64,000 nt of DNA from NCBI RefSeq assembly GCF_042100115.1, contig NC_091280.1, positions 62,001-126,000 on the forward strand, given 5' to 3'. The notes below the pieces were generated by a model that saw nothing but the letters and a program-made list of their open reading frames with translations, was not told the DNA's origin and searched no databases. Source of the stretch: Alternaria dauci (Eukaryota > Ascomycota > Dothideomycetes > Pleosporales > Pleosporaceae). Position numbers and translations under genes: made by a program. Positions 1 through 64,000 of the stretch are shown here, one piece after another (positions within the stretch are counted from its first letter, which is position 1; each line of letters begins with the position of its first letter).

Positions 1-1944
1 GACACATGATGAGTAAAGTCGAATAAGACGTAACCTCTAGTCAATGTGCCGTTGCCGAGCTGAATTGTGCAATGTTTTTCAACGCCAGGCGTGACCTTGT
101 CTTCAGCCTGAACATCTGTGATAATTGTCACTGGCCCTGTCAGGCGGACAAAACTCTCCTTGAGTGCGCCAAAGGGGTCAATGCCGTCGGGAACGCTGCT
201 GCATTCTTCGAGACGAGCGCAGTACTCGACTTCTGGGAGGTCGAGCCAGTGCTCTATCTGTCCGTTCACGGACGCCCAAGACCACGATGGTGCAATCCAT
301 CTATGTCGTCTTCTCGGTGCTCGGGAATCTCCTTCCACGGTTTCTGGCGAACTCGGTTTGACCTTGGGGTGCCATAGAAGGCCATCCACGAAATGCTGTT
401 TCCACAACCCGGCGCAGTACACATCACCAGTAAGTTGCTGAATCTTCTGAACTATGCCGGATATTGCTGGAAAAATGTCGGTCTCGTACGTGACTTGGCG
501 TGCACTATAAGAATTTACGAAGTCGACCCAGAAATCTGCTCTATATCGTTGACTCATATTATGGGTCAAAGATTCTGCGATTGATTCAAATCGTCCGGAG
601 GGGATGGGACCATTGATTTGCTGGTGAATCTCTTCGGTTGCATAAATCTGATCGCATCTCCAGGTCATCTGTTCTTCCTTGAAGCTTAGGACACGGTTGG
701 AAAGAAGGCTTTCTTGAGCAGCCCATGCACGACGATCTAAAGGGTTAGGATGCTAAACCATGTCAATTTCCAATAATCATCAGAACACGTGGTTAATGAC
801 TAACCGTGTATGGAAGCCATCGAGACGGTTGGAGATATACCTCGAATGAGCCCTCATGATCTTCAACGTCTATACAGATTGGGGATCCGACGTTGCGAAG
901 ACCAAGAAACCCTTCTCTGCAGTGCTCTGCTCGTGAAGCAGCTAAGGTCAGGTACGCATTGGAGTAATATCTGCCATGCGTGCAGCTTCCTTTTCCCAGT
1001 CTGCTTTGCAGTCTTGCAATATGCACAGACAATCAATCCAGATGTATCTGAGGCCCATCCATCGCACAATCATAATGGCATCTTGTAAGGTCTTAGGTAG
1101 TGTGTCAAAACTGATAGCGAATTGATGTGCTCGCAAATTGGTCGTAGTGGTGGTCGAGGGTAAGCTAGCGCCCCAGCAGTAGCTCAAGGTCGCATAACGT
1201 CCCGTCTGGCCATGTGAAGTCTGGAGGAGCTTGCAATTTTCTTCCTGGAACAATTCCCGCCATTTACAACACTTGGCAAGCGTTTGTCTCGGCTCAGGTA
1301 GTGCGCCCAAATCCAAGACTCTTGTCGGTAGTGGAACAAGTCTGGTCCTAAGATGAGAGCACTTGGAATGGCTGTTGTTGCATTCGTCTAGCCAGAGTAG
1401 CATTAGGTTCAGTGTGTTAGGGTGAAGTGTCTCCCGGAAAACGACATTCTCGAGTGGGCTCTTCAACGAACTGTCTGCATGATCCAATCAGTTTCTGTGC
1501 ACTCGTTTTCAGGTGTAAAGGTTTACCGATAGTTTTCCGGAGAACGAGTTTTAAATACCAAGTCTTTCTTCCACGGGGGTCGCCTAGGCTAAGGAGTATG
1601 TGAGGATTACAGTGTCGATCGGTACGTAACTTCATCCAAATCATAGGATTCCGCGAAACGGCCGTCTTGGCTTCTTCCCATGCCACGAATTCAATCGTGT
1701 TTCGCATGTACCACTCTTCATCTTTGATACTAAGCAAGACGAGATCGCATAGTCGGCACGTCTTAGCACGAGACACCAACTCTGAAACAGTACATCGTCG
1801 CTTATTCCATGGAAGGTGGTCCGAGAACCTTAGTGATGTTCGTCCGACTGAATTGAACCTGAAACCGTCGTGCACGATCCCTTCTCCATCACGATTGATG
1901 AGTTTTCGAAATGGAATAGATTTACAAACGATACATAGAGACAT
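1..1944 (-). pseudogene. HET-domain (heterokaryon incompatibility) protein, frameshifted, 3' end cut by window edge
   Basis: HET proteins act in fungal non-self recognition. The N-terminus has the usual short Cys pair (LCIVC). The HET core follows: YATLSYCWG, then LPKTLQDAI, GLRYIWIDCLCILQD and DWEKEAARMADI. The block that should follow directly, YSNAYLTLAASRAEHC, is present but in another frame, because the junction near 966-970 lacks one T. Downstream the typical RAWAAQE..LLSNRVL and WIAPSWSWASVNG blocks are open to the window edge. Two 52-nt introns fit: 1475-1526 (phase 1) and 753-804 (phase 0). The start is the ATG at 1944; an upstream exon cannot be excluded. Everything except the single missing base looks intact, so this is a young pseudogene, a nonfunctional allele or a base-call error. 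The family assignment is firm. Confidence 0.85.
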
Positions 1945-2221
1945 AGCTGCGAATGCGATACCCGTAGTATGTGGTGTTCTTCTTCTTCGTTGCAACCTTC
2001 ATAAAGCGGGGTTGCAGCTTTCTCATAAGGTGACGTGCACACTAACTTCATCTAGCGCCCCATACTATCCAATGACAGATGTGGCTTGAAGGATAGTATT
2101 GAACATGTGAAATGCAAAGCAATAAGTAAGAAACTTGTTCTTCATGTCTTGACAGGTCCTAGTACTGTACAGATATGCCGAATGGTAGACTTATGAGCAC
2201 TTTTGGCGATAACCCGACGCA

Positions 2222-3868
2222 TTATCCCAATGACATCAACCCCGCATTCAACCTGCTCAGTCTTGCCCTAACCTCCTTCACCCTGTCTCCTCCCACCTTT
2301 CCCTCCGGTATCTGCTCCAACTCCGCTACATCCCTCGCACCCTCCGCCTCTCTCCTCTTCCTACTATCCTCCTTGTCAAACCTCCTCCTCCACATACCCA
2401 CGTAGTTGACAGCCGCCTGCCTCACCCAGATACACCACCACATATCCCTCGCCCACTGCACGAGTTCGTCATCCGTCGCACCAGCATGCTTTGCGTCCGT
2501 CCACTGCATTTGGAAGTTCTTCTCGCGCGGCGCGGGAGCGAGGGAAAGGACACCGGTGTCGGGGTCGAATAATGTCCAGCGGAAGAGACAGAGTAGCTTG
2601 GCTGAGGGCGACATGTTGGCCGGTGGGGGGGACGGCGTGAATGGGACTGTTGGTGTGCGTGGAAGGGCATCGATATACACTGGTACATCTTCTGACTGAG
2701 TAGGGGAGAGAGCAGTGAAGAACGACGAGATAGGTGAGCAGGGCGGGGTAGATGTGGTGGCGATGGATAAACTCGGTGTGAGTAGTGGGGTTGAAGGTGG
2801 TGTCATCTCGCCGGTTACTACAGATGAGAGTTCGGGAGTGACAAGTTGTTGATGCTTGACGACCATGGTATGTTGAGGGATATCGTTGGTCCATCCATCC
2901 GTGCCGGTTGGTATGGCTTTAGTAATGAGATCTCGTAGTCTCTGCTCCTCGCACTCTTTGGCCCAAGCAGCGCGCTTATTGTAGTATTCCGTGGCGACGT
3001 GAGGAAACATGGTGAAGACTTTCTCGCGGACGGCTGCCCTGATACGGTTATACCATGCATAGAGATCATCGTCGATGCGCTGGCTGGCTTCGTTGAGACA
3101 GTATCCAGGGTAATGCTCGGGTACCCATTCTTTGATGAAAGGCGTCCAATGCGGCGCGCGATCTTCAAGCCGATCATTGTACTTTTCCTCAGCCAATCGT
3201 GCGGCGAAGTGACCTGGGTGGAAAAGCCAAGAGCTAGCAATCTGCTTGTACATCTCGTCCTTGCTCTTGAAGCCAGCATTCAATATCCTCCGATCCAGGC
3301 CCACGATTCGTAGCGCATCTTTCGGGTCCTTGCTGATCCATATCATGCTTCCGGGGAAGTTCGTCTCTTCAATCTCTTCGACGCGGATGTGTATACCTTC
3401 GGGGTCGATGGTAAGGCCGAGTGGCTTTACCATACTTCCGATGATCTTGCTGTTGCTTGCGTAATTGAGCTCGAAGTGGCACCAACGAAACAGCTCGGGC
3501 TTGAAGCAGACCTTGACGTCGATCTGAATGAAGTAATTTTCTTCGCCGTGGGGAGCGTCGATGGCGAAGTACATGCAATCTGGGGTGAGACAGCCGCGGC
3601 GCCCGTGGGTGGTATCAAGAACTTCTTTGATGAGACAAACGGTGCTCTGCCATGGAAAGCTGTCGATGGTGGTGTTGTATGGAGAGTGTAGAGGCTCGCA
3701 GACTAGAAAGTCGACGTCGCCGAAGTCTTGCTTGCCAGGCATTTCAGTTGGCACAACGACTTGGGCGAAGACAGTCTGCAACGCAGCGGTTGCCTGTGCT
3801 TTGACCTTTTCGTAGACAGCTGGAGAGATTCGCGGACAGTACAGTCCTTTGAAGGCATGGCCACCCAT
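2222..3868 (-). CDS. Uncharacterised fungal protein with a nucleotidyltransferase-like motif
   Basis: Single exon, 548 aa, from the ATG of MGGHAFKG; the frame opens further upstream only with non-ATG codons. I do not recognise a named family. Near the N-terminus, GDVDFLV (D51, D53) followed by FIQIDVKV (D117) resembles the Dx[DE]...[DE] metal-binding pattern of the nucleotidyltransferase fold, and the GG at residues 2-3 could play the part of the hG[GS] element. Residues about 190-330 are rich in Trp and acidic or basic residues (HPGHFAARLAEEKYNDR, WTPFIKEWVPEHYPGYCLNE) and look like a folded helical domain. About residues 355-430 form a Ser/Thr/Pro-rich linker, and the C-terminus is charged. 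Catalytic function is inference from three acidic residues only. Confidence 0.75.
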   Translation of the reverse strand: MGGHAFKGLYCPRISPAVYEKVKAQATAALQTVFAQVVVPTEMPGKQDFGDVDFLVCEPLHSPYNTTIDSFPWQSTVCLIKEVLDTTHGRRGCLTPDCMYFAIDAPHGEENYFIQIDVKVCFKPELFRWCHFELNYASNSKIIGSMVKPLGLTIDPEGIHIRVEEIEETNFPGSMIWISKDPKDALRIVGLDRRILNAGFKSKDEMYKQIASSWLFHPGHFAARLAEEKYNDRLEDRAPHWTPFIKEWVPEHYPGYCLNEASQRIDDDLYAWYNRIRAAVREKVFTMFPHVATEYYNKRAAWAKECEEQRLRDLITKAIPTGTDGWTNDIPQHTMVVKHQQLVTPELSSVVTGEMTPPSTPLLTPSLSIATTSTPPCSPISSFFTALSPTQSEDVPVYIDALPRTPTVPFTPSPPPANMSPSAKLLCLFRWTLFDPDTGVLSLAPAPREKNFQMQWTDAKHAGATDDELVQWARDMWWCIWVRQAAVNYVGMWRRRFDKEDSRKRREAEGARDVAELEQIPEGKVGGDRVKEVRARLSRLNAGLMSLG

Positions 3869-4905
3869 CTTGTGCTGTGATCGACGAGATAAGCAGTATT
3901 GGGTGTTGTTCAAACGTGTCGAAGAGGGTAGGAAGACGAAGAATATGAGCGATAGGTGGGATCTTCTTATAGTGATGTATCGTACTAGGCAGTCTCTAGA
4001 CGAAGTAAAGGTGATGGAAACTGAGTGATTTCAGGTGCAAGTAAGAGACACTTGGTCTATGTAGCGAGTGCTTGAAAAATCCCGCAAACAATTGTACCGC
4101 CATCGTGAAAATTGTTTGCTATCTTGCACTTTTATTTGCGGGAGGTCTCTTTCGCGAGCCTCGTTACGTATGAGGCACGTAGATCTCGGAAGTTGTGAGA
4201 GGCTCGTTAATTGTGAGTCCCCGCTATACCATCGTTCAATGGATGGGAACGACGGTACTGTGCTTTCTTTTAGTCATATTTCTACATTAAGTCCAGTAAT
4301 ACCTTTGTTTTGAGTCCAATCATACCTTCACTTTGAGAGTTAGCACGTGTGAGACGAGGTACGCCGAACCGACCTAGAGCTATTTTGTCTTCACTGCGAT
4401 ACGGCAGTCGATGAACCGCGACGGTACGGAAACATCTCTCGCTCCTACCAAGACGAGAAGTAGCCTTTCGTAATTGCGCGTAGTAGAGAGCACATATCCA
4501 GCTTGTATCGCGCAAAGCCTTGGTGTGGCACGACTTTCGTGAACTTGGACATCTCCCAGCCGTACGACTGCCTGCTAGAGCATGTCAAAATGGTGCGCAT
4601 ACTGGCCATATTGCCTACTCTGAACCCAAGAAGATCATTCCACTGCCTTCCATGTTACGTCGACGTCTCTTGATGCCTGCAGTCTCAGGACAAAGTGCGC
4701 CTCGTCGGCAGCCTTTCAGCATGAAGTTCACAGCCACAGCTGCAGCGCATTTATGCGGCGTTGAGGAAACCGTTGGACGAGGCTGTCCCATTTCACCTTC
4801 ACCACGACCGCCCATGCGGCGCAGTAACGCCACAAGCGCTAAACCTGAACACATATCAGCACCACAACCACACTCACCACAGAGACAACGCAACCATCTC
4901 ACACC
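3869..4905. other. Intergenic, divergent promoter region
   Basis: Lies between the starts of two divergent genes. ORFs here are short, overlapping and without recognisable motifs. No repeat or RNA gene seen. Confidence 0.5.
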
Positions 4906-5738
4906 ATGGCAATGGCACGTCTCCAAGCAATTCTCGCCTGTCTCCCTTGCGGCACCACCGAACCCGCCGACGAAACCTACCCCACCGAGAAAGCCGCGCT
5001 CCTCTCCGCCGCTCCATCCAACCCACGCCCTGCCGCCGAGACCGCCAACGATGTCGTCGCAACACTCCTCACCACCTCCCTCATCGGCCCAGCTTTGCAC
5101 ATGCACCTCGACTCTGTCGTCGGCGCAGCAGGCTGGCGCTCCAACATGGCCAAATACGTGCTAGAAAAACTCACGGCCGCGCTCCAAGCGTCGCACGAGA
5201 AACTCGGGCCAACCATCCGCAGCGCGTACCAGCGCGCGTGGGAAGCAGCGCAGAGCATCGAAGGCTTCGTCATCGAGCACCCCGTCATGTGCACCGTCAT
5301 TGCGCTGGGCGTACTTGCTGTCGTTGCGCCGTGGGTGCTCGAAGCGCTCGGTTTTGCAGAGTTGGGGCCAGTTCAAGGTACGTGTATGAATATGCGTTTT
5401 TTGCTTTCATTGCTCCAGTCTCCTGCCCCTCCGTGCTTTCCTTGATTGTGGGTGTTATGCGATGGGAAGGGAAGGAGGAGGCGATGGCGGACAGAAGCGA
5501 GAAGATGTGTACCGCGGAAATTTGGCAAAAGCAAAGGCCACGAGAACCAAAGAACGATAAAACATGTACCTTTTTTTTTCGCGAATGGCGTTCTATATGC
5601 GGTAACTGACGCGACGAACATGCAGGTACCTTCGCTTCCTGGTGGCAGTCGTCCTATGCTGGCCTGGTACCAAAGAACTCGCTATTCTCCTTTTTCCAAC
5701 GTCTGGGAATGGTCAAGTGGCACTGGGTCCTGGTATGA
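4906..5738 (+). CDS. IFI6/IFI27-like (Ifi-6-16 family) small membrane protein
   Basis: Two exons, 4906-5377 and 5626-5738, joined in phase 1 across an intron GTACGT...CATGCAG, giving 194 aa. The start ATG has a good context (ACCATGG). Residues about 127-150 form a hydrophobic segment (TVIALGVLAVVAPWVLEALG). The second exon supplies the aromatic C-terminus (TFASWWQSSYAGLVPKNSLF then FFQRLG), a layout typical of fungal members of this Gly/Ala-rich family. Animal homologues are mitochondrial or ER membrane proteins linked to apoptosis; the role in fungi is not settled. Without splicing the ORF would end in an unrelated tail, which supports the two-exon model. Confidence 0.75.
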
Positions 5739-6515
5739 AAGGGCAAATGGGGCTTGGTTTTTTGTTTCTCTCCGCTGTTACTATTTGCTAGGAGGTTCCT
5801 TCCCGAGAGGATTGATTTTTTCAGGGAAGCGGGGGCAAGAAACCAGATACAGAACGGGTATTGAAGGCGCCGATATAGCTTTGAGGCCGAAAGGATTCGG
5901 TTCATCTCGCGAATCTTGCTTGCATGACTGACATGTGGGCGCCTATATCGTATCGATTCCTTGCCTAAAGTCCTCAGGCCCTATAGTGTTTGTCGCCAGC
6001 CGTCATCGCAATCTCGCAATCTCCTTGACGACGACGTCATAGAAGCTAGTTATGTCATACCCACCTCCAGAACGAACAGACTGCAAAAACACAGTTTCAA
6101 AACAACACAACGGTTCCCGTCCCGCGCCAAAGTCAACAAGTAACAAGGTTGCTCGCGATAATAAAACACAGACATGACTGAAGCGCACCGTGTGTGGCAC
6201 CAAAGGGGAAGCTTTGCGGGGGAGGGCGAGAGAAAAGGCCCGTGTAGATAGGGCCGCGTAACTCGTACGCGCCCACGCTAAGAAGAAAACACACTGTCAA
6301 ACAATAGCCCGTGTTCCCTCCCCCCTAACCGTCCCAACTACAGTAGTAGTCGCGCCAAGTAAGTCCCGCATGTCACGACACCATCACCATCTACCCCACG
6401 CACGACGGCTGTCCGCGGGAGGGGCATAACGCGTCTCATTGGCTGTTTTGGATTTCGGGACGCCTCAACGTCTTTTCCTTGGTTTGTCGTGCTTGTCTAC
6501 GCCATCGCGATCGCT
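5739..6515. other. Intergenic
   Basis: 3' flank of the IFI6-like gene and 5' flank of the RCC1-like gene. No coding, RNA or repeat feature recognised. Confidence 0.5.
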
Positions 6516-7865
6516 ATGCGACAGCGACAGCGACTACATGTCCTTGGAGCCGGAGCGCTGAAACACAACAAGAATAATCATACTGGCCGCCCACCTTGTA
6601 GCGCGCTTGAACCCGTTCTCGACGCACCGTCGATCAGGGTGCTGTGGGCGGCATGGTGCGACGCTGTGATTGCATACCGCAAGAATGGAGATGGAGATGG
6701 AGATGGAGATGGTGGTGAGGAACCATGGCCATGGGTTCTCGAGTACTTTGGCACAGGCCTCACGGCGGCTCAGAAGAAATGTTTGACTGGCGATGACGAT
6801 CTGAAACGCGCAGCTCCTCTTGCAGCGGACGCGGTTTTGTTTGGTACGGCGATGCATGATGGGCTGAGGGGGTATGTCGTCAACAGCGGTAACTGGGACG
6901 CGGACGCGGGCGCGGACGCGGATACTAGTGCTGCCACCACGCGCGCAGAGCAGAAGATCGTCTTATTCGGTACCGACGTCGAGATATCCGACGGCGTACC
7001 AGAAATCCAGACGTTCTTCGCACGCAAAAGCGGGTTGACGGCGGCCACCATCACAGACGTGAAGGTCGATGCCTCGGGCTGCATATCGTTGTACACGGCG
7101 GCGGCGGCGCCTGCATCTACAACGGGAACCAACGATTCAGTTCTGTGCTTTGACAGCTTTTCGCATCTCCGCCAGTATCTTGCTTTTGCTCCTCGACCCG
7201 TCTCGCATGCACTGCAAATAGCATCTCTCCCGTACACACCCACTTCCCCGCCCCAATGTGTCATAAACGCTACGACGTCAACAGCTCTAGACGCCGACAT
7301 GCACGTTTGGACTGCGACCAGAGATCCTAGGTATCCAAAGTGCTTGGGCCGGTCGTATAATGGCGGGCTCGACATGTCTCCCTTGCCTTATTTAGAAGAG
7401 TCATGCATCGTCAAGGTAGCGGCGGGCGGTTACATGAGTGCGGCGGTGAGCTCGGACGGGGAACTGTTTGTCTGGGGTCAGGCGTGTCCTGGAGCAGGTA
7501 AGGAACTAGATGTGCTCAGGGCTAGTGGAGGGGTGGAGGTGGAGGGCACAGGGATTGGTGTTGATGGGGAGCAGGATGAGTTTGTCAAGTGCTTGGATGT
7601 GAGGATCGATGGACAGGAGGCGAGGGTGTATGATGTCGCGGTTGGCCATGGACATATTCTGGTGGCTGTTGAGTTGTGTGGAATGGGAAAGGAGACAAGA
7701 AGCGTTGTGTTTGCAGCGGGAGATAACAGTCAAGGCCAGCTTGGTATTGAAACCGGTAGAGACTTCAAGGAGACTTTCCAAGAAGTCGCATCGTTGCGGA
7801 ACAAGCGGATGGTTCAGTTGAAAGCGGCTGGATGGTCAACATATATCGTATCACTCGAGGAGTAG
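6516..7865 (+). CDS. RCC1/BLIP-II-type beta-propeller protein
   Basis: Single exon, 449 aa from the first in-frame ATG (MRQRQRLHVLGAG). RCC1-type blades are visible: an N-terminal LHVLGAG strand, DMHVWTATRD, VAAGGYMSAAVSSDGELFVWG in the middle, and VFAAGDNSQGQLGIE followed by LKAAGWSTYIVS at the C-terminus. Blades are far apart and degenerate compared with true RCC1, so a Ran exchange role should not be assumed. A GATGGA hexanucleotide repeat encodes an in-frame Asp-Gly run about 50 residues in, and a second low-complexity Asp/Ala run follows at about 6897-6925. Both look like expandable loops between blades. Confidence 0.75.
   Translation: MRQRQRLHVLGAGALKHNKNNHTGRPPCSALEPVLDAPSIRVLWAAWCDAVIAYRKNGDGDGDGDGGEEPWPWVLEYFGTGLTAAQKKCLTGDDDLKRAAPLAADAVLFGTAMHDGLRGYVVNSGNWDADAGADADTSAATTRAEQKIVLFGTDVEISDGVPEIQTFFARKSGLTAATITDVKVDASGCISLYTAAAAPASTTGTNDSVLCFDSFSHLRQYLAFAPRPVSHALQIASLPYTPTSPPQCVINATTSTALDADMHVWTATRDPRYPKCLGRSYNGGLDMSPLPYLEESCIVKVAAGGYMSAAVSSDGELFVWGQACPGAGKELDVLRASGGVEVEGTGIGVDGEQDEFVKCLDVRIDGQEARVYDVAVGHGHILVAVELCGMGKETRSVVFAAGDNSQGQLGIETGRDFKETFQEVASLRNKRMVQLKAAGWSTYIVSLEE
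6687..6714 (+). repeat. In-frame hexanucleotide repeat (GATGGA) coding Asp-Gly
   Basis: About four to five copies of GATGGA inside the RCC1-like gene. The unit is a multiple of three, so copy-number change would lengthen the loop without a frameshift. Confidence 0.8.
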
Positions 7866-7982
7866 CTGTGCAACATCGTATGCTTTGTGTTTTCAAGTAG
7901 ACATCGATTTAAGCATTTTAATACAAGTAAAGAGATTCAACCTGGTATGTCATGTAGGAGGGATATCGGCGCACTGCTCTGC

Positions 7983-9363
7983 TCAGCAAAGGCAGCCACC
8001 ACAACGCGCAGATCCTCCACAACAGTATGCCAGAAATCGCAAACGCGTAGCTGGTCCCTGTTCAACATTGAACGTCGGAGCATCCGCGTCGACCTGTCCA
8101 TCATGAACGCCCGCCGCTGATTCTGGTAGTGGTGGCAGATGTTCGTTGAGCTCAACAGCAATGGCCGTCGTGACCGTGATGGAGCCGGCTCTGCTGTCAT
8201 CTCTCGAAGGCAAACTCACTCTCTGAGGTTTCTGTGAGACTTCATGGGCTCTGGAAGCCAACTTGTTGGATCTGTGCGTGGTGAGGTGGGTGACGCGGCG
8301 TGGAAGGATGCACTCGAACAGAGGACGTAGGTGAGGGCAGCATGCCACAATGACCCCAGTGCTTATCTGGGCGACTGCCCACATCAAAGTGGCGCCTATA
8401 CCATATGTCACGTCGCCTTCGTATGCAACATCAGTCAGCGAGTCGATGCGAAAGCCACCGATGAATATGTTGCTGAGATGGTTAGTCTCGGCGAGTTAAA
8501 AAGTGTAGGTACTGCTCGCACAATAACCCGAAAGCGAACATGAAGGAGACGGCCAACTTGTGTGATCGCCGCAGCCTCAGATGCCAGACAACATAGTGTG
8601 GTGAGCACCAGATCAACGCATCAAGACCCACTCCCAGTATGGCTAGAGATAATACGTAGGGTTTCAACTGGAAGCAATGATCGGGATTCTCCAGAGGCAG
8701 CATGTAGTTGTGTTTCCACGAACGACAGTGAAGCGCGACGACGAGGACAGTCCCAAGTGCCAGGGCAACTGCCGCAACGATGCAAAAGTATGCTGAGTCA
8801 GATTAACAACCGCGTGTGTATCGGAAGTGTGTGATAGTCCGGGGTTAACAATACCACCGTATCGGAGCCAACTGTACATCTTAGTGTATAAGGTTCGGAT
8901 GAAGAAGACGAGGATTGCGCATCGGATGAGGGTGATGCTGACAGCCATGGGAAGCCGAAAGAGCCATAGAATCTGCATGCGTAAGTTCTACGCTGAAAGA
9001 AGACGCACAATCCTACTATCAGCGTCCGCTTGAGGTCTGCCGAGGCAGCTATCATTATGTGCTGACGGGCAACACTAGCAGCCATCGCTTGGTTGCATTA
9101 GCCGTGATATCTGACTGCAGACGGAGCGACTCGCAAACTGTGAACATTGCCACGACCACGTAGAGGAGGAGCTGACCCACATAGTCAGACATGATGCTCG
9201 CTTTCGCTACAAAGCGGGGCAGTACCAGAGCAAGCACGAGGAAAGTATCGTCAATGGTCCATGGCAGCCGCCGTGAGTGCTTTGCGCAGAACCGAGCCAA
9301 GAGGAAAAGCAGAGGTAGCACCGACAGAATAACCAGGCCCGCAATATATTTGCCGAATAGCAT
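7983..9363 (-). CDS. Fungal rhodopsin-domain (PTH11/SAT4-like) integral membrane protein
   Basis: Four exons fit in frame: about 9067 (or 9076)-9363, 8855-8972, 8513-8792 and 7983-8472, giving roughly 385-395 aa. The first exon carries a membrane segment (YIAGLVILSVLPLLFLLARF) and the WTIDDTFLVLALVL motif typical of this family. Further helices are MAVSITLIRCAILVFFIRTL, YFCIVAAVALALGTVLVVAL and LKPYVLSLAILGVGLDALIW. The last conserved block, YGIGATLMWAVAQISTGVIV followed by CCPHLRPLFE, is diagnostic. The cytosolic tail is basic and then Pro/Ser-rich. The donor of intron 1 (GTGTTG or GTCAGC) and of intron 3 (GTACCT or GTGCGA) are each ambiguous without changing phase. Function unknown; some relatives are cell-surface receptors. 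Confidence 0.75.
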
Positions 9364-11404
9364 GGGTGGTCTCGGATCGTGCCGAGTAAGGAGAAAAAAG
9401 AATGTGCGGAGTACTTGGAATCGCTTCAGGATGCAGCCGTGCGCATTACGAGATGGGGTAGAGCGATGCAGAGCGAGATGGGCGAATAGGTCTCGAGATA
9501 GATGGTAGGGTTGTGGTGGCGGGGAGGAAGATGGTGATGGATGGAGATCGAAGATGCAGATGCATATCGGTCATGCAGAGCTACTGCCGTCGAGGGTGGT
9601 GAAACACACGAGAGACAGCAGCAAACGCAAGAGCGGTGTCGATGAGAAAGTGAAGCAGTCCGGGAAGCCGCCGTTGGGGTTGCGAAGATTGAGCATGGAT
9701 GATGAATTGGGTTGCTGGCACCCCTTTGCGGTAGCAGCGGCGACGACAAGGTTCGAGAGCCGGTCCGGGTGTCGCGGATGCCAAGAGGAGTCGCTCGGGA
9801 AAATCCTGGAGTTCCGTGCGCATGAGAATACCATATCCAGGACCATTGATTACCTGATGATGTCAATCATGGCAGAGAAAAAAACATTGCGGTGGTGTTG
9901 ATGCCCGGGTGAGCAGTGCTGTAGACAACCTGACATATCGTGACTGCCCAAGTGGGAAGCGAGGGCCCTGACGGGGTTAGCACGGAGATCAGGGCAGCCA
10001 AAGCTTGAGCAGGCGGCGAGAAAAGCAAATGAGGGGTGCAAGCACCGCGGGCGAGGGTGAAGAGGGTTCAGAGAGGGTTCGTTGAGGTTACCAGTGAATC
10101 GTCGGGTTTCAGGCTGCCCGCCTCAGCCTCCCACTGTGCGGCGTTCTTACGCCATCTTCGGACCTATCGAAGCCCACGCGGCACCGGATATCCGACAACA
10201 GGCACCAGCGCGGAGGTATGACTCTCACGCCCCAGGGAACAAATACAACTTTATCGCGAGTTTCGAGTTTCGAGATGCGAATGCTCTGCTCAGCCTCGGA
10301 CCAGTGTCGCGTCTGGTCGAGTCGGTCCGACCGTGTTCTTTTTTCGGCGTACCTGCTTTAGCACCGAGTATTGACACACTTCGGGCAATTATTGTACGCT
10401 CGCACTGCGCATTGGTTTGGTATGTGCAATTCATACATCACGACGACGCCAAAAAAAAAAAAAAAAAGTTTGTCAGACAACGGCACCCGCAGATGCAGGA
10501 GCCTTCTCCGCTTGCGCGGCCAGCGCTGATCGATCGCACTTGAATCTTAGCTATACCGGCGGCCGTCCACTCAGAACAGATCGCCGGGCCAAAAGCCCAT
10601 TGCTGGCAGGGCTGATCAGGCATTAGAGAAACACCAGAGAAGAGGCAAAAAGCAAGGGTAGCGTCGATCATGATCACCACCACATCACGCAAACAAGCCC
10701 CGTTTGAAGTGGGCACCATAGTTCGCGCAGGCTGTCGCGGCACTGCTGCACAAGGGCGTCCCACGACGCTGACAGGCTGTGGAATTCCTCACCATCAAGC
10801 GCTACAAGACGAACACGTCCATGGCAAAACGGAGAATCCGGTGCTTGTTGCCACGACGGTAGCAGAAGGCGCATGACAGGCCGCTCGCCCTCGGTGCGCT
10901 GATTGGGCCATTGTGCGAAACGCGAGCGGGATCCGGCAGATGGGTGCGCGCCATCCAGGGGTGCAGCATAGTTCATCCTTCCCTCACTGCGCTTTTCCAA
11001 GGCCGTGCCAGACCCACACCCATGTCGGTGCTCCAAGGCTGTAAACGTCATGTGCCCGTCCAGCTGCCTGCCAACTCGTACTTTTCTGCTTGGGACCCAT
11101 AGCACTTCTTGTCGAGCTAGGGCTGCCTGGGGAGTGGGAAGCGAGATGGGCCACTAAAGTCATCCTGACCTGATCCGTCGACCGTTTTTCTGGCTTCAAA
11201 GTAGCCTTGCCATCCGTTTTACACGCGGCAACTTCCCTTTTCCTTTTGCTTCGACGAGCCATCATCGTTACAACTTCCGGAACCCCTTGAGACTGCACTG
11301 CGTATTTAGGGTTCTGCTCTCCCTCTCGACTTGCTCCGCGGCTCCTGTGGCCATGAACTAGCACTACGACCCGCTCTATCCGGACTAATACTAGATACAC
11401 AGCC
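9364..11404. other. Long divergent intergenic region
   Basis: Two kilobases between divergent starts. ORFs on both strands are Arg/Ser/Pro-rich shadows without motifs. A run of 17 A occurs at 10451-10467. No gene supported. Confidence 0.5.
10451..10467 (+). repeat. Poly(A) tract, 17 nt
   Basis: Uninterrupted A17 in the divergent intergenic region; likely a nucleosome-poor promoter tract, or the trace of a retroposed tail. No adjoining retroelement seen. Confidence 0.7.
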
Positions 11405-12664
11405 ATGGACAACCGACAGTCATCGCCATCCCCTCGCCGCGCGAGCCCTCGACACAGCATGCAGAGACAACGAAGCAACTCGTTCCCCATTGTCGAGGCT
11501 CTGGGCTGCTCGACGCCAGAAGCACTCCTCATTCTCGCAGAGGGCAGAGCCGCAGTCCGCAAACGCCGCGCTCGACGCAACCAGTCGGTTGACGATGAAG
11601 TCAACCGCCTCTTCAACCCCCAAGACCACATCAAGTTTCTCGAGGGCCTCGCCGCCCTGCCCACACCCCAGGACCAGCCATCTCCGTTTGGCCAGAAATA
11701 CTCGATGCACTCGCGAGTCCCCTCGGATGCCACTGATCACAGCACTTCAACCGTAGTGCCGCATGTGAGCGATGGGGAGCCTCGGAATCTCTCACCAACG
11801 CTAGGCGACTATTCCGCCAACCTTGCCGCTTTCATCAAAGATCAGCTCAAGTCGATACCAACATACCAATCCAATCACCGCCCCACATCCTCCCTTTCTC
11901 CCCGGTCATGCCCGGATCTATCGTTTCCCATACGAACCCCTCCATCGCCGAACCCCTCTGGTCGGCGACAAGTCGAGGGCCCAAAGGCAATCGAGATACC
12001 GCCGGTGCGACCACCGATGAAGAGCCAATTCTCCGCCTGGAGCTCCACCGACGACGACGAGACAGACGACGAAGCGCTTCCCCTGCCGGAATACACATTG
12101 CCCACTTCGGCACCCGACTCCAAGGGCAGCAAGTACACGCCGTCCATCCTAGGCTACTACGAAACCTCGCACGACAACAGCTCGTCGTTTCTATTTTCCT
12201 CAACCCCGCTAGACGAAGAGGCGGAGCCCGCTACGGCTAAAGGCTTCAAGTTTCCTGACCCGTCAGCACTACCTCGCTCGTTACCCGATGAGCACCACGA
12301 CCACGATGCTGACGACGCTGCGCACGACCACGACTACCCCTCTTCGTCGTGCCCCTCGCAACCTCAGCTCACGTCCACGTCAGCGCCGTCGTACACGTCG
12401 TCGTCGGTGTCGAGCTCGAGTTACTTTGACTGCAAGCGGCCCGTCGCTATCACGCCGCAGATGAAAGAGCGCATCATTGCGGCGGTTACGCCGCCGTATC
12501 CACATCACAGCAAGAGGCTTACGGCCGTGTCGCCGTGGGAAGGCAATGCGCTGTCGAATGTGCACGATGTGTATGTTGAGTCGCAGCACCGTGTTAATGT
12601 CGATGGCATGTCGTTTGATATGCTGCGCGACTTTAACGTTTCGAGTAGACTCACGCCTTGCTGA
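11405..12664 (+). CDS. Uncharacterised Ser/Pro-rich fungal protein
   Basis: Single exon, 419 aa, starting in a GCCATGG context. Largely disordered, with RS/SP motifs at the N-terminus (SPSPRRASPRHSMQRQRSNS). Ordered-looking islands include EALGCSTPEALLILAEGRAA, the basic RKRRARRNQ that could be a nuclear localisation signal, DDEVNRLFNPQDHIKFLEGL, GDYSANLAAFIKDQLKSIP and SILGYYETSHDNSSSFLFSS. Asp/His-rich low complexity follows (HHDHDADDAAHDHD). The C-terminus looks conserved (MKERIIAAVTPPYPH, RLTAVSPWEGNALSNVHDVY). I do not recognise the family; phosphorylation-rich nuclear or signalling protein is a guess. Confidence 0.75.
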   Translation: MDNRQSSPSPRRASPRHSMQRQRSNSFPIVEALGCSTPEALLILAEGRAAVRKRRARRNQSVDDEVNRLFNPQDHIKFLEGLAALPTPQDQPSPFGQKYSMHSRVPSDATDHSTSTVVPHVSDGEPRNLSPTLGDYSANLAAFIKDQLKSIPTYQSNHRPTSSLSPRSCPDLSFPIRTPPSPNPSGRRQVEGPKAIEIPPVRPPMKSQFSAWSSTDDDETDDEALPLPEYTLPTSAPDSKGSKYTPSILGYYETSHDNSSSFLFSSTPLDEEAEPATAKGFKFPDPSALPRSLPDEHHDHDADDAAHDHDYPSSSCPSQPQLTSTSAPSYTSSSVSSSSYFDCKRPVAITPQMKERIIAAVTPPYPHHSKRLTAVSPWEGNALSNVHDVYVESQHRVNVDGMSFDMLRDFNVSSRLTPC

Positions 12665-13239
12665 TTGCGCTCAGCGTGACTTGTTTCTATTTTCTTTGTC
12701 TTACTAGCGCGCGCGTTTGGAGGTGTTGTCGTCGTTCGTGTTGGCTAACAAAAAAAAAGCTTATGGTTCAGCTGGTCTGCGCCACATGCCAACGGCGTTC
12801 TCTCTTAGCTTTCTCTCTCCCTCAGCACATTTCCTTCTCCCTTGTCTTTTGGTCATATATATATCCCTCTTGTAATTCGGTATCTGGGCGTTTGATACAA
12901 GACTGTCTTGGCCTTTTCTTATGTTTCTGCGGTTGTGGCTTTGGGTTTGACAGAGCTTGTTTTGCGATGGATTTGTATTTTGTGAACAAGTGGTTTTGTA
13001 CCTTTTGCTCAGTTTTGTCGGGCGTCTACTTGGCACACATGACGAGTGTACGCGACACACGACTTTCATTCTTTTAATCCAGCGAGAGACGATTTTCGGA
13101 GAGGAGGAGAGACTTGGACATGTTTTAGTTTTGAGAAGGAGAGGGTACACGTGGAGTGGAGACAGACTGCTAGCATGGACAAATGGCAGCAGAATTTCGG
13201 CATAGGTTAGGTTGAGAAGAAACACGCAGCATACATTTG

Positions 13240-13254
13240 CACACACACACACAC
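13240..13254 (+). repeat. (CA)n microsatellite
   Basis: About seven CA units. A second run of eight AC units lies at 13421-13436. Confidence 0.8.
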
Positions 13255-13420
13255 GTACACGATACATTTGGTAACAATACACAAAAATATCATCTGCACA
13301 TATGTTTCTTTTTCTCCACACCTCTCTCTACGGTACATGTGATGTCGATGTTGATCCCCAGGTAACAAGCTAACCATACCGAGTACCTGGGTTCGCGCAG
13401 AAAAAGGGATCTGAATCATG

Positions 13421-13436
13421 ACACACACACACACAC
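13421..13436 (+). repeat. (AC)8 microsatellite
   Basis: Eight perfect AC units, about 170 bp from the first CA run. Confidence 0.8.
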
Positions 13437-13910
13437 GGCAGTGCGAGCACGGCTTATTTTGGTCAGCTAATTCGTGAGCGGTGAGGAAGGGGAGCGACTA
13501 TCATGCAAGGTCCCGCGCGTGCAGGCGGCGTGTGTCGATCTGGGGACTGCATGGGTGGCAATCGATCGGAGGGGGATTTTGGGGTGGTGCGGCGACGTCA
13601 TAGGTTGGTGGGTGGGTGGAACACGAGTGCTTGGGTGCATGGGGGTAAGCAACGCGACTGTGCCGCGAGAGGGCAGGAATGGCGCGCGATGTTTTGTGGA
13701 GATGCGATGTTGCACGGCTTGATGGATGTGCATGCTGTGTTGTTTGATTGTTATCACATGTACTGACGCGTTTTCGCAATTGTGTGCGGGTGGAAGGTAT
13801 AGGACACGGTGGAGGTTCAAAGTTTCCACACACCTTGAATCCATCGACAGCGCTCTCCCCACCACAACCTCGACCCCTCTCACTACACCCACACACTTCG
13901 CCTGCCCACC

Positions 13911-15764
13911 ATGGCAGACCCGGAGCCCGGCCTTGTCGCCCTCGTCCTCGGAAACGCGGCCTATGCCTTTGCCAAGGTGCAGCCGCTGCTCCCAGTCTAC
14001 CTGCACATGATCCTCGCGTCTCTCTTCCCCATCTACGCCGCCTCGCACGCCTCCCTCACGCGCCCGTCCACCGCCGCCAAACCCGTCAAGAAAACAAAAC
14101 AAAAGGCACGTCGCTCTACCGAAGACGAGAACGACGACGACACAGACAGCGACGATGACGAAGAAGAAGCCACGCACGAAATGGAAGGCCTCAGCAACAA
14201 AGACATCATCCTCTTCCCCCTCTTCGCCGGCATCGCCCTCGCATCCCTCTACTTCCTCATAAAATGGCTCGAAGACGCGACCGTCCTGAACCAAGCCCTC
14301 AATGCCTACTTCGCCATCTTCGGCGTCGCGGCCGTCACAACGCTCGTCTCGGACGTTCTCGACATCGGGCACTCACTCATCTTCCCCCGCAGGCACGCGC
14401 TCGCAGGGACATTGTACCATGTGCATGGCAGCGACGGCGTCGCTGTTCCGGTGGCGGGGAGTACGCATGGCAGTCGCACGCTGACGACGCCGTTGCCTGG
14501 GTTTCTGGCACGGATCCCGTTGGCGCCTGTGGTGAGAGAGTGGCTGTGGGCGGACCGGGCGATGCCGGGGAGGAAGTGGACGGTGAAGCTGTATACACAT
14601 GGTTCTCTTGCCGGGAAAATGAAGATTGGCGCGCACACCATGGTCGGAGCCGCAGTTGCGTTGTCCACGCTCTTGTACTTCAATCTCGTGGATAAACCAT
14701 GGTATCTGACCAACCTCCTCGGCTTCAGCTTCTGCTACGGGTCGCTGCAGATGGTGTCTCCGACCACGTTTTTCACCGGCAGTGCGATTCTGGTGGGCTT
14801 GTTCTTTTACGATATTTACATGGTTTTCTTTACGCCGCTCATGGTGACGGTCGCGACGAAGCTGGATGTACCCATCAAACTCATGTTTCCTAAAACTGCG
14901 ACGGCGGGGGGTAAGAGTTCGGCGGCGATGCTGGGGCTGGGCGATATTGTGATTCCGGGGTTGATGGTGGGGTTGGCGCTCAGGTTCGATTTGTGGTTGT
15001 TTTATCTAAAGAGACAGAGACGTGTGGCGGTCGGAACTGGGCAGGGGAAGGAGGGCGAGAGGGAGGCAGTTGTCAAGGCGGAATATTATCCGCTTGCGGG
15101 TCGGTGGAGTGATCGGTTCTGGACGCATTCTTTACTGGGCAGGCCGTTGTGGACGAGTGCGTCTCCTGCTGCTGCTGCTTCGGGGACGCATCAAGGAGAT
15201 GAAGAGGCGCCGTTCACGTTCCCTAAAGTTTACTTCAACGCTGCGCTGGTGGGTTATGTGGGTGGTTTGGTGGCTACGTTGTGCGCGCTTCATCTTATGG
15301 ATCATGCGCAGCCAGCGCTGCTTTGGCTGGTGCCTGGTGTGCTGCTTAGTCTCTGGAGCACGGCGCTTGTGAGGGGGGAGTTGGGATTAATGTGGAACTA
15401 CACCGAGGAGATTGGTGATGAAGAAGAGGGCGACAAAAGCGAGAAGGAGACGAAGCAAGGTAGTACGGGCGCCGACAAGCATGATAACAAGGACGAGAAA
15501 GTTGGCAAGGCAAAGACCAGGTCGCGCAGGTCGGAACGAGAGGTGCTTTCGTTGTCCATCGAGGCACCCCGGAAACCTAGACGCACTGCTTCGACCGAGA
15601 AAGACAGTGCTGAGGTGCAACGGAATGGTACTACGACTACGACTACTGCTCCCACTGCGCAGTCCATTGGCAACGGAACGTTCTGGGCGGGGTCAACTTC
15701 CAACACGACGGCTCGTGAAGAGGTAGATGCTCCGCCTGCTGGGAAGCGTCTACGGGTGAGGTAG
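13911..15764 (+). CDS. sppA: Signal peptide peptidase (intramembrane aspartyl protease, A22B)
   Basis: Single exon, 617 aa, ACCATGG start. Multi-pass ER protease that clears signal-peptide remnants and, in Aspergillus, releases the membrane-bound transcription factor SrbA. All catalytic motifs are present: FFYDIYMVF with the first Asp near residue 301, LGLGDIVIPG (GxGD) with the second Asp near 345, and the QPALL (PAL) motif near 468. The N-terminus has membrane segments interrupted by an acidic cytosolic loop (DDDTDSDDDEEEATHE). The C-terminal 120 residues after the last helix are a long charged Lys/Glu/Ser/Thr tail, longer than in animal SPP, ending KRLRVR. The symbol follows Aspergillus usage. 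Confidence 0.92.
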   Translation: MADPEPGLVALVLGNAAYAFAKVQPLLPVYLHMILASLFPIYAASHASLTRPSTAAKPVKKTKQKARRSTEDENDDDTDSDDDEEEATHEMEGLSNKDIILFPLFAGIALASLYFLIKWLEDATVLNQALNAYFAIFGVAAVTTLVSDVLDIGHSLIFPRRHALAGTLYHVHGSDGVAVPVAGSTHGSRTLTTPLPGFLARIPLAPVVREWLWADRAMPGRKWTVKLYTHGSLAGKMKIGAHTMVGAAVALSTLLYFNLVDKPWYLTNLLGFSFCYGSLQMVSPTTFFTGSAILVGLFFYDIYMVFFTPLMVTVATKLDVPIKLMFPKTATAGGKSSAAMLGLGDIVIPGLMVGLALRFDLWLFYLKRQRRVAVGTGQGKEGEREAVVKAEYYPLAGRWSDRFWTHSLLGRPLWTSASPAAAASGTHQGDEEAPFTFPKVYFNAALVGYVGGLVATLCALHLMDHAQPALLWLVPGVLLSLWSTALVRGELGLMWNYTEEIGDEEEGDKSEKETKQGSTGADKHDNKDEKVGKAKTRSRRSEREVLSLSIEAPRKPRRTASTEKDSAEVQRNGTTTTTTAPTAQSIGNGTFWAGSTSNTTAREEVDAPPAGKRLRVR

Positions 15765-16001
15765 CAGAGCAGGGCAGATTCATGCTGTAACGACTGTGCA
15801 TAGCGGATTGCATATAGCGATGGAGTTGTGAGGTTTACTGGTCTAGATGGCTTTTTTTTACGACAGATTTGGCTCATATGAGCCTTTCTGGAATTGTTTA
15901 GAGTATATCAGATATGCATGCATTGCATTCTTTTACAACAACCCTTCTTTCTTGTGATACTAGTGTTGGATTGCTTCGTCTCCTTTCGAATAGTATATGG
16001 T
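15765..16001. other. Short intergenic, 3' of signal peptide peptidase
   Basis: AT-rich 3' flank between convergent ORFs; nothing else recognised. Confidence 0.4.
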
Positions 16002-16097
16002 TTATTCGCCGCATTTGATGCATTTCTCCCCGCTGGTGCCTTCGCCGCGGTTGATGTGCGAGCAGTGCGGACATAGCCATTCGGACATGTGTGGCAT
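16002..16097 (-). CDS. Candidate 31-aa zinc-finger microprotein
   Basis: A short ORF begins CAAAATG and encodes 31 residues. It contains W7-x-C9-x2-C12-x3-N16, then 9 residues, then C26-x2-C29, ending CGE and a stop. The W-x-C-x2-C-x3-N...C-x2-C order is that of RanBP2-type zinc fingers, but with three extra residues in the loop. Four Cys, a Trp and an Asn in the right order in so short an ORF are unlikely to be chance. It could be a stand-alone microprotein or the last exon of a spliced gene extending toward 16500; I found no clear upstream exon. Confidence 0.4.
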   Translation of the reverse strand: MPHMSEWLCPHCSHINRGEGTSGEKCIKCGE

Positions 16098-16538
16098 TTT
16101 GGTGGATGTATGGGTTGGTGGTGGACGACGTAATACGTTAGGTAGAACAAAGAGGTTGGGGTAGATGAGTGTAGGATGCGGTCTTGGTAGTATGTTCTGT
16201 GAGGGCGACAGATAGCTGTCGAGGAGTTTGTAGACTGTTGTAGAGATTTCCAAGTGTTGAGTTGATAAAGGGCAGCCGGGATGGATTGGAAACTAGATGA
16301 CGACGTCGTGTTCCAACATTTGGAGAATGTGAAGTTGCTTTCGGAAAGCGGCAGAAAGTAATTATGGGTCTGAGGTTTGTTCAAAAGGCACATGTGAAGT
16401 GTCAAGACATCGCTTGCTGTAGAAAGGAGCTTGTTTGTAGATAATGCACATCGTACACACCACGATCGGCCCGCAGACCTAGGAAGCGGAGTGTAGCATA
16501 TGAGAACCGACATATACGACGCACTCTTCAATACCAAA
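16098..16538. other. Intergenic
   Basis: Upstream of the zinc-finger ORF and downstream of the SET gene on the same strand. No motif-bearing ORF. Confidence 0.4.
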
Positions 16539-17453
16539 TCACAACACATTAACCACCCCTCCAGTATCTTCCTTCATCACCTTCAACACACCAGCCGCAC
16601 CACACCTCTCCCTTTTCCCAGCCTCCCCTTTCAACCCCACCAAAAACCCCCTACTCCCTTGCACCGCCGCACTCTCGCCCCCAAAACACATAACCGCAAC
16701 CTCCAGCTCCTTCTCCGCGCACCCGATCGCCAAGTCCCACCGCCCATGTCTCTTCCAACCCAACGCCGCATCATGATACGCCAGTCCCAGCGCCTCCCCC
16801 ACTAACCCTTCTTCCTTGAGCACCCGAATCAATTCCAACGCGGCTCTCGGCACCGGCGACGTCCACAGCTGGCGCCGCGCCGTCCGGATCCTTGCATCCA
16901 GCACCACCATGCGCGCGCGCCGAATGTCGCTGGAGCAAGACGCGTCACTGCACGCGGGACACGTGCACGTAAAGCCGTAAGCGGATAGTTTGGCGCGTCG
17001 CGCACTGGTGGTTTGGTAGGGCCGCTCGTAGCTGAGTCGTATCTGTGTGTCTGCGGTTATGCGGACGATGGCGTGGATTGTGATTTGGGACAGCTGTGCG
17101 TTCCATGCGAAACTTGCGTTGGCGATGCACGAGTGGTTGAAGCGCGCGGCGAGAGGGCAGATGGAGGTACGGCTTCCGGTTTGCCAGGCGTTGGAGTTGA
17201 AGATGTCGATTACTTTTGCGGCGTCATCGTCATCGTCATCATGCCTTTTCTGGGCGTAGAGGGTGAGATATTGGAGTTTTTGGATGTTGTCGAGATTGGC
17301 GAATGCGGTTGTTACTGATGAGTTTGTTCGCGGCTCTGCGACGCTGAACAGGGGTGTTTCGCGGAGGATAAGAGTGCCGGGTTGAAGATCGGTGGTCGCG
17401 AAGCAGCCCAAGCCTTCGCCTGGAGAAGGTCGTACCGTGTAGATTGTATCCAT
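16539..17453 (-). CDS. SET-domain protein (SMYD-like lysine methyltransferase family)
   Basis: Single exon, 304 aa, starting MDTIYTVRPSPGEGLGCFAT, which holds the N-terminal SET Gly-rich turn. The core SAM-binding motif is RFNHSCIANASF and the Tyr motif is IRLSYERPY. The post-SET Cys cluster CTCPAC follows, with a further Cys pair in SDASCSSD. An acidic DDDDDD insert lies in the middle of the SET domain where MYND-type SMYD proteins carry their insertion, but no MYND finger is seen. The C-terminal 100 residues are helical and TPR-like. It probably methylates a protein lysine; the substrate cannot be told. Confidence 0.85.
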   Translation of the reverse strand: MDTIYTVRPSPGEGLGCFATTDLQPGTLILRETPLFSVAEPRTNSSVTTAFANLDNIQKLQYLTLYAQKRHDDDDDDAAKVIDIFNSNAWQTGSRTSICPLAARFNHSCIANASFAWNAQLSQITIHAIVRITADTQIRLSYERPYQTTSARRAKLSAYGFTCTCPACSDASCSSDIRRARMVVLDARIRTARRQLWTSPVPRAALELIRVLKEEGLVGEALGLAYHDAALGWKRHGRWDLAIGCAEKELEVAVMCFGGESAAVQGSRGFLVGLKGEAGKRERCGAAGVLKVMKEDTGGVVNVL

Positions 17454-18181
17454 CGCGATTTGGATAGTTTACTAGATGTCCTATCCTAGTTCTCCGGATG
17501 TTCGGCGCGCCTCTGTATTCTTCAATCTGTGGTTCGAGGCGGAGATTTCGACGGCGTAGTTATATTTGCTGCAATAGTGCAGCCTGAAGTTAGTAGATGC
17601 ATTTTGTTCGAAATGGATTTGCAGAGTTTGCAAAGTCGCTCCGTGGTTGGTTGTGGACGTGAATCGCCCCCGGAGGCAACAGTATTTTGCTGCTTTGTCA
17701 CCCTGAGCCGTAGCACTCGAGATGCACGCTAGCGTGGTGACGTCACGCGATGCACCCGCACCCTATTCAGGGACGGGATGGCCCGGCGGTCCTGCATATT
17801 GCTTGTTCGTAATCGCGAATGTCTTGTGATTTCAATATACACATCAGGTCAGTTGCGCGTTGGTGTTGCAATGCCCGACATATGCCCAATGCGGCTCCGC
17901 GCTGTTAGGCCGCGCTCATGTGAGACGAACCGTTGCTCCCTTCCGCGCACTGCCGTCGTTCATGGTGCCTTCTCGGGGCTTCTCCAAGTCTCGCAACGAC
18001 GAGTCACTTCCTATCGCGTACTGATAATGCCTTGATCCTTCCTTCACCCCCAGTCCAAGCTTGCTTTTTCGTTGTTCGTTTTTTCTCAGTCTCACCGTCA
18101 TTATATACCACTTCCGTCATCTCACTTCCTCGTCTTGCTCCCGCACTCTTTTTCGTTTTCACTTCATCCTCTCACTTCTCA
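17454..18181. other. Divergent promoter region
   Basis: Lies between the SET gene and the arginine-rich protein gene. The last 150 nt before 18182 are strongly pyrimidine-rich, as in many filamentous-fungus core promoters. Confidence 0.5.
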
Positions 18182-19268
18182 ATGTCGAGTTTGCAAGAAG
18201 ATACTATCAACAACCGTGCCATGAGCGACTTGAACGCCATGCCAGAAGAACCTCGCCGCAATCGCTGGGGCGGCGACATCGAATGTGAACCAATCAATGA
18301 GCACAAAGACCAGTCGCACGACAGCTCGGACGACGATCGCAGACATGAGCGAAGCCTTTGGCCAGAAGCCCCTCGGCGCAACCGTTGGGGTAATGACCGA
18401 AGACTCCGTGGTGACGACCCCAATGACCGTGGACGCGGTTTCCCCGAATCCGATGACGAGCGTGACCGTTCAAGGGATAGATCAGGAGACCGTACATTCA
18501 ATTCAAGGTACCGTATGAGGGACTATCGATGGGACAGCCCACCTGCAAGGGCCAGCAGACGTTATCGAAGAAGCAGTTCAAGTGCTGAAAGCCGGGGTGA
18601 AAGGGACAGCTCCAGGGATGACAACGGCAATCAATCGTATCGTCCGAGTGACGACAGCGGCGATCGAAAAGATAGCTCAAGAAACAACAGCCGTGACCGG
18701 AGGGATAGCCTGAGAGACGACAGACGGGACTTAAAAGACACATCGAGGGACGACAGCCGTGATTTGAAAGATCGCGCGAGACAGTTCAAACGCGTCCCGG
18801 GCTCAAAATACACCAAAAACAACGACCCATACTGGTACCCTGGCAAAGGCGACTTCTCCCACCCCACCAAGATGTCTTCTCAGGATCCGCACGACAGCAA
18901 GCCACGTAATCCGAAACGTACCAAGAGCTGTCGTGCCGAATCTTCTGAACACCGTCACATGCGATATGAGCGCAGACATGAACACCGAGAAGATGAGCGT
19001 GAAGCCATACTAAACGGGAGATTGAGTAAGACATCCATTCATGGCTATGCGCTGTCTTTCGCGCTCGCACGCTTTTCTTGTGTGATTCATGTACTGACTT
19101 TCATGCTTCCTCGCAGCCCCGCCTCCTGGTGCTGGACCCAATTGGGCAAAGAATCGTGTAGCGACTCTGGAGAAGTATGCCAAGAGGACAAAGAGGAGGC
19201 ACAAGAAACACGCGAAGCGCATGCGTAAGGCGGCAGAGGCGGCAGAGGCAGTGAAGGCTTCGCAGTAG
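18182..19268 (+). CDS. Arg/Asp/Ser-rich (RS-like) protein with two ULM-like RxRW motifs
   Basis: Two exons, 18182-19025 and 19117-19268, joined in phase 1 across GTAAGA...TCGCAG, giving 331 aa. Near the N-terminus PRRNRWG occurs twice, at residues 24-30 and 64-70, exactly 40 residues apart. R-x-R-W is the UHM-ligand motif used by SF1 and SF3B1 to bind U2AF-type UHM domains. The middle consists of irregular SRDD/DRRDS/RDLKD repeats, and the second exon encodes a very basic tail (KYAKRTKRRHKKHAKRMRK). A nuclear, pre-mRNA-related role is inferred from composition and motifs; no RRM or KH domain is present. ORF-only annotation would run past the donor and give a wrong C-terminus. Confidence 0.75.
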
Positions 19269-19513
19269 AGCGAGGAGCGAGATGATCGCTGCGATCTTTT
19301 GGGCTGCGGTCTTTTGGGCAGATGTTGAGAGTCTTCGAACGGTCCGCTAAAATGGTTCTAATGCTTATTCGGTATGTTCCAGCCCGACATGCCAGCTACC
19401 ATCTCCATCGCAACATATGGTAGCTATAATTGCACCTATCGGGACGCGAGCTCAATGGTATATGGTATCGAACAAACACGCATCATGGTTCTGACTTGAT
19501 TTGTCTTGCTGGC

Positions 19514-20629
19514 TTACTGTTCAGTCGTCCCACCACCCTGCTGTAGAAGCGCTTCCCGCCGCTGTCTCATCCTCATCTCTTCCGCTTCTAACCATTCTAC
19601 CTCCCGCCGTCTCTGCGCTTCCACGTGTGGAGAAACCTGCGCAACCTGCGCGCCAGTAGGAGTCGCTTGCGGCACCTGGGCCATTTCAGACCCTTGTCCA
19701 TCATCTACCCCAAGGTTGTTGGTTGACCCATGTTCCTCTGCCCCAGCGAATGGTAATTCACCCGGCTGCTCTTCAGCCTTGAGCTCATGCGCTCCACCCA
19801 TCACGTATTTGTACGAATGCGAGCGATCGAGTTCTTGAGTGAGGCCGTTTCCAGACATTTCCTGGTATTCTGTTTGGTATGCGCCAGCCGTTGGAGCCGT
19901 CTGGTGCGGGTCAAGAACTATCTTGTCGCCGTCGCCTTCTCTTCTCACTAGCTCGTCTTCGGTGAGGACAGTCGTGGGTTGTTGCGTCCTCCTCTTCTTG
20001 CGGCGCCAGAAAAACCAGCCGCCTATGATGAGGGCGATAACGAGGACTGCACCAATGGCTATGCCAGCTATTGCGCCGCTACTTATGCCTGGATCGGGAG
20101 TGGGCGCATGGGTGGATGTGTCACTAGGTGGCGCTGTCGATGTGGATTGTGTGGTTTGCAGTGTCGACTCCTGGGTCTTGGCTGTGGATTGCGGAGCAGA
20201 TGTGAATAGAATCACCGGAGGTGACGACAGAAGGCTTATAACGAGATCATCTATCGTGGTTGGTGTTGCTTGTGGAAATACTATTTCCGGTCCAATGGAA
20301 AGAAGAAGAACTGGCGATGCGATTACCGTCACAGGGGCGAACGTTGTGCTGTCTAGGGATAGAATCGCCAGATATGTCATATCATTCGGATCGGTGAACG
20401 ACGTACGGATCGGTACGCTGAGCCATGAAGTCGTAGTAGGCGGGGCAGAACTGGGAGAGTTTGTTGCTGTTGATGCAGTAGGGTCTGCTGGTGGGGTGAG
20501 TAGAGACGATTCTTGCGGAGGTGGTGGAGCAGACGATACCAACTGAGGAGGCGATACCGTTAAATCTTCTGGTAGAACCGTTGAAACTTCTTGTTGAACC
20601 GTCGAAGCTGCTGCTTCAACCGTCGACAT
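19514..20629 (-). CDS. Ser/Thr-rich single-pass membrane protein
   Basis: The visible exon encodes 371 aa: a Ser/Thr/Pro-rich extracellular-type region, a single membrane helix (GAIAGIAIGAVLVIALIIGG) followed by the stop-transfer run WRRKKRR, then a cytosolic tail ending in a Glu/Arg coiled-coil-like segment (EVEWLEAEEMRMRQRREAL). This is the architecture of fungal Mid2/WSC-like wall sensors. No signal peptide is seen at this ATG. A GTGAGT donor at about 20690 on this strand, preceded by a Cys-containing open segment (GCIARNHC), suggests that one or more 5' exons with the signal peptide and a Cys-rich domain lie in 20690-20830. I could not fix their boundaries. Confidence 0.65.
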   Translation of the reverse strand: MSTVEAAASTVQQEVSTVLPEDLTVSPPQLVSSAPPPPQESSLLTPPADPTASTATNSPSSAPPTTTSWLSVPIRTSFTDPNDMTYLAILSLDSTTFAPVTVIASPVLLLSIGPEIVFPQATPTTIDDLVISLLSSPPVILFTSAPQSTAKTQESTLQTTQSTSTAPPSDTSTHAPTPDPGISSGAIAGIAIGAVLVIALIIGGWFFWRRKKRRTQQPTTVLTEDELVRREGDGDKIVLDPHQTAPTAGAYQTEYQEMSGNGLTQELDRSHSYKYVMGGAHELKAEEQPGELPFAGAEEHGSTNNLGVDDGQGSEMAQVPQATPTGAQVAQVSPHVEAQRRREVEWLEAEEMRMRQRREALLQQGGGTTEQ

Positions 20630-21531
20630 TGTTGTGGATCGTGTTCCGCCGTCTGTCAGTCCTGAGATCTACGTAGGATCTCCAGACTCACGATGCCTGG
20701 ATGCTGGTCTAGGCAGTGATTTCTAGCAATACATCCAAGTGTGAGAAGAGAGCTCGAGAACCGCGACAACTAGACGAAAGGAAAGCATGAAAGCCAAACT
20801 ACCTGTGGACGCCTTGGGGCGACCGCTTTGACATCCTCCACAGGTGCAACGCTTTGCCCAATTGGGTAAGGTCGCTGAGCCTTGTTAGATCCGTCCAATA
20901 CCAGTGGGGCTTAGGATTTTGGACCCCAGCTGTGCGGCATACATCTCGAATCAGCGCGCATGGGAATATTGGGGGGCGCATGAAATTGGGGGCCAAATCC
21001 ACCACCAATTCTTAGCCTGGCCAATGGCCCGGATTGCGGCTTCACACCACCATCGGTTATCGTTCCAAATAAGGGCAACAAGGCTACATCCTGCCAACAA
21101 CTAGCATACTGAGCCCGATAACAGGACATGTTCTCAGCCTCCTTGAATGCTGACCAATCTCAATGTGGGCCCCCTAGCCACCTAGGTAGATCGCATATCG
21201 TTACTGCTGATTACCGCTTACACTTTGCGAACATCAAATGCCACAGTCATGCGCATCAACTGCTAAATCTTACTGACATGCAGAATAAATATAGATTAGA
21301 TGAAGCGGCTGCGCATTCTCTTCCCAGCCAACATATCTCTTTTCACCACATTCTATACATCTTTGGGGTTCGAGAAAAGATGGTTTCTCTACTCTGCTAT
21401 CGGCATTGCCCACAGCCTTGTCGGAAAAACGTCTCGCACGTGATAATTACGTTCGCGCCATCGTTTGCAGGTCATCCTAACTGTAGGGTGTTGATGCTTG
21501 ACTTGTATAGGATCGATGATACAGCTGGAAT
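20630..21531. other. Intergenic, possible 5' exons of the membrane protein
   Basis: The right-hand end of the upstream gene may extend to about 20830. The rest is moderately AT-rich without a supported gene. Confidence 0.4.
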
Positions 21532-21861
21532 CTAGAAAGCAGTACGACTGTTAAGACGCCTCGCCTGAACAATCATCTTAGCAGGGACGTCAATCCCATA
21601 GAAGGCAACACCGCCGATGTGTATGCTTTGGAAACTGCCTGTTGACGCGTACGATCGATCATTGCATCTAGTTTCCCATGTACGCAGCGCAGTTTGTAAT
21701 GGGATATCTGTTAGCACCAAAATCTTGAAAGCTACACAATCGACCGTTCCCCAAAGCACAACCCAATGACCGTTGCTGTACAATATGCCTCCGCCAGGAG
21801 ACCTAACTGCGACTCTACGCAGTCGAGGAAGATGTCCAATCGAAGATCTCAAAAAATTCAT
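21532..21861 (-). other. Weak ORF, possible gene remnant
   Basis: ATG-initiated 109-aa ORF in otherwise gene-poor sequence. It contains FLRSSIGHLPRLRRVAVRSP, which resembles leucine-rich segments of fungal F-box-type proteins, but there is no complete domain or second exon. It may be the remnant of a larger gene. Confidence 0.2.
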
Positions 21862-21997
21862 CTACCATCTCGAGCTAAGAACGCAAACATCGCATAAGGC
21901 ATAGTCTAGCTGTTTAAATCATTCGAAAACACATTATTATTTTCCGGTGCGGGTCTGGCTAACTAAAAAATTCTTTCTGATAGGATCCACCGCTCTT

Positions 21998-22457
21998 CTA
22001 AGCCGCTGCTTGCTTGTCTAAGTCGGCTGTGGAAGTGCCGATCTGATCGAGGACAGTAGGGATAGGTCCATTCATTCTGATAACGAAGTCGCCTGCCATG
22101 GAAGGCCTAAACTTATGTCAGCACGCGTCCTCCCTACTCGATAATCGCCCGAAGAACTTACCCGTTGAGAACGTGAGCCAATCTGAGACGGTGACCCTGC
22201 TCCTCCAGGACCCGGAACGTGTATGAAGGGTCGTCGCAGCTGTAGACACCACCGACCTCAATGTGGTCCGCAGCGCAGTGAACGTTGTCCACACGTTGAG
22301 AATGGATGTGGAAGTCGATTTGCGGGTAGCCGTTGACACCGACGTAGACAAAGTTGGAGATGGTAACGGTCTCGAAGGGGTCACCATGGACGTCAGGTGT
22401 GGCGGTAGGTGCGGCTGCGGTAATACCGGCAAACAAGGCAGCGATGGCGAGCTTCAT
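21998..22457 (-). CDS. Small secreted protein, possibly AA1-like (candidate effector)
   Basis: Two exons, 22162-22457 and 21998-22106, joined in phase 2 across GTAAGT...TTTAG, giving 134 aa. A signal peptide is clear (MKLAIAALFAGITAAAP). The mature part is beta-rich: FETVTISNFVYVGVNGYPQI, VDNVHC, SCDDPSYTF, LRLAHVLNG. It has two cysteines that could pair. The second exon gives MAGDFVIRMNGPIPTVLDQI. The order of strands and the Cys pair resemble AA1-like (Alt a 1-related) secreted proteins of Dothideomycetes, but I would not assert homology. Its place next to decayed accessory genes fits an effector-type gene. Confidence 0.7.
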
Positions 22458-23711
22458 GATTGATGTGTAAATTGGTAGTGATTGTGGGTGAGATGCGCAA
22501 GTCTGGTTAGGAAGAGATTGATCGATGCCAGGTAGTGAAGACCTGATGGAAGACCTCGACGTTTATATATGCATGTCAGTCTACGTCCGGAATTGGTAAG
22601 CGCAGGGACAAGCTTTCGTCGATTTCGGATGTCGGTGCGACGAATGCTTGCGCTTTCGACATTTCTATACGATGTTACATTGAAGGTTAGTTCCACGGAC
22701 AGTGGGTTGCTGAACGAACGTCAGAGTGGGTAAAATTACTATTAGTGATGTTGCAGGCAGTCCTCGTGCAGTGGATCCTTGCGAACTTCTGTGGAGACGG
22801 AGCTTCCGAGCTAACTAGTGCGGGTGAGCTTTTTTGTCACATCCTTTTTCCAAACATTGGAGATCATTCCACATCGCACAGATCCATCACAGACGATCAC
22901 AGACGATGAATTTCGATGATCGTCTCGTAATTTTATCGTACGGGCCACATAATCTCCAATCGTTGAGCAGTGATGCATGAAGAGCCCACGTCGACCCTTC
23001 GCTTCACCCATGCAGAGTACCGCTATTGGGGTCAGAGTCTGGTATCGAGACAGACTCAGTGCTTGTCGAGTGAGAGATTCTCCGGAGAAGAAACTACCAT
23101 GGAGCTACTGAAAACGTTTTCCAGAAGATACGATAGGTTTTTCGAGGAGCCCACGTGATTACCCGCCGGCTGTTCTGATATCATCCGTAGTAGCTACCGG
23201 TCGATGGGTAGCCGTACCCGTAAATGCTAAATTTGGAATCTCAATACGGAGAATTCATGCGTATCTGCCGGAAAAATCCTAAAAATTGGAACAAGCTTGG
23301 AACTACCAATTTTGTGGAGCAATCAAGTGATGGAATCACGCTCGATGACGATGATGACCAAAAAATGGCAACTTCACATCGGTCACCTAGGGATGGTATT
23401 GACTTCCTGATTGGAAGCGGCTGTGGCAAGATAGAACCTTGGCTTTGGGCTTCTCGTTCTCGGCATCTTTATCATTCCAGCAACGTGCTTTAGATACAAG
23501 ACAACTGGCCGAAATTGTAATTACGGCAGCCCTAGTCTTCAGAGACTGGCTAGACCACGTTTAGTCTAGCGCAAAGCAGTACATTTCCACCACAACAGCA
23601 GACGTTCAGCTACACTACACCATATCATCGACCCACCACGCCGCCACTCAACCCTCCCCAACCCTGCACGCCTGACATCCGATATATCACCTTTCACCAT
23701 CATCTGCTCAC
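22458..23711. other. Intergenic, accessory region
   Basis: Shared upstream of the secreted-protein gene and 3' flank of the P450 pseudogene. No coherent ORF; moderately AT-rich. Confidence 0.45.
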
Positions 23712-25545
23712 TCAAGCCCTCGCGTCCCTCAACTTCACTATCAGCGGCTTCTTCTCCCAGAGCGTGAATACCCTCTGATCTGCCCAGTGCTCGCTCTCCG
23801 CACAGAGCAGCATATCGAAATTGAACACCACCTTTGAGATGATGAGCCGCATCTCGTGGTAGGCCATGCTGCGTCAAGTCAGCGGGTGCCACTCCTAAGG
23901 ATAGAGCCCTGGGCATGGGCCTGAATATGGACATGGTCATGGACAGGCATATGTCGTCTGTAGGGGGTTCGAAGGGTCTGAAGTACACCTACTTTTGGCC
24001 TATGCAGTTCCTAGATCCTACAGAGAATGGTTGCATCGCGTGTCTCCGATCATTTGCAAACCTGTCGTCGCCTAGCCAACGCTCAGGCACGAAGGCATTC
24101 GGCTCTCGGAAATTCTGCGGGTCTCTGTTCATAGAGTACTGCGGAGTACCGACAATGGTCTGGCTGCGTAAGCGACTTGTTTCCTCATCTTGTATCGACG
24201 TCCGAACGTACATTTGGGGGAACGAATTGCCCGCAGATCGTGGAGCCGTTTGCAGGTGTAAAGTGTGGCAAACCAACTGGTATTGGAGGATAGAGACGCA
24301 GCGCTTCCTTCAATCAGGCAGCAAGGTACGGCAGTGCAGCGATAGCCTCCATGGACATGTCGCTTGAATCTGCAAAGGCGCCGCGGACCTCACTGCTGAG
24401 CTTCTGCATTGTGGCCGGGTTCTTCAAAAGAAGATAAGTCAAGCCTGAGAGCAGCGTGGCTGTGGTTTCGGTTCCCGCAACCATGAAAGCAGTCGCGTTC
24501 GAGTCCATTTGCGAGCGGGATAACTGCTTACCTTTGTTCTGCGTCAGTGCATAGTCCCACAGATCACGGCCCTCGGTTGTCCTGCCGCGTTCGATACGCT
24601 TCGAGACTCGGTCAACGCTGTATTGGAAGTGCTCCTGCCTCGTCTTCCGCGCACTCTCAGGGAGATTGGCTGTGACGATGCGAGAGAGCCATGGGTATTG
24701 TTTTATCAGGTTGAATCTGCATGTGACTCTAATAGAATCGAAGATGAGAGACACCCAAGGATTGTACTTGGACTCGTCTAGCATGTGTAATGGCTCTCCA
24801 AACGTCAGGTCGCCCATGATATCAAACGAGGTGACTTGCGCAGTCAGTCGACATGTTCAAATCCATCGCAGAGTACATACAGTTGTAGTTTGTCACCATA
24901 TCAAAACGCTTCTCTGGTTGCTCACGCACTTCGGCCCTCAAGTTTCGTACTAGCTGGTCCACATACTTCATGAACAGCGGCTCCTGTTCTTTCAGTGCGC
25001 GATCAGAGAACGCGGGTTCAAAAATGCGTCGCACACGCAAGTGGTCCTCAGGAACTTGCTCCTCTAGTATAGATGCAACCCTGTTAGGGGCGATAAGGCC
25101 ACCCCAAACCCAATCTTTGGGCGGCACCGAGCCGCGAGTGCCCTTACCCTTGCCGTCGCCATGGCCATAGACGTCGCGCCAGGCGTCTGGATGAAGAAAA
25201 CGAAGCTCGTCAGGGCCTACGCGCACCACGTCGCCATATTGTTCGTGCAGCTCCTGAACATATTTGTGTAGACGACCCTTCCAGACTGCGACGTTACGAG
25301 GCAGCCAAGTGAACGCTGCGAGCCGAGGGCCGGGGAATCCAGCGAGCGGGTGAAATTAGACGCGATATATGCCGCGGAATATCCATGCGGCGAGGAGCTG
25401 GCTCGTCAGCAGTGCGTCAGGGCAGTGCGAACTATAGTGAAAACGCATGACCTCAAGAGGCCTATCGGATTGGGACTGCTACACTTACCAGAGCAACGAA
25501 AACGACGCCTGTGAGCGAAATGGATGCATTTCGCACCACGGACAT
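23712..25545 (-). pseudogene. Cytochrome P450 with two in-frame nonsense codons
   Basis: Five exons keep a consistent frame: 25489-25545, 24881-25397, 24212-24834, 23993-24159 and 23712-23868 (506 codons). Recognisable P450 parts are a membrane anchor, FHPLAGFPGPRLAA, the I-helix AFMVAGTETTATLL, the K-helix KEALRLYPP, FVPERW and the haem loop FSVGSRNCIGQN, plus a normal C-terminus (LWEKKPLIVKLRD). Codon 33 is TAA where YFHPL-type enzymes have Tyr. Codon 365 is TGA just before LKEALRLYPP, where Cys or a similar residue is usual. Both changes would be third-position transversions to A, not the C-to-T pattern of RIP. The exon 2/3 junction uses an AAG acceptor. Splicing that avoids both stops would have to remove conserved blocks. 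Substrate unknown. Confidence 0.85.
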
Positions 25546-26512
25546 GAGCCTATGGGCTATCTGAGTAGACTGTAGCATCTCGTCGCAGAGAGGTCTGCTA
25601 CAGCGCCTTCAAGGTCTTCTAGGGCGCCCTATCGTTGCTTTTATACTACACTCCTCTATTGACCGCGTAATATGCAGATCAATGCACATGCCTTACCCAG
25701 GGAAAGATCCACAATTTCGACCAGGGGTGGGAGCTGCGAGCTGCACAAGGTTCTCCAACATAGTCAAAATCCCAGGAACTCTCAACTCCTTTGTCACTTC
25801 CAATCATCTCACACGTTACTATCATTAATCGCTATCAATCTTCGTCATGTTTAAGACTCCACCCTATAACTCTTACTGTTATCGTTCTAGTAAACTTGCA
25901 CTCAGCCAGATCTTCATACAGAACGACGCTGAGCACGAACCTACATCAGGTGCAGTATTACTCTGCGAATAGCCCGAACATCCAAATTTAGCGAATGTTC
26001 GAGATAGAGGTGTTTTAGATCAAAGATTCCGAGCATTTAAATGTTCCGAATATCTGAATGCTCCGAGTATTTCAATGTTCCGAACACTTTGAACATGTTG
26101 AATGAGAGGGATGAGCAAGTTTATACAAGCAATTATTGCAAGCTTAGATTAATAAGCTATTGCTCGCTATCGATTTCTTGAGCGTTTATAAGCAAATGTG
26201 TTAACGTCCAGAATGACGCTGCTAAATACACTCTTTCTACCGCGGCTGTACATAACACTCCTTGACCTTTTTATCCTTCTTCATTTACAGAGCAGTAGAG
26301 TTACCAACAAGCATACTATTTAATGTCTTTCCAGGATGCACAGCTCTGGCAAGCGGCCAGCTGAAGACATATCACTTTTGATGTTTACATTACTTATAAA
26401 GAAGCCATGTTGGCTACCATAACAACTGCTTCCCAACTCAAGAACCAAGAATTCTTTGCACCCATGCCGATTTCACGTTCGCAGCATGCCGCGCCAACAG
26501 CGTGTCCGACGC
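25546..26512. other. AT-rich intergenic with degenerate tandem repeat
   Basis: Low GC compared with flanks. Holds a 17-bp tandem repeat at 26024-26092 and, at 26438-26512, the former 3' end of the hydrolase gene. Confidence 0.6.
26024..26092 (+). repeat. Degenerate ~17-bp tandem repeat
   Basis: Four head-to-tail units of about 17 bp with the core TTCCGA(A/G) followed by TATTT/CATTT/CACTT. The best copies start at 26041, 26058 and 26075. Looks like a decayed minisatellite. Confidence 0.7.
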
Positions 26513-27439
26513 CTAGATATCAAACCCATGGAAAGCACCAGGCCACACATGTAATTCACATTGCACGCCGCACTTCCACAACTGCGACGCGAATGCCACC
26601 GCCTCATCACGAAAGACTTCACTATCGCCAACATCTATAAAAGTCTGCGGCATACCGTGCAAATCCGTCGCTCGCGCCGGCGCCACCAACTCACTGACCT
26701 CCGTCCCACCGCGCTGGTCCCCAAGTACCATGTCCCACGCCATCCGGTTTACTGTCCCAGACCAAGGCCCGTCGTTCGCAAACTGTTTCGATGAAACCGT
26801 TCCGTCACGGTCATCAAGCATAGGCGCGAACAGCATCAGCGCTAATAGAGATATGTTCTTGTTGTCGCGGCACAACATAGCAGTACCACATGCTATCGGC
26901 GCACCACCAGAGTTCCCTTGTATAACGATACGAGACGGATCGATACCCAGTTCCTCGGTGTGCGCAACGACCCACTGCAGTCCTGCATATGCGTCGTGCA
27001 GCGCGGCGGGCGCGGGGTGCTCTGGCGACAGACGGTACTCGGGCGCCACGAAGACGGTATCGATGGCAGCGAAGTAGCGCATTACGGCATCCAGGGCTGT
27101 GAAGCGTGTGCATGTGATTTGTGCGCCGCCATGGAGACTGTAGACAACGGCGCGGTTGGTGTTGGAGGAGCTTTTGCGCGTAAAGACTGAGAGGGTGACG
27201 GGCGGGTCGTTTTTGTGCAGGCCTGGGACGCTGTGTTCGGTGTGTTCGAGGTCCGGTATGGCTTGGAGGATTTTCTTTGCGGAGTAGCCATCGGGCGAAC
27301 TGCGCAGTTGCTCGACGGTGAGTTTTGAGGGGGGAGTGGTGCCGAAGGCTTCGACGGCGGGTATGAGTGATGGAGCGTAGGATGGTCGGATTGGTGGCTC
27401 TGCCTTGGCAGCCGATTCGATTGGAGCATTAACTGTCAT
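26513..27439 (-). CDS. Alpha/beta hydrolase (HSL-type esterase), C-terminally truncated
   Basis: Single exon, 308 aa. Hormone-sensitive-lipase-type fold: oxyanion motif HGG (residues 103-105), APEYRLSPEHPAPAALHDAY, nucleophile Ser177 in GNSGG (GDSAG in classical members), acid Asp272 in DVGDSEVFRDE and catalytic His304 in FHGFD. The TAG falls four residues after the His. The same frame then continues for 24 codons with family-like sequence (LLARHAANVKSAWVQRILGS) to a TGA at 26438-26440. The last helix of the fold is therefore lost unless the TAG is read through. The catalytic triad is retained, so activity is possible but stability doubtful. It sits next to a P450 pseudogene and a BAHD acyltransferase. 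Confidence 0.85.
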   Translation of the reverse strand: MTVNAPIESAAKAEPPIRPSYAPSLIPAVEAFGTTPPSKLTVEQLRSSPDGYSAKKILQAIPDLEHTEHSVPGLHKNDPPVTLSVFTRKSSSNTNRAVVYSLHGGAQITCTRFTALDAVMRYFAAIDTVFVAPEYRLSPEHPAPAALHDAYAGLQWVVAHTEELGIDPSRIVIQGNSGGAPIACGTAMLCRDNKNISLLALMLFAPMLDDRDGTVSSKQFANDGPWSGTVNRMAWDMVLGDQRGGTEVSELVAPARATDLHGMPQTFIDVGDSEVFRDEAVAFASQLWKCGVQCELHVWPGAFHGFDI

Positions 27440-27884
27440 TGCGTGACGAGGTTTGCAAGAAGCTTTGTCGTAATCGCAAGTATGGATTGTGCCGAGTAAT
27501 GGTTTGGGAAAGAATATTTTGAGGTTCGAATCGCTTTGTAGTGCCGATGACAGTATCTTCGGACATGGTCTGTCGAGTTGTTACATTTACTTAATATATA
27601 GCCGATAGTTTCGGAACGGAAGTTGCTATCGCTGTATCCTCGGTGCGATTCGTACACGCCCAAGGACGACCTAAACCCAGGCTCCCGGTATGTGTAGGAA
27701 TGCGCTGGAACAGCGTAACTGGTCGTAGCCTGGTCTACACAATGGTACAGGGATCAGAAGCATAGCTGGCGGTAGACGCCATAATAACAATAGACAAATT
27801 TGGAGGCTGACAGATGCCGGTCTTGCAACTTGTGAGCAAAACCCGTGGGTGCACTAGATCCGGCCCACGTCTATCGAACGGGAA

Positions 27885-27965
27885 ATATAGGCTAGTCTTA
27901 ACATTACAAGGTGTTGTGGCCTAATATAGTAGTCGGAAGGACTACTTGATTAAACTAGCCTATAT
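27885..27965. repeat. Nested inverted repeat (foldback)
   Basis: Outer 12-bp arms ATATAGGCTAGT (27885-27896) and ACTAGCCTATAT (27954-27965) are perfect reverse complements. Inside lies a 7-bp hairpin AGTAGTC/GACTACT (27928-27946). Could be the remains of a MITE or another foldback element. Confidence 0.6.
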
Positions 27966-28074
27966 AGAGTAATGCCGTAGTTAGTAATCGGCCGGCAGAT
28001 TTGTATAAGAGGGAAATCGGAGCACTAGTACGCTATACCCTTTTGCAACCCTTACAGAAAGGAGGGGTGAACCT

Positions 28075-28090
28075 TGTTTACTAGTAAACA
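28075..28090. promoter_or_regulatory. 16-bp perfect palindrome with two forkhead-type cores
   Basis: TGTTTACTAGTAAACA reads the same on both strands. Each half is TGTTTAC/GTAAACA, the forkhead consensus. It lies 178 bp upstream of the acyltransferase ATG. Regulatory function is inferred. Confidence 0.45.
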
Positions 28091-28267
28091 TGCTAAATTT
28101 CTCGGAATCGGCGGCTGGAAGTAAACAGTCCCGGGCGTTAACGATTTCCCGGTAAGCAAAAAGTCTCCGGTGTTGTAGAAATGGCCGATTATGTCAACCA
28201 AAAAAAAGGACCGGCTGATCGCAAAGTATACAGACCCTAAGTGTTAGGTTCTCTGTAGTCACCATTC

Positions 28268-29826
28268 ATGGAATCCTCTAGGCCAGCCACCAATCAGTCG
28301 CAGAAGGGTGTCTCACCACCCATGCATGTCGATGATGTATACCCAGTGCACGTTTTTGACGACACCAAGCTGCTCCGTAGCATTCTGATGACATGGACGC
28401 TATATTTCAACGATGTTCTCGACGCAGACAAACTCCGCGTCTCGCTATCGCGACTACTAGAGATTGGAGACTGGCGGAAAATTGGGGGTCGTTTGAAGCT
28501 AAATGTAAGATATGCTGTACATACGGTGGTCTTGTTTAAAAAAATTTGTAAACCAACGGCTTCGTATTCAAGGCACAGGGAAAGTTAGAGATTCACGTCC
28601 CACGTCCTTTTACGGATAAACGACCGGCGTTTTCCTACAGCGTTAAACAAGAAAACATAGCTGTCGAAGACCACGCAGTGGCTAAACGGTTTCCAAAGCC
28701 AAAAGGCCATGTATCGATATGTTCTGGACCACAGGAATTTTGCGACCTGGCTACCTCGTCCGCTGCGCCAGTAACGCTGGAAGACCTGCTCGCTGGGGAT
28801 ACACCGCAGCTGTCGGTCCACATTACATCGTTTACCAACACGACCTTTATCGGACTGTCCTGGCCCCATACGCTGATGGATGTCATGGGCCAACAAGCCC
28901 TTCTGCACGCCTGGTCACTCGTTCTGGCTGGCCGCGAGGCAGAAGTACCGCGTGTGCTTGGTGCGCGGGACGACATTCTCTGCACACTTATTGATGCCGG
29001 GGGTCAAAAAGAAAAAGAACACGTTCTCAAAGCGAAGCAGTTGGATGGTCCTGCGATAGCAAAGTTTGGCGCATCATTCGATATGCTTACGGGCCCGGCG
29101 CCAGAAACACGAACAGTCTGTTTGTCTAAACGCGCAATGACCAAGCTCCGCTCCGAGGTACTGCAACATCTCCCCTCTCCGGATGTCGACACGGGCGAAA
29201 AGCTGTTCGTGAGCGATGGCGATGTGCTTACAGCATGGATCGTACGCGCCGTCGCAACGGCGTTGCCGCATCCAAGTCCTGTAACCGCACTGCACACCAT
29301 GAACGCGCGTTTCAGACTGCCTTTCCTCAAGACCGCAAACGGAGTTTATCTCCAAAACATGTTAATAAACGTCTTCTCGCTTTTCACCCCGAATATCGCA
29401 CGCGGCCCGATGGGTCTCATTGCGCTATACAATCGCCAGCATCTGATGCAGCAAGCAACCGAAGCACAGGTCCTAGCCAGCCTGCGGGAACAGAGACTAG
29501 CAGGCGATACGACTCCACTGCTCTACAGCGACGCAGATGCATTGCTGGTGCCATTCACTGACTGGACAAGGGCCGAGATCTTCCGCGTCGCAGATTTCGG
29601 ATCCGCTGTGATTCGGGCGGGAGAGAGCACGCAGACGAGATGGAATCCTTCTGGTACGCCGGTGGCGCACCATGCATCGGCACGGCGAGTGAATGCTGCA
29701 GCGAGGCTTTTCGTGTCGATAATGGGTACGGATCATGGTGGGAATACTTGGCTTACGGTGACTTTGCCGCGGGTTGTTTGGGAGAAGGTTGAGAGGAGTT
29801 TGGAAGAGTTAGAACAGCTGGAGTGA
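28268..29826 (+). CDS. BAHD-type acyltransferase
   Basis: Two exons, 28268-28504 and 28579-29826, joined in phase 0 across GTAAGA...GCACAG, giving 494 aa. Transfers an acyl group from a CoA thioester to an alcohol or amine, usually in specialised metabolism. The catalytic HxxxD motif is HTLMD (His176, Asp180) and a DFG-type structural motif (VADFGSA, Asp418) stands in for the plant DFGWG. The N-terminus (VYPVHVFDDTKLLRSILMTW) and the GGRLKLN strand are typical of fungal members. No stop or frameshift seen. Alone among its three enzyme neighbours it appears fully intact, so it may serve a pathway encoded elsewhere or be the last survivor of a cluster. Confidence 0.85.
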
Positions 29827-30043
29827 GGTATTGGTTGAAACTCTTCACACGACTCTCGATTCGTTCAGATGGTACTTATGACGCTCTTCCGTTCAAAGCC
29901 CTGCTTACGTCTTTAATGCCATCGTCCCTGTCCAACCTCACTGTCCCGCCTCCCTCCTCGTCCATCCTTCCATATCCTTATCATCTTGAACCCTCAACAG
30001 CTCACACACATCCACGTTCTACACCCGACTCGTCCAATCCCTC

Positions 30044-30385
30044 TCATCGCGGTAGCATCTCACCAACCATCCTATCCTCGCCCTTGCTCATCGCCAGGAA
30101 CCGTGATGATCCGCTACTCGGCCCCGCAGAAAAGTCTAGATCCTCCAACGGTATATCCGTCGCGTACACATCTTCTCGCTGCACATTCTCACGTATCGTT
30201 GACAACGAGGGCGGTCGCGCGCGGTTTTTCTGCCAGGGCTTGCGAGAGTTGCGAGGTGATGGGCGGGGATTCGGTGTAGCAGACGACTGCGATAGTGGTG
30301 ATGGTGGCGGTTTCCAGACGTAGCATAAGACCATGGTGAACCAGATTAGAATGATGATGAACAGGGCGATGACGTCTAGATCCAT
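30044..30385 (-). CDS. Small single-pass membrane protein (copy 1)
   Basis: ATG at 30385 gives 113 aa. It starts MDLDVIALFIIILIWF, a membrane helix directly at the N-terminus, then C-x2-W-x-PPP. The cytosolic part is basic, then acidic (ATDIPLEDLDFSAGP). The same layout recurs in the ORF at 30732-30887 on the same strand, which supports both as real genes. Function unknown; a small type III membrane protein is inferred. Confidence 0.5.
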   Translation of the reverse strand: MDLDVIALFIIILIWFTMVLCYVWKPPPSPLSQSSATPNPRPSPRNSRKPWQKNRARPPSLSTIRENVQREDVYATDIPLEDLDFSAGPSSGSSRFLAMSKGEDRMVGEMLPR

Positions 30386-30731
30386 GGTGGGTATGCTGGG
30401 AGTTTGTTGCGGACATGGCGGGTCATGTATGCTAGATTTATTTTCTTTGGAAGAGCGGTGGAATTGATTGCTCAGCATATGCTTCGTCATCGGTCATGTT
30501 CGCTTGTTGGCTGCGCTATTTCCGCTACACAGATACGCGGTGTTGTGGATGCGTACGTAGGGTCGTGGGGATAGACGTCGCAGACCCGCACCTTTTGGCC
30601 GGAACGGGCTTAACGTAGGATGCTTGAGATGGCGGGCCTGGCCTGTACTAGTGACTCGAGTATCGTCGTTGATTTGCGATCATTCCGCATGGAAGGCGAC
30701 AGGTGCGTCTCGCCGTAGATGGAAGATGGTC
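30386..30731. other. Spacer between the paired microproteins
   Basis: Presumed promoter of copy 1 and 3' flank of copy 2. No other feature. Confidence 0.4.
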
Positions 30732-30887
30732 TCAGACCATGTCGTCCGGCTTTGGGTGTTGCTTTTGAGGAGCGGGAGGTAGCGTTGCCAAGGCTTCTTC
30801 TTGCAGTACTGGAGGCGGGCTCCAGAGAAGACAGAGTGCTAACGTGAAGACAAACAACAGAAGAATGATAAAGGTGAAATAGTCCAT
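30732..30887 (-). CDS. 51-aa single-pass membrane microprotein (copy 2)
   Basis: Short ORF with ATG at 30887 and TGA at 30732-30734. It begins MDYFTFIILLLFVFTLALC and then LLWSPPP, parallel to copy 1 (M-D, about 17-18 hydrophobic residues, C-x2-W-x-P-P-P). The hydrophilic tail is only about 23 residues, Pro/Gln-rich. Similarity to the neighbour is my own alignment by eye. Confidence 0.45.
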   Translation of the reverse strand: MDYFTFIILLLFVFTLALCLLWSPPPVLQEEALATLPPAPQKQHPKPDDMV

Positions 30888-32722
30888 TGCGCTACGTTTG
30901 GTGAAGAAGATGCAAGACTGATGATATGCGCAGAATATAAAGATTCACCAGTGACATTGCTTTGGTTTAAGAGGGGATTCGAGGTAATAAACACAAGGAG
31001 CCATTTCGGTAGTGGGCGGTGGTATTCTAAACTCTGCTTTGGCACAAGTATCTTGGTGATGGCTGTGTAGCTTGGTGTTGGCTTGGTTCAAACTTGGTAA
31101 ATTTGTGGTAAATTCGCGCCATGGACCCGATCGGGCTAGGCGGGGTGGTGTGGGTTGGCCATGCATGCATGCAGGCTTACATGACATTGCTGCAATTTGC
31201 ACCATGAGATGCGTTCGATTCGACGCGTATGACGGTGACGTTAGTATCGAAGTAGATGCTGGATGTGCGTTGCTGTTGAAGTTTTTGGTGCATTTTGAAA
31301 GATGGCTTGTTTCAGTGGTATAAGGATACGGCGCGCAACTTGCATAAAACTAGGCACGAATACTCAGCGGTCAGATACAAAGATGCAGTTGTTTATGCAT
31401 CTTGGAGCCCAGGGCAATACTTGGCTGGTAAGGCGGACACCAGTGAAGTCGGGACGTTGATCTGAGCTGTGGTCGCGTGAGCAGGGCTCCGTGCTGCTTT
31501 ATGTACGCTTCAAAGCGACGCGAACAGCAATCGAGCTCTGGAATGCGGAAGAGATGAGAGCCACGGAGAAATTATGGGGAACAGTCGCCCCCTGGAGAAG
31601 GAAGCAAGTCTAGTGTCGTACGAGCCTCGGGTTCTCCGACATGAGGGCTGCAGATCGATGGTGCGAGGCAGCCGAGGCAGAGAACAAGACGGTCGCAACA
31701 TGAATGTATGATGAGGAGCAGTCGCGGGTCAAATCGGAAACACGTCTACGCTGTTGGATGCAGGGGCAAGGCGTAGCACCAGCCATGATTTCCCCAGACT
31801 GCGCTCCTGGGATGGCCGAACCTGGAGGTGATCGGACGGGAGCTACGGCAGGTTCGGCCAAGGAAAAGGAAAGTCGTTTGGCGCCAGTGCAGCATTTCGG
31901 ACCGCAACAAAATGATGGGACACGGATGCGCGCCAGTTGAAATGCCCACGGAGGAGCTGCCCTTGTTGGCTGTTAGGGCCACTCGGATCGCGGAGAGACG
32001 GTTATTGCGGTGAGCAGGTTTGTCCGAGATGAAGGGGGCAGGATGACTATGGGAGAGCACATGTGGAGAGGGTGTGTTGGGAGGAGAGATTTCAGGCGGA
32101 TTAGAGGTGGGATGCGTGCCTGGGCTACGGTGGATTGACGACGAGTAGGAGGGTGAATGCATGTCATGTCGGAGGGCTTGGCAGACGGGGTGTGTGGGTG
32201 GGTGGCAGGGAAGGAGCAAGCGAGCGAGCAGGTTGGCGCTAGTGGGCATGTGGGCGCAAGAGGCCCGCTGGCATGTGAAGGTCAACTTCTCACGCGCAAC
32301 TCGACGCATGCAACCTCGACATCTCTCCCACCCGAGTCTTTCACTGCTGCCCACATCACCTGCGTGCATGGTCGGCGCCTTCCGGGTATGCCACCACAAC
32401 ACACACGGCGTATTTGACCCGGGCTGCCCATCCAGCGGGCCTCTGCGAATGCTCCTTCCTCACGTCATATTGCGCGCGACTCTCCCAACAGCTCTGCACA
32501 GCGCCAATCTCGACGCCCACGGCCGCATACCCTCTGCCACGCCTAGTCGCCCGTCTCCGTCCCCGCCCCGCCCCGCCCCTCTCACGGCCAGCCACGCCGC
32601 CACACGGCAGACGGCCGCCTTGTCCACGACAGCGCCGCCAACGCCTCAAGCTGGAGACGCTGTCGCTCCAGTCGTTCGCGGCGCTCGCGGGTGCTACGGC
32701 CAGAGGCCTCCCTCGTCCCGCC
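30888..32722. other. Long upstream region of the bHLH gene
   Basis: 1.8 kb without a supported gene. The last 300 nt are C/T-rich with long open frames on several strands, compatible with a long 5' UTR. Confidence 0.5.
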
Positions 32723-34069
32723 ATGAACGACAAAGACCCCCCGCCTTTTGGCTGTATGTCCGCCTACTACACCCACGACCCGTCGCTGGCTGACCGCGCA
32801 GACACCTTCTCGGCCGACTTCTTCGACACGGCGCCCTCGCAGTACGACAACAATGGCCAGTCCATCCTCAGCGACACGGAGAACCAGCAGCTCGACAACT
32901 TCTTCTCCCTGACCAATCCCTTTGACACGCTCGACTCGCACCCACTGCCGCCCGCCCTCGACGCCAAAGCGAGCGCCCACGACTACAACAACTGGGAGGA
33001 CTTCATCGCCCCGCCCACGGTCCACCGCGTCACGAGCACCATACCCGACCAGGCCCGTCCCCAGAGCAGCTTCCACCACGACCAGCAGTACCGCCACGCT
33101 GACTTTCTGGGCAACACCGAGGACGAGCTCCAGGCTGCCACGGCCCTCTTCAACCAGGCACAGCCGTCCTATGCCAACGGCCGCTCCCACAGCTTCCACG
33201 ACATGCCGAGTGCCTCCAACGCCTTCCCCACAAATCCCGTCCACAGTCTCAACATCGGCACCCTGCCCATGGGCCCGCAGCATGGCCTCTTGCACGAGCG
33301 CTTGGGCGCCCTGGTCCCCAACCACAGTACGCCCGCCATGGACGCCCACTTCGCACCGCAGTGGTCATCGAGCAAAGCACCGCAACAGCACCAGACCGAA
33401 TTCGGTCCGCCGCTGCAGAAGCTCGACTTGAAGAGGTCTTATGCTTTTGGCACAGACAACTCGTTTGGCAGCCCATCCGGGTACTCGGGCCCGAACGGCC
33501 ATCCGAGCGAAGAGCATGCGGCACGCGCGTCGATACAGGATCTCGAGGAGACGTCGCACCATATATTACGCGCGGTGGCGGGTATCCAGGGCCCGGAGAC
33601 GGCGCCGAATGCATATACGCGTGCGCAACGCGATGACGATGACGAACGATCTGACGACGCGACGACGGAAGACGAGTCCTCGGATCGCCCGGCGAAGAAG
33701 CGGAAAAAGTGTCAGTCGCGGAATAACAACAACGTTACGCCGAAAAAGGTTGTACGGAATGGGAAAGCACGGAAGACGGCCACTACGACGGATGACTCGA
33801 CTAACAACAAGAAAAAGCGTACACCAGCTGCCACGAGCCAAAAAACGCACCGCGAGAACTTGACGGAAGAACAGAAACGGAATAATCACATCCTGTCCGA
33901 GCAGAAGCGCAGAGATTTGATTAAGCAGGGTTACAAGGATTTGAATGAGGTTGTGCCTGCGGTACGGGGTGGCGGGCTGAGTAAGAGCCAGGTGCTGGTT
34001 GAGGCGGCGAATTTCTTGGAGGCCTTGATTGATGGGAATGAGAGGTTTCGGGGGGTCGTGTTGGGGTAA
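32723..34069 (+). CDS. bHLH transcription factor, INO4-like
   Basis: 448 aa from the first in-frame ATG (GCCATGAACGAC); the frame is open for 300 nt upstream but without an ATG. Most of the protein is Gln/Ser/Pro/His-rich and acidic, as in activators. About residues 325-395 hold an acidic patch (DDDDERSDDATTEDESSD) followed by the basic KKRKKCQSR and KKKR, likely nuclear signals. The C-terminal 65 residues are a bHLH: the basic region KRNNHILSEQKRRDLIKQGY, then helix 1, a GGGLSK loop and helix 2 SQVLVEAANFLEALIDGN. The E and RR positions for E-box (CANNTG) contact are present. In yeast, Ino4 pairs with Ino2 on phospholipid genes; the partner and targets here are unknown. Confidence 0.88.
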   Translation: MNDKDPPPFGCMSAYYTHDPSLADRADTFSADFFDTAPSQYDNNGQSILSDTENQQLDNFFSLTNPFDTLDSHPLPPALDAKASAHDYNNWEDFIAPPTVHRVTSTIPDQARPQSSFHHDQQYRHADFLGNTEDELQAATALFNQAQPSYANGRSHSFHDMPSASNAFPTNPVHSLNIGTLPMGPQHGLLHERLGALVPNHSTPAMDAHFAPQWSSSKAPQQHQTEFGPPLQKLDLKRSYAFGTDNSFGSPSGYSGPNGHPSEEHAARASIQDLEETSHHILRAVAGIQGPETAPNAYTRAQRDDDDERSDDATTEDESSDRPAKKRKKCQSRNNNNVTPKKVVRNGKARKTATTTDDSTNNKKKRTPAATSQKTHRENLTEEQKRNNHILSEQKRRDLIKQGYKDLNEVVPAVRGGGLSKSQVLVEAANFLEALIDGNERFRGVVLG

Positions 34070-34484
34070 TGTGATGGGATTATAGTGTATCGTGTGCGGG
34101 AATGTGGGATGTGTGCATGTTTACGAATTACGAGGAAGAGTATTCGGGCATGGTGGGTATGAAGGGTAGGGAATGGGGACTGGGAAGTGGTGAATGCATG
34201 CATGCATATACGAATTACGAAGACGAGATTCGGTAATATCGCAGCATCAACGCCAAGTAAGGAGGAGGAATCGAAGCAACAGCAGCAGCAACAGCATACT
34301 GCGTGCGACATATACACAAAAACGGAGTTACGGAGGCTACGATACCCCAAACCAAAGTAGATAATCTTCTTGTTCATATACTTGGCCAAATCTATTTGTT
34401 CTACAATGCAAGGCGGTGTGCCAATAGACATGAATGATAATAGCAGATGTCTTGCTCGACTGTAAGAATGCTTCCCTCAGGACA
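34070..34484. other. Convergent 3' region
   Basis: 3' flanks of the bHLH gene and the GH5-like gene. Includes a short GCAT/ATGC run near 34194-34206 and a CAG/CAA-rich patch near 34275. No gene. Confidence 0.5.
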
Positions 34485-36725
34485 CTATGCTGTAGCAGTA
34501 GCAGTAGCACCAGACCCCCCAGTCTCAACAACCTTCTCCCCCGGAATCTCAATCCTCATCGCCTCATCCCGCACCCGCGCCGGCCCACGCTCATGTCCCC
34601 TCGGCACACCGGGAATCCTCGTATTCCTATTTCTTATCATTAGCTACTATCCCCCTTCACACTTTCCGTTGTCAAATTCCAGACTCACCGTTTTCCTCTC
34701 GCTCCACCCGGTCCACTACCCTTTTTCTTTTTCGCTGCGTCAGGAACGTAATCGCACCGTCCGTAGTCGTTACAAAACCCCGTTTTACAAGCAGCGTTGC
34801 TGCGGCAGGGGGAGCCGAGACATGTGTCGGTGGAGAGACACGGGACGCAGGTGCCCCAGGAACAGTATTCGTTTGCGGAGCAGTGGTGCGGGGACGTACA
34901 TGGCGAGGGGTGGTGGGCGGGCGGGAGACATGTGTTTAGCGAGGGGGTAGAGGCGGAGGAGGAGGAAAGGCGGGCGATGGCGAATAGATGCGGTAAGGAA
35001 TCCGTATAACATGATCCATTGGGGTCATTCAGGAGGACAACACGGTCCCATTGTTGTTGTGTTGGTAATTCCGTTTCGTCGCCGTCGATTGTCCTCTTTC
35101 TCTCTTTTCTCTCTTCGTTGTCATCGTCTGGTTGTATACTTCTCCTCGCCACACACGCTTCACACACCCCTTGCCCCCCACATCTCAAATGCGCCTGACA
35201 CACCGCCTTACTATCACACCGCGCCCCCACTCCCCCCGGCTGCTGTGTCTCCGAGTACGATCGACACACACTATTCTTACACACGAGCTCCGGCGCACAC
35301 CCATCCGCGACATCACACAAGTGTCCCAGACACCCAAACGTACACGTGCTCTGCTGAATAATATACGGATTCAGACGCACACTTGTTACATTCGACAGGC
35401 CGCGAGGCAACAATTTCCATTCCTGGGTAAGGGAGCCGGTGAGCATGGCGGACAGGTGCTGTGCTGTTTGTTCGTCGTGCGAGGGCGGGATGATGGAGAT
35501 GGGTGGGGGCAGGTACCGTGTCCAATTAAAGTTGCTGCGGGCGGTGGCGGCGTGTGTGAGGATTGTTGTGAGGGCGGGCCAGGTCGTGTATGTGGGGTGG
35601 AGGGGGTTGATGCGGGATGTGGTTCCTTCGGAGAGGGTGGTGAGGTGGGAGTAGATCTACGATTTCCGTTAACTAAAACACCATGGCATGTTTCTTTTGG
35701 GGGGAGGTAGTTGGAGGTAAACGCACCCAAGGTATTCCACGATAGTTCAGCGCATTCCCTTGATCGAAGATGGCTTCTTTCTTGTAAAACAGACCAAAGT
35801 CCGGATTATGCACATACGCCCATTCCTCCACCAACAACAACTTGCTCTCTTTTCCTTTTTTCCCCTTGCCCATTGCCCGTCCCGTCAGCGTGTTCCCCGG
35901 TACAAACATGTCCGCCCACGGCGTCCCCGCCGTTCTCTCCGCCGTCTTGTCAAAGTACCCATGGATGCCAATGACATCAATAGCGCTACATTCAAACACA
36001 CTGTCCGGAAAATTCTCCGTCCCAGCCACACTCTGCGGTCCAGAGACACCCCCGCTAATCACCGCGATTCCCGCGTCCTCGAGCCCGACGCTGAATTTTA
36101 GAAATGAAGCTATATCGCAGAGCCAGGATTCGCCAGACGGAATCGGGCTGATGCCAGAAAACGGCTGGTTCTGTAAATCGACACCGAGAATGACTTCGGA
36201 GAGTGAGCCCCATGGCCGGCCGTCAAAGTTGCGCGACGGATAGTGTTTAAAAAAGACTTCGAGACGCGTCTTGTACAGATCACGATACTCGTCGCTGCTA
36301 TAAAAGTCCAAGAACGCGCCGCCCAGTTTCTGGCAGTACGCATCGCACGGCACGTCATTGGAGCCACGCAGCGCATGTGCGTCGTGCGGCGCGATGATGA
36401 CCTTGACCTGGCCCTTTGACAGGTGGTGAATAGCGGCAAGCGTGTCGTCGAACTGGTCCAGCAGAGACTTGTCGAAGCCGCCGAGCTCGCCTTCTGGATC
36501 TGGGTGTTGGGCGTCTGGACGGATGAAGAGGCGGATCACGCGGGCGCCGCTTTTGACAATCTCGCGGATACTGGCGTCGCGGTGGGAGGGGGTGAAGAAT
36601 TGGAGTTGGGGGTAGTTGACGCCGGCGAAGGAGTGGTGGTTGGCTGTTATTCTGAGCGAGGCGGATGCCGGGGTTGGCCAGGAGGTTAGGGAGATGAGGA
36701 TGGTTAGAAGGGCGTGGAGCATCAT
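34485..36725 (-). CDS. Secreted GH5-like TIM-barrel protein with Cys-rich C-terminal region
   Basis: Three exons, 35727-36725, 34689-35656 and 34485-34626 (phases 0 and 2), giving 702 aa. The signal peptide is [20 protein letters not shown]. The barrel part has [60 protein letters not shown] and [10 protein letters not shown] (likely nucleophile Glu300). The strand-4 motif, normally NEP with the acid/base Glu, reads N186-Q187-P188. After the barrel, exon 2 carries about 20 Cys in repeats such as [19 protein letters not shown] and [15 protein letters not shown], possibly wall- or glycan-binding. The last exon gives a basic tail ending in an Ala/Thr repeat. The exact GH family is not certain. 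Confidence 0.75.
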
Positions 36726-37611
36726 GTTTGCGATGTGTACATGGAAGGCGATGGATGGACAGCAATGGACTGGACTGCGACGCGGTATAAGTCTCGCATC
36801 TTCAACTGGACACGTGTAGACGGTGTGGTAGAGACAGATCTCTGTTACGGAACGAGTTGTGAACGGGTTGCGGGATTGAGGCTGTTCATATACATATATT
36901 AATTGCGGTGGTGCGTGTAGCCAATCACGGGTCGCTGGAGTTGTGTGAACGCGGGGCTGCTAACCTGGACGGCGGAATGATGCTGTTCAGCGGGGTGGAT
37001 GTTCTCAAGCCGGAGTGTAGGTCTGTCATGCTGTTGTAGTGCTCGTGACGTTCTTGGAAAGCGGGTTGCCTAGCTAATGCGCCAAGGATGAACGATGCCA
37101 ATTCGCGATTGGCAACATGTCATCTGCTGCGTATGGCCCTACAAAAATCCAAAGGAAGATGATATGAGAAGCGCAATGTCCAGATCAGTGGAGAATTCAG
37201 CGACTCTGCCATACCGCACCATGCGCTCCGCTATGTGTCCTTGGTATGTCGCTCGTGACCTTGATTCGGACGAAGTTATGCGACGTGCTGCAATGCCTGG
37301 CAGTGACTGCTTTGTCCAGAGTCGCGGAAGTTCTCTCGACTCACCTCTTCTCGTCGCGGTTACCAAAGACAGTGTCTGTGTAATGAGAAACTTGATGGGT
37401 ACGTTCGGCGGGATACAGCTAGCCTGACCGACACGATGGACCTGAGGCAAGAGCTCGCGACGCAGTCCATAGCGCGAGCGATAGCTGGGCGGAACTGTCA
37501 ATATGCGTATCCCATGTCTGTTGTCGAGTCAAGGACCGAATTCTCAGCCACCAGTACACTGTTCGAATATGACGTGTTGTACGTGAGGCATGGGAAGCGG
37601 GTGTCCTGTTT
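36726..37611. other. Intergenic
   Basis: Promoter of the GH5-like gene and 3' flank of the kinetochore gene. No coherent ORF. Confidence 0.5.
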
Positions 37612-38240
37612 TCATCCCCCCGGTCTGTCGCACACGGCCTCGAGTCGCTTGAGCGTTGCCATGACTTCCTCTCCAATGCTCTCGCCGCTGGACGACGGGG
37701 CAAACCGGCCATGGCGCAGTTCACTGAGCGCGCCCACCACGTCCTGGACCTCGGCCAAGGCTCTGCGGTTCTCTTGCTCCATCTCTGCAATTCGCGCCTC
37801 CAGGCTCTGGCATGCTTCTTCGATGTCGGCGTGGACCGTCTGTAGCGTGTGTGGTTTGTTGCGAGTCTGGCCGGACATCTGGCGATGAGGTCAGCACGGG
37901 TCGCGGCAGTCTCGTCGGCGTGACACGTTACCTCGTCCTCCATCTGCAGCGCAACGGGATCCAGTCCGGCGACGGTGGCATCGTCCATCTGGCGTTTCTC
38001 CCGCGCATACTCGCGCCTCAGCTGCTTGGACCGCTTGACCTCGTCGACAATGTCTTGGCGGACGAGCTCAATGTCCTTGTCGCGTATGCGCTGGAGCTCG
38101 CGGTACATGTCGTGGACAGCGGGGTTGGAGCGGTGGGCGCGGGGAAAGATGTCGGTGAAGTCGCGTAGGGTGATGAAGTCGCGCAAGGGGGCAGGGGCGA
38201 GGAGGAAGTCGCCGAGCATCTTGGCCTCTTGCGACGGCAT
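37612..38240 (-). CDS. cnl2: Kinetochore protein of the Cnl2/NKP2 family
   Basis: Two exons, 37932-38240 and 37612-37878, joined in phase 0 across GTAACG...CGCCAG, giving 191 aa. Cnl2/NKP2 is a subunit of the inner kinetochore CCAN (COMA/Sim4-associated) complex. The N-terminal signature is AKMLGDFLLAPAPLRDFITL followed by FTDIFPRAHRSNPAVHDMYR and ELQRIRDKDIELVRQDI, which matches the family start-to-end order. The rest is coiled coil (VDEVKRSKQLRREYAREKRQ; IEEACQSLEARIAEMEQENR). Without splicing the ORF runs into an unrelated Arg-rich tail. It shares a 381-bp divergent promoter with EAF3. Confidence 0.85.
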
Positions 38241-38621
38241 GGCTATGGTGGGAGACGACGTCTTCAGATGGAGTGCAACTCGAACATGTGATTGGTGAGG
38301 CAGTCATGGTGGAGGCTGCACCCGAGGAAGGAGGCTCATCGGAAGCGCGACGCGTGTTGGCCCGTGCCCAGAAAACTCCCGTGAGACGTGCCTTCGACGA
38401 CTCCAAGCCGACGTCGCTGAACCATCTTTTGCCAGGGCCATCGACTTGCTTGCGGCAATCAGGCGACGGAAACTGGAGTACTGCGCTGCTGAGCATCTTT
38501 GCCTGGTTGTCATCGCTCTCACAGGGACGCGCTACGTGGACGTGCAATCTCCAGCCCTTACCGCTTCCTTTCCCAACGTCCAAACATATCAACACCAAGT
38601 TCATCGCTTTTCATCGCAAAC
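38241..38621. promoter_or_regulatory. Divergent promoter, cnl2/eaf3
   Basis: 381 bp between two divergent ATGs; both products are chromatin or chromosome proteins. No specific box claimed. Confidence 0.5.
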
Positions 38622-39907
38622 ATGGCGCCTGCAGCCGCTCCGGAGGCTGCGTTCAAAAAAGACGAGAAAGTATTTTGTTTCCATCATGAGTTGCTATACG
38701 AGGCCAAGATACTTGAAGCGCGACCAGTAGAAGAGGACAAGAAGAATGGCTTCGAATATAGGGTGCACTACAAGGGCTGGAAGAACACGTACGTATCTTT
38801 GCTTCGTTTTGGTTTCTCCGTGTTCGCCCGTCGTTCCGCTCCTCACTGCAAAAGTCAAATTTGTCCGCGTGACACTGCACTCTAACCCATCTACCACGCC
38901 ACTGGCGTTTATTCGCATCCCACCACACCTCAAACTCCCAATTCAAGCATCTAACAAGCTGTGGATTGACGTAGTTGCTAACGCCTCGCAGCTGGGACGA
39001 CTGGGTTCCCGAGGATCGGCTTCGCAAACTGTCGCCCGAGAACCGAGAGTTGGCCAACAACCTCAGACACGAGATGCTAGCCGCCCAGCGTGCTGCAAGA
39101 GCCCAGCCCGCCCCTGCTAAAAAGAAGGCGCAGGGCTCGGCACGCGGTAGTGAAGAGCGCCAAACCTCAGTCACTGCTGCCCCTCGTGGTCAGAAGAGGG
39201 TTCGCGACAACGACCTAGAAAAGGTATGTATCCCAGCATCTCGGCGCACGAAGCGCTTCAAAACAAACCCTAACCCTTCCCAGGAAGAAACATTCCAGAA
39301 CAAACTAGCAGTCAGGATCTACATGCCAGACAGGCTCAAGAGCCTCCTAGTCGACGACTGGGAGAACATTACCAAGAACCTACAGCTAGTACAGCTGCCT
39401 GCGAATTACCCTGCAGGCGTCATACTAGACGAGTACATGAAGCACGTCAACGAAAACAGCAACCGCACCAGCATTGAGCGCGACATTCTCGAGGAAGTCA
39501 TCGCAGGACTAAAAGAGTATTTCAACAAGAGCGTTGGCCGTCTTCTTCTGTACCGCTTCGAGCGTGAGCAGTTCTACGACATCTGGTCTCGCATTCAACA
39601 ACCCACTGACGATCTCGCGGGGAAGACGTTGGCGGATATCTACGGCGGCGAGCACCTTTTGCGTCTTCTGGGTATGTATTTGCAATGCAAAGGAGCTTGG
39701 GATTGAGCTAACGAGGGCGACGCAGTCACTATGCCCGAACTCATCGCGCAGACCAACATGGATCACCAGGCTGTCACGCGCTTGCGCGAAGAGCTTAGCC
39801 AGATGACTACGTGGCTCTCCAAAGAAGCTCAGATCAACACCTTCTTTGTGCCCACTTACGAGAGCCCGGGACAAGCCTATATCGACAAGGTCAAGTCGAG
39901 CACCTAA
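38622..39907 (+). CDS. eaf3: EAF3/MRG15 chromodomain protein (NuA4 and Rpd3S subunit)
   Basis: Four exons, 38622-38788, 38992-39223, 39284-39671 and 39726-39907 (phases 2, 0, 1), giving 322 aa. It reads H3K36 methylation for the NuA4 acetyltransferase and Rpd3S deacetylase. The chromodomain spans residues about 14-75: [39 protein letters not shown]. A basic linker follows (PAPAKKKAQG, GQKRVRDND). The MRG domain covers the rest: VRIYMPDRLKSLLVDDWENI, LPANYPAGVILDEYM, EVIAGLKEYFNKSVGRLLLY and the C-terminal FFVPTYESPGQAYIDKV. Length and exon phases agree with fungal homologues; nothing missing. Confidence 0.93.
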
Positions 39908-40130
39908 GGGAGCACTGGTTTTGGGTTTTGACAGGTCAGCCGTTTCGCTTTGACATTCGTGTATCATCACTTCTGTACGGCTGGTAGGTCTGGAGGCATT
40001 GTCATATGGCGCACTGGCGTTGACGGGTATCAACTATCTGGTTCGGAATCGGGGCACGTCGTGTTTGTGATCAACAGAGCTCCAAATTGGTATGCATACA
40101 AGCATAATAATACAACCTCCAAAGCCCCCT

Positions 40131-40880
40131 TTACGTTCCCTTGATCACATCCTCCAAGACCCCGGCTGCCCAGCGCAAACACTGCGTCATATCCCCCTCC
40201 GCTTCCCTCGGCATACCACATATCTCAACACTCTCACAAACACGCTCATCCAATTCTCCATCCACGTTCCCGTCCTTGAACAGAAATTTATGATCTTTGA
40301 CATAGTTTGGCCACACGATGTTATCGACATAGCCCGGTGGATCAGTCCAGAACCCTTCAATCGTCACATACCCACTCCGCGCTTCCCGCCTCCGCTTCGC
40401 AGTCTCATACGACGTACGAAGGAAAAGCTTGACATCGAACAAAGACCGTATATCCTTCATATCCTCCGAGAAGAGCAGGAACCCATCCACGATACATATC
40501 CGACGTTCTTCCCACCCGCGCGCACTACCATCCAGCCACGTCGCTACCTCCTGTTTTAATTTCTGGATCTCGGTTTCTGGCACGCCGTGTTGGCCGACGC
40601 TGTTTTGGTCTTCTTGGCTGACGAGCCAGGCTGGGCTCGTGCCGTGTTGTTTTATGTGTTGCAGGGCTTGTTTGAGCGCGGGGAGGTTGAGTGATTCTAT
40701 GCAGTCCCAGTCTTGCACACCGTTCTTGACCGGGATCTCGGCGTCGGTGAGGTAAAAATCATCGAGGTGGAGAAGGAAGAGCTTTGATGGGGGGAATATG
40801 TCGCGGAGGAGGCGGGACAGAGTTGTTTTGCCAGATGATGAGGGTCCTGAGATGCCGATGAGAAGGGGTGGTGGCGGCAT
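40131..40880 (-). CDS. nrk1: Nicotinamide riboside kinase
   Basis: Single exon, 249 aa, from the ATG of MPPPPLLIGISG; the frame extends upstream but that part is Arg/Gly-rich without homology. Phosphorylates nicotinamide riboside to NMN in NAD salvage. It shows a P-loop GPSSSGKTT (residues about 12-20), LHLDDFYLTD holding the catalytic Asp, NGVQDWDCIESLN for substrate contact, CIVDGFLLF and a lid helix KRRREARSGYVTIEG followed by FWTDPPGYVDNIVWPNY, the strongest family signature. Convergent with eaf3, divergent with the ARMH3 gene 306 bp away. Uridine kinase is the main alternative; the DPPGYV..IVWPNY motif favours NRK. Confidence 0.88.
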   Translation of the reverse strand: MPPPPLLIGISGPSSSGKTTLSRLLRDIFPPSKLFLLHLDDFYLTDAEIPVKNGVQDWDCIESLNLPALKQALQHIKQHGTSPAWLVSQEDQNSVGQHGVPETEIQKLKQEVATWLDGSARGWEERRICIVDGFLLFSEDMKDIRSLFDVKLFLRTSYETAKRRREARSGYVTIEGFWTDPPGYVDNIVWPNYVKDHKFLFKDGNVDGELDERVCESVEICGMPREAEGDMTQCLRWAAGVLEDVIKGT

Positions 40881-41186
40881 GTTATTTTCTTCTTTTTTGG
40901 CGCAGTGTTTTCCTAGAATGGGGACTTGACGGTTTCTAAATGGCAATACTGGGAACGCTATACATGTACATCCCGCGCGACATGCAAGTACCATCACGTC
41001 TTCACACGTGCGATGGTGGGGCTCATCGGCGTCCGATCGCCCAACGGCCCGCAACCGGTTCCTAGTTCCCCATATTGCGCGACGCGACACCTCTGCGACT
41101 ACGTACGGTTCCTGAAGCTCGACCCTGCAGCATCCACGCCCACCACCACCACGACGTAAACTGCACCGCACAGAGTACCCCACACC
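40881..41186. promoter_or_regulatory. Divergent promoter, nrk1/ARMH3
   Basis: 306 bp between divergent ATGs; nothing specific recognised. Confidence 0.45.
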
Positions 41187-43572
41187 ATGGAGCCATCCCC
41201 TCTGACCCAGGACTCGCGGCCCGAAATCTTCCAACCCAAAATCATCTCCCTCTACGAAACCCTATTCAAAGTGTGTCCCTGCTCTCTGCGCCCACTCGCG
41301 CCCACACTGTACTAAACCCGGAGCGCAGGAAGACGACGAAGATGTTGAACTCACCGAGGGCTTCTGGCAAGAATTCTTTCTGCACCGCCCCGACACCGCG
41401 GGGCTGAAACGCATCCTGGCCTCCCTCGCACCCGACGAGATGCTGCACCAACAAACACGCTCACAACACCTTTTCCGCCACGCGATCCGGCGCGTACAGC
41501 AAGGCACTGCGCCCGCAGACGAAATAGCCCTCGAGGTAAACCTCCATGCCGCTCTTTCTCTTGTCCCATGTTCCCATGTATCCCCGTTTCTCTCATAAGC
41601 TTACCGCTTAGACCTTGACAGTCTTTCTCGATGCTGCGCTAGCGAAAAAATATACGAATCCGAGTTCGGATATTATTTCCGTGTTGACGGGGCTCAACGA
41701 CGCGGATGTGGTTATGACGGAGTTTGTGGCGACGCTGGATATGGCGATACGGAGTGGACGGGATGGTATGTGTTTGTTCACAAGACTCCAAGGGGACAAT
41801 TGAAAAGAAAGACGCTGTGGGCTAACTAAATATCCGAACATGCAGTTCCGTTGCGTCTGAGAGCCGTCCGCGCAACGCTGAGTATAACCGCCGCTGGCTT
41901 CCAGACGGCGCTGCCAAGTTACTTTACGCATCGCGATCTGTTCCCGAGTCTTATGAAGGTACCGTCACAACCACCCCCCCCCCGCCATAACAAAAAAAAC
42001 TGAACTAAGAATCACATAGTACATCTCCGACACCCCTTCGACCCCGCAAATCGCCCCCGCCCTCTACCTCCTCGGCCTCCTGACAAACTACAACAAATTC
42101 GAGTTCCAGAACCCGTACCGCCTGCGCCTCGACGACTTTGTCAACGACGCCATTATACAAGATATGGTAGTCTGTTTTGGCGAGACGTGTAGGAAGCTAC
42201 GGGATAGCTATGTAGCGGTGCAGGACGATATGCCAGAAGGGTGGAGTCTGGGGTCGACGCTGAGTTACATTGGACTCGGGGCGCTGGCAGGGAGTGGGAG
42301 TAGACCGACGACGCCAACGCCGGCGGCGCCGGAGGAGGCGAAGAGTTTGTTTGCTGGGTTGTGAGTATATCTGTTTTATTTCCTTTTGGCTTCTGCTGCT
42401 GCTGCTAACATATCCACTCTTCCACAGACCCGGCCCAGAAATCGGCATCCTCCTCTCCATCTACGACTTTGCAAACGCAAACAAAGTCTTTTGCTCCACG
42501 CTCGTCAAAGCTCCTCCTACGTCCGGCACAACCACATCCTCGCCCTCCCCGCTAAGCGCATATCTCTCCCTAACAAGCTACATGTTCCAGCACGCGCACC
42601 GCAGCGCCAGAGCAGCACTGTACACGTACCTCAGTCTCTTTGTGCTGCAGATACTGGTCGAGGACCAGGGGCTCGCGAAGCGGCTGTGCAGCGACGAGAG
42701 TAAAATCGAGGTGAGGCTGTGTCGGCAGCGGCAGCCGTTTCTGCCGGTGGTGAGGGGCGAGAGGGTGCCGGGCGCGGTCGTGCTGGATATGATGAGTGAT
42801 GCTGTTAGTCATAATTTGAGGAGGAGGTTGGATGTGGATTTTTATGTGTGAGTTCTGCTCTATAATCTGCTACCGGAGTGGATGTGAGGGATAGAGAGGA
42901 GTTGGAGGGAGTAGCGGATATCTCCTCTTTACCTCGTTTTCTTTGGTCCCTTGATGGACGCTTCAAAACTGAAAGATGCCCTGCTAACACTCTCGCAGCC
43001 TCTGTCTCGGCGTCCTCCTACGCCTCCTCTCCCACCTCAGCCGCACAAAAACCCGCATCACATACCACTGGTCCGAACTCTGGCGCACCCTACTCTCCTT
43101 TGTCCGCTTCCTAACCACGTACGCCTCGGACGTCAAAACAAACTACAAATCCACCACGCTCATCGACCTCCTCGTCAACCTGCTCGCCTTCGCGCTCTCC
43201 AGCGGCGAAAACTTTTTACCAGACCCAGCCGCCTACGACGACCTGTTCTACAAGCTCGTCGAGAGCAGCGACACGCTGATTAAATTTAGAGACGCGTTTG
43301 CGTTGTCAGGGAAGACTGGGTCAATGCAGACGCTGGTTAATGTGGCGAGTCACTATCAAGCGCTGTTGAGGGAGAAGGGGAAGGCGAGGAAACATTTGAG
43401 TCCGCAGGAGGTGCAGGCGGTGATTAAGCAGGGGTATGAGACGTTGAGTATTGATGCGAGTGAGGGATTGGATCGGTGGGATAAGTTTCGCGAGGCGGAT
43501 CACAAGGCCATGTTGAAGAAGATTGCGAGGGTTGTGGTGGAGGATGCGAGGGGGTTGGGTGGGGAGTGGTGA
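41187..43572 (+). CDS. ARMH3-like protein (DUF1741, armadillo-like helical)
   Basis: Seven exons keep frame: 41187-41270, 41329-41535, 41612-41765, 41846-41958, 42020-42360, 42428-42847 and 42999-43572, giving 630 aa. The animal relative ARMH3 (C10orf76) works at the Golgi with GBF1/Arf1 and PI4KB. Family-type segments are IFQPKIISLYETLFK, GFWQEFFLHRPDTAGLKRIL, SYFTHRDLFPSLMKYISDTP, LLTNYNKFEFQNPYRLRLDD, GLCLGVLLRLLSHLSRTK-like helices in the last exon, and HYHWSELWR-type contacts (TYHWSELWRTLLSFVRFL). All helical, no signal peptide or membrane helix. Splice sites are canonical, and the exon order follows the family from end to end. Confidence 0.85.
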
Positions 43573-43765
43573 GGGTAGTTGGGTAGGAATTGAAGTTTGA
43601 AGTTGTGTGCACCGTGGGGAAGAGTTGTGTATGCGTTTTGCGTGACACATTCCGTGCGGAATGTTTGGATTCGAAAAATATTCAATCTGATAATCGATGG
43701 GTATGTAGTCTCTCTTCCTCCCCTTCCAGCCTGACCTGTTGCATGGTTTCCAGCTGCACACCTCC

Positions 43766-45525
43766 TCACGCCTTGTAAAGCGTATCCAAAAACCCCTTTG
43801 CCAAGTCCACCACAACACTCTTGTTGGGCAAGCTCCCTGCCACACCGTACAGCGCCGCAGCATCACCCTTGACAGCACCCTTTGCGCCCTTTCCTTCCGC
43901 GATACGCTTGCGCTCCGCATCCCTGACCTCCTCGGTAACCTCGACCAGATCCTCAATCAGCTTATCAACAACCGCAACAATCGGCAGCGTCACCGCGACA
44001 TGAATCGCCGGCGGATTCTGCAGCGCATTCAAATGCCAGCCCTTTGCCGACATGCCATCCGCAACATCATAAATATCCAACGTGTGCGACAAGAACGACA
44101 CAACCGAGACTTTTGGCTGTCCAATGACTTTGAGATCCGGAGCTAACAGCGGGTTCTCGCGTATCGCAGATTCAATCCTCTTCATGCCACCGACAATCTT
44201 GTGGCACGCATCCAGATACCCGTTGCTGCCCTGCTTAACAAGCGATGCCCAGCACCCCGCGATGAGCGCGCCGGGCCGCGAACCAGCAATCGATGGCGAA
44301 GCGTAGACGCCGCCAGACCAGTCGGGCGAGATGAAGTATTGGTACTTGCGGTACACGTCGGAGCGGTACAGCACCGTTGAATTCCCCTTTGGCGCGAACC
44401 CGTATTTGTGCGTGTCGCAGGATATGCTCGTTACGCCGGGGAGCCGGAAGTCAAAGGGGTCAAAGTCGAAGCCGGCTTTGGGCAGCATGGGGACGATGAA
44501 GGAGCCCAGGCAGCAATCTACGTGCAGTGGGATCTTCTTCTTGACAGCGAGTTTGCTCAGACCGGAAATGTCGTCGATGATGCCGTGTGGGAAGTTGGGC
44601 GCGGAACCGACTAGTAGCACGGTATTTGGGTTGATGAGCCGCGAGACCGAGGGCAGGTGGACTTTGTACGATGGCGCTTTGCAGGCCACGAGGTGCATTT
44701 TGATCTTGAAGTACTCGCATGCCTTGCGGAAGGCGGTGTGTGCGGTTTCGGGCAGGATCATTTCGGGGGATGTGACGCCGCGCTCGTGGTACGCTTTGTT
44801 GCGGGCGGAGAGACAGGCCATGAGGATGGATTCTGTGCCGCCGGATGTCGTCACGCCGGCTGCGTCTTCGGGAGCGTTGAAGAGGGAGAGCACCATGGCT
44901 ACGATTTCGGCTTCCATCTTGCGTACGCCAGGGAATACGTCTGGGTGGATTGGGTTCGCGACGGTGAACTTGCCAAATGCCTCGGTTTGGAGTCTGATGA
45001 GCTCGTCGCCGCCGTGGTATACGGCGCCGCTGACTCGTCCGTCTTCCCAGCGCGTGTGCTCCATGTCGGCGAGTTCACACAGCTTCTTGCGCACCTCTTC
45101 CTCGCTCCATCCCTCGGCGGGCAGACTGGTGATGCGCTCGACGCCGGGCCCGCTCGGGACAAGCTTGCGCTCGAGTTTCAGGAGGGATTCGGAGACTTGG
45201 GCTTGCACTTTGTCGCGCACACCGGGCAGGCGGAGGAAGACGCCGTAGAGGTAGCGGCGGATGCTGATGTAGGCATCGCTGACGGAGCCAAAGATGCCGC
45301 GGCCCTTGAGCTGGTAGAAGGTGATGCGGGTCCAGCGGAGGAGGAAGAGGACGAAGATGATGTTGCGCAGACTGCATGCACATGTCAGTGTCTTGTCTTG
45401 TCTTGTTGCCATGCCAAGGGCGCATACACGTCAATGTTCAGGGCGACGAGCTGGCCGTTGGCGGAGCTCTTCCGCGCATTGAACGTATCGCGCAGACTGA
45501 CGGGCAGGCGCGAGGAGCCAGGCAT
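43766..45525 (-). CDS. dpl1: Sphingosine-1-phosphate lyase
   Basis: Two exons, 45428-45525 and 43766-45371, joined in phase 2 across GTATGC...CATGCAG, giving 567 aa. A PLP-dependent ER enzyme that splits phosphorylated sphingoid bases into a fatty aldehyde and phosphoethanolamine. The N-terminal membrane anchor is NIIFVLFLLRWTRITFYQL. The PLP fold shows SGAVYHGGDE, FTVANPIHPDVFPGVRKMEA, TTSGGTESILMA, HVDCCLGSF and the Schiff-base Lys in SCDTHKYGFAPKGNS. Then DWSGGVYASPSIAGSRPGAL and the C-terminal domain. All active-site motifs are intact. Divergent with the orphan gene starting at 46533. Confidence 0.94.
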
Positions 45526-46532
45526 CGTGGGCTAGTTGTGCGTACACTTTGTGTCAAACGCCGGGAGCATGCTGTAGAAGCAGGAATACGAAGCCCGGGC
45601 CGCGAGTTGATTAAGCATTGCGAGAGGGCTTGCCTGCTACGTCAAGCGTCGTCTATCACATGCCATGCTTCGGAGTGCCAAGGCTTCCGGTGCCGACGGG
45701 CGCGCAACCGTTTTGAAGCGGGGCATTGCCGCTTTGGGACACGACAACACGAAAGGGCAATTCGATGCACGGGCGATGTGATGGCACTCGGATTATGCAT
45801 CACGGTGGATTTGATTGCACTATCGACCGCTTTTCGCCAGCCGTATCTTTGAGGACGTCGACTCCGGATGTATCAGCGGGGTATGCCATTTGGGAGATGG
45901 GAGCGCCAGAGATGAGGTCGTCGTTGTCGTAGTCACACTGACGATATACACGTTTCCATGGCCAGCTCCAATCGGTAAACAATTTCATGAGTATGTGCTT
46001 AGAGAAGGATTGGCTATTGTTCAAGCAAGAGTCAGTCGCAGGCCGGACACAGACCACGATGATATGCCTTCGCATACGCGTTCCAGCATCGCATTCCAAC
46101 CACCGAACAACAGAAAGAGATGTATGCAGGAGATAAGATCTCTGATCTGATTAGGGTTAGTCAACGCAGGGGCTGTAGAGGGTCTGGCAAGCAATGCCTG
46201 TTCCGCGATATCATGACGACCTCAGGGTCGCGCTCCGCAACAACAACCACACGCATTGGAGACGTCACAACCACTATCTCCAAATCAGATGATCAACGAC
46301 GATGAGGAGGCGTAAAAGGGTCTGATAGCGACATGATCTGGTCCCATGGGGGTGTAATGCCACAGTGCAGTGGCCAATAAGCTAGATTGCTATATACCCT
46401 TCTCGCTGCCAACCTCGCCCTTGCGTTCGTGGCTTCTGTTTCTGACTCCATTCCATCCACTTCGTAGTCTTTGGAGGGACTGAGTGTCCACCGTCTTCGT
46501 CTACTACATCACTGACAAACCAGCCCTCTGCA
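45526..46532. other. Divergent promoter region, dpl1/orphan
   Basis: About 1 kb; the final 200 nt upstream of 46533 are pyrimidine-rich. ORFs here are shadows. Confidence 0.5.
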
Positions 46533-48548
46533 ATGGCGACGAAAGCACGAGGTCGGGAGGACGGTCCCCAAGACTACATCGTCGAGGTACGTAGAACGAC
46601 TCATCAGATCACGTTGCTACACTATCTGACGATCTTTCAACCAGGACCCGTCCATTTTATCAGGCTCGGCCTCAACGATCCAGACACAGCAACAGATTCC
46701 ATCTATCAAGGCCACAGACGACAGAGAAAACGACAAGCCTGTTGCATACAAGTCACGTACACCTATTGCCGATGAGTTCATGAACGGTGCTTTCAGGTCT
46801 AAGATATTTCCTCCAACTCCCACGTTTTCCCAAGAGCCAGTCTCTGTTGAGCAGGCTGATGTCTCCCACTCGCCAACCGACATGTACACACCAGGCCCAC
46901 CTGGTTCTAGAGAAGGTTCCACTACCTCTAAAGCAGGTCCTGCTGGGTCTAGTCCAACGTTTCCATCCCCACCAACTACTCCCCAGGCCAGCATTCTAGA
47001 ACCCAAGGTCACCACTCCACAGAGCGCCTTGACTCACGTCCCAGTTCGCGGATATCGTTTCGAAGTCAACAACATCGGGGATATTATTTCCTCATCCTCG
47101 TCTGTGTCCACTGAGCGTTCGACTCAGCCCAAGAGGTTTTCATCTGGCGCCTCTTCTCCACGCAGAGATAACCCCAAGGCGTACGGGCCGAATGGAGGTC
47201 GAGAAAGCACCCTTCAGGTGCCGGATCCAAAGGCCGATCTGGTGTTTGATATTGTTACTGAGTATCACGGGCTGAAGTTGTGTCGCGTCAGTGACGCTGT
47301 GCCTTATTGTGAGTACCTCTTCTTGACATGTCACAGCTGAAGAAGGAATAGGAAGTCCATGCCCTTGACACAGCATCTCCAATCACTGACATGATATACC
47401 AGTACTCGGCACCCGCAATCTGCGCGCCCGTCTCGCGTCCATCACCGAAGACAAGCTATCCCATACGCCCAGCATCCGTCCTGGCAAAATATCATGCGGT
47501 AGCCCGGACACATATAGCTCCCTCGACCTCTCCCTTATGGCCATCCTCCATACCCTCCGCAACGCCTCATCCAGCCGCCAGGCTCTCGGGAATTGGCACG
47601 TGATCCCTCCCACCTTCGCACCGCAGACATACACTAACCTACTACACCTCCATCTAGGTATGCCCAAGGCCTCGCCGCACGCAACGACAGCCTGATCCTC
47701 TACGAACACACTGCCGCCACGGGCCCCGAACAAATCCTCGTGTCGGCCGCCAAATTCCAAGACATGGCACAAACATGGCTGCACATCCGCAACCCATCCA
47801 ACATGTCTGGAGACCCACCTAATGCCATCAACGCCTGGGTAGACATCGTCACGGATCTGCGCAAGCAGGAGGTTGACATCCGCAAGATTGATACAAAACT
47901 GTACTACGAGCTCACGACCGAGCTCGAGGGCGAGGCGCTACAGCGCCGGATTGCGGAAATTGTTAGGTGGAGCCGGAACAGGCATTTGGATCAGCGGTAT
48001 GAGGCTTGGTGTAGGCATGTTGAAGGGACGAAGAAGGTCGCTGCTACTGCTGCGAATCAGCATACTGGCACTGCGGCTGGTACGAACCAGCAAGATACTC
48101 GTAGAGGTACGTCTTCAACGGCTCCATTATCCGGAACAGTGGTGTCCACGGGATAGACAACGTCGCAGTACGACTAATATCCCCTCCCTCAGACTGTCTC
48201 TACACCAAGCGCTTCTCGCACGCCCACCCCCTCGGTCTCCCCACCTCCCCCATTCCCTCCTCTCCCGCCGCCACCGACAAGAAAGCACAGCGCCACGCCG
48301 AAAAAGCAGCCCGGGCCTTCGCTGCCGCCACCGCCGCGGCCCTCGAGACACAGCGACAGGAACGTCTGGATGAGCGCAAAGGCGTCGTGGGCGGTGTGGT
48401 ACGGGGCTGGGCGAACCGGAAGAAGAGGAATACAGTGTTTTTTGTGTTGCTGATTGTGTTGTTGTTGGGGCCGTTGATTGGCGTCTTGTTGTGGGCGATG
48501 GCGATGCGGAAGTTTGATTGGACGCCGGGGGCGGGGGAGGGGTATTAG
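46533..48548 (+). CDS. Orphan fungal protein with C-terminal membrane helix
   Basis: Five exons, 46533-46586, 46645-47308, 47403-47595, 47658-48106 and 48193-48548, giving 571 aa. The N-terminal third is Ser/Thr/Pro-rich. From VRGYRFEVNNIGDI onward and around VFDIVTEYHGLKLCRVSD and RNLRARLASI it looks folded; IDTKLYYELTTELEGEALQR followed by RIAEIVRW suggests helices. A helical Ala/Lys/Glu stretch precedes a 20-residue membrane helix (TVFFVLLIVLLLGPLIGVLL) about 20 residues from the end, a tail-anchor-like layout. Joining exons 3 and 4 in frame needs a GC-AG intron (TG|GCACGT...ATCTAG). No known domain recognised; an organelle-anchored protein is inferred. Confidence 0.7.
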
Positions 48549-49354
48549 GGGCGTGGTGGGTGGTGGTGGATGGGAAGAGTGGTAGTGGTGTTGGAGTTGG
48601 TGGGACCGGGGTGTTTGCGATTGTTACATCGCTAATATTGGGTAGTGGCCGATGGCGGGAAAAACATACACGGAAGATACTGGGCTTGGAAAGCCGACGT
48701 GTATTTCAAAGTGTCTTTTCTCCGTCTTCAGCTATTGGACACCCAATTCATTCACATCTCAACCGATTCCTACACGATTGTGTTGAAATCTGCAATCTTG
48801 CTAGCCTGACATCCCTAGTGGTCGTAAGACAGAGCGGCGTTGATCGTTCCTGACGCATCCGGCACCAAGGTTCATCCTCTTGGTTGCTTACATGCCAGGC
48901 CAGCAATAGTAATATTCAACCTAGACTTTCCACGTGCAACATGAAATATTAGTAGTAGTTGTCCCTTGGCTTTGGAGATTCTACTCAGTAAACACGAACC
49001 CACAAACCAATCACATCAACACCCTCAACAACCGCTATACAAACCGTCCTTGGCATTGTGGAACCATCATTCACCAATACCCCCTACTACCATACAAACA
49101 CGCACCACCTCCATCGATATCTACCCAGATATCCTTGCTACTCGCTTACCGCCCGCTCCCCAAGCGCTGACTGTGCCGTCCAAGACCCTAAACTTACCGA
49201 GTAAATCTCTCGTGTAATTGCTCATCTCCGAGCGTTACCGTGCTTTCCGCTCCGCTGCCCACTTCGGCTCCGCTCCGTCTTGCTTAGCACGCGACGCTAT
49301 TACCAGACATGCGAACCTAGTCCCTTCCAGACCCCCTTTTCGCATGGTTCGGGA

Positions 49355-49378
49355 GGGGTAGGGGTAGGGGTAGGGGTA
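49355..49378 (+). repeat. (GGGGTA)4, telomere-like G-rich repeat
   Basis: Four perfect hexamers GGGGTA, similar to but not identical with the fungal telomere unit TTAGGG. Four G4 runs could form a quadruplex. Confidence 0.85.
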
Positions 49379-49467
49379 CTGATGGGTGTTTGCGTACCTG
49401 AAGATCCTCATTTCGCTAGGGGTATGGTATGACGACGGCACTATGTACCGTAGGCACTAACGAGCGG

Positions 49468-49497
49468 GATGGATGGATGAATGGATGGATGGATGGA
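49468..49497 (+). repeat. (GGAT)n imperfect microsatellite
   Basis: About seven GGAT units with one interruption (GAAT). Confidence 0.8.
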
Positions 49498-50005
49498 AAA
49501 GCGATGTGATGCGATGACCATGTGCTATGAAAATATTGACGAAGAAGAGAAGTTTGTGCCTGTGGATGATGGAGTTTGGGAATGAAGAAAACTGCCGAGT
49601 TTTTGTTGTTGTTGTCGTCGTCGGCACGGATGTGTATGGAATGAGTACGCTTTCTGCGCTCAAAATTACTACATTTTTACCCCAATCTCCGCGAAAAAAG
49701 AAAGAAAGAAAGAGACAAGAACGCAGCATCTCTCCCAATCCCCCCAGCCGCAGCAAACAATCCCGTTTGTGAAATAGCAATAGACACGAAAACGTCACCA
49801 CCGGTAGCGAGAATGAAAAAAACGGGGCTGCTAGTCTTCAGCAGAGCCTTTTTTACTCTATTCTTAGCCTTGTGTGTCGCATTCCTTTTTTTTGCGATAA
49901 AAGGTCCAGAACGTTTTGAGACGGGAACCCTTGCGAACAAACCACGTTCGTTTTTGTTTTTAGCGCTCCCGAGAAATCCTCTCTGATCGTTCTTGTCCTC
50001 TAGCA

Positions 50006-50027
50006 GCTAGCTAGCTAGCTAGCTAGC
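50006..50027. repeat. (CTAG)n tetranucleotide array 1
   Basis: Self-complementary CTAG repeated about five times. A second array is 100 bp downstream. Confidence 0.8.
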
Positions 50028-50124
50028 AACGGAAAAGCGGTTCGTTGAGCTAGGTAGTTCGAATGAGCAATTTGCTGTACATGCGCTTTTCGTGTGTGAT
50101 GACGACGCAACCTGGTGGCTTGCT

Positions 50125-50142
50125 GGCTAGCTAGCTAGCTAG
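50125..50142. repeat. (CTAG)n tetranucleotide array 2
   Basis: About four CTAG units, same motif as array 1. Confidence 0.8.
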
Positions 50143-52161
50143 ATGATGCTGGTACTGGTCTTCTCTTCATGGTTCGCCGCGCTCGAGCAGTTACCGGAAA
50201 GTGGTTTCGTTTTCGGTAAGGTAAAGTAAGGGTAACAGCAAGCCCTGTACCGTAGCGCTGCAGGTACAACGCATTTGCGAGAGAAAAGAAAAAGAAGTAA
50301 AAAAAATCGTGTTTTTAAACGGGCTTGCGGCTTGCAGGGAGGAAGGAAGGAAGGGGAGGAATGCGCTAGGTAGAATTGGAAAGAACACGAACACGAATAG
50401 GATTTGTTTCGTGTAGAGATGTTAGTTGGGTTGTTTATTAAACATACACAAAGGCTGCGGGTTACGAAGGCGGGTTTTAGCGGAAGGAAAACGTTGTTCT
50501 ATGCCCGTGTTGGATTGCGAGAAAACACGAACACGAACACGACCCTGGTTGTTGCTGTGTGGGAATGTAACTATCGTTCTCCTCCCATGAGATCAATTCC
50601 TCTGGGTATACGAAGTGATTGAATCGCAAAACTCGTAACTACAATTATTGATTAACAATTACCAAGTGTGACAAGCTGACAAGCACTCGCATCTTGCCCC
50701 AAAGACGATTTCAGGTTCCACTGTAGGTTCTGTTTGTAGCTACCCGAGTTCCCTAGTCTCGAATTGTCGCGACGCTGGCGAAAAGCGAAGATGTATGTGT
50801 TCCAACATGAAACATGAAACACGAAACGAGGAAAAAAAAAGATACATGCGGTAAAGTACCTATCTATCGCTGATACGAGATAACACCGGGCGGGGATAGA
50901 CCTGAGTGGGTACTTTGTAAGCGGGGCGGGGTTTTGGGGTAAATTGAAACGTCAAAAACAGCCAAAACGACATTGCGGCAAAACATGTGTTTTGAACCAA
51001 GTGTGGGGCCACCGGACTTTGGTTATCAAAACGTTTCCCAACCTTTCGTGTTCGTGTTGTAGATAAGCTGATTGAACAACAAATCCCACCAAATGTATGT
51101 AAGCTTTCGGTACAATTCCCACGTGCGTAAGCCGGCAAGACATTTTTAGTTACTGTATTCCAATAATCTCCCCATACTGCATTCTTCCCGCTCCCTGTCC
51201 GATATATACGGTGCTTACTGTATTCCGCTTCCGTATCTAATCGCTTTTTTGGCGCCCCAAGATCTTGGTGGTTTTATTTTGCCAGCCAGCCAGCCTCCCG
51301 CTAACGCTACGTCATGTACCCTGTCTGTCTCCGTTTCCGTATTTTTGTAAGAGAATCCTGGGGATAATCTGATTAAAGCACGGTGAGAGGGTAAGCTCGT
51401 ATTCGGATGTCGTGTCCTGTTACGGGTTGGGTACTGTATGGGTAAAGTTGATTTGCTGTTTGTGAGAGGAAAGCGATGATGTCATACATAACGCCTGCGC
51501 CTGCGCCTACCAGACTCAGCAACCAAGCAGAACAGCATTGGCATGCAGCATGTACGCAACCCGCTGCACGATGGGAGGCAAAAAACCACGGTTGTGGCTT
51601 TTTTCTTTCCAGGTCTATTCCTGTTTTTTCTTTCTCCATGTTGCTTGACGTGCATGCGAAACGGTCGCAGGATCAGCCTTTGCGGCAACGTGCGCAAGTG
51701 CAAGTGCGCATTGTCATGTGTGAGAGGTGTGAAGTATGTATGGTGGCTGTGGGTTCGTCCGTTCCCGCGGCGTGCTTGCTTAGTGAGGAATTCGATCGGC
51801 AGACGATCTCGTCATGTGGTCATGTCACAACGGTGATCGCGAGGCCATGTGCGCATCTGTGCATCTGTGCGCACAAGGTGGGATGTGCATGTGCGAGCGG
51901 TGTGAGCAGACTTGATGTGTGAAAGTGTGTATTCGTCGGAGTAATAATAATAGTAGTGGTAGTAAATAGTATGCGATGCTATGCTAGTATTGTCGCCCAG
52001 GACAATAGTGACAGTATGGTATGCAAGTGGTATCATGTGAAAAAAAAAACACCGAGAAATGCCCATGCCCATGATGATGATGTGTAAACGCCTTCGTCCC
52101 CGCTCCATACAATTCGTAGTTCGTAGTCGGTCCCTCGTCGCGTTCCTGTTCCGCATGCCCT

Positions 52162-53064
52162 TCATGAACTATCCTCGCTAATCGTGCCCTCGCTCGCCGA
52201 CGACAACGACGACGTCTTGCTGTCCGACGGCAAAGGACCTAATGTCCACCGCCAGTCCCGCGTGCGCTTCCGTCGACCAGCAACGGGCGTTTCGGGCGCA
52301 GAGTCGCTGTCGTCCTCGCTGCTCGACGAGTCTCTTTTCTCGCCCGTGCGCGGCGACCTTTTCGGTGAGCTCTCTACCGAGGAAGCGGTGCTGCTGATGG
52401 AGAGCTGGAGGGGCGATATGCTCGTATTTGACATGTTGAGCGCGGGCTTCAGACTCAGACTGGGTTTGCAGGCCTCGGCTTCAGATTCGCTGGATGACAG
52501 CGACGACAGCGTGGAGCTGCTCGACTCGAGATCGGAGTGTGCGAGGGTGTACTTTGTGGTTGTGATTTCCTCTTCGAGCGGCGTGCGGAACGACACGCGC
52601 TTTGCGGCGGGGAACATGGGGCGGGTGGAGGAGCCCATCTTGCGTGGTATTATCGCGCGGGCGGGGCTGTTTGCGAGGATGGACGAGAGGTTGTGGGGCT
52701 GCTTGTAGGGTATTGAGCTGGTGGCCGAGTCTGTGGACGCGGATGTGGCTGTTGAGGAGAGGGTGGATGCTGAGCTGGGCGTGGCGGGCTGTGCTTGGGG
52801 TACAGTAGCCGGGCGTTCATAGGCGTTGGAAAAGGTGTTGCGGACGGTGGGCGATACGGCAGAGAGAGTTTCGAGTCGCAGACTGGCGCCTTTGCCCAAG
52901 ATGCGCGGTTGCTCCGTGTTGATGGACAGTTTGGGACGCCGCGGGGCCTGGCGCGGCGGGGGTATTATAGGCAGCTGGGTGGTGGTCATACTGGACATGG
53001 CAGATGATTGCGAGTACGGCGGCGTCGTCGAGGGGTGTGATGGCTGCAGAGTGGACAGCATCAT
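52162..53064 (-). CDS. Ser-rich protein with a PP1-docking (RVxF) motif
   Basis: Single exon, 300 aa. Mostly disordered Ser/Thr/Pro-rich sequence with three conserved-looking islands: APRRPKLSINTEQPRILGKG near residue 40, AAKRVSFRTPLEEEITTTKY at 153-171, and GRRKRTRDWRWTLGPLPSDS at 263-282. KRVSF is a textbook RVxF docking site for protein phosphatase 1, and the acidic EEEI after it is usual. The last island, with two Trp in a basic context, may bind another partner. A PP1 regulatory or scaffold subunit is inferred; I know no named family for it. Confidence 0.7.
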   Translation of the reverse strand: MMLSTLQPSHPSTTPPYSQSSAMSSMTTTQLPIIPPPRQAPRRPKLSINTEQPRILGKGASLRLETLSAVSPTVRNTFSNAYERPATVPQAQPATPSSASTLSSTATSASTDSATSSIPYKQPHNLSSILANSPARAIIPRKMGSSTRPMFPAAKRVSFRTPLEEEITTTKYTLAHSDLESSSSTLSSLSSSESEAEACKPSLSLKPALNMSNTSISPLQLSISSTASSVESSPKRSPRTGEKRDSSSSEDDSDSAPETPVAGRRKRTRDWRWTLGPLPSDSKTSSLSSASEGTISEDSS

Positions 53065-53575
53065 GTGTATGGGCGTGCTGGTGGGGTGGGGGGAGGCAGG
53101 CAGATGATGTGTGGGCGAGGGGAGCCGATTATCACGACTACTAACGGCGACAAAGACAGGGCAGGCCCGAGTGCTAGAGGGGCATGTCCCTATTAACCAT
53201 TAACCACACCCGTCGTCTGCAATGCCCTTAGCAAATCGTCCGTGTGGATCCGCAGCGGCGGCGCTCAAGAACACGAAGCGCCTGGCCGGGGCGCTGCTCC
53301 CAAAATACCCACCCGCACTAGGCCGCTCCAAAGATAGATGCAGCGTGGCAAATGGCGTCGTCGTCGCTCCCTGCCCACTGCGCTCGCCTAGCGCCCTCAG
53401 CACCGCCATTGGCCCATGCCCCCCCTCGACCACTCCACCCACCTGCACCACCGGTCGGGGCTTCACGCGCGCTTCATCTGCTGCACGCCGCCGAAACATT
53501 TCTGCTGCTTGCTTCACACTGCAACACACACGTGCATCGGCGCTTCTCCGCCCCTCTCCATCGCAACAGCTTCCC
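53065..53575. other. Divergent promoter region, PP1-motif gene/pol iota
   Basis: 511 bp, C-rich toward 53575. No specific element claimed. Confidence 0.45.
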
Positions 53576-56411
53576 ATGAAGAAGGTGAAACGCCAGTCCG
53601 ACGCCGTCATCGTCCACTTTGTTCGTAAGCACCACGCACAGCCTTGACGCCTTGGTCGCCCTAACTCTTGTCTCGTATCGCTCCCAGGACTACGTACGTA
53701 CACCACGTGCGCCCCACGCTTGCGCAATCCAGTAACGCTCTTTTTCTTCCACACAGGACTGCTTCTACGCCAGCGTCTTTGAACATGAGAACCCGGCGCT
53801 GCGCAGCTTGCCACTGGCCGTGCAGCAGAAACAGATTGTCGTCACATGCAACTACGAGGCCCGCCGACGCGTACGAAATCAGACCGTGTCTTGTTTGTCG
53901 CTCTTGCCATGATGACTGAATATCACCACAGGGACTCCGCAAACTGCAGCTGATCACCGAAGCGAAGAAGATCTGTCCCGATGTAGTCATTGTCCTTGGC
54001 GAGGATCTTACTCGTTTCCGCAATGCGTCCAAACTGCTATACTCGTTCCTGCGGTCCTTTTCCTGGAACGAGCGTGTAGAAAGGTTAGGCTTTGATGAGG
54101 TAGGTTTGTCGTCACTTCGATTCCCTTGCCTGTCCGTAGTGCTCGTCGTGTCTCAACACCGCCACTGTCGTCCATTCCATCCTCTCCTAGTCTTTTCCAA
54201 GATTCGCCTTCCCTGCGGTATCCGATCGTCTAAATTTCCTCACCGTCTCTATATACAGTATACAATGATCCAGTGCGCGAGTCATCATGCTGAGTCTCAG
54301 CGACCTAGGTCTTCCTAGACATCACCGACATCATCGACTACAACATCAGCATCCTCAACCCAAACGATCTGCACAACGCCTTCTTCTGTCTCGCAAAGGA
54401 CGATCCTACACGCGGCTTTCTGTACGATGCGACGACGCTGACGGGCCATTTGTATCCCAAGACGGCGAGTTGTAATTTAGGTAAGCGGACATGGCTGTAT
54501 TACGTATACGATGTGGCGTAGTGGGCACATGTTAGTTAAGCTGGATTGGGCGCATTGCAAGGCTGACCGTCTCCTTGCTGAATCCCTGCGGCTGGTGAGA
54601 CGAGTGACTGCGGCTGTGGTGCTGCCACCAACAGTACTGAAGTTGGACGGTGCGAGATGACATTGTGCACAATAGAGGATAGCCGTGCAGTCCAGAGAAC
54701 TAATGCATTTCCAGAAACTTATTCGCTGGGAACCACAGCGCCGAACTTGCTGCATCTGCGGTTGGCGCTAGGCAGTCACTTTGCGCAGTACCTTCGTACC
54801 AAACTCACGCAAGATACGGGGTATACGGCTACCGTTGGTATTTCTACCAATAAGCTTTTGGCCAAGCTGGTAGGCAACACGCATAAGCCTGATGCGCAAA
54901 CCACTCTCGTTCCGTCGTATACTGAGCATGGAGATGTTGGCGTGGATACCGACAACATAGCCACCTTCATCGACGACCACGAAGTCGGTCAGATCCCTGG
55001 CATTGGCTTCAAAATCGCACAGAAACTGCGTGCTCACGTGCTACAACGGCCCGCAGACTTTGACGCCGGCCTTGTGTATGGCGGCACGAAGGAATCTGTG
55101 CTAGTCCGCCATGTAAGAACGTGGCCTGGTATGGGTCCCGAGGCGCTCGAACGCTTACTCGCTGGTCCGGGTGTGCCGCATGGTATTGGTACACGCATCT
55201 GGGGCTTGCTGAATGGATGTGATGACAAGGACGTGGGGCAGGCGCGAGAAGTGCCCCGGCAGATTAGTATCGAGGATAGTTATTTGCGGTTGGATTCGTT
55301 AGAGCAGGTGAGCAAGGAGCTGGCGATGCTGGCGAGGAGGTTGCTGGAGAGGATGTATGTGGATCTTTTGGACGACAACGATGATGATCTCGACGGTCAA
55401 GATCCAGGCGCACATACGTCGAAGTCGGGAAAGCGGTGGCTCGCGCACCCGAAGATGTTACGTCTGTCGACGCGCCCGCGGCCGCCGAGGAATGCGGATG
55501 GAAGTCGTGATAGGTCGTTTGCGCGCATCTCGAAATCGGTGCCTATGCCTGCGTTTGTGTTTAGTCTTAATGGGACGACGACGAGCACCGATGGTATTGG
55601 TGATAAGCTGCTGCGCGAGGCGTTGCTGCCGTTGTTTCGGAAACTGCATCCGGAGAAGCGGGGGTGGGATTTGAGTCTGGTCAATGTTGCGGCAACGAAT
55701 ATGGTGGATGCGGCGAGGGAGAGGGGCGGTGTTGGAAGGGATATTGGGAAGATGTTTAGGAGGCAGGAGGAGGTGCTTGGGCGGTGGAGGGTGGAAGAGG
55801 AGCCGGAGGAGCCGAAGGACGCTCGAGTTGAACGGGAAGGGATGGTGGGGAAAGAGCATGGTTCGTTTGAGCGGGGAGAGGTGATGATGGACGAGGGCGA
55901 TGGGGGGAGTAGGGAAGAAGACTGGGTTGTCGAGGAGCCTGAGGCTCACATCCGGAAAGAAACAGAAGACGATGACGATGGGGAATGGCTGATGGAAGAG
56001 GAGCTTGCTCATACCGAACCACGCTTCCTCATAATGCAGGCGTTGACCCAAACCCAGCAAGAAAATTCCGGCCAAGGCGAACAAATCCTAATGATGCACT
56101 CACCATCCTCAACCCAATCATCAGAAAAAGAACAAGAACAAAAAGACCAAACACCCAACGACCCCTGGCTCACCGAATGGAAACGTCAACTCGCAGAAGA
56201 CAACGCCGTCCTGCAAAGACATGGCTCCGAAGACTTTCCTACAGCGTCGCAAGAAGTCGAGTCTACTGTTGCTGATGCTTGGGTGTCGGAGGAAGAAGAA
56301 GATGGTGATGCGGATATGATGGACGGGGACACGTTTCGGTGCGAGGAGTGTGGTGCGGTTATGCCAATGTTTGCGTTGGGGGCGCATTATCGGTGGCATG
56401 AGGAGATTTAG
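53576..56411 (+). CDS. Y-family DNA polymerase iota
   Basis: Six exons, 53576-53620, 53688-53693, 53757-53870, 53932-54099, 54309-54480 and 54715-56411, giving 733 aa. A translesion polymerase. Motif I is VIVHF + DY + DCFYASVFE: its D-Y comes from the 6-nt second exon, and this Asp is a metal ligand. The second acidic pair is in GFDE|VFLDITD at an exon junction. The palm and fingers continue with VTCNYEARRRGLRKLQLI, and the thumb HhH with VGISTNKLLAKLVGNTHKPD and VGQIPGIGFKIAQKL. The little-finger domain ends near RGWDLSLVNVAATNM. The C-terminal FRCEECGAVMPMFALGAHYR followed by WH is a UBZ-like C2H2 ubiquitin-binding finger. An ATG at 54657 is not the start. Confidence 0.88.
53688..53693 (+). 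other. 6-nt micro-exon of the pol iota gene
   Basis: GACTAC (Asp-Tyr), flanked by CTCCCAG on the left and GTACGT on the right. Introns of 67 nt and 63 nt flank it, each with a plausible branch site (CTAAC; AGTAACG). It restores the D-Y-D motif in frame. Confidence 0.75.
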
Positions 56412-56664
56412 GTGGAGAGTTTACATCTCTGACCCTAGAGTAGCACCAAGCGGTATATGATGAATGCTCGTAGAGGGACTAGAGTTCCATATGCATACTG
56501 ATTGTGCGTATTAATACACACCGCTTGTACGTTACATTTCACATCTCCGTACCTTCCGTCATCGCTATAAGAGCAGAGTACAGATTCTTCGCCTTCAACT
56601 CTGTCAATCTTTCAACTTCAATGTCGTTGTTGTACAGTTTGATACATGCGCTCTCCTACTCCAT

Positions 56665-57463
56665 CTACATCTCCACCCTCGGTCCATTCGCCGGCGCAGA
56701 TGATGACGCATCCGGAATCCTCGCAGCCGTCTGCTCAAGCGGCTCCTTCCTCCTCGGCCTCTTCAGATCCTCCACCGTAATCCCATTCAACCCCACCTTC
56801 GTCAGCCCCATAACCGGCGCATCGCCCTTCTTCACAAACTCATACAACCCCGGCAACTTATTCCCCGCCAGCCTAAACGCATCCCGCACAACCTGCTCGT
56901 GCAAGTCTCCCTGAATCTCAAAAATAATCTTACTCACCGCCACCCTCGCCGTCCACCGATCAAAGCTCCCCTTACCCTTTCCCATGCGCACATCGTTGCC
57001 AGACGTGTACACACCGATGTTCGCAGCAACGCGCATGTACAGCCTGAACTTCATGCCTCGGAGACGCTTGCGGATCGTTTCCTCGGCGATGCGCAGTTGG
57101 TGCGCGGAAATGCGGCGGTCGTGGTCGCGCATGCGCAGGCCGTAGTCGCCCCAGACGACAGTCGTGCCGCGCATGGAGCCGCCTGTGGGCACGCGGCAGC
57201 GCCCTTTGCGTGACTTGCGCGACTCACCGGCTTTGGGGGCGAGGTAGTTGAGGCGGGTGGGGGTGCTGGAGAAGAGGCGGGCGTGGGAGAGAGGACTGGG
57301 TGTGAGGGATTGGGGTTTGGCGAGGCATGTCTGTTGGAGGACTTTGGGGTATTAGCGGAGGCGGGGAGGGAGATGTAGATGTCGTACGTGTTGGCCGCGG
57401 TGCGGAGATGTAGAGGCGGCTGAATTGAGCCAGCAGGCTTTGGGATATCCTTGGTGGCGGCAT
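56665..57463 (-). CDS. mrpl16: Mitochondrial large-subunit ribosomal protein L16
   Basis: Two exons, 57388-57463 and 56665-57341, giving 250 aa. The junction (GTACGA...CCAAAG, 46 nt) is the only one I found that keeps frame, and it uses an AAG acceptor, so it is provisional. The L16 core is clear: SRKSRKGRCRVPTGGSMRGT, GDYGLRMRDHDRRISAHQL, GMKFRLYMRVAANIGVYTSG and MGKGKGSFDRWTARVAVSKI. The first exon is Arg/Ser-rich as in a mitochondrial targeting peptide. The C-terminal tail is Pro/Ala-rich. Divergent with RFC1 across 281 bp. Confidence 0.82.
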
Positions 57464-57724
57464 GGCGTTATGATGTGATGTTGGACTCGTAGTGCTCGGT
57501 CACTTTGGTGTTGAAGTTCTGATGCCAAGATCTGGGTGTGGCTGCTGTGGCGCATGCGGGGTGTGGCGTCGATGCGCCTGCCTAATTGCCTAATGACCGC
57601 GCGAAGTCGCGTCGTGCACGTCAACGGCGCCTGGCGTTCATCAATCCACCCAAACCCCATTCTCACCCATTGTTGGGCCCGACAACTGTCTGCGAACGCG
57701 ACACAGATTCCGATACTGAACTGT

Positions 57725-57730
57725 ACGCGT
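57725..57730 (+). promoter_or_regulatory. MluI cell-cycle box (ACGCGT) upstream of RFC1
   Basis: ACGCGT lies 14 bp before the RFC1 ATG, with a further AACGCGAC about 30 bp upstream. In yeasts MBF acts through ACGCGT on S-phase replication genes. Function here is inferred. Confidence 0.45.
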
Positions 57731-57744
57731 TTTGTGTCTGAAAG

Positions 57745-60700
57745 ATGCCGGCCGACATTCGCAGCTTCTTTGGCGGCGGACCCCCAAAGGGCAGCCAGGA
57801 CGCAAAGAAGAAGGATGAGCCTGCGCCGAAAAAGGCCGCACCCAAGAAGAAGGGACGCGCAAGTCGGGTCGTAGAAGACTCTGACGATGAGGATGAGGAG
57901 GACGCGAAGTAGACAACCCTTTACTGTCTTGTGACGTCAAACTGACAATACGTAGACCCAAGAAGACCACGCCAAAGAAGCCAGCCGCGAAGAAATTCAA
58001 GCGCGAACCGACCCCAGAACCCGTACTCGAGGAGACGACCACATCCGATTTCTTTGCCAGCTCAAACAAGCCCAAGCGAACCGAGCCGGTCAAGAAAGCT
58101 GCGGCCGAGCCGGCCACAACACCAAAGAAGGCGCCCGCAAAGGCAAACGGGAAAGCATCCAAGGCGGCTGCTCCGTCATCCAATGCAAAAACATCTGGTC
58201 GCGCAAAGAAGCCTGTCACGTCCTATGCCGAGCGGGACGACGAAGACGAGTTCCCAGACGATGACCTAGACGACGCAGACGACATCTTCGAAGACAACAT
58301 CAAGGGCAAGGGAAAGGACGATTACAAGGAAGAGCCGGAGAGCGACGACGATGTGCCTGTGCAATTGCCACATCGCGGAACACCGAAAGTGCCCGCTAAG
58401 CAGCAAAAGACGATCAAAGACGAAGACGAAGACGATTTCGATCCCGAAGACGAGGATGTCGACATGAAGGATATTGATGCGGAGGATGACTTTATTGAGC
58501 CTGACGAAGATGAGCATGCGGTCAAGAGTAAGCCAAAGAAGACGTCGAATGCAGGCAAGAAGCGGAAGTCACCCGTGTCAGATGAGGAAGAGGAGGACGA
58601 GGAGGACGAAAAGCCGAAGAAGAAAGCACCGAAGAAAGCCGCTCCAGCGAAATCGCCGGCGAAGAAGAAGGCAAAGAAGGAGGATGTTGAAGACAGCGCA
58701 GACATCCAGGCCATCTACGACAGCATTCCTACCGTGCGTGCACCTACACCGCCACCCAAAGATGAAAACTCCAAATTTAATTGGCAGGCAAACGCGGGCC
58801 GCAGCGATGCTGCGCCTACCGGGGGGTCATCTGGCGACATGCCACAGGGCTCAGATACATGTCTTGCAGGTCTTACGTTTGTGTTTACTGGCGTGTTGCA
58901 GCGATGGGGTCGGACAGAAGCACAAGAGCTGGTCAAGCGACACGGCGGAAAGGTCACTGGTGCTCCAAGCAAGAAGACCAGCTATGTTGTACTAGGCACA
59001 GATGCTGGTCCTAGCAAACTGCAGAAGATTCGAGACATGAACATCAAGACAATCGACGAAGATGGACTGACACAGCTCATTGAGAAACTGACGGCAGCTG
59101 GCAACAAGGGCGACAGCAAGGCTCAAGCAGAGTATGCTGAGAAGCAGCGCAAAGAGCAGGAGAAGATTGAAAAGCAAGCTGCCGAGCTCGAACAGGAAGA
59201 GAGGAAGCGTCAAAAAGAGCAGGCGGCGGCAGCTGCAGCGGCCAGCAAGAAATCGGGTTCGGCAGTCCCAGCTGCTGCTCCCAGTGCGGGTCCTGCTGTC
59301 GACTCGCGATTATGGACCACCAAGTATGCGCCCACATCACTCTCTCAGATATGCGGCAACAAAGCAACAGTCGAGAAGATACAACGCTGGCTGCAGGCCT
59401 TCCCGAAGAACCTCAAGACTGGTTTCAAGTTAGCGGGTAAAGATGGTAGTGGTGTGTTCCGCGCCATCATCCTGCATGGTCCACCTGGTATCGGCAAAAC
59501 TACTGCAGCGCATCTTGTCGCAAAGCTCGAGGGATACGACATTGTTGAGAGGAACGCCAGTGATACCCGAAGTAAGAAGCTGATCGAGGATGGTTTACGT
59601 GGCGTCCTCAGCACCAACTCACTCCACGGATACTTTGCTGGAGACGGAAAGCAGGTTGAAGGATCAAAGAAGAAGCTCGTTCTCATCATGGACGAGGTCG
59701 ACGGCATGTCTGCGGGTGACCGCGGCGGTGTTGGTGCGCTCGCAGCCGTCTGCAAGAAGACGGAGATTCCCATGATCCTCATCTGCAACGACAGGAAGCT
59801 GCCGAAGATGAAGCCGTTCGATTACGTTACCTATGACCTGCCCTTCCGACGTCCCACTGTCGACCAGGTACGGTCGCGCGTCATGACTATTGCCTACCGA
59901 GAAGGCTTGAAGCTGCCTCCGACTGTTGTTAATGCACTCATCGAAGGCAGTCATTCCGATATTCGCCAGGTTGTCAACATGATTTCTACCGCCAAACTCG
60001 ACCAGGAAGCCATGGATTTCGATAAGGGCAAGACCATGTCCAAGAACTGGGAGAAGCATGTTATCCTGAAGCCGTGGGATATCACACAGAAGATTCTTGG
60101 CGGCGGCATGTTTGCCTCGAGCAGCAAAGCCACGCTGAACGAGAAGATTGAACTCTACTTCAACGACCATGAGTTTAGTCCGTTGATGCTGCAGGAGAAT
60201 TACCTCGGCACGAATCCTATTCTTTCCGGGCAGTACGGAGGCAAAGAGAAGAATCTGAAGAATCTTGAGCTGGTATCGCAAGCCGCAGATAGTATCAGCG
60301 ACGGTGATCTTGTCGATCGGATGATCCACGGCTCTCAGCAACAATGGAGTCTAATGCCTACCCACGCAGTCTTCAGCTTTGTCCGCCCCGCCAGTTTCGT
60401 CTCTGGTAGCACAGCCGGAAACGGGACGCGATTTACTTCGTGGCTAGGCAAGAACAGTACTACCAACAAACTCAGTCGCATGATCAAGGAGATCCAAGCA
60501 CATATGCGGTTGCGCTCTTCTGGCGACCGCCACGAAGTCCGGCAGCAGTATGTCCCGCTTCTCTGGCACGACTTGGTAAACAAGCTGCAGAAGGAAGGAA
60601 AGGAAGCTGTTTCCGAGGTCATCGAGCTGATGGATAGCTACTACCTTACTAAAGACGACTTTGACGCGATTATGGAGTTGGGAGTTGGGCCGATGGATCA

Positions 60701-61155
60701 GGAGAAGGTCAAGATTGATAGCCAGACCAAGGCTACCTTTACACGACTGTGAGTTCCTTCTTAACCGCATTTACTTACTTGTGCGACCATTATACTGACG
60801 GTGTCATAGGTATAATCAACAATCCCACCCTCTCCCCTTCATGAAGGCATCATCCGTCACGGCGCCGAAAGGCAAACAAGCAAAGGAGAAACCAGATCTC
60901 GAGGAGGCGATTGACGAGAGTGATGATGGAGAGGTTATCGAGGAGGCCCAGGACGAAGAAGAGGATGTTGATCTGAGCAAGGACAAGTATGTCAAACAGC
61001 CCAAGAAGAAGGCGGCGCCTAAGAAGGCGGCGGCGAAGAAGGGAGGGAAGAAGAAGAAGGATGACGATGACGATGTGGAGGATGACGAGGATGAAGATGT
61101 TAAGCCGAAGGGCAAGGCCAAGGCCAAGGCTGCGCCCAAGGGGAAGAAGAAGTGA
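57745..61155 (+). CDS. rfc1: Replication factor C large subunit
   Basis: Three exons, 57745-57908, 57956-60748 and 60810-61155 (phases 2, 2), giving 1100 aa. It loads PCNA at primer ends. It starts with a PIP-box-like DIRSFFGG. An acidic/Lys-rich region extends to about residue 345. A BRCT domain lies at about 355-435 (LTFVFTGVLQRWGRTEAQEL, KTSYVVLGTDAGPSK). The AAA+ module has RLWTTKYAPTSLSQICGNK, Walker A GPPGIGKTT near 563 and Walker B LIMDEVD near 634. Sensor and collar regions follow (SHSDIRQVVNMIST, FSPLMLQENYLGTNP). The last exon adds YNQQSHPLPFMKAS and a Lys/Asp-rich tail. All functional motifs intact. Confidence 0.95.
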
Positions 61156-61690
61156 GATACGCACGAGGTGACGGGGAGGGGCTTGAGCGTGTCGGCGTAT
61201 GAGCGGTGTACAACATGGCTATGGGTGGGTTGTTTTAAGGTGAATGGGTATACTAGGCGTGTCTACAGGGGGATTGTGCTTAGTGTATGCATGTGTAATT
61301 CTGTATATTAAATTCGCCCCAAACTACGACGCTCATTAGCGTACGTGGTTTAGTTTCTGTTTCGGACCTCGAGGCTTTAGGTAGTTGCTCTTGTCTAGTA
61401 GAATATTACGCCCTGCATACACGACGCCGTGTTTGTAGTCCAATAGCATTTTAGCCGATAGATGTATGCTCCGATGGAAGGATTCGCCCAGGCTTGTGGT
61501 TAATTAACCAAGATACAAGCGCATCCAGCTTGTGTGGATATAAAGTCAAGCTCTGGGTGTTTTCTTCCATTGTAAATCTCCCTTCGTGCTCTACAAACAT
61601 TCACCCTTACCATCTACCTACTCCCGTCTCACCAACCACTCAGACCCTCCTACAACTCTAACAACCTACCTCTAATCCTTACCCACCACC
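61156..61690. other. Intergenic
   Basis: 3' flank of RFC1 and promoter of the small secreted protein gene; the last 120 nt before 61691 are C/T-rich. Confidence 0.5.
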
Positions 61691-61984
61691 ATGCACCTCT
61701 CCCTCCCCACCACGCTCCTCATCCTCATCCCCACCCTCGCCGCCGCCGCCCGCCTTGGCGGCATCGACATGAACCGCGCGTGCAGGGACCAGTACGGGGG
61801 CAGCTGGACGGCGTACGTATCGCTCCAGGGCGGCGGGTGCAATGCATGGCGGTGTGCGTATATCGGGGGCGAAGCGACGCCGCGCAGTATCGATACGCCG
61901 CGGGCGTGTGTGAATCAGTATGGGGGTGGGGCGTATGCGTCGTGTAACGGTGGGGAGTATGATTGGAGTTGTTTCAGGGATTAG
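61691..61984 (+). CDS. Small secreted Cys-rich protein with duplicated CRxxYG-type unit
   Basis: Single exon, 97 aa. The signal peptide is MHLSLPTTLLILIPTLAAAA. The mature 77 residues consist of two related units: GIDMNRACRDQYGGSWTAYV followed by a Cys and NAWRC, and SIDTPRACVNQYGGGAYASC followed by YDWSC. Each has the pattern ID-x2-RAC-x2-QYGG...C...W-x-C, six Cys in all, enough for three disulfides. Such YG-containing Cys motifs occur in secreted proteins of plant-associated fungi. A candidate effector or surface protein; no enzyme motif. Confidence 0.75.
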   Translation: MHLSLPTTLLILIPTLAAAARLGGIDMNRACRDQYGGSWTAYVSLQGGGCNAWRCAYIGGEATPRSIDTPRACVNQYGGGAYASCNGGEYDWSCFRD

Positions 61985-62458
61985 GGAGGGTGAGGGTTTG
62001 ATGCTGGGAAGGCGCTGGGGTTAGTAAGGGGGATGTTGAAATAGAGATGTTGCGCGACGTCGGTCTGTCTTGGTAGACGGCATGGTCCGTGCACTAGTGA
62101 AAGTGTCATGACAGGGCGCTTGGCTGTGTCCGGTAAAGTGCCGCCCCGCCATTCTGCCCTGCAGCTGCCGTGGCCGCGCGACGTCAACGATGCAGTCTGT
62201 GCAGACGGAATTCAAGCTTTTGCCCACTCTCTTTTCCATATCCACTCAGCACTCGCTTCCCTGACGTTGATATTCTGCTCATCCGTACCCCGCACGCGAG
62301 ACAGCGTCGTCGTCATTCGCCTTAGTCACCGCCAATCCAGCGCTTGTGCATCGGTCCAGGCACGGCTTGTGATCTGACAGTCAGCCTGGTCCCCGCTTCC
62401 CGTCTCCACTGTTTGCACCCACACTACACACGATCAGCGCTACGCTCACGTTTCAACC
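61985..62458. other. Intergenic
   Basis: Between the secreted-protein gene and the DUF4050-like gene; nothing specific. Confidence 0.45.
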
Positions 62459-63337
62459 ATGGAGAACAACCTTCCCGCCGCCCGCGCATCCCGCCGCCAC
62501 CTCGAGGAGCGCCTCCGCAACGACTGGGAGTACCCCGACGTGCCCGCCGCATGGTCCGCGTCCGACGAGGAAGTGCGCGACGCTGCTGATTTCCGCCAGC
62601 GCTACTACGGCGAGTCTGAATCTGGCGACTCGGGTCAAGAAGACGAGGGCACCGGGCCCTACAGATTCGACAACCCAGACAGCATCGGCGATGCGGTCGC
62701 CAGCACCAGAGAGGCGCGCAGGCGGCGTCGCAGAGAGCGGCTGGAGCGCGAGATGAAAGACAACGAGGGCCTGAGAATCTGGGTCCAACGACGCGATGTC
62801 TGGACCGGCGCAGCGAGCGTCAAGAAGTATGGCACCAACCGCCAGCGCCACGCGAACCGCCCGTCGTCTGCGGCGGGCTACTCGTCCGAAGAGCACGCCG
62901 CCACTCCCACGGGCTCAGAAGCGCATTCCATCACCAGCAGCGCTACGCCCGACACGTTTGACCTCGTCCCCGTCGCTGCACCGCTTCTCGCCGATAACCC
63001 GATCCGCGCTTCCATCACGCCAAAAGCCTACAAGGACATTTTCCAGAAAATTGTGGTCTCGTCGCGCACGCCCTCTGTCCCTATCAATCTCGCGGATATG
63101 ACCAAGGCGCTGGTGCAGGGCTGGAAGGACACGGATGAATGGCCACCGCGCGTCGGAGTGCCCGATCCTCTTGCTGGTAAGAAGCGTTCTGTCACTGGCG
63201 CGGCGTCGAATGGACACCAGGGTGGCTTTATTGCGCGACATCCTCATCTTGAAAAGGGCGTGGATGGGATGAAACGCATCTTGCATCTTAGTGGGCATCA
63301 TGAGCATGGGCATGGAGAGAGTAGGGCTGAGGGATGA
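62459..63337 (+). CDS. Gag1-like clamp domain protein (DUF4050 type)
   Basis: Single exon, 292 aa, with an ACCATGG start. The N-terminus is charged and helical (ASRRHLEERLRNDWEYPDVP), followed by an Arg-rich helix (EARRRRRRERLEREMKDNEG). The family-like core is LRIWVQRRDVWTGA, then after a Ser/Thr-rich spacer ITPKAYKDIFQKIVVSSRTP, SVPINLADMTKALVQGWK and DEWPPR, which I recognise as the DUF4050/Gag1-like clamp block. The tail is His/Gly-rich (GHHEHGHGESR). The molecular role is not known to me with confidence. Confidence 0.7.
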   Translation: MENNLPAARASRRHLEERLRNDWEYPDVPAAWSASDEEVRDAADFRQRYYGESESGDSGQEDEGTGPYRFDNPDSIGDAVASTREARRRRRRERLEREMKDNEGLRIWVQRRDVWTGAASVKKYGTNRQRHANRPSSAAGYSSEEHAATPTGSEAHSITSSATPDTFDLVPVAAPLLADNPIRASITPKAYKDIFQKIVVSSRTPSVPINLADMTKALVQGWKDTDEWPPRVGVPDPLAGKKRSVTGAASNGHQGGFIARHPHLEKGVDGMKRILHLSGHHEHGHGESRAEG

Positions 63338-64000
63338 GGAATGCCACGTTGTATTTTTTTTTTTTTTTTTTGCGTGGACAGAAGTCAGTGTTTGTTTAAA
63401 CAACGCTGATGCATTCCATCAACAGGCAATTTCCTCTTTCATACGCCTCCGCATCCTCCTCCGCCTCCTTTTACCGGGCTTCGTCACGACGGAGATCATG
63501 GAGTGGCGCCTGTGTCTGCGCCTGCGACTGCGCCGCGCAATAGTGTGGATTTACTCCGTGCTTCGGCCCTGCAGCGCGTCGCTGCGGATCATACGACGAG
63601 CAGCCAGTGTTGGTCGACTGGGTAGGGACATGATGATGATGCACTTGCGCCAGTCTTAGTATGCGCGTGGATAGATTCTTGGGGCGCGTGTAAAGGACAG
63701 CTTATGCTGACATTTTGCGTCAGTATCTTTTGTTCACGGCTGTGGGATGCGATGGGGAAAGTGCTGCGTGGGGGAGTACGAGGGCCGTTGATGCTTTTGG
63801 TTTTTGTGCTGGAGCCTTGTGCGGTTTGGCGGTGGAAGTGGGGACTGTGAATTGAGATGTGCGGACTTGGAGATGATGGTTGGGGGATATTGCTCTTTCG
63901 TAAAGGCATCAAATATCTAGTCCACGTTCAAAATCGTGGAGACACACAGTTCGGAAACTAGTCATTGAATCCCGCAGCACAAAACAAACTTTGATCGTAC
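63338..64000. other. 3' flank and window end
   Basis: Contains a run of 18 T at 63354-63371 just after the DUF4050 gene. No supported gene to the edge. Confidence 0.5.

Follow-up and report, generated by a model that had tools for sequence, protein, structure and literature searches.

A putative six-nucleotide microexon supplying the catalytic Asp-Tyr pair of DNA polymerase iota in Alternaria dauci

Functional microexons were presented in a 2024 paper as previously undescribed in filamentous fungi, with earlier tests in S. pombe being cited (PMC11121469). The case reported there, from the Trichoderma gene Xlr2, is an internal exon of 20 nt that encodes zinc-finger cysteines, is conserved in the genus, and responds to glucose, as followed by RNA-Seq and RT-PCR (PMC11121469). 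In other Pezizomycotina, introns crowd a tiny exon II of the Aspergillus rtnA gene (15-24 nt in Aspergilli), which codes for a disordered region and can be skipped or lost, and in the stwintrons treated in the same paper a splice signal of one intron is interrupted by another (PMC6616335). Plant microexons (<=15 nt), described as small, conserved, and often misannotated, were found with the aid of 990 RNA-Seq datasets (PMC8831610). For the polymerase itself, exon 2 of mammalian POLI (42 codons, residues 14-55) carries the catalytic Asp D34, and the splice variant lacking this exon is reported as inactive, as is, completely, a human D34A mutant (PMC3031609). The active-site residues of human Pol iota are given as D34, D126, and E127, with D34 and D126 holding metal B and the backbone of L35 contacting the dNTP phosphates (PMC5341039). 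Among fungi, the Pol iota of Thermomyces lanuginosus has been cloned, from a gene stated to have two introns (PMC8595933). Among the titles and abstract openings listed in searches of an open-access library, none reports a microexon for a polymerase that is fungal or belongs to the Y family, which makes for a weak negative.

Here, a six-nucleotide exon is proposed in the POLI gene of Alternaria dauci. Like the Xlr2 exon, it would be a tiny internal exon of a filamentous ascomycete that holds essential residues and is missed by annotation; the Xlr2 exon is not a multiple of three in length, whereas the POLI exon is in frame and is known from sequence alone. With the plant microexons it shares small size, frequent misannotation, and, apparently, conservation, although it was deduced from DNA and protein models rather than from transcript data. 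It would carry the same catalytic Asp as mammalian POLI exon 2, in two codons rather than 42. As with rtnA exon II, the flanking introns crowd a very small exon; in contrast to that exon, the six bases code for a catalytic motif. A stwintron was considered and rejected because no splice signal is split: the donor of intron 2 (GTACGT) stands intact 6 nt past intron 1, both introns are complete, and the six intervening bases are coding.

The DNA analyzed is a window of 64,000 nt (G000:C9:62001-126000) from a genome of 34.9 Mb in 10 contigs, and all coordinates below are those of the window. The gene lies on the plus strand. Exon 1 (53576-53620, MKKVKRQSDAVIVHF) matches the Alternaria rosae protein model P0004 (MKKLKRQTDSVIVHF) and is followed by intron 1 (53621-53687, 67 nt, GTTCGT...CTCCCAG), the GACTAC exon (53688-53693), and intron 2 (53694-53756, 63 nt), which has the donor GTACGT, a pyrimidine tract, and the acceptor CCACACAG. 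Exon 3 (53757-53870) starts with DCFYASVFE, and, after an intron of 61 nt, exon 4 (53932-54099) ends with the second catalytic pair, D110-E111 (RLGFDE). Exon 5 (54309-54480) was placed by splicing and alignment, and exon 6 (54715-56411) runs to the stop codon, with a start that is uncertain by a few codons because the residues ETYSL are without counterpart in P0004. Joined with GACTAC included, the six exons give one frame of 733 aa without an internal stop (MKKVKRQSDAVIVHF-DY-DCFYASVFE...). The preliminary description, whose sequence and coordinates for this region match the window letters, had exon 1 ending in VIVHF, the long exon opening with DCFYASVFE, and GACTAC lying between CTCCCAG and GTACGT with introns of normal length; sequence and splicing agree with it on each of these points. 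It had also placed branch sites in both introns, which holds for intron 1 (CTAAC at 53661) and fails for intron 2, where no YTNAY occurs and GTAAC at 53732 is the only similar string; intron 3 is likewise without YTNAY.

Introns 4 (54100-54308, 209 nt) and 5 (54481-54714, 234 nt) are three to four times as long as the others in the gene. Open frames on the minus strand adjoin POLI at 56665-57351 and 52162-53199; one of them, on the 5' side of POLI and oriented away from it, is Ser/Thr-rich, and the other is a putative mitochondrial ribosomal protein L16. Rfam gave no matches across 52500-57500, and the predicted RNA structure around the GACTAC exon was not unusual (z +1.37). Elsewhere in the genome, an identical string beginning GTTCGTGCAATTAGCG was found, among the matches listed, at 19447, 6958537, 6983191, 7008466, and 7033738 of contig C1 and at 19664 of contig C2, that is, near the starts of both contigs and, on C1, at four further sites around 7 Mb; it is possibly a subtelomeric repeat.

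The spliced product is identified as a DNA polymerase iota, with predicted error-prone activity. It contains an IMS (impB/mucB/samB) domain (PF00817, 134.9 bits against a Pfam cut-off of 23.2), and its best match among solved chains is Pol iota 2dpi (1.5e-45), which we take to be the human enzyme, followed by Pol eta (3.5e-19), Pol kappa (3.7e-18), and REV1 (1.1e-13). Judged by their best solved matches, distinct genes for Pol eta (on C7) and for Pol kappa (on C4) are present in the same genome, and a further IMS match on C2 is probably REV1. When GACTAC is included, Asp16-Tyr17 fall on Asp34-Leu35 of 2dpi and D110-E111 on D126-E127, such that the carboxylates equivalent to D34, D126, and E127 are all present. 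The match to 2dpi, the alignment with D34, and the models of relatives thus lend inferential support to the earlier proposal that the 6-nt exon encodes the catalytic Asp. NCBIfam searches with the homolog P0004 were uninformative, returning bacterial polymerase models only, all below their cut-offs. At the C terminus (56334-56408, FRCEECGAVMPMFALGAHYRWHEEI), a C-x2-C...H-x3-H finger without a Pfam call has its four ligands invariant in 16 aligned fungal homologs; we assume a resemblance to the UBZ-type finger found in Pol eta. In animal Pol iota, UBM motifs take the place of such a finger.

To be counted as a microexon, a segment was expected to be internal, at most 30 nt long, bordered by AG and GT, and needed for a conserved motif. 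CAG-GACTAC-GTACGT has this form at 6 nt, and within the 136-nt gap between exons 1 and 3 no other in-frame exon of <=45 nt could supply D-Y. Another in-frame exon of <=45 nt was sought by enumerating all AG...GT pairs that leave 35 nt or more on either side, and this candidate class was rejected, as GACTAC alone was left. The arrangement goes beyond chance: in dinucleotide shuffles of the gap, the pattern AG-GAYTAY-GT with at least 40 nt on either side arose in 10 of 200,000 cases, and the stricter YAG-GAYTAY-GTRNGT in 0 of 200,000. AG-GAYTAY-GT was also absent from 120,000 positions on both strands of the window outside 53000-57000. Across the 34.9 Mb genome, the pattern CAGGAYTAYGTNNGT has three occurrences, one of which is this locus, compared to two for a reversed control pattern.

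The donors of the two introns differ in quality. GTACGT, which opens intron 2, ranks second among 256 donor hexamers by the frequency of an intron-like 3' end downstream (19/109 in a 264-kb sample). GTTCGT, which opens intron 1, ranks 71st (11/131, 8.4%), against a baseline of 7.2% for all GTNNNN in the same sample; genome-wide, it has 297 matches before intron-like 3' ends versus 515 for the reversed pattern and is therefore not enriched. The out-of-frame GTAAGC that overlaps it 4 nt downstream, at 53625, is enriched genome-wide (711 versus 313), yet ranks only 153rd in the 264-kb sample (6/92), where the order of the two donors is the opposite; the reversed-pattern control behind the genome-wide figures is crude, and a single donor may be counted more than once. 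The in-frame donor GTTCGT looks weak in this genome. Overlapping donors 4 bases apart open both introns (53621-53630, GTTCGTAAGC; 53694-53701, GTACGTACAC), and use of the second of the pair shifts the frame in either intron. The donor at 53625 was thus rejected as a route to a working protein because of its frameshift, which yields 26 aa with the exon and 24 aa without it. Retention of either intron, or use of the second donor of intron 2 (GTACAC, 53698), truncates the protein at 23-30 aa, and both +4 donors together do so at 64 aa; every computed alternative besides skipping thus ends within 23-64 aa. As a separate observation, the start of intron 1 (53621-53644), read from exon 1, gives VRKHHAQP-stop, compared to VRKHHTQP in the Pyrenophora seminiperda model P0009 (7/8 the same), a likeness that exceeds that of the adjoining exon residues (DAVIVHF versus DSIILHF, 4/7) and amounts to conservation of an intron start.

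Skipping of GACTAC is the exception. Since the exon length is a multiple of three, skipping keeps the frame and gives a protein of 731 aa that reads HF-D-CFY, in which the second Asp occupies the place of the first, leaving two residues fewer at the metal site. This product would be expected to be dead. The earlier suggestion that skipping removes a metal-binding residue while preserving the frame is accordingly right as to the frame and needs amending as to the residue, as one Asp stays.

Relatives were examined through their protein models. A protein search scored 7,997 candidates, from which the best 120 of 1,778 matches were taken; a second search with residues 1-60 of P0055 (best 120 of 441) contributed a further 55 models, none of them of the skip type, although its query is itself of the skip type and so favors such models. 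Sorted by their N termini, the pooled 175 full-length models among the matches listed comprise 124 with H[FL]DYD[CA]FY; nine with H[FL]-D[CA]FY, lacking exactly D-Y (P0007, P0028, P0032, P0036, P0051, P0053, P0055, P0069, and P0073); 13 with DYDCFY after other sequence or at a new start, P0214 included; eight with D[CA]FY and no D-Y, some of them partial records (P0003, P0009, P0024, P0026, P0041, P0054, P0060, and P0065); and 21 without D[CA]FY, some through a later start. The nine and the eight are all from Pleosporales, a placement obtained by taxonomy look-up for 15 of the 17 species and assumed by us for the remaining genera, Pyrenochaeta and Didymella. Within the class of 13, order could be assigned by name for only five, the other eight being without a species name, and none of the five belongs to Pleosporales: Coniosporium, Trichophyton, and Helicocarpus by taxonomy look-up, and Sclerotinia and Icmadophila as, presumably, Leotiomycetes and Lecanoromycetes. 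When the models listed are divided into 62 from Pleosporales (Zopfia being counted here though placed incertae sedis) and 113 others, mostly by name or recall and with unnamed rows counted as others, exact D-Y loss occurs in 9/62 versus 0/113 (Fisher, 5.9e-5), a figure that is descriptive because the models are not independent. Among the remaining Pleosporales models listed, D-Y is present in 26 assigned by name and in Zopfia, and 26 further models, some of them partial records, are without an intact motif. Several Alternaria Pol iota models in public databases (P0005, P0006, P0008, P0042, and P0087) lack the whole of exon 3 or start late. Annotation of the Pol iota family is thus poor even among close relatives.

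The form of these defects is informative. Had D-Y lain within exon 1 or exon 3, a gene predictor could hardly have dropped exactly six bases, and the skip-type models consequently point to a microexon; dropping D-Y leaves HF and DC as the ends of separate exons. D-Y is absent from the models of Plenodomus tracheiphilus, Didymella sp., and Paraphaeosphaeria sporulosa, and present in those of their congeners Plenodomus lingam, P. biglobosus, Didymella exigua, and Paraphaeosphaeria minitans; such a split within genera is what missed annotation should produce. Other models appear to read through intron sequence. The Alternaria panax model P0003 has TLVSYR-N-RTTY-DCFY, where intron 1 of the window gives TLVSYR-SQ before the exon, and its RTTY corresponds to AG-GACTAC-GTAC translated one base out of frame. 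Massariosphaeria P0026 has HF-VST-DCFY, as if a GTRAGT donor directly followed HF, and Pyrenophora seminiperda P0009, perhaps an odd model, crosses the gap without an obvious D-Y. Outside Pleosporales, or in sources that bear no species name, read-throughs affect the HF/DY junction only, as in P0214 (Trichophyton, HF-VSIPSCQI-DYDCFY) and in the nameless P0169 (HF-VGEFNSCPSISNSTIQ-DYDCFY) and P0082. These place the intron before DYDCFY; the read-throughs of Pleosporales place one before DCFY. In a search of short ORFs, 16 of 42 reach the motif: eight pass from Q straight into DCFY or DAFY, as CAG would give (P0121-P0124, P0126, P0127, P0131, and P0135), two from Q into DYDCFY (P0128 and P0129), four have uninterrupted HFDYD[CA]FY, one starts at DYDCFY, and P0134 (WT-DCFY) fits neither class; the 58-aa genomic-frame query contained Q-DCFY and so favors such matches, and these ORFs bear on the DY/DC intron only, not on the intron before D-Y. 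DNA of fungal relatives at this locus was sought in viral contigs, with none found, and in genome contigs, where the eight loci returned were seven bacterial and one archaeal and were left aside. The read-throughs and skip-type models are consistent, at the level of protein models, with both introns flanking D-Y in relatives.

Taken at the strength that sequence and models allow, GACTAC is very probably a genuine 6-nt POLI microexon that is included by default; it stands in phase 0 between two short introns and completes the conserved D-Y-D motif. That D-Y has instead been lost, or the gene is decaying, with GACTAC between splice-like sites by coincidence, draws on the weak first donor and the skip-type models of relatives; set against an otherwise intact 733-codon gene, the rarity of the pattern in shuffles, and the retention of D-Y after H[FL] in 124 models and before DCFY in 13 more among the 175 listed, this is extremely improbable. 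Most of the models that lack D-Y would be products of missed annotation rather than pictures of the working protein. The microexon reading has its own weak points, as some of the nine models with exact D-Y loss may rest on RNA reads, donor GTTCGT is poor next to a GTAAGC that is better supported genome-wide, intron 2 is without YTNAY, and the sequences P0009 and P0134 count against it.

Two further explanations accept the exon and differ on regulation, which is why the likelihoods assigned to these readings overlap. The preliminary description had gone as far as an on/off switch for a mutagenic polymerase, with in-frame skipping giving inactive and inclusion active Pol iota. The surviving frame of the skipped form (731 aa) and the occurrence of exactly this form in 9 of the 62 Pleosporales models listed fit such a switch, and precedents are described in the glucose-dependent microexon of Xlr2 (PMC11121469), in exon II of Aspergillus niger rtnA, included or skipped and 15 nt long in black Aspergilli (PMC6616335), and in the inactive mammalian Pol iota form that loses D34 with exon 2 (PMC3031609). 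No result obtained here shows regulated skipping, the inclusive models of congeners of three skip-type models are what annotation misses predict, and RNA structure around the exon is unremarkable, a weak point either way; the switch is left unsupported and is judged improbable. Alternatively, the choice may lie between donors rather than in skipping, with GTTCGT and GTAAGC competing and the 26-aa frameshift product of the latter serving, as unproductive splicing, to tune the gene. The genome-wide advantage of GTAAGC over its control, which GTTCGT lacks, is in keeping with this, as are model P0006 (HFVR...), in which a predictor seems to have picked a GTAAGC-type donor, and the intron start shared with Pyrenophora seminiperda P0009. 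The donor comparison is one of motif counts, however, which the 264-kb sample reverses, and Massariosphaeria P0026 seems to have a standard donor, making donor competition unlikely here. It is similarly doubtful that splicing sets the amount of active Pol iota across Pleosporales, for example under DNA damage, with skipping yielding dead enzyme and the wrong donor no protein, and a splicing control that matters is on the whole not to be expected.

For a microexon included by default, the simplest history suggested by the protein models starts from an older phase-0 intron at HF/DY, which other Pezizomycotina also carry; an ancestor of Pleosporales would later have gained another phase-0 intron at DY/DC, six bases downstream, leaving the 6-nt exon between the two. 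The two introns would then be removed each as a unit, one after the other, with the exon kept, and skipping would call for donor 1 to be spliced directly to acceptor 2, over a span of 136 nt that is feasible for an intron. Under intron definition, according to a review, splicing efficiency is set by the length of the intron and not of the exon (PMC8624252). If intron definition is assumed for this fungus, a length of 6 nt would be less of a handicap than under exon definition because exon length is then immaterial, and the earlier remark that such exons are near the limit of recognition would carry less weight, to the extent that this assumption holds.

If the proposed structure is true, the POLI gene of this filamentous fungus contains a very short coding exon, and without its two codons the enzyme should have no activity. 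The gene would also illustrate how a microexon can be born when an intron is acquired only six bases away from an existing one, and the public Pol iota models of Pleosporales would need checking.
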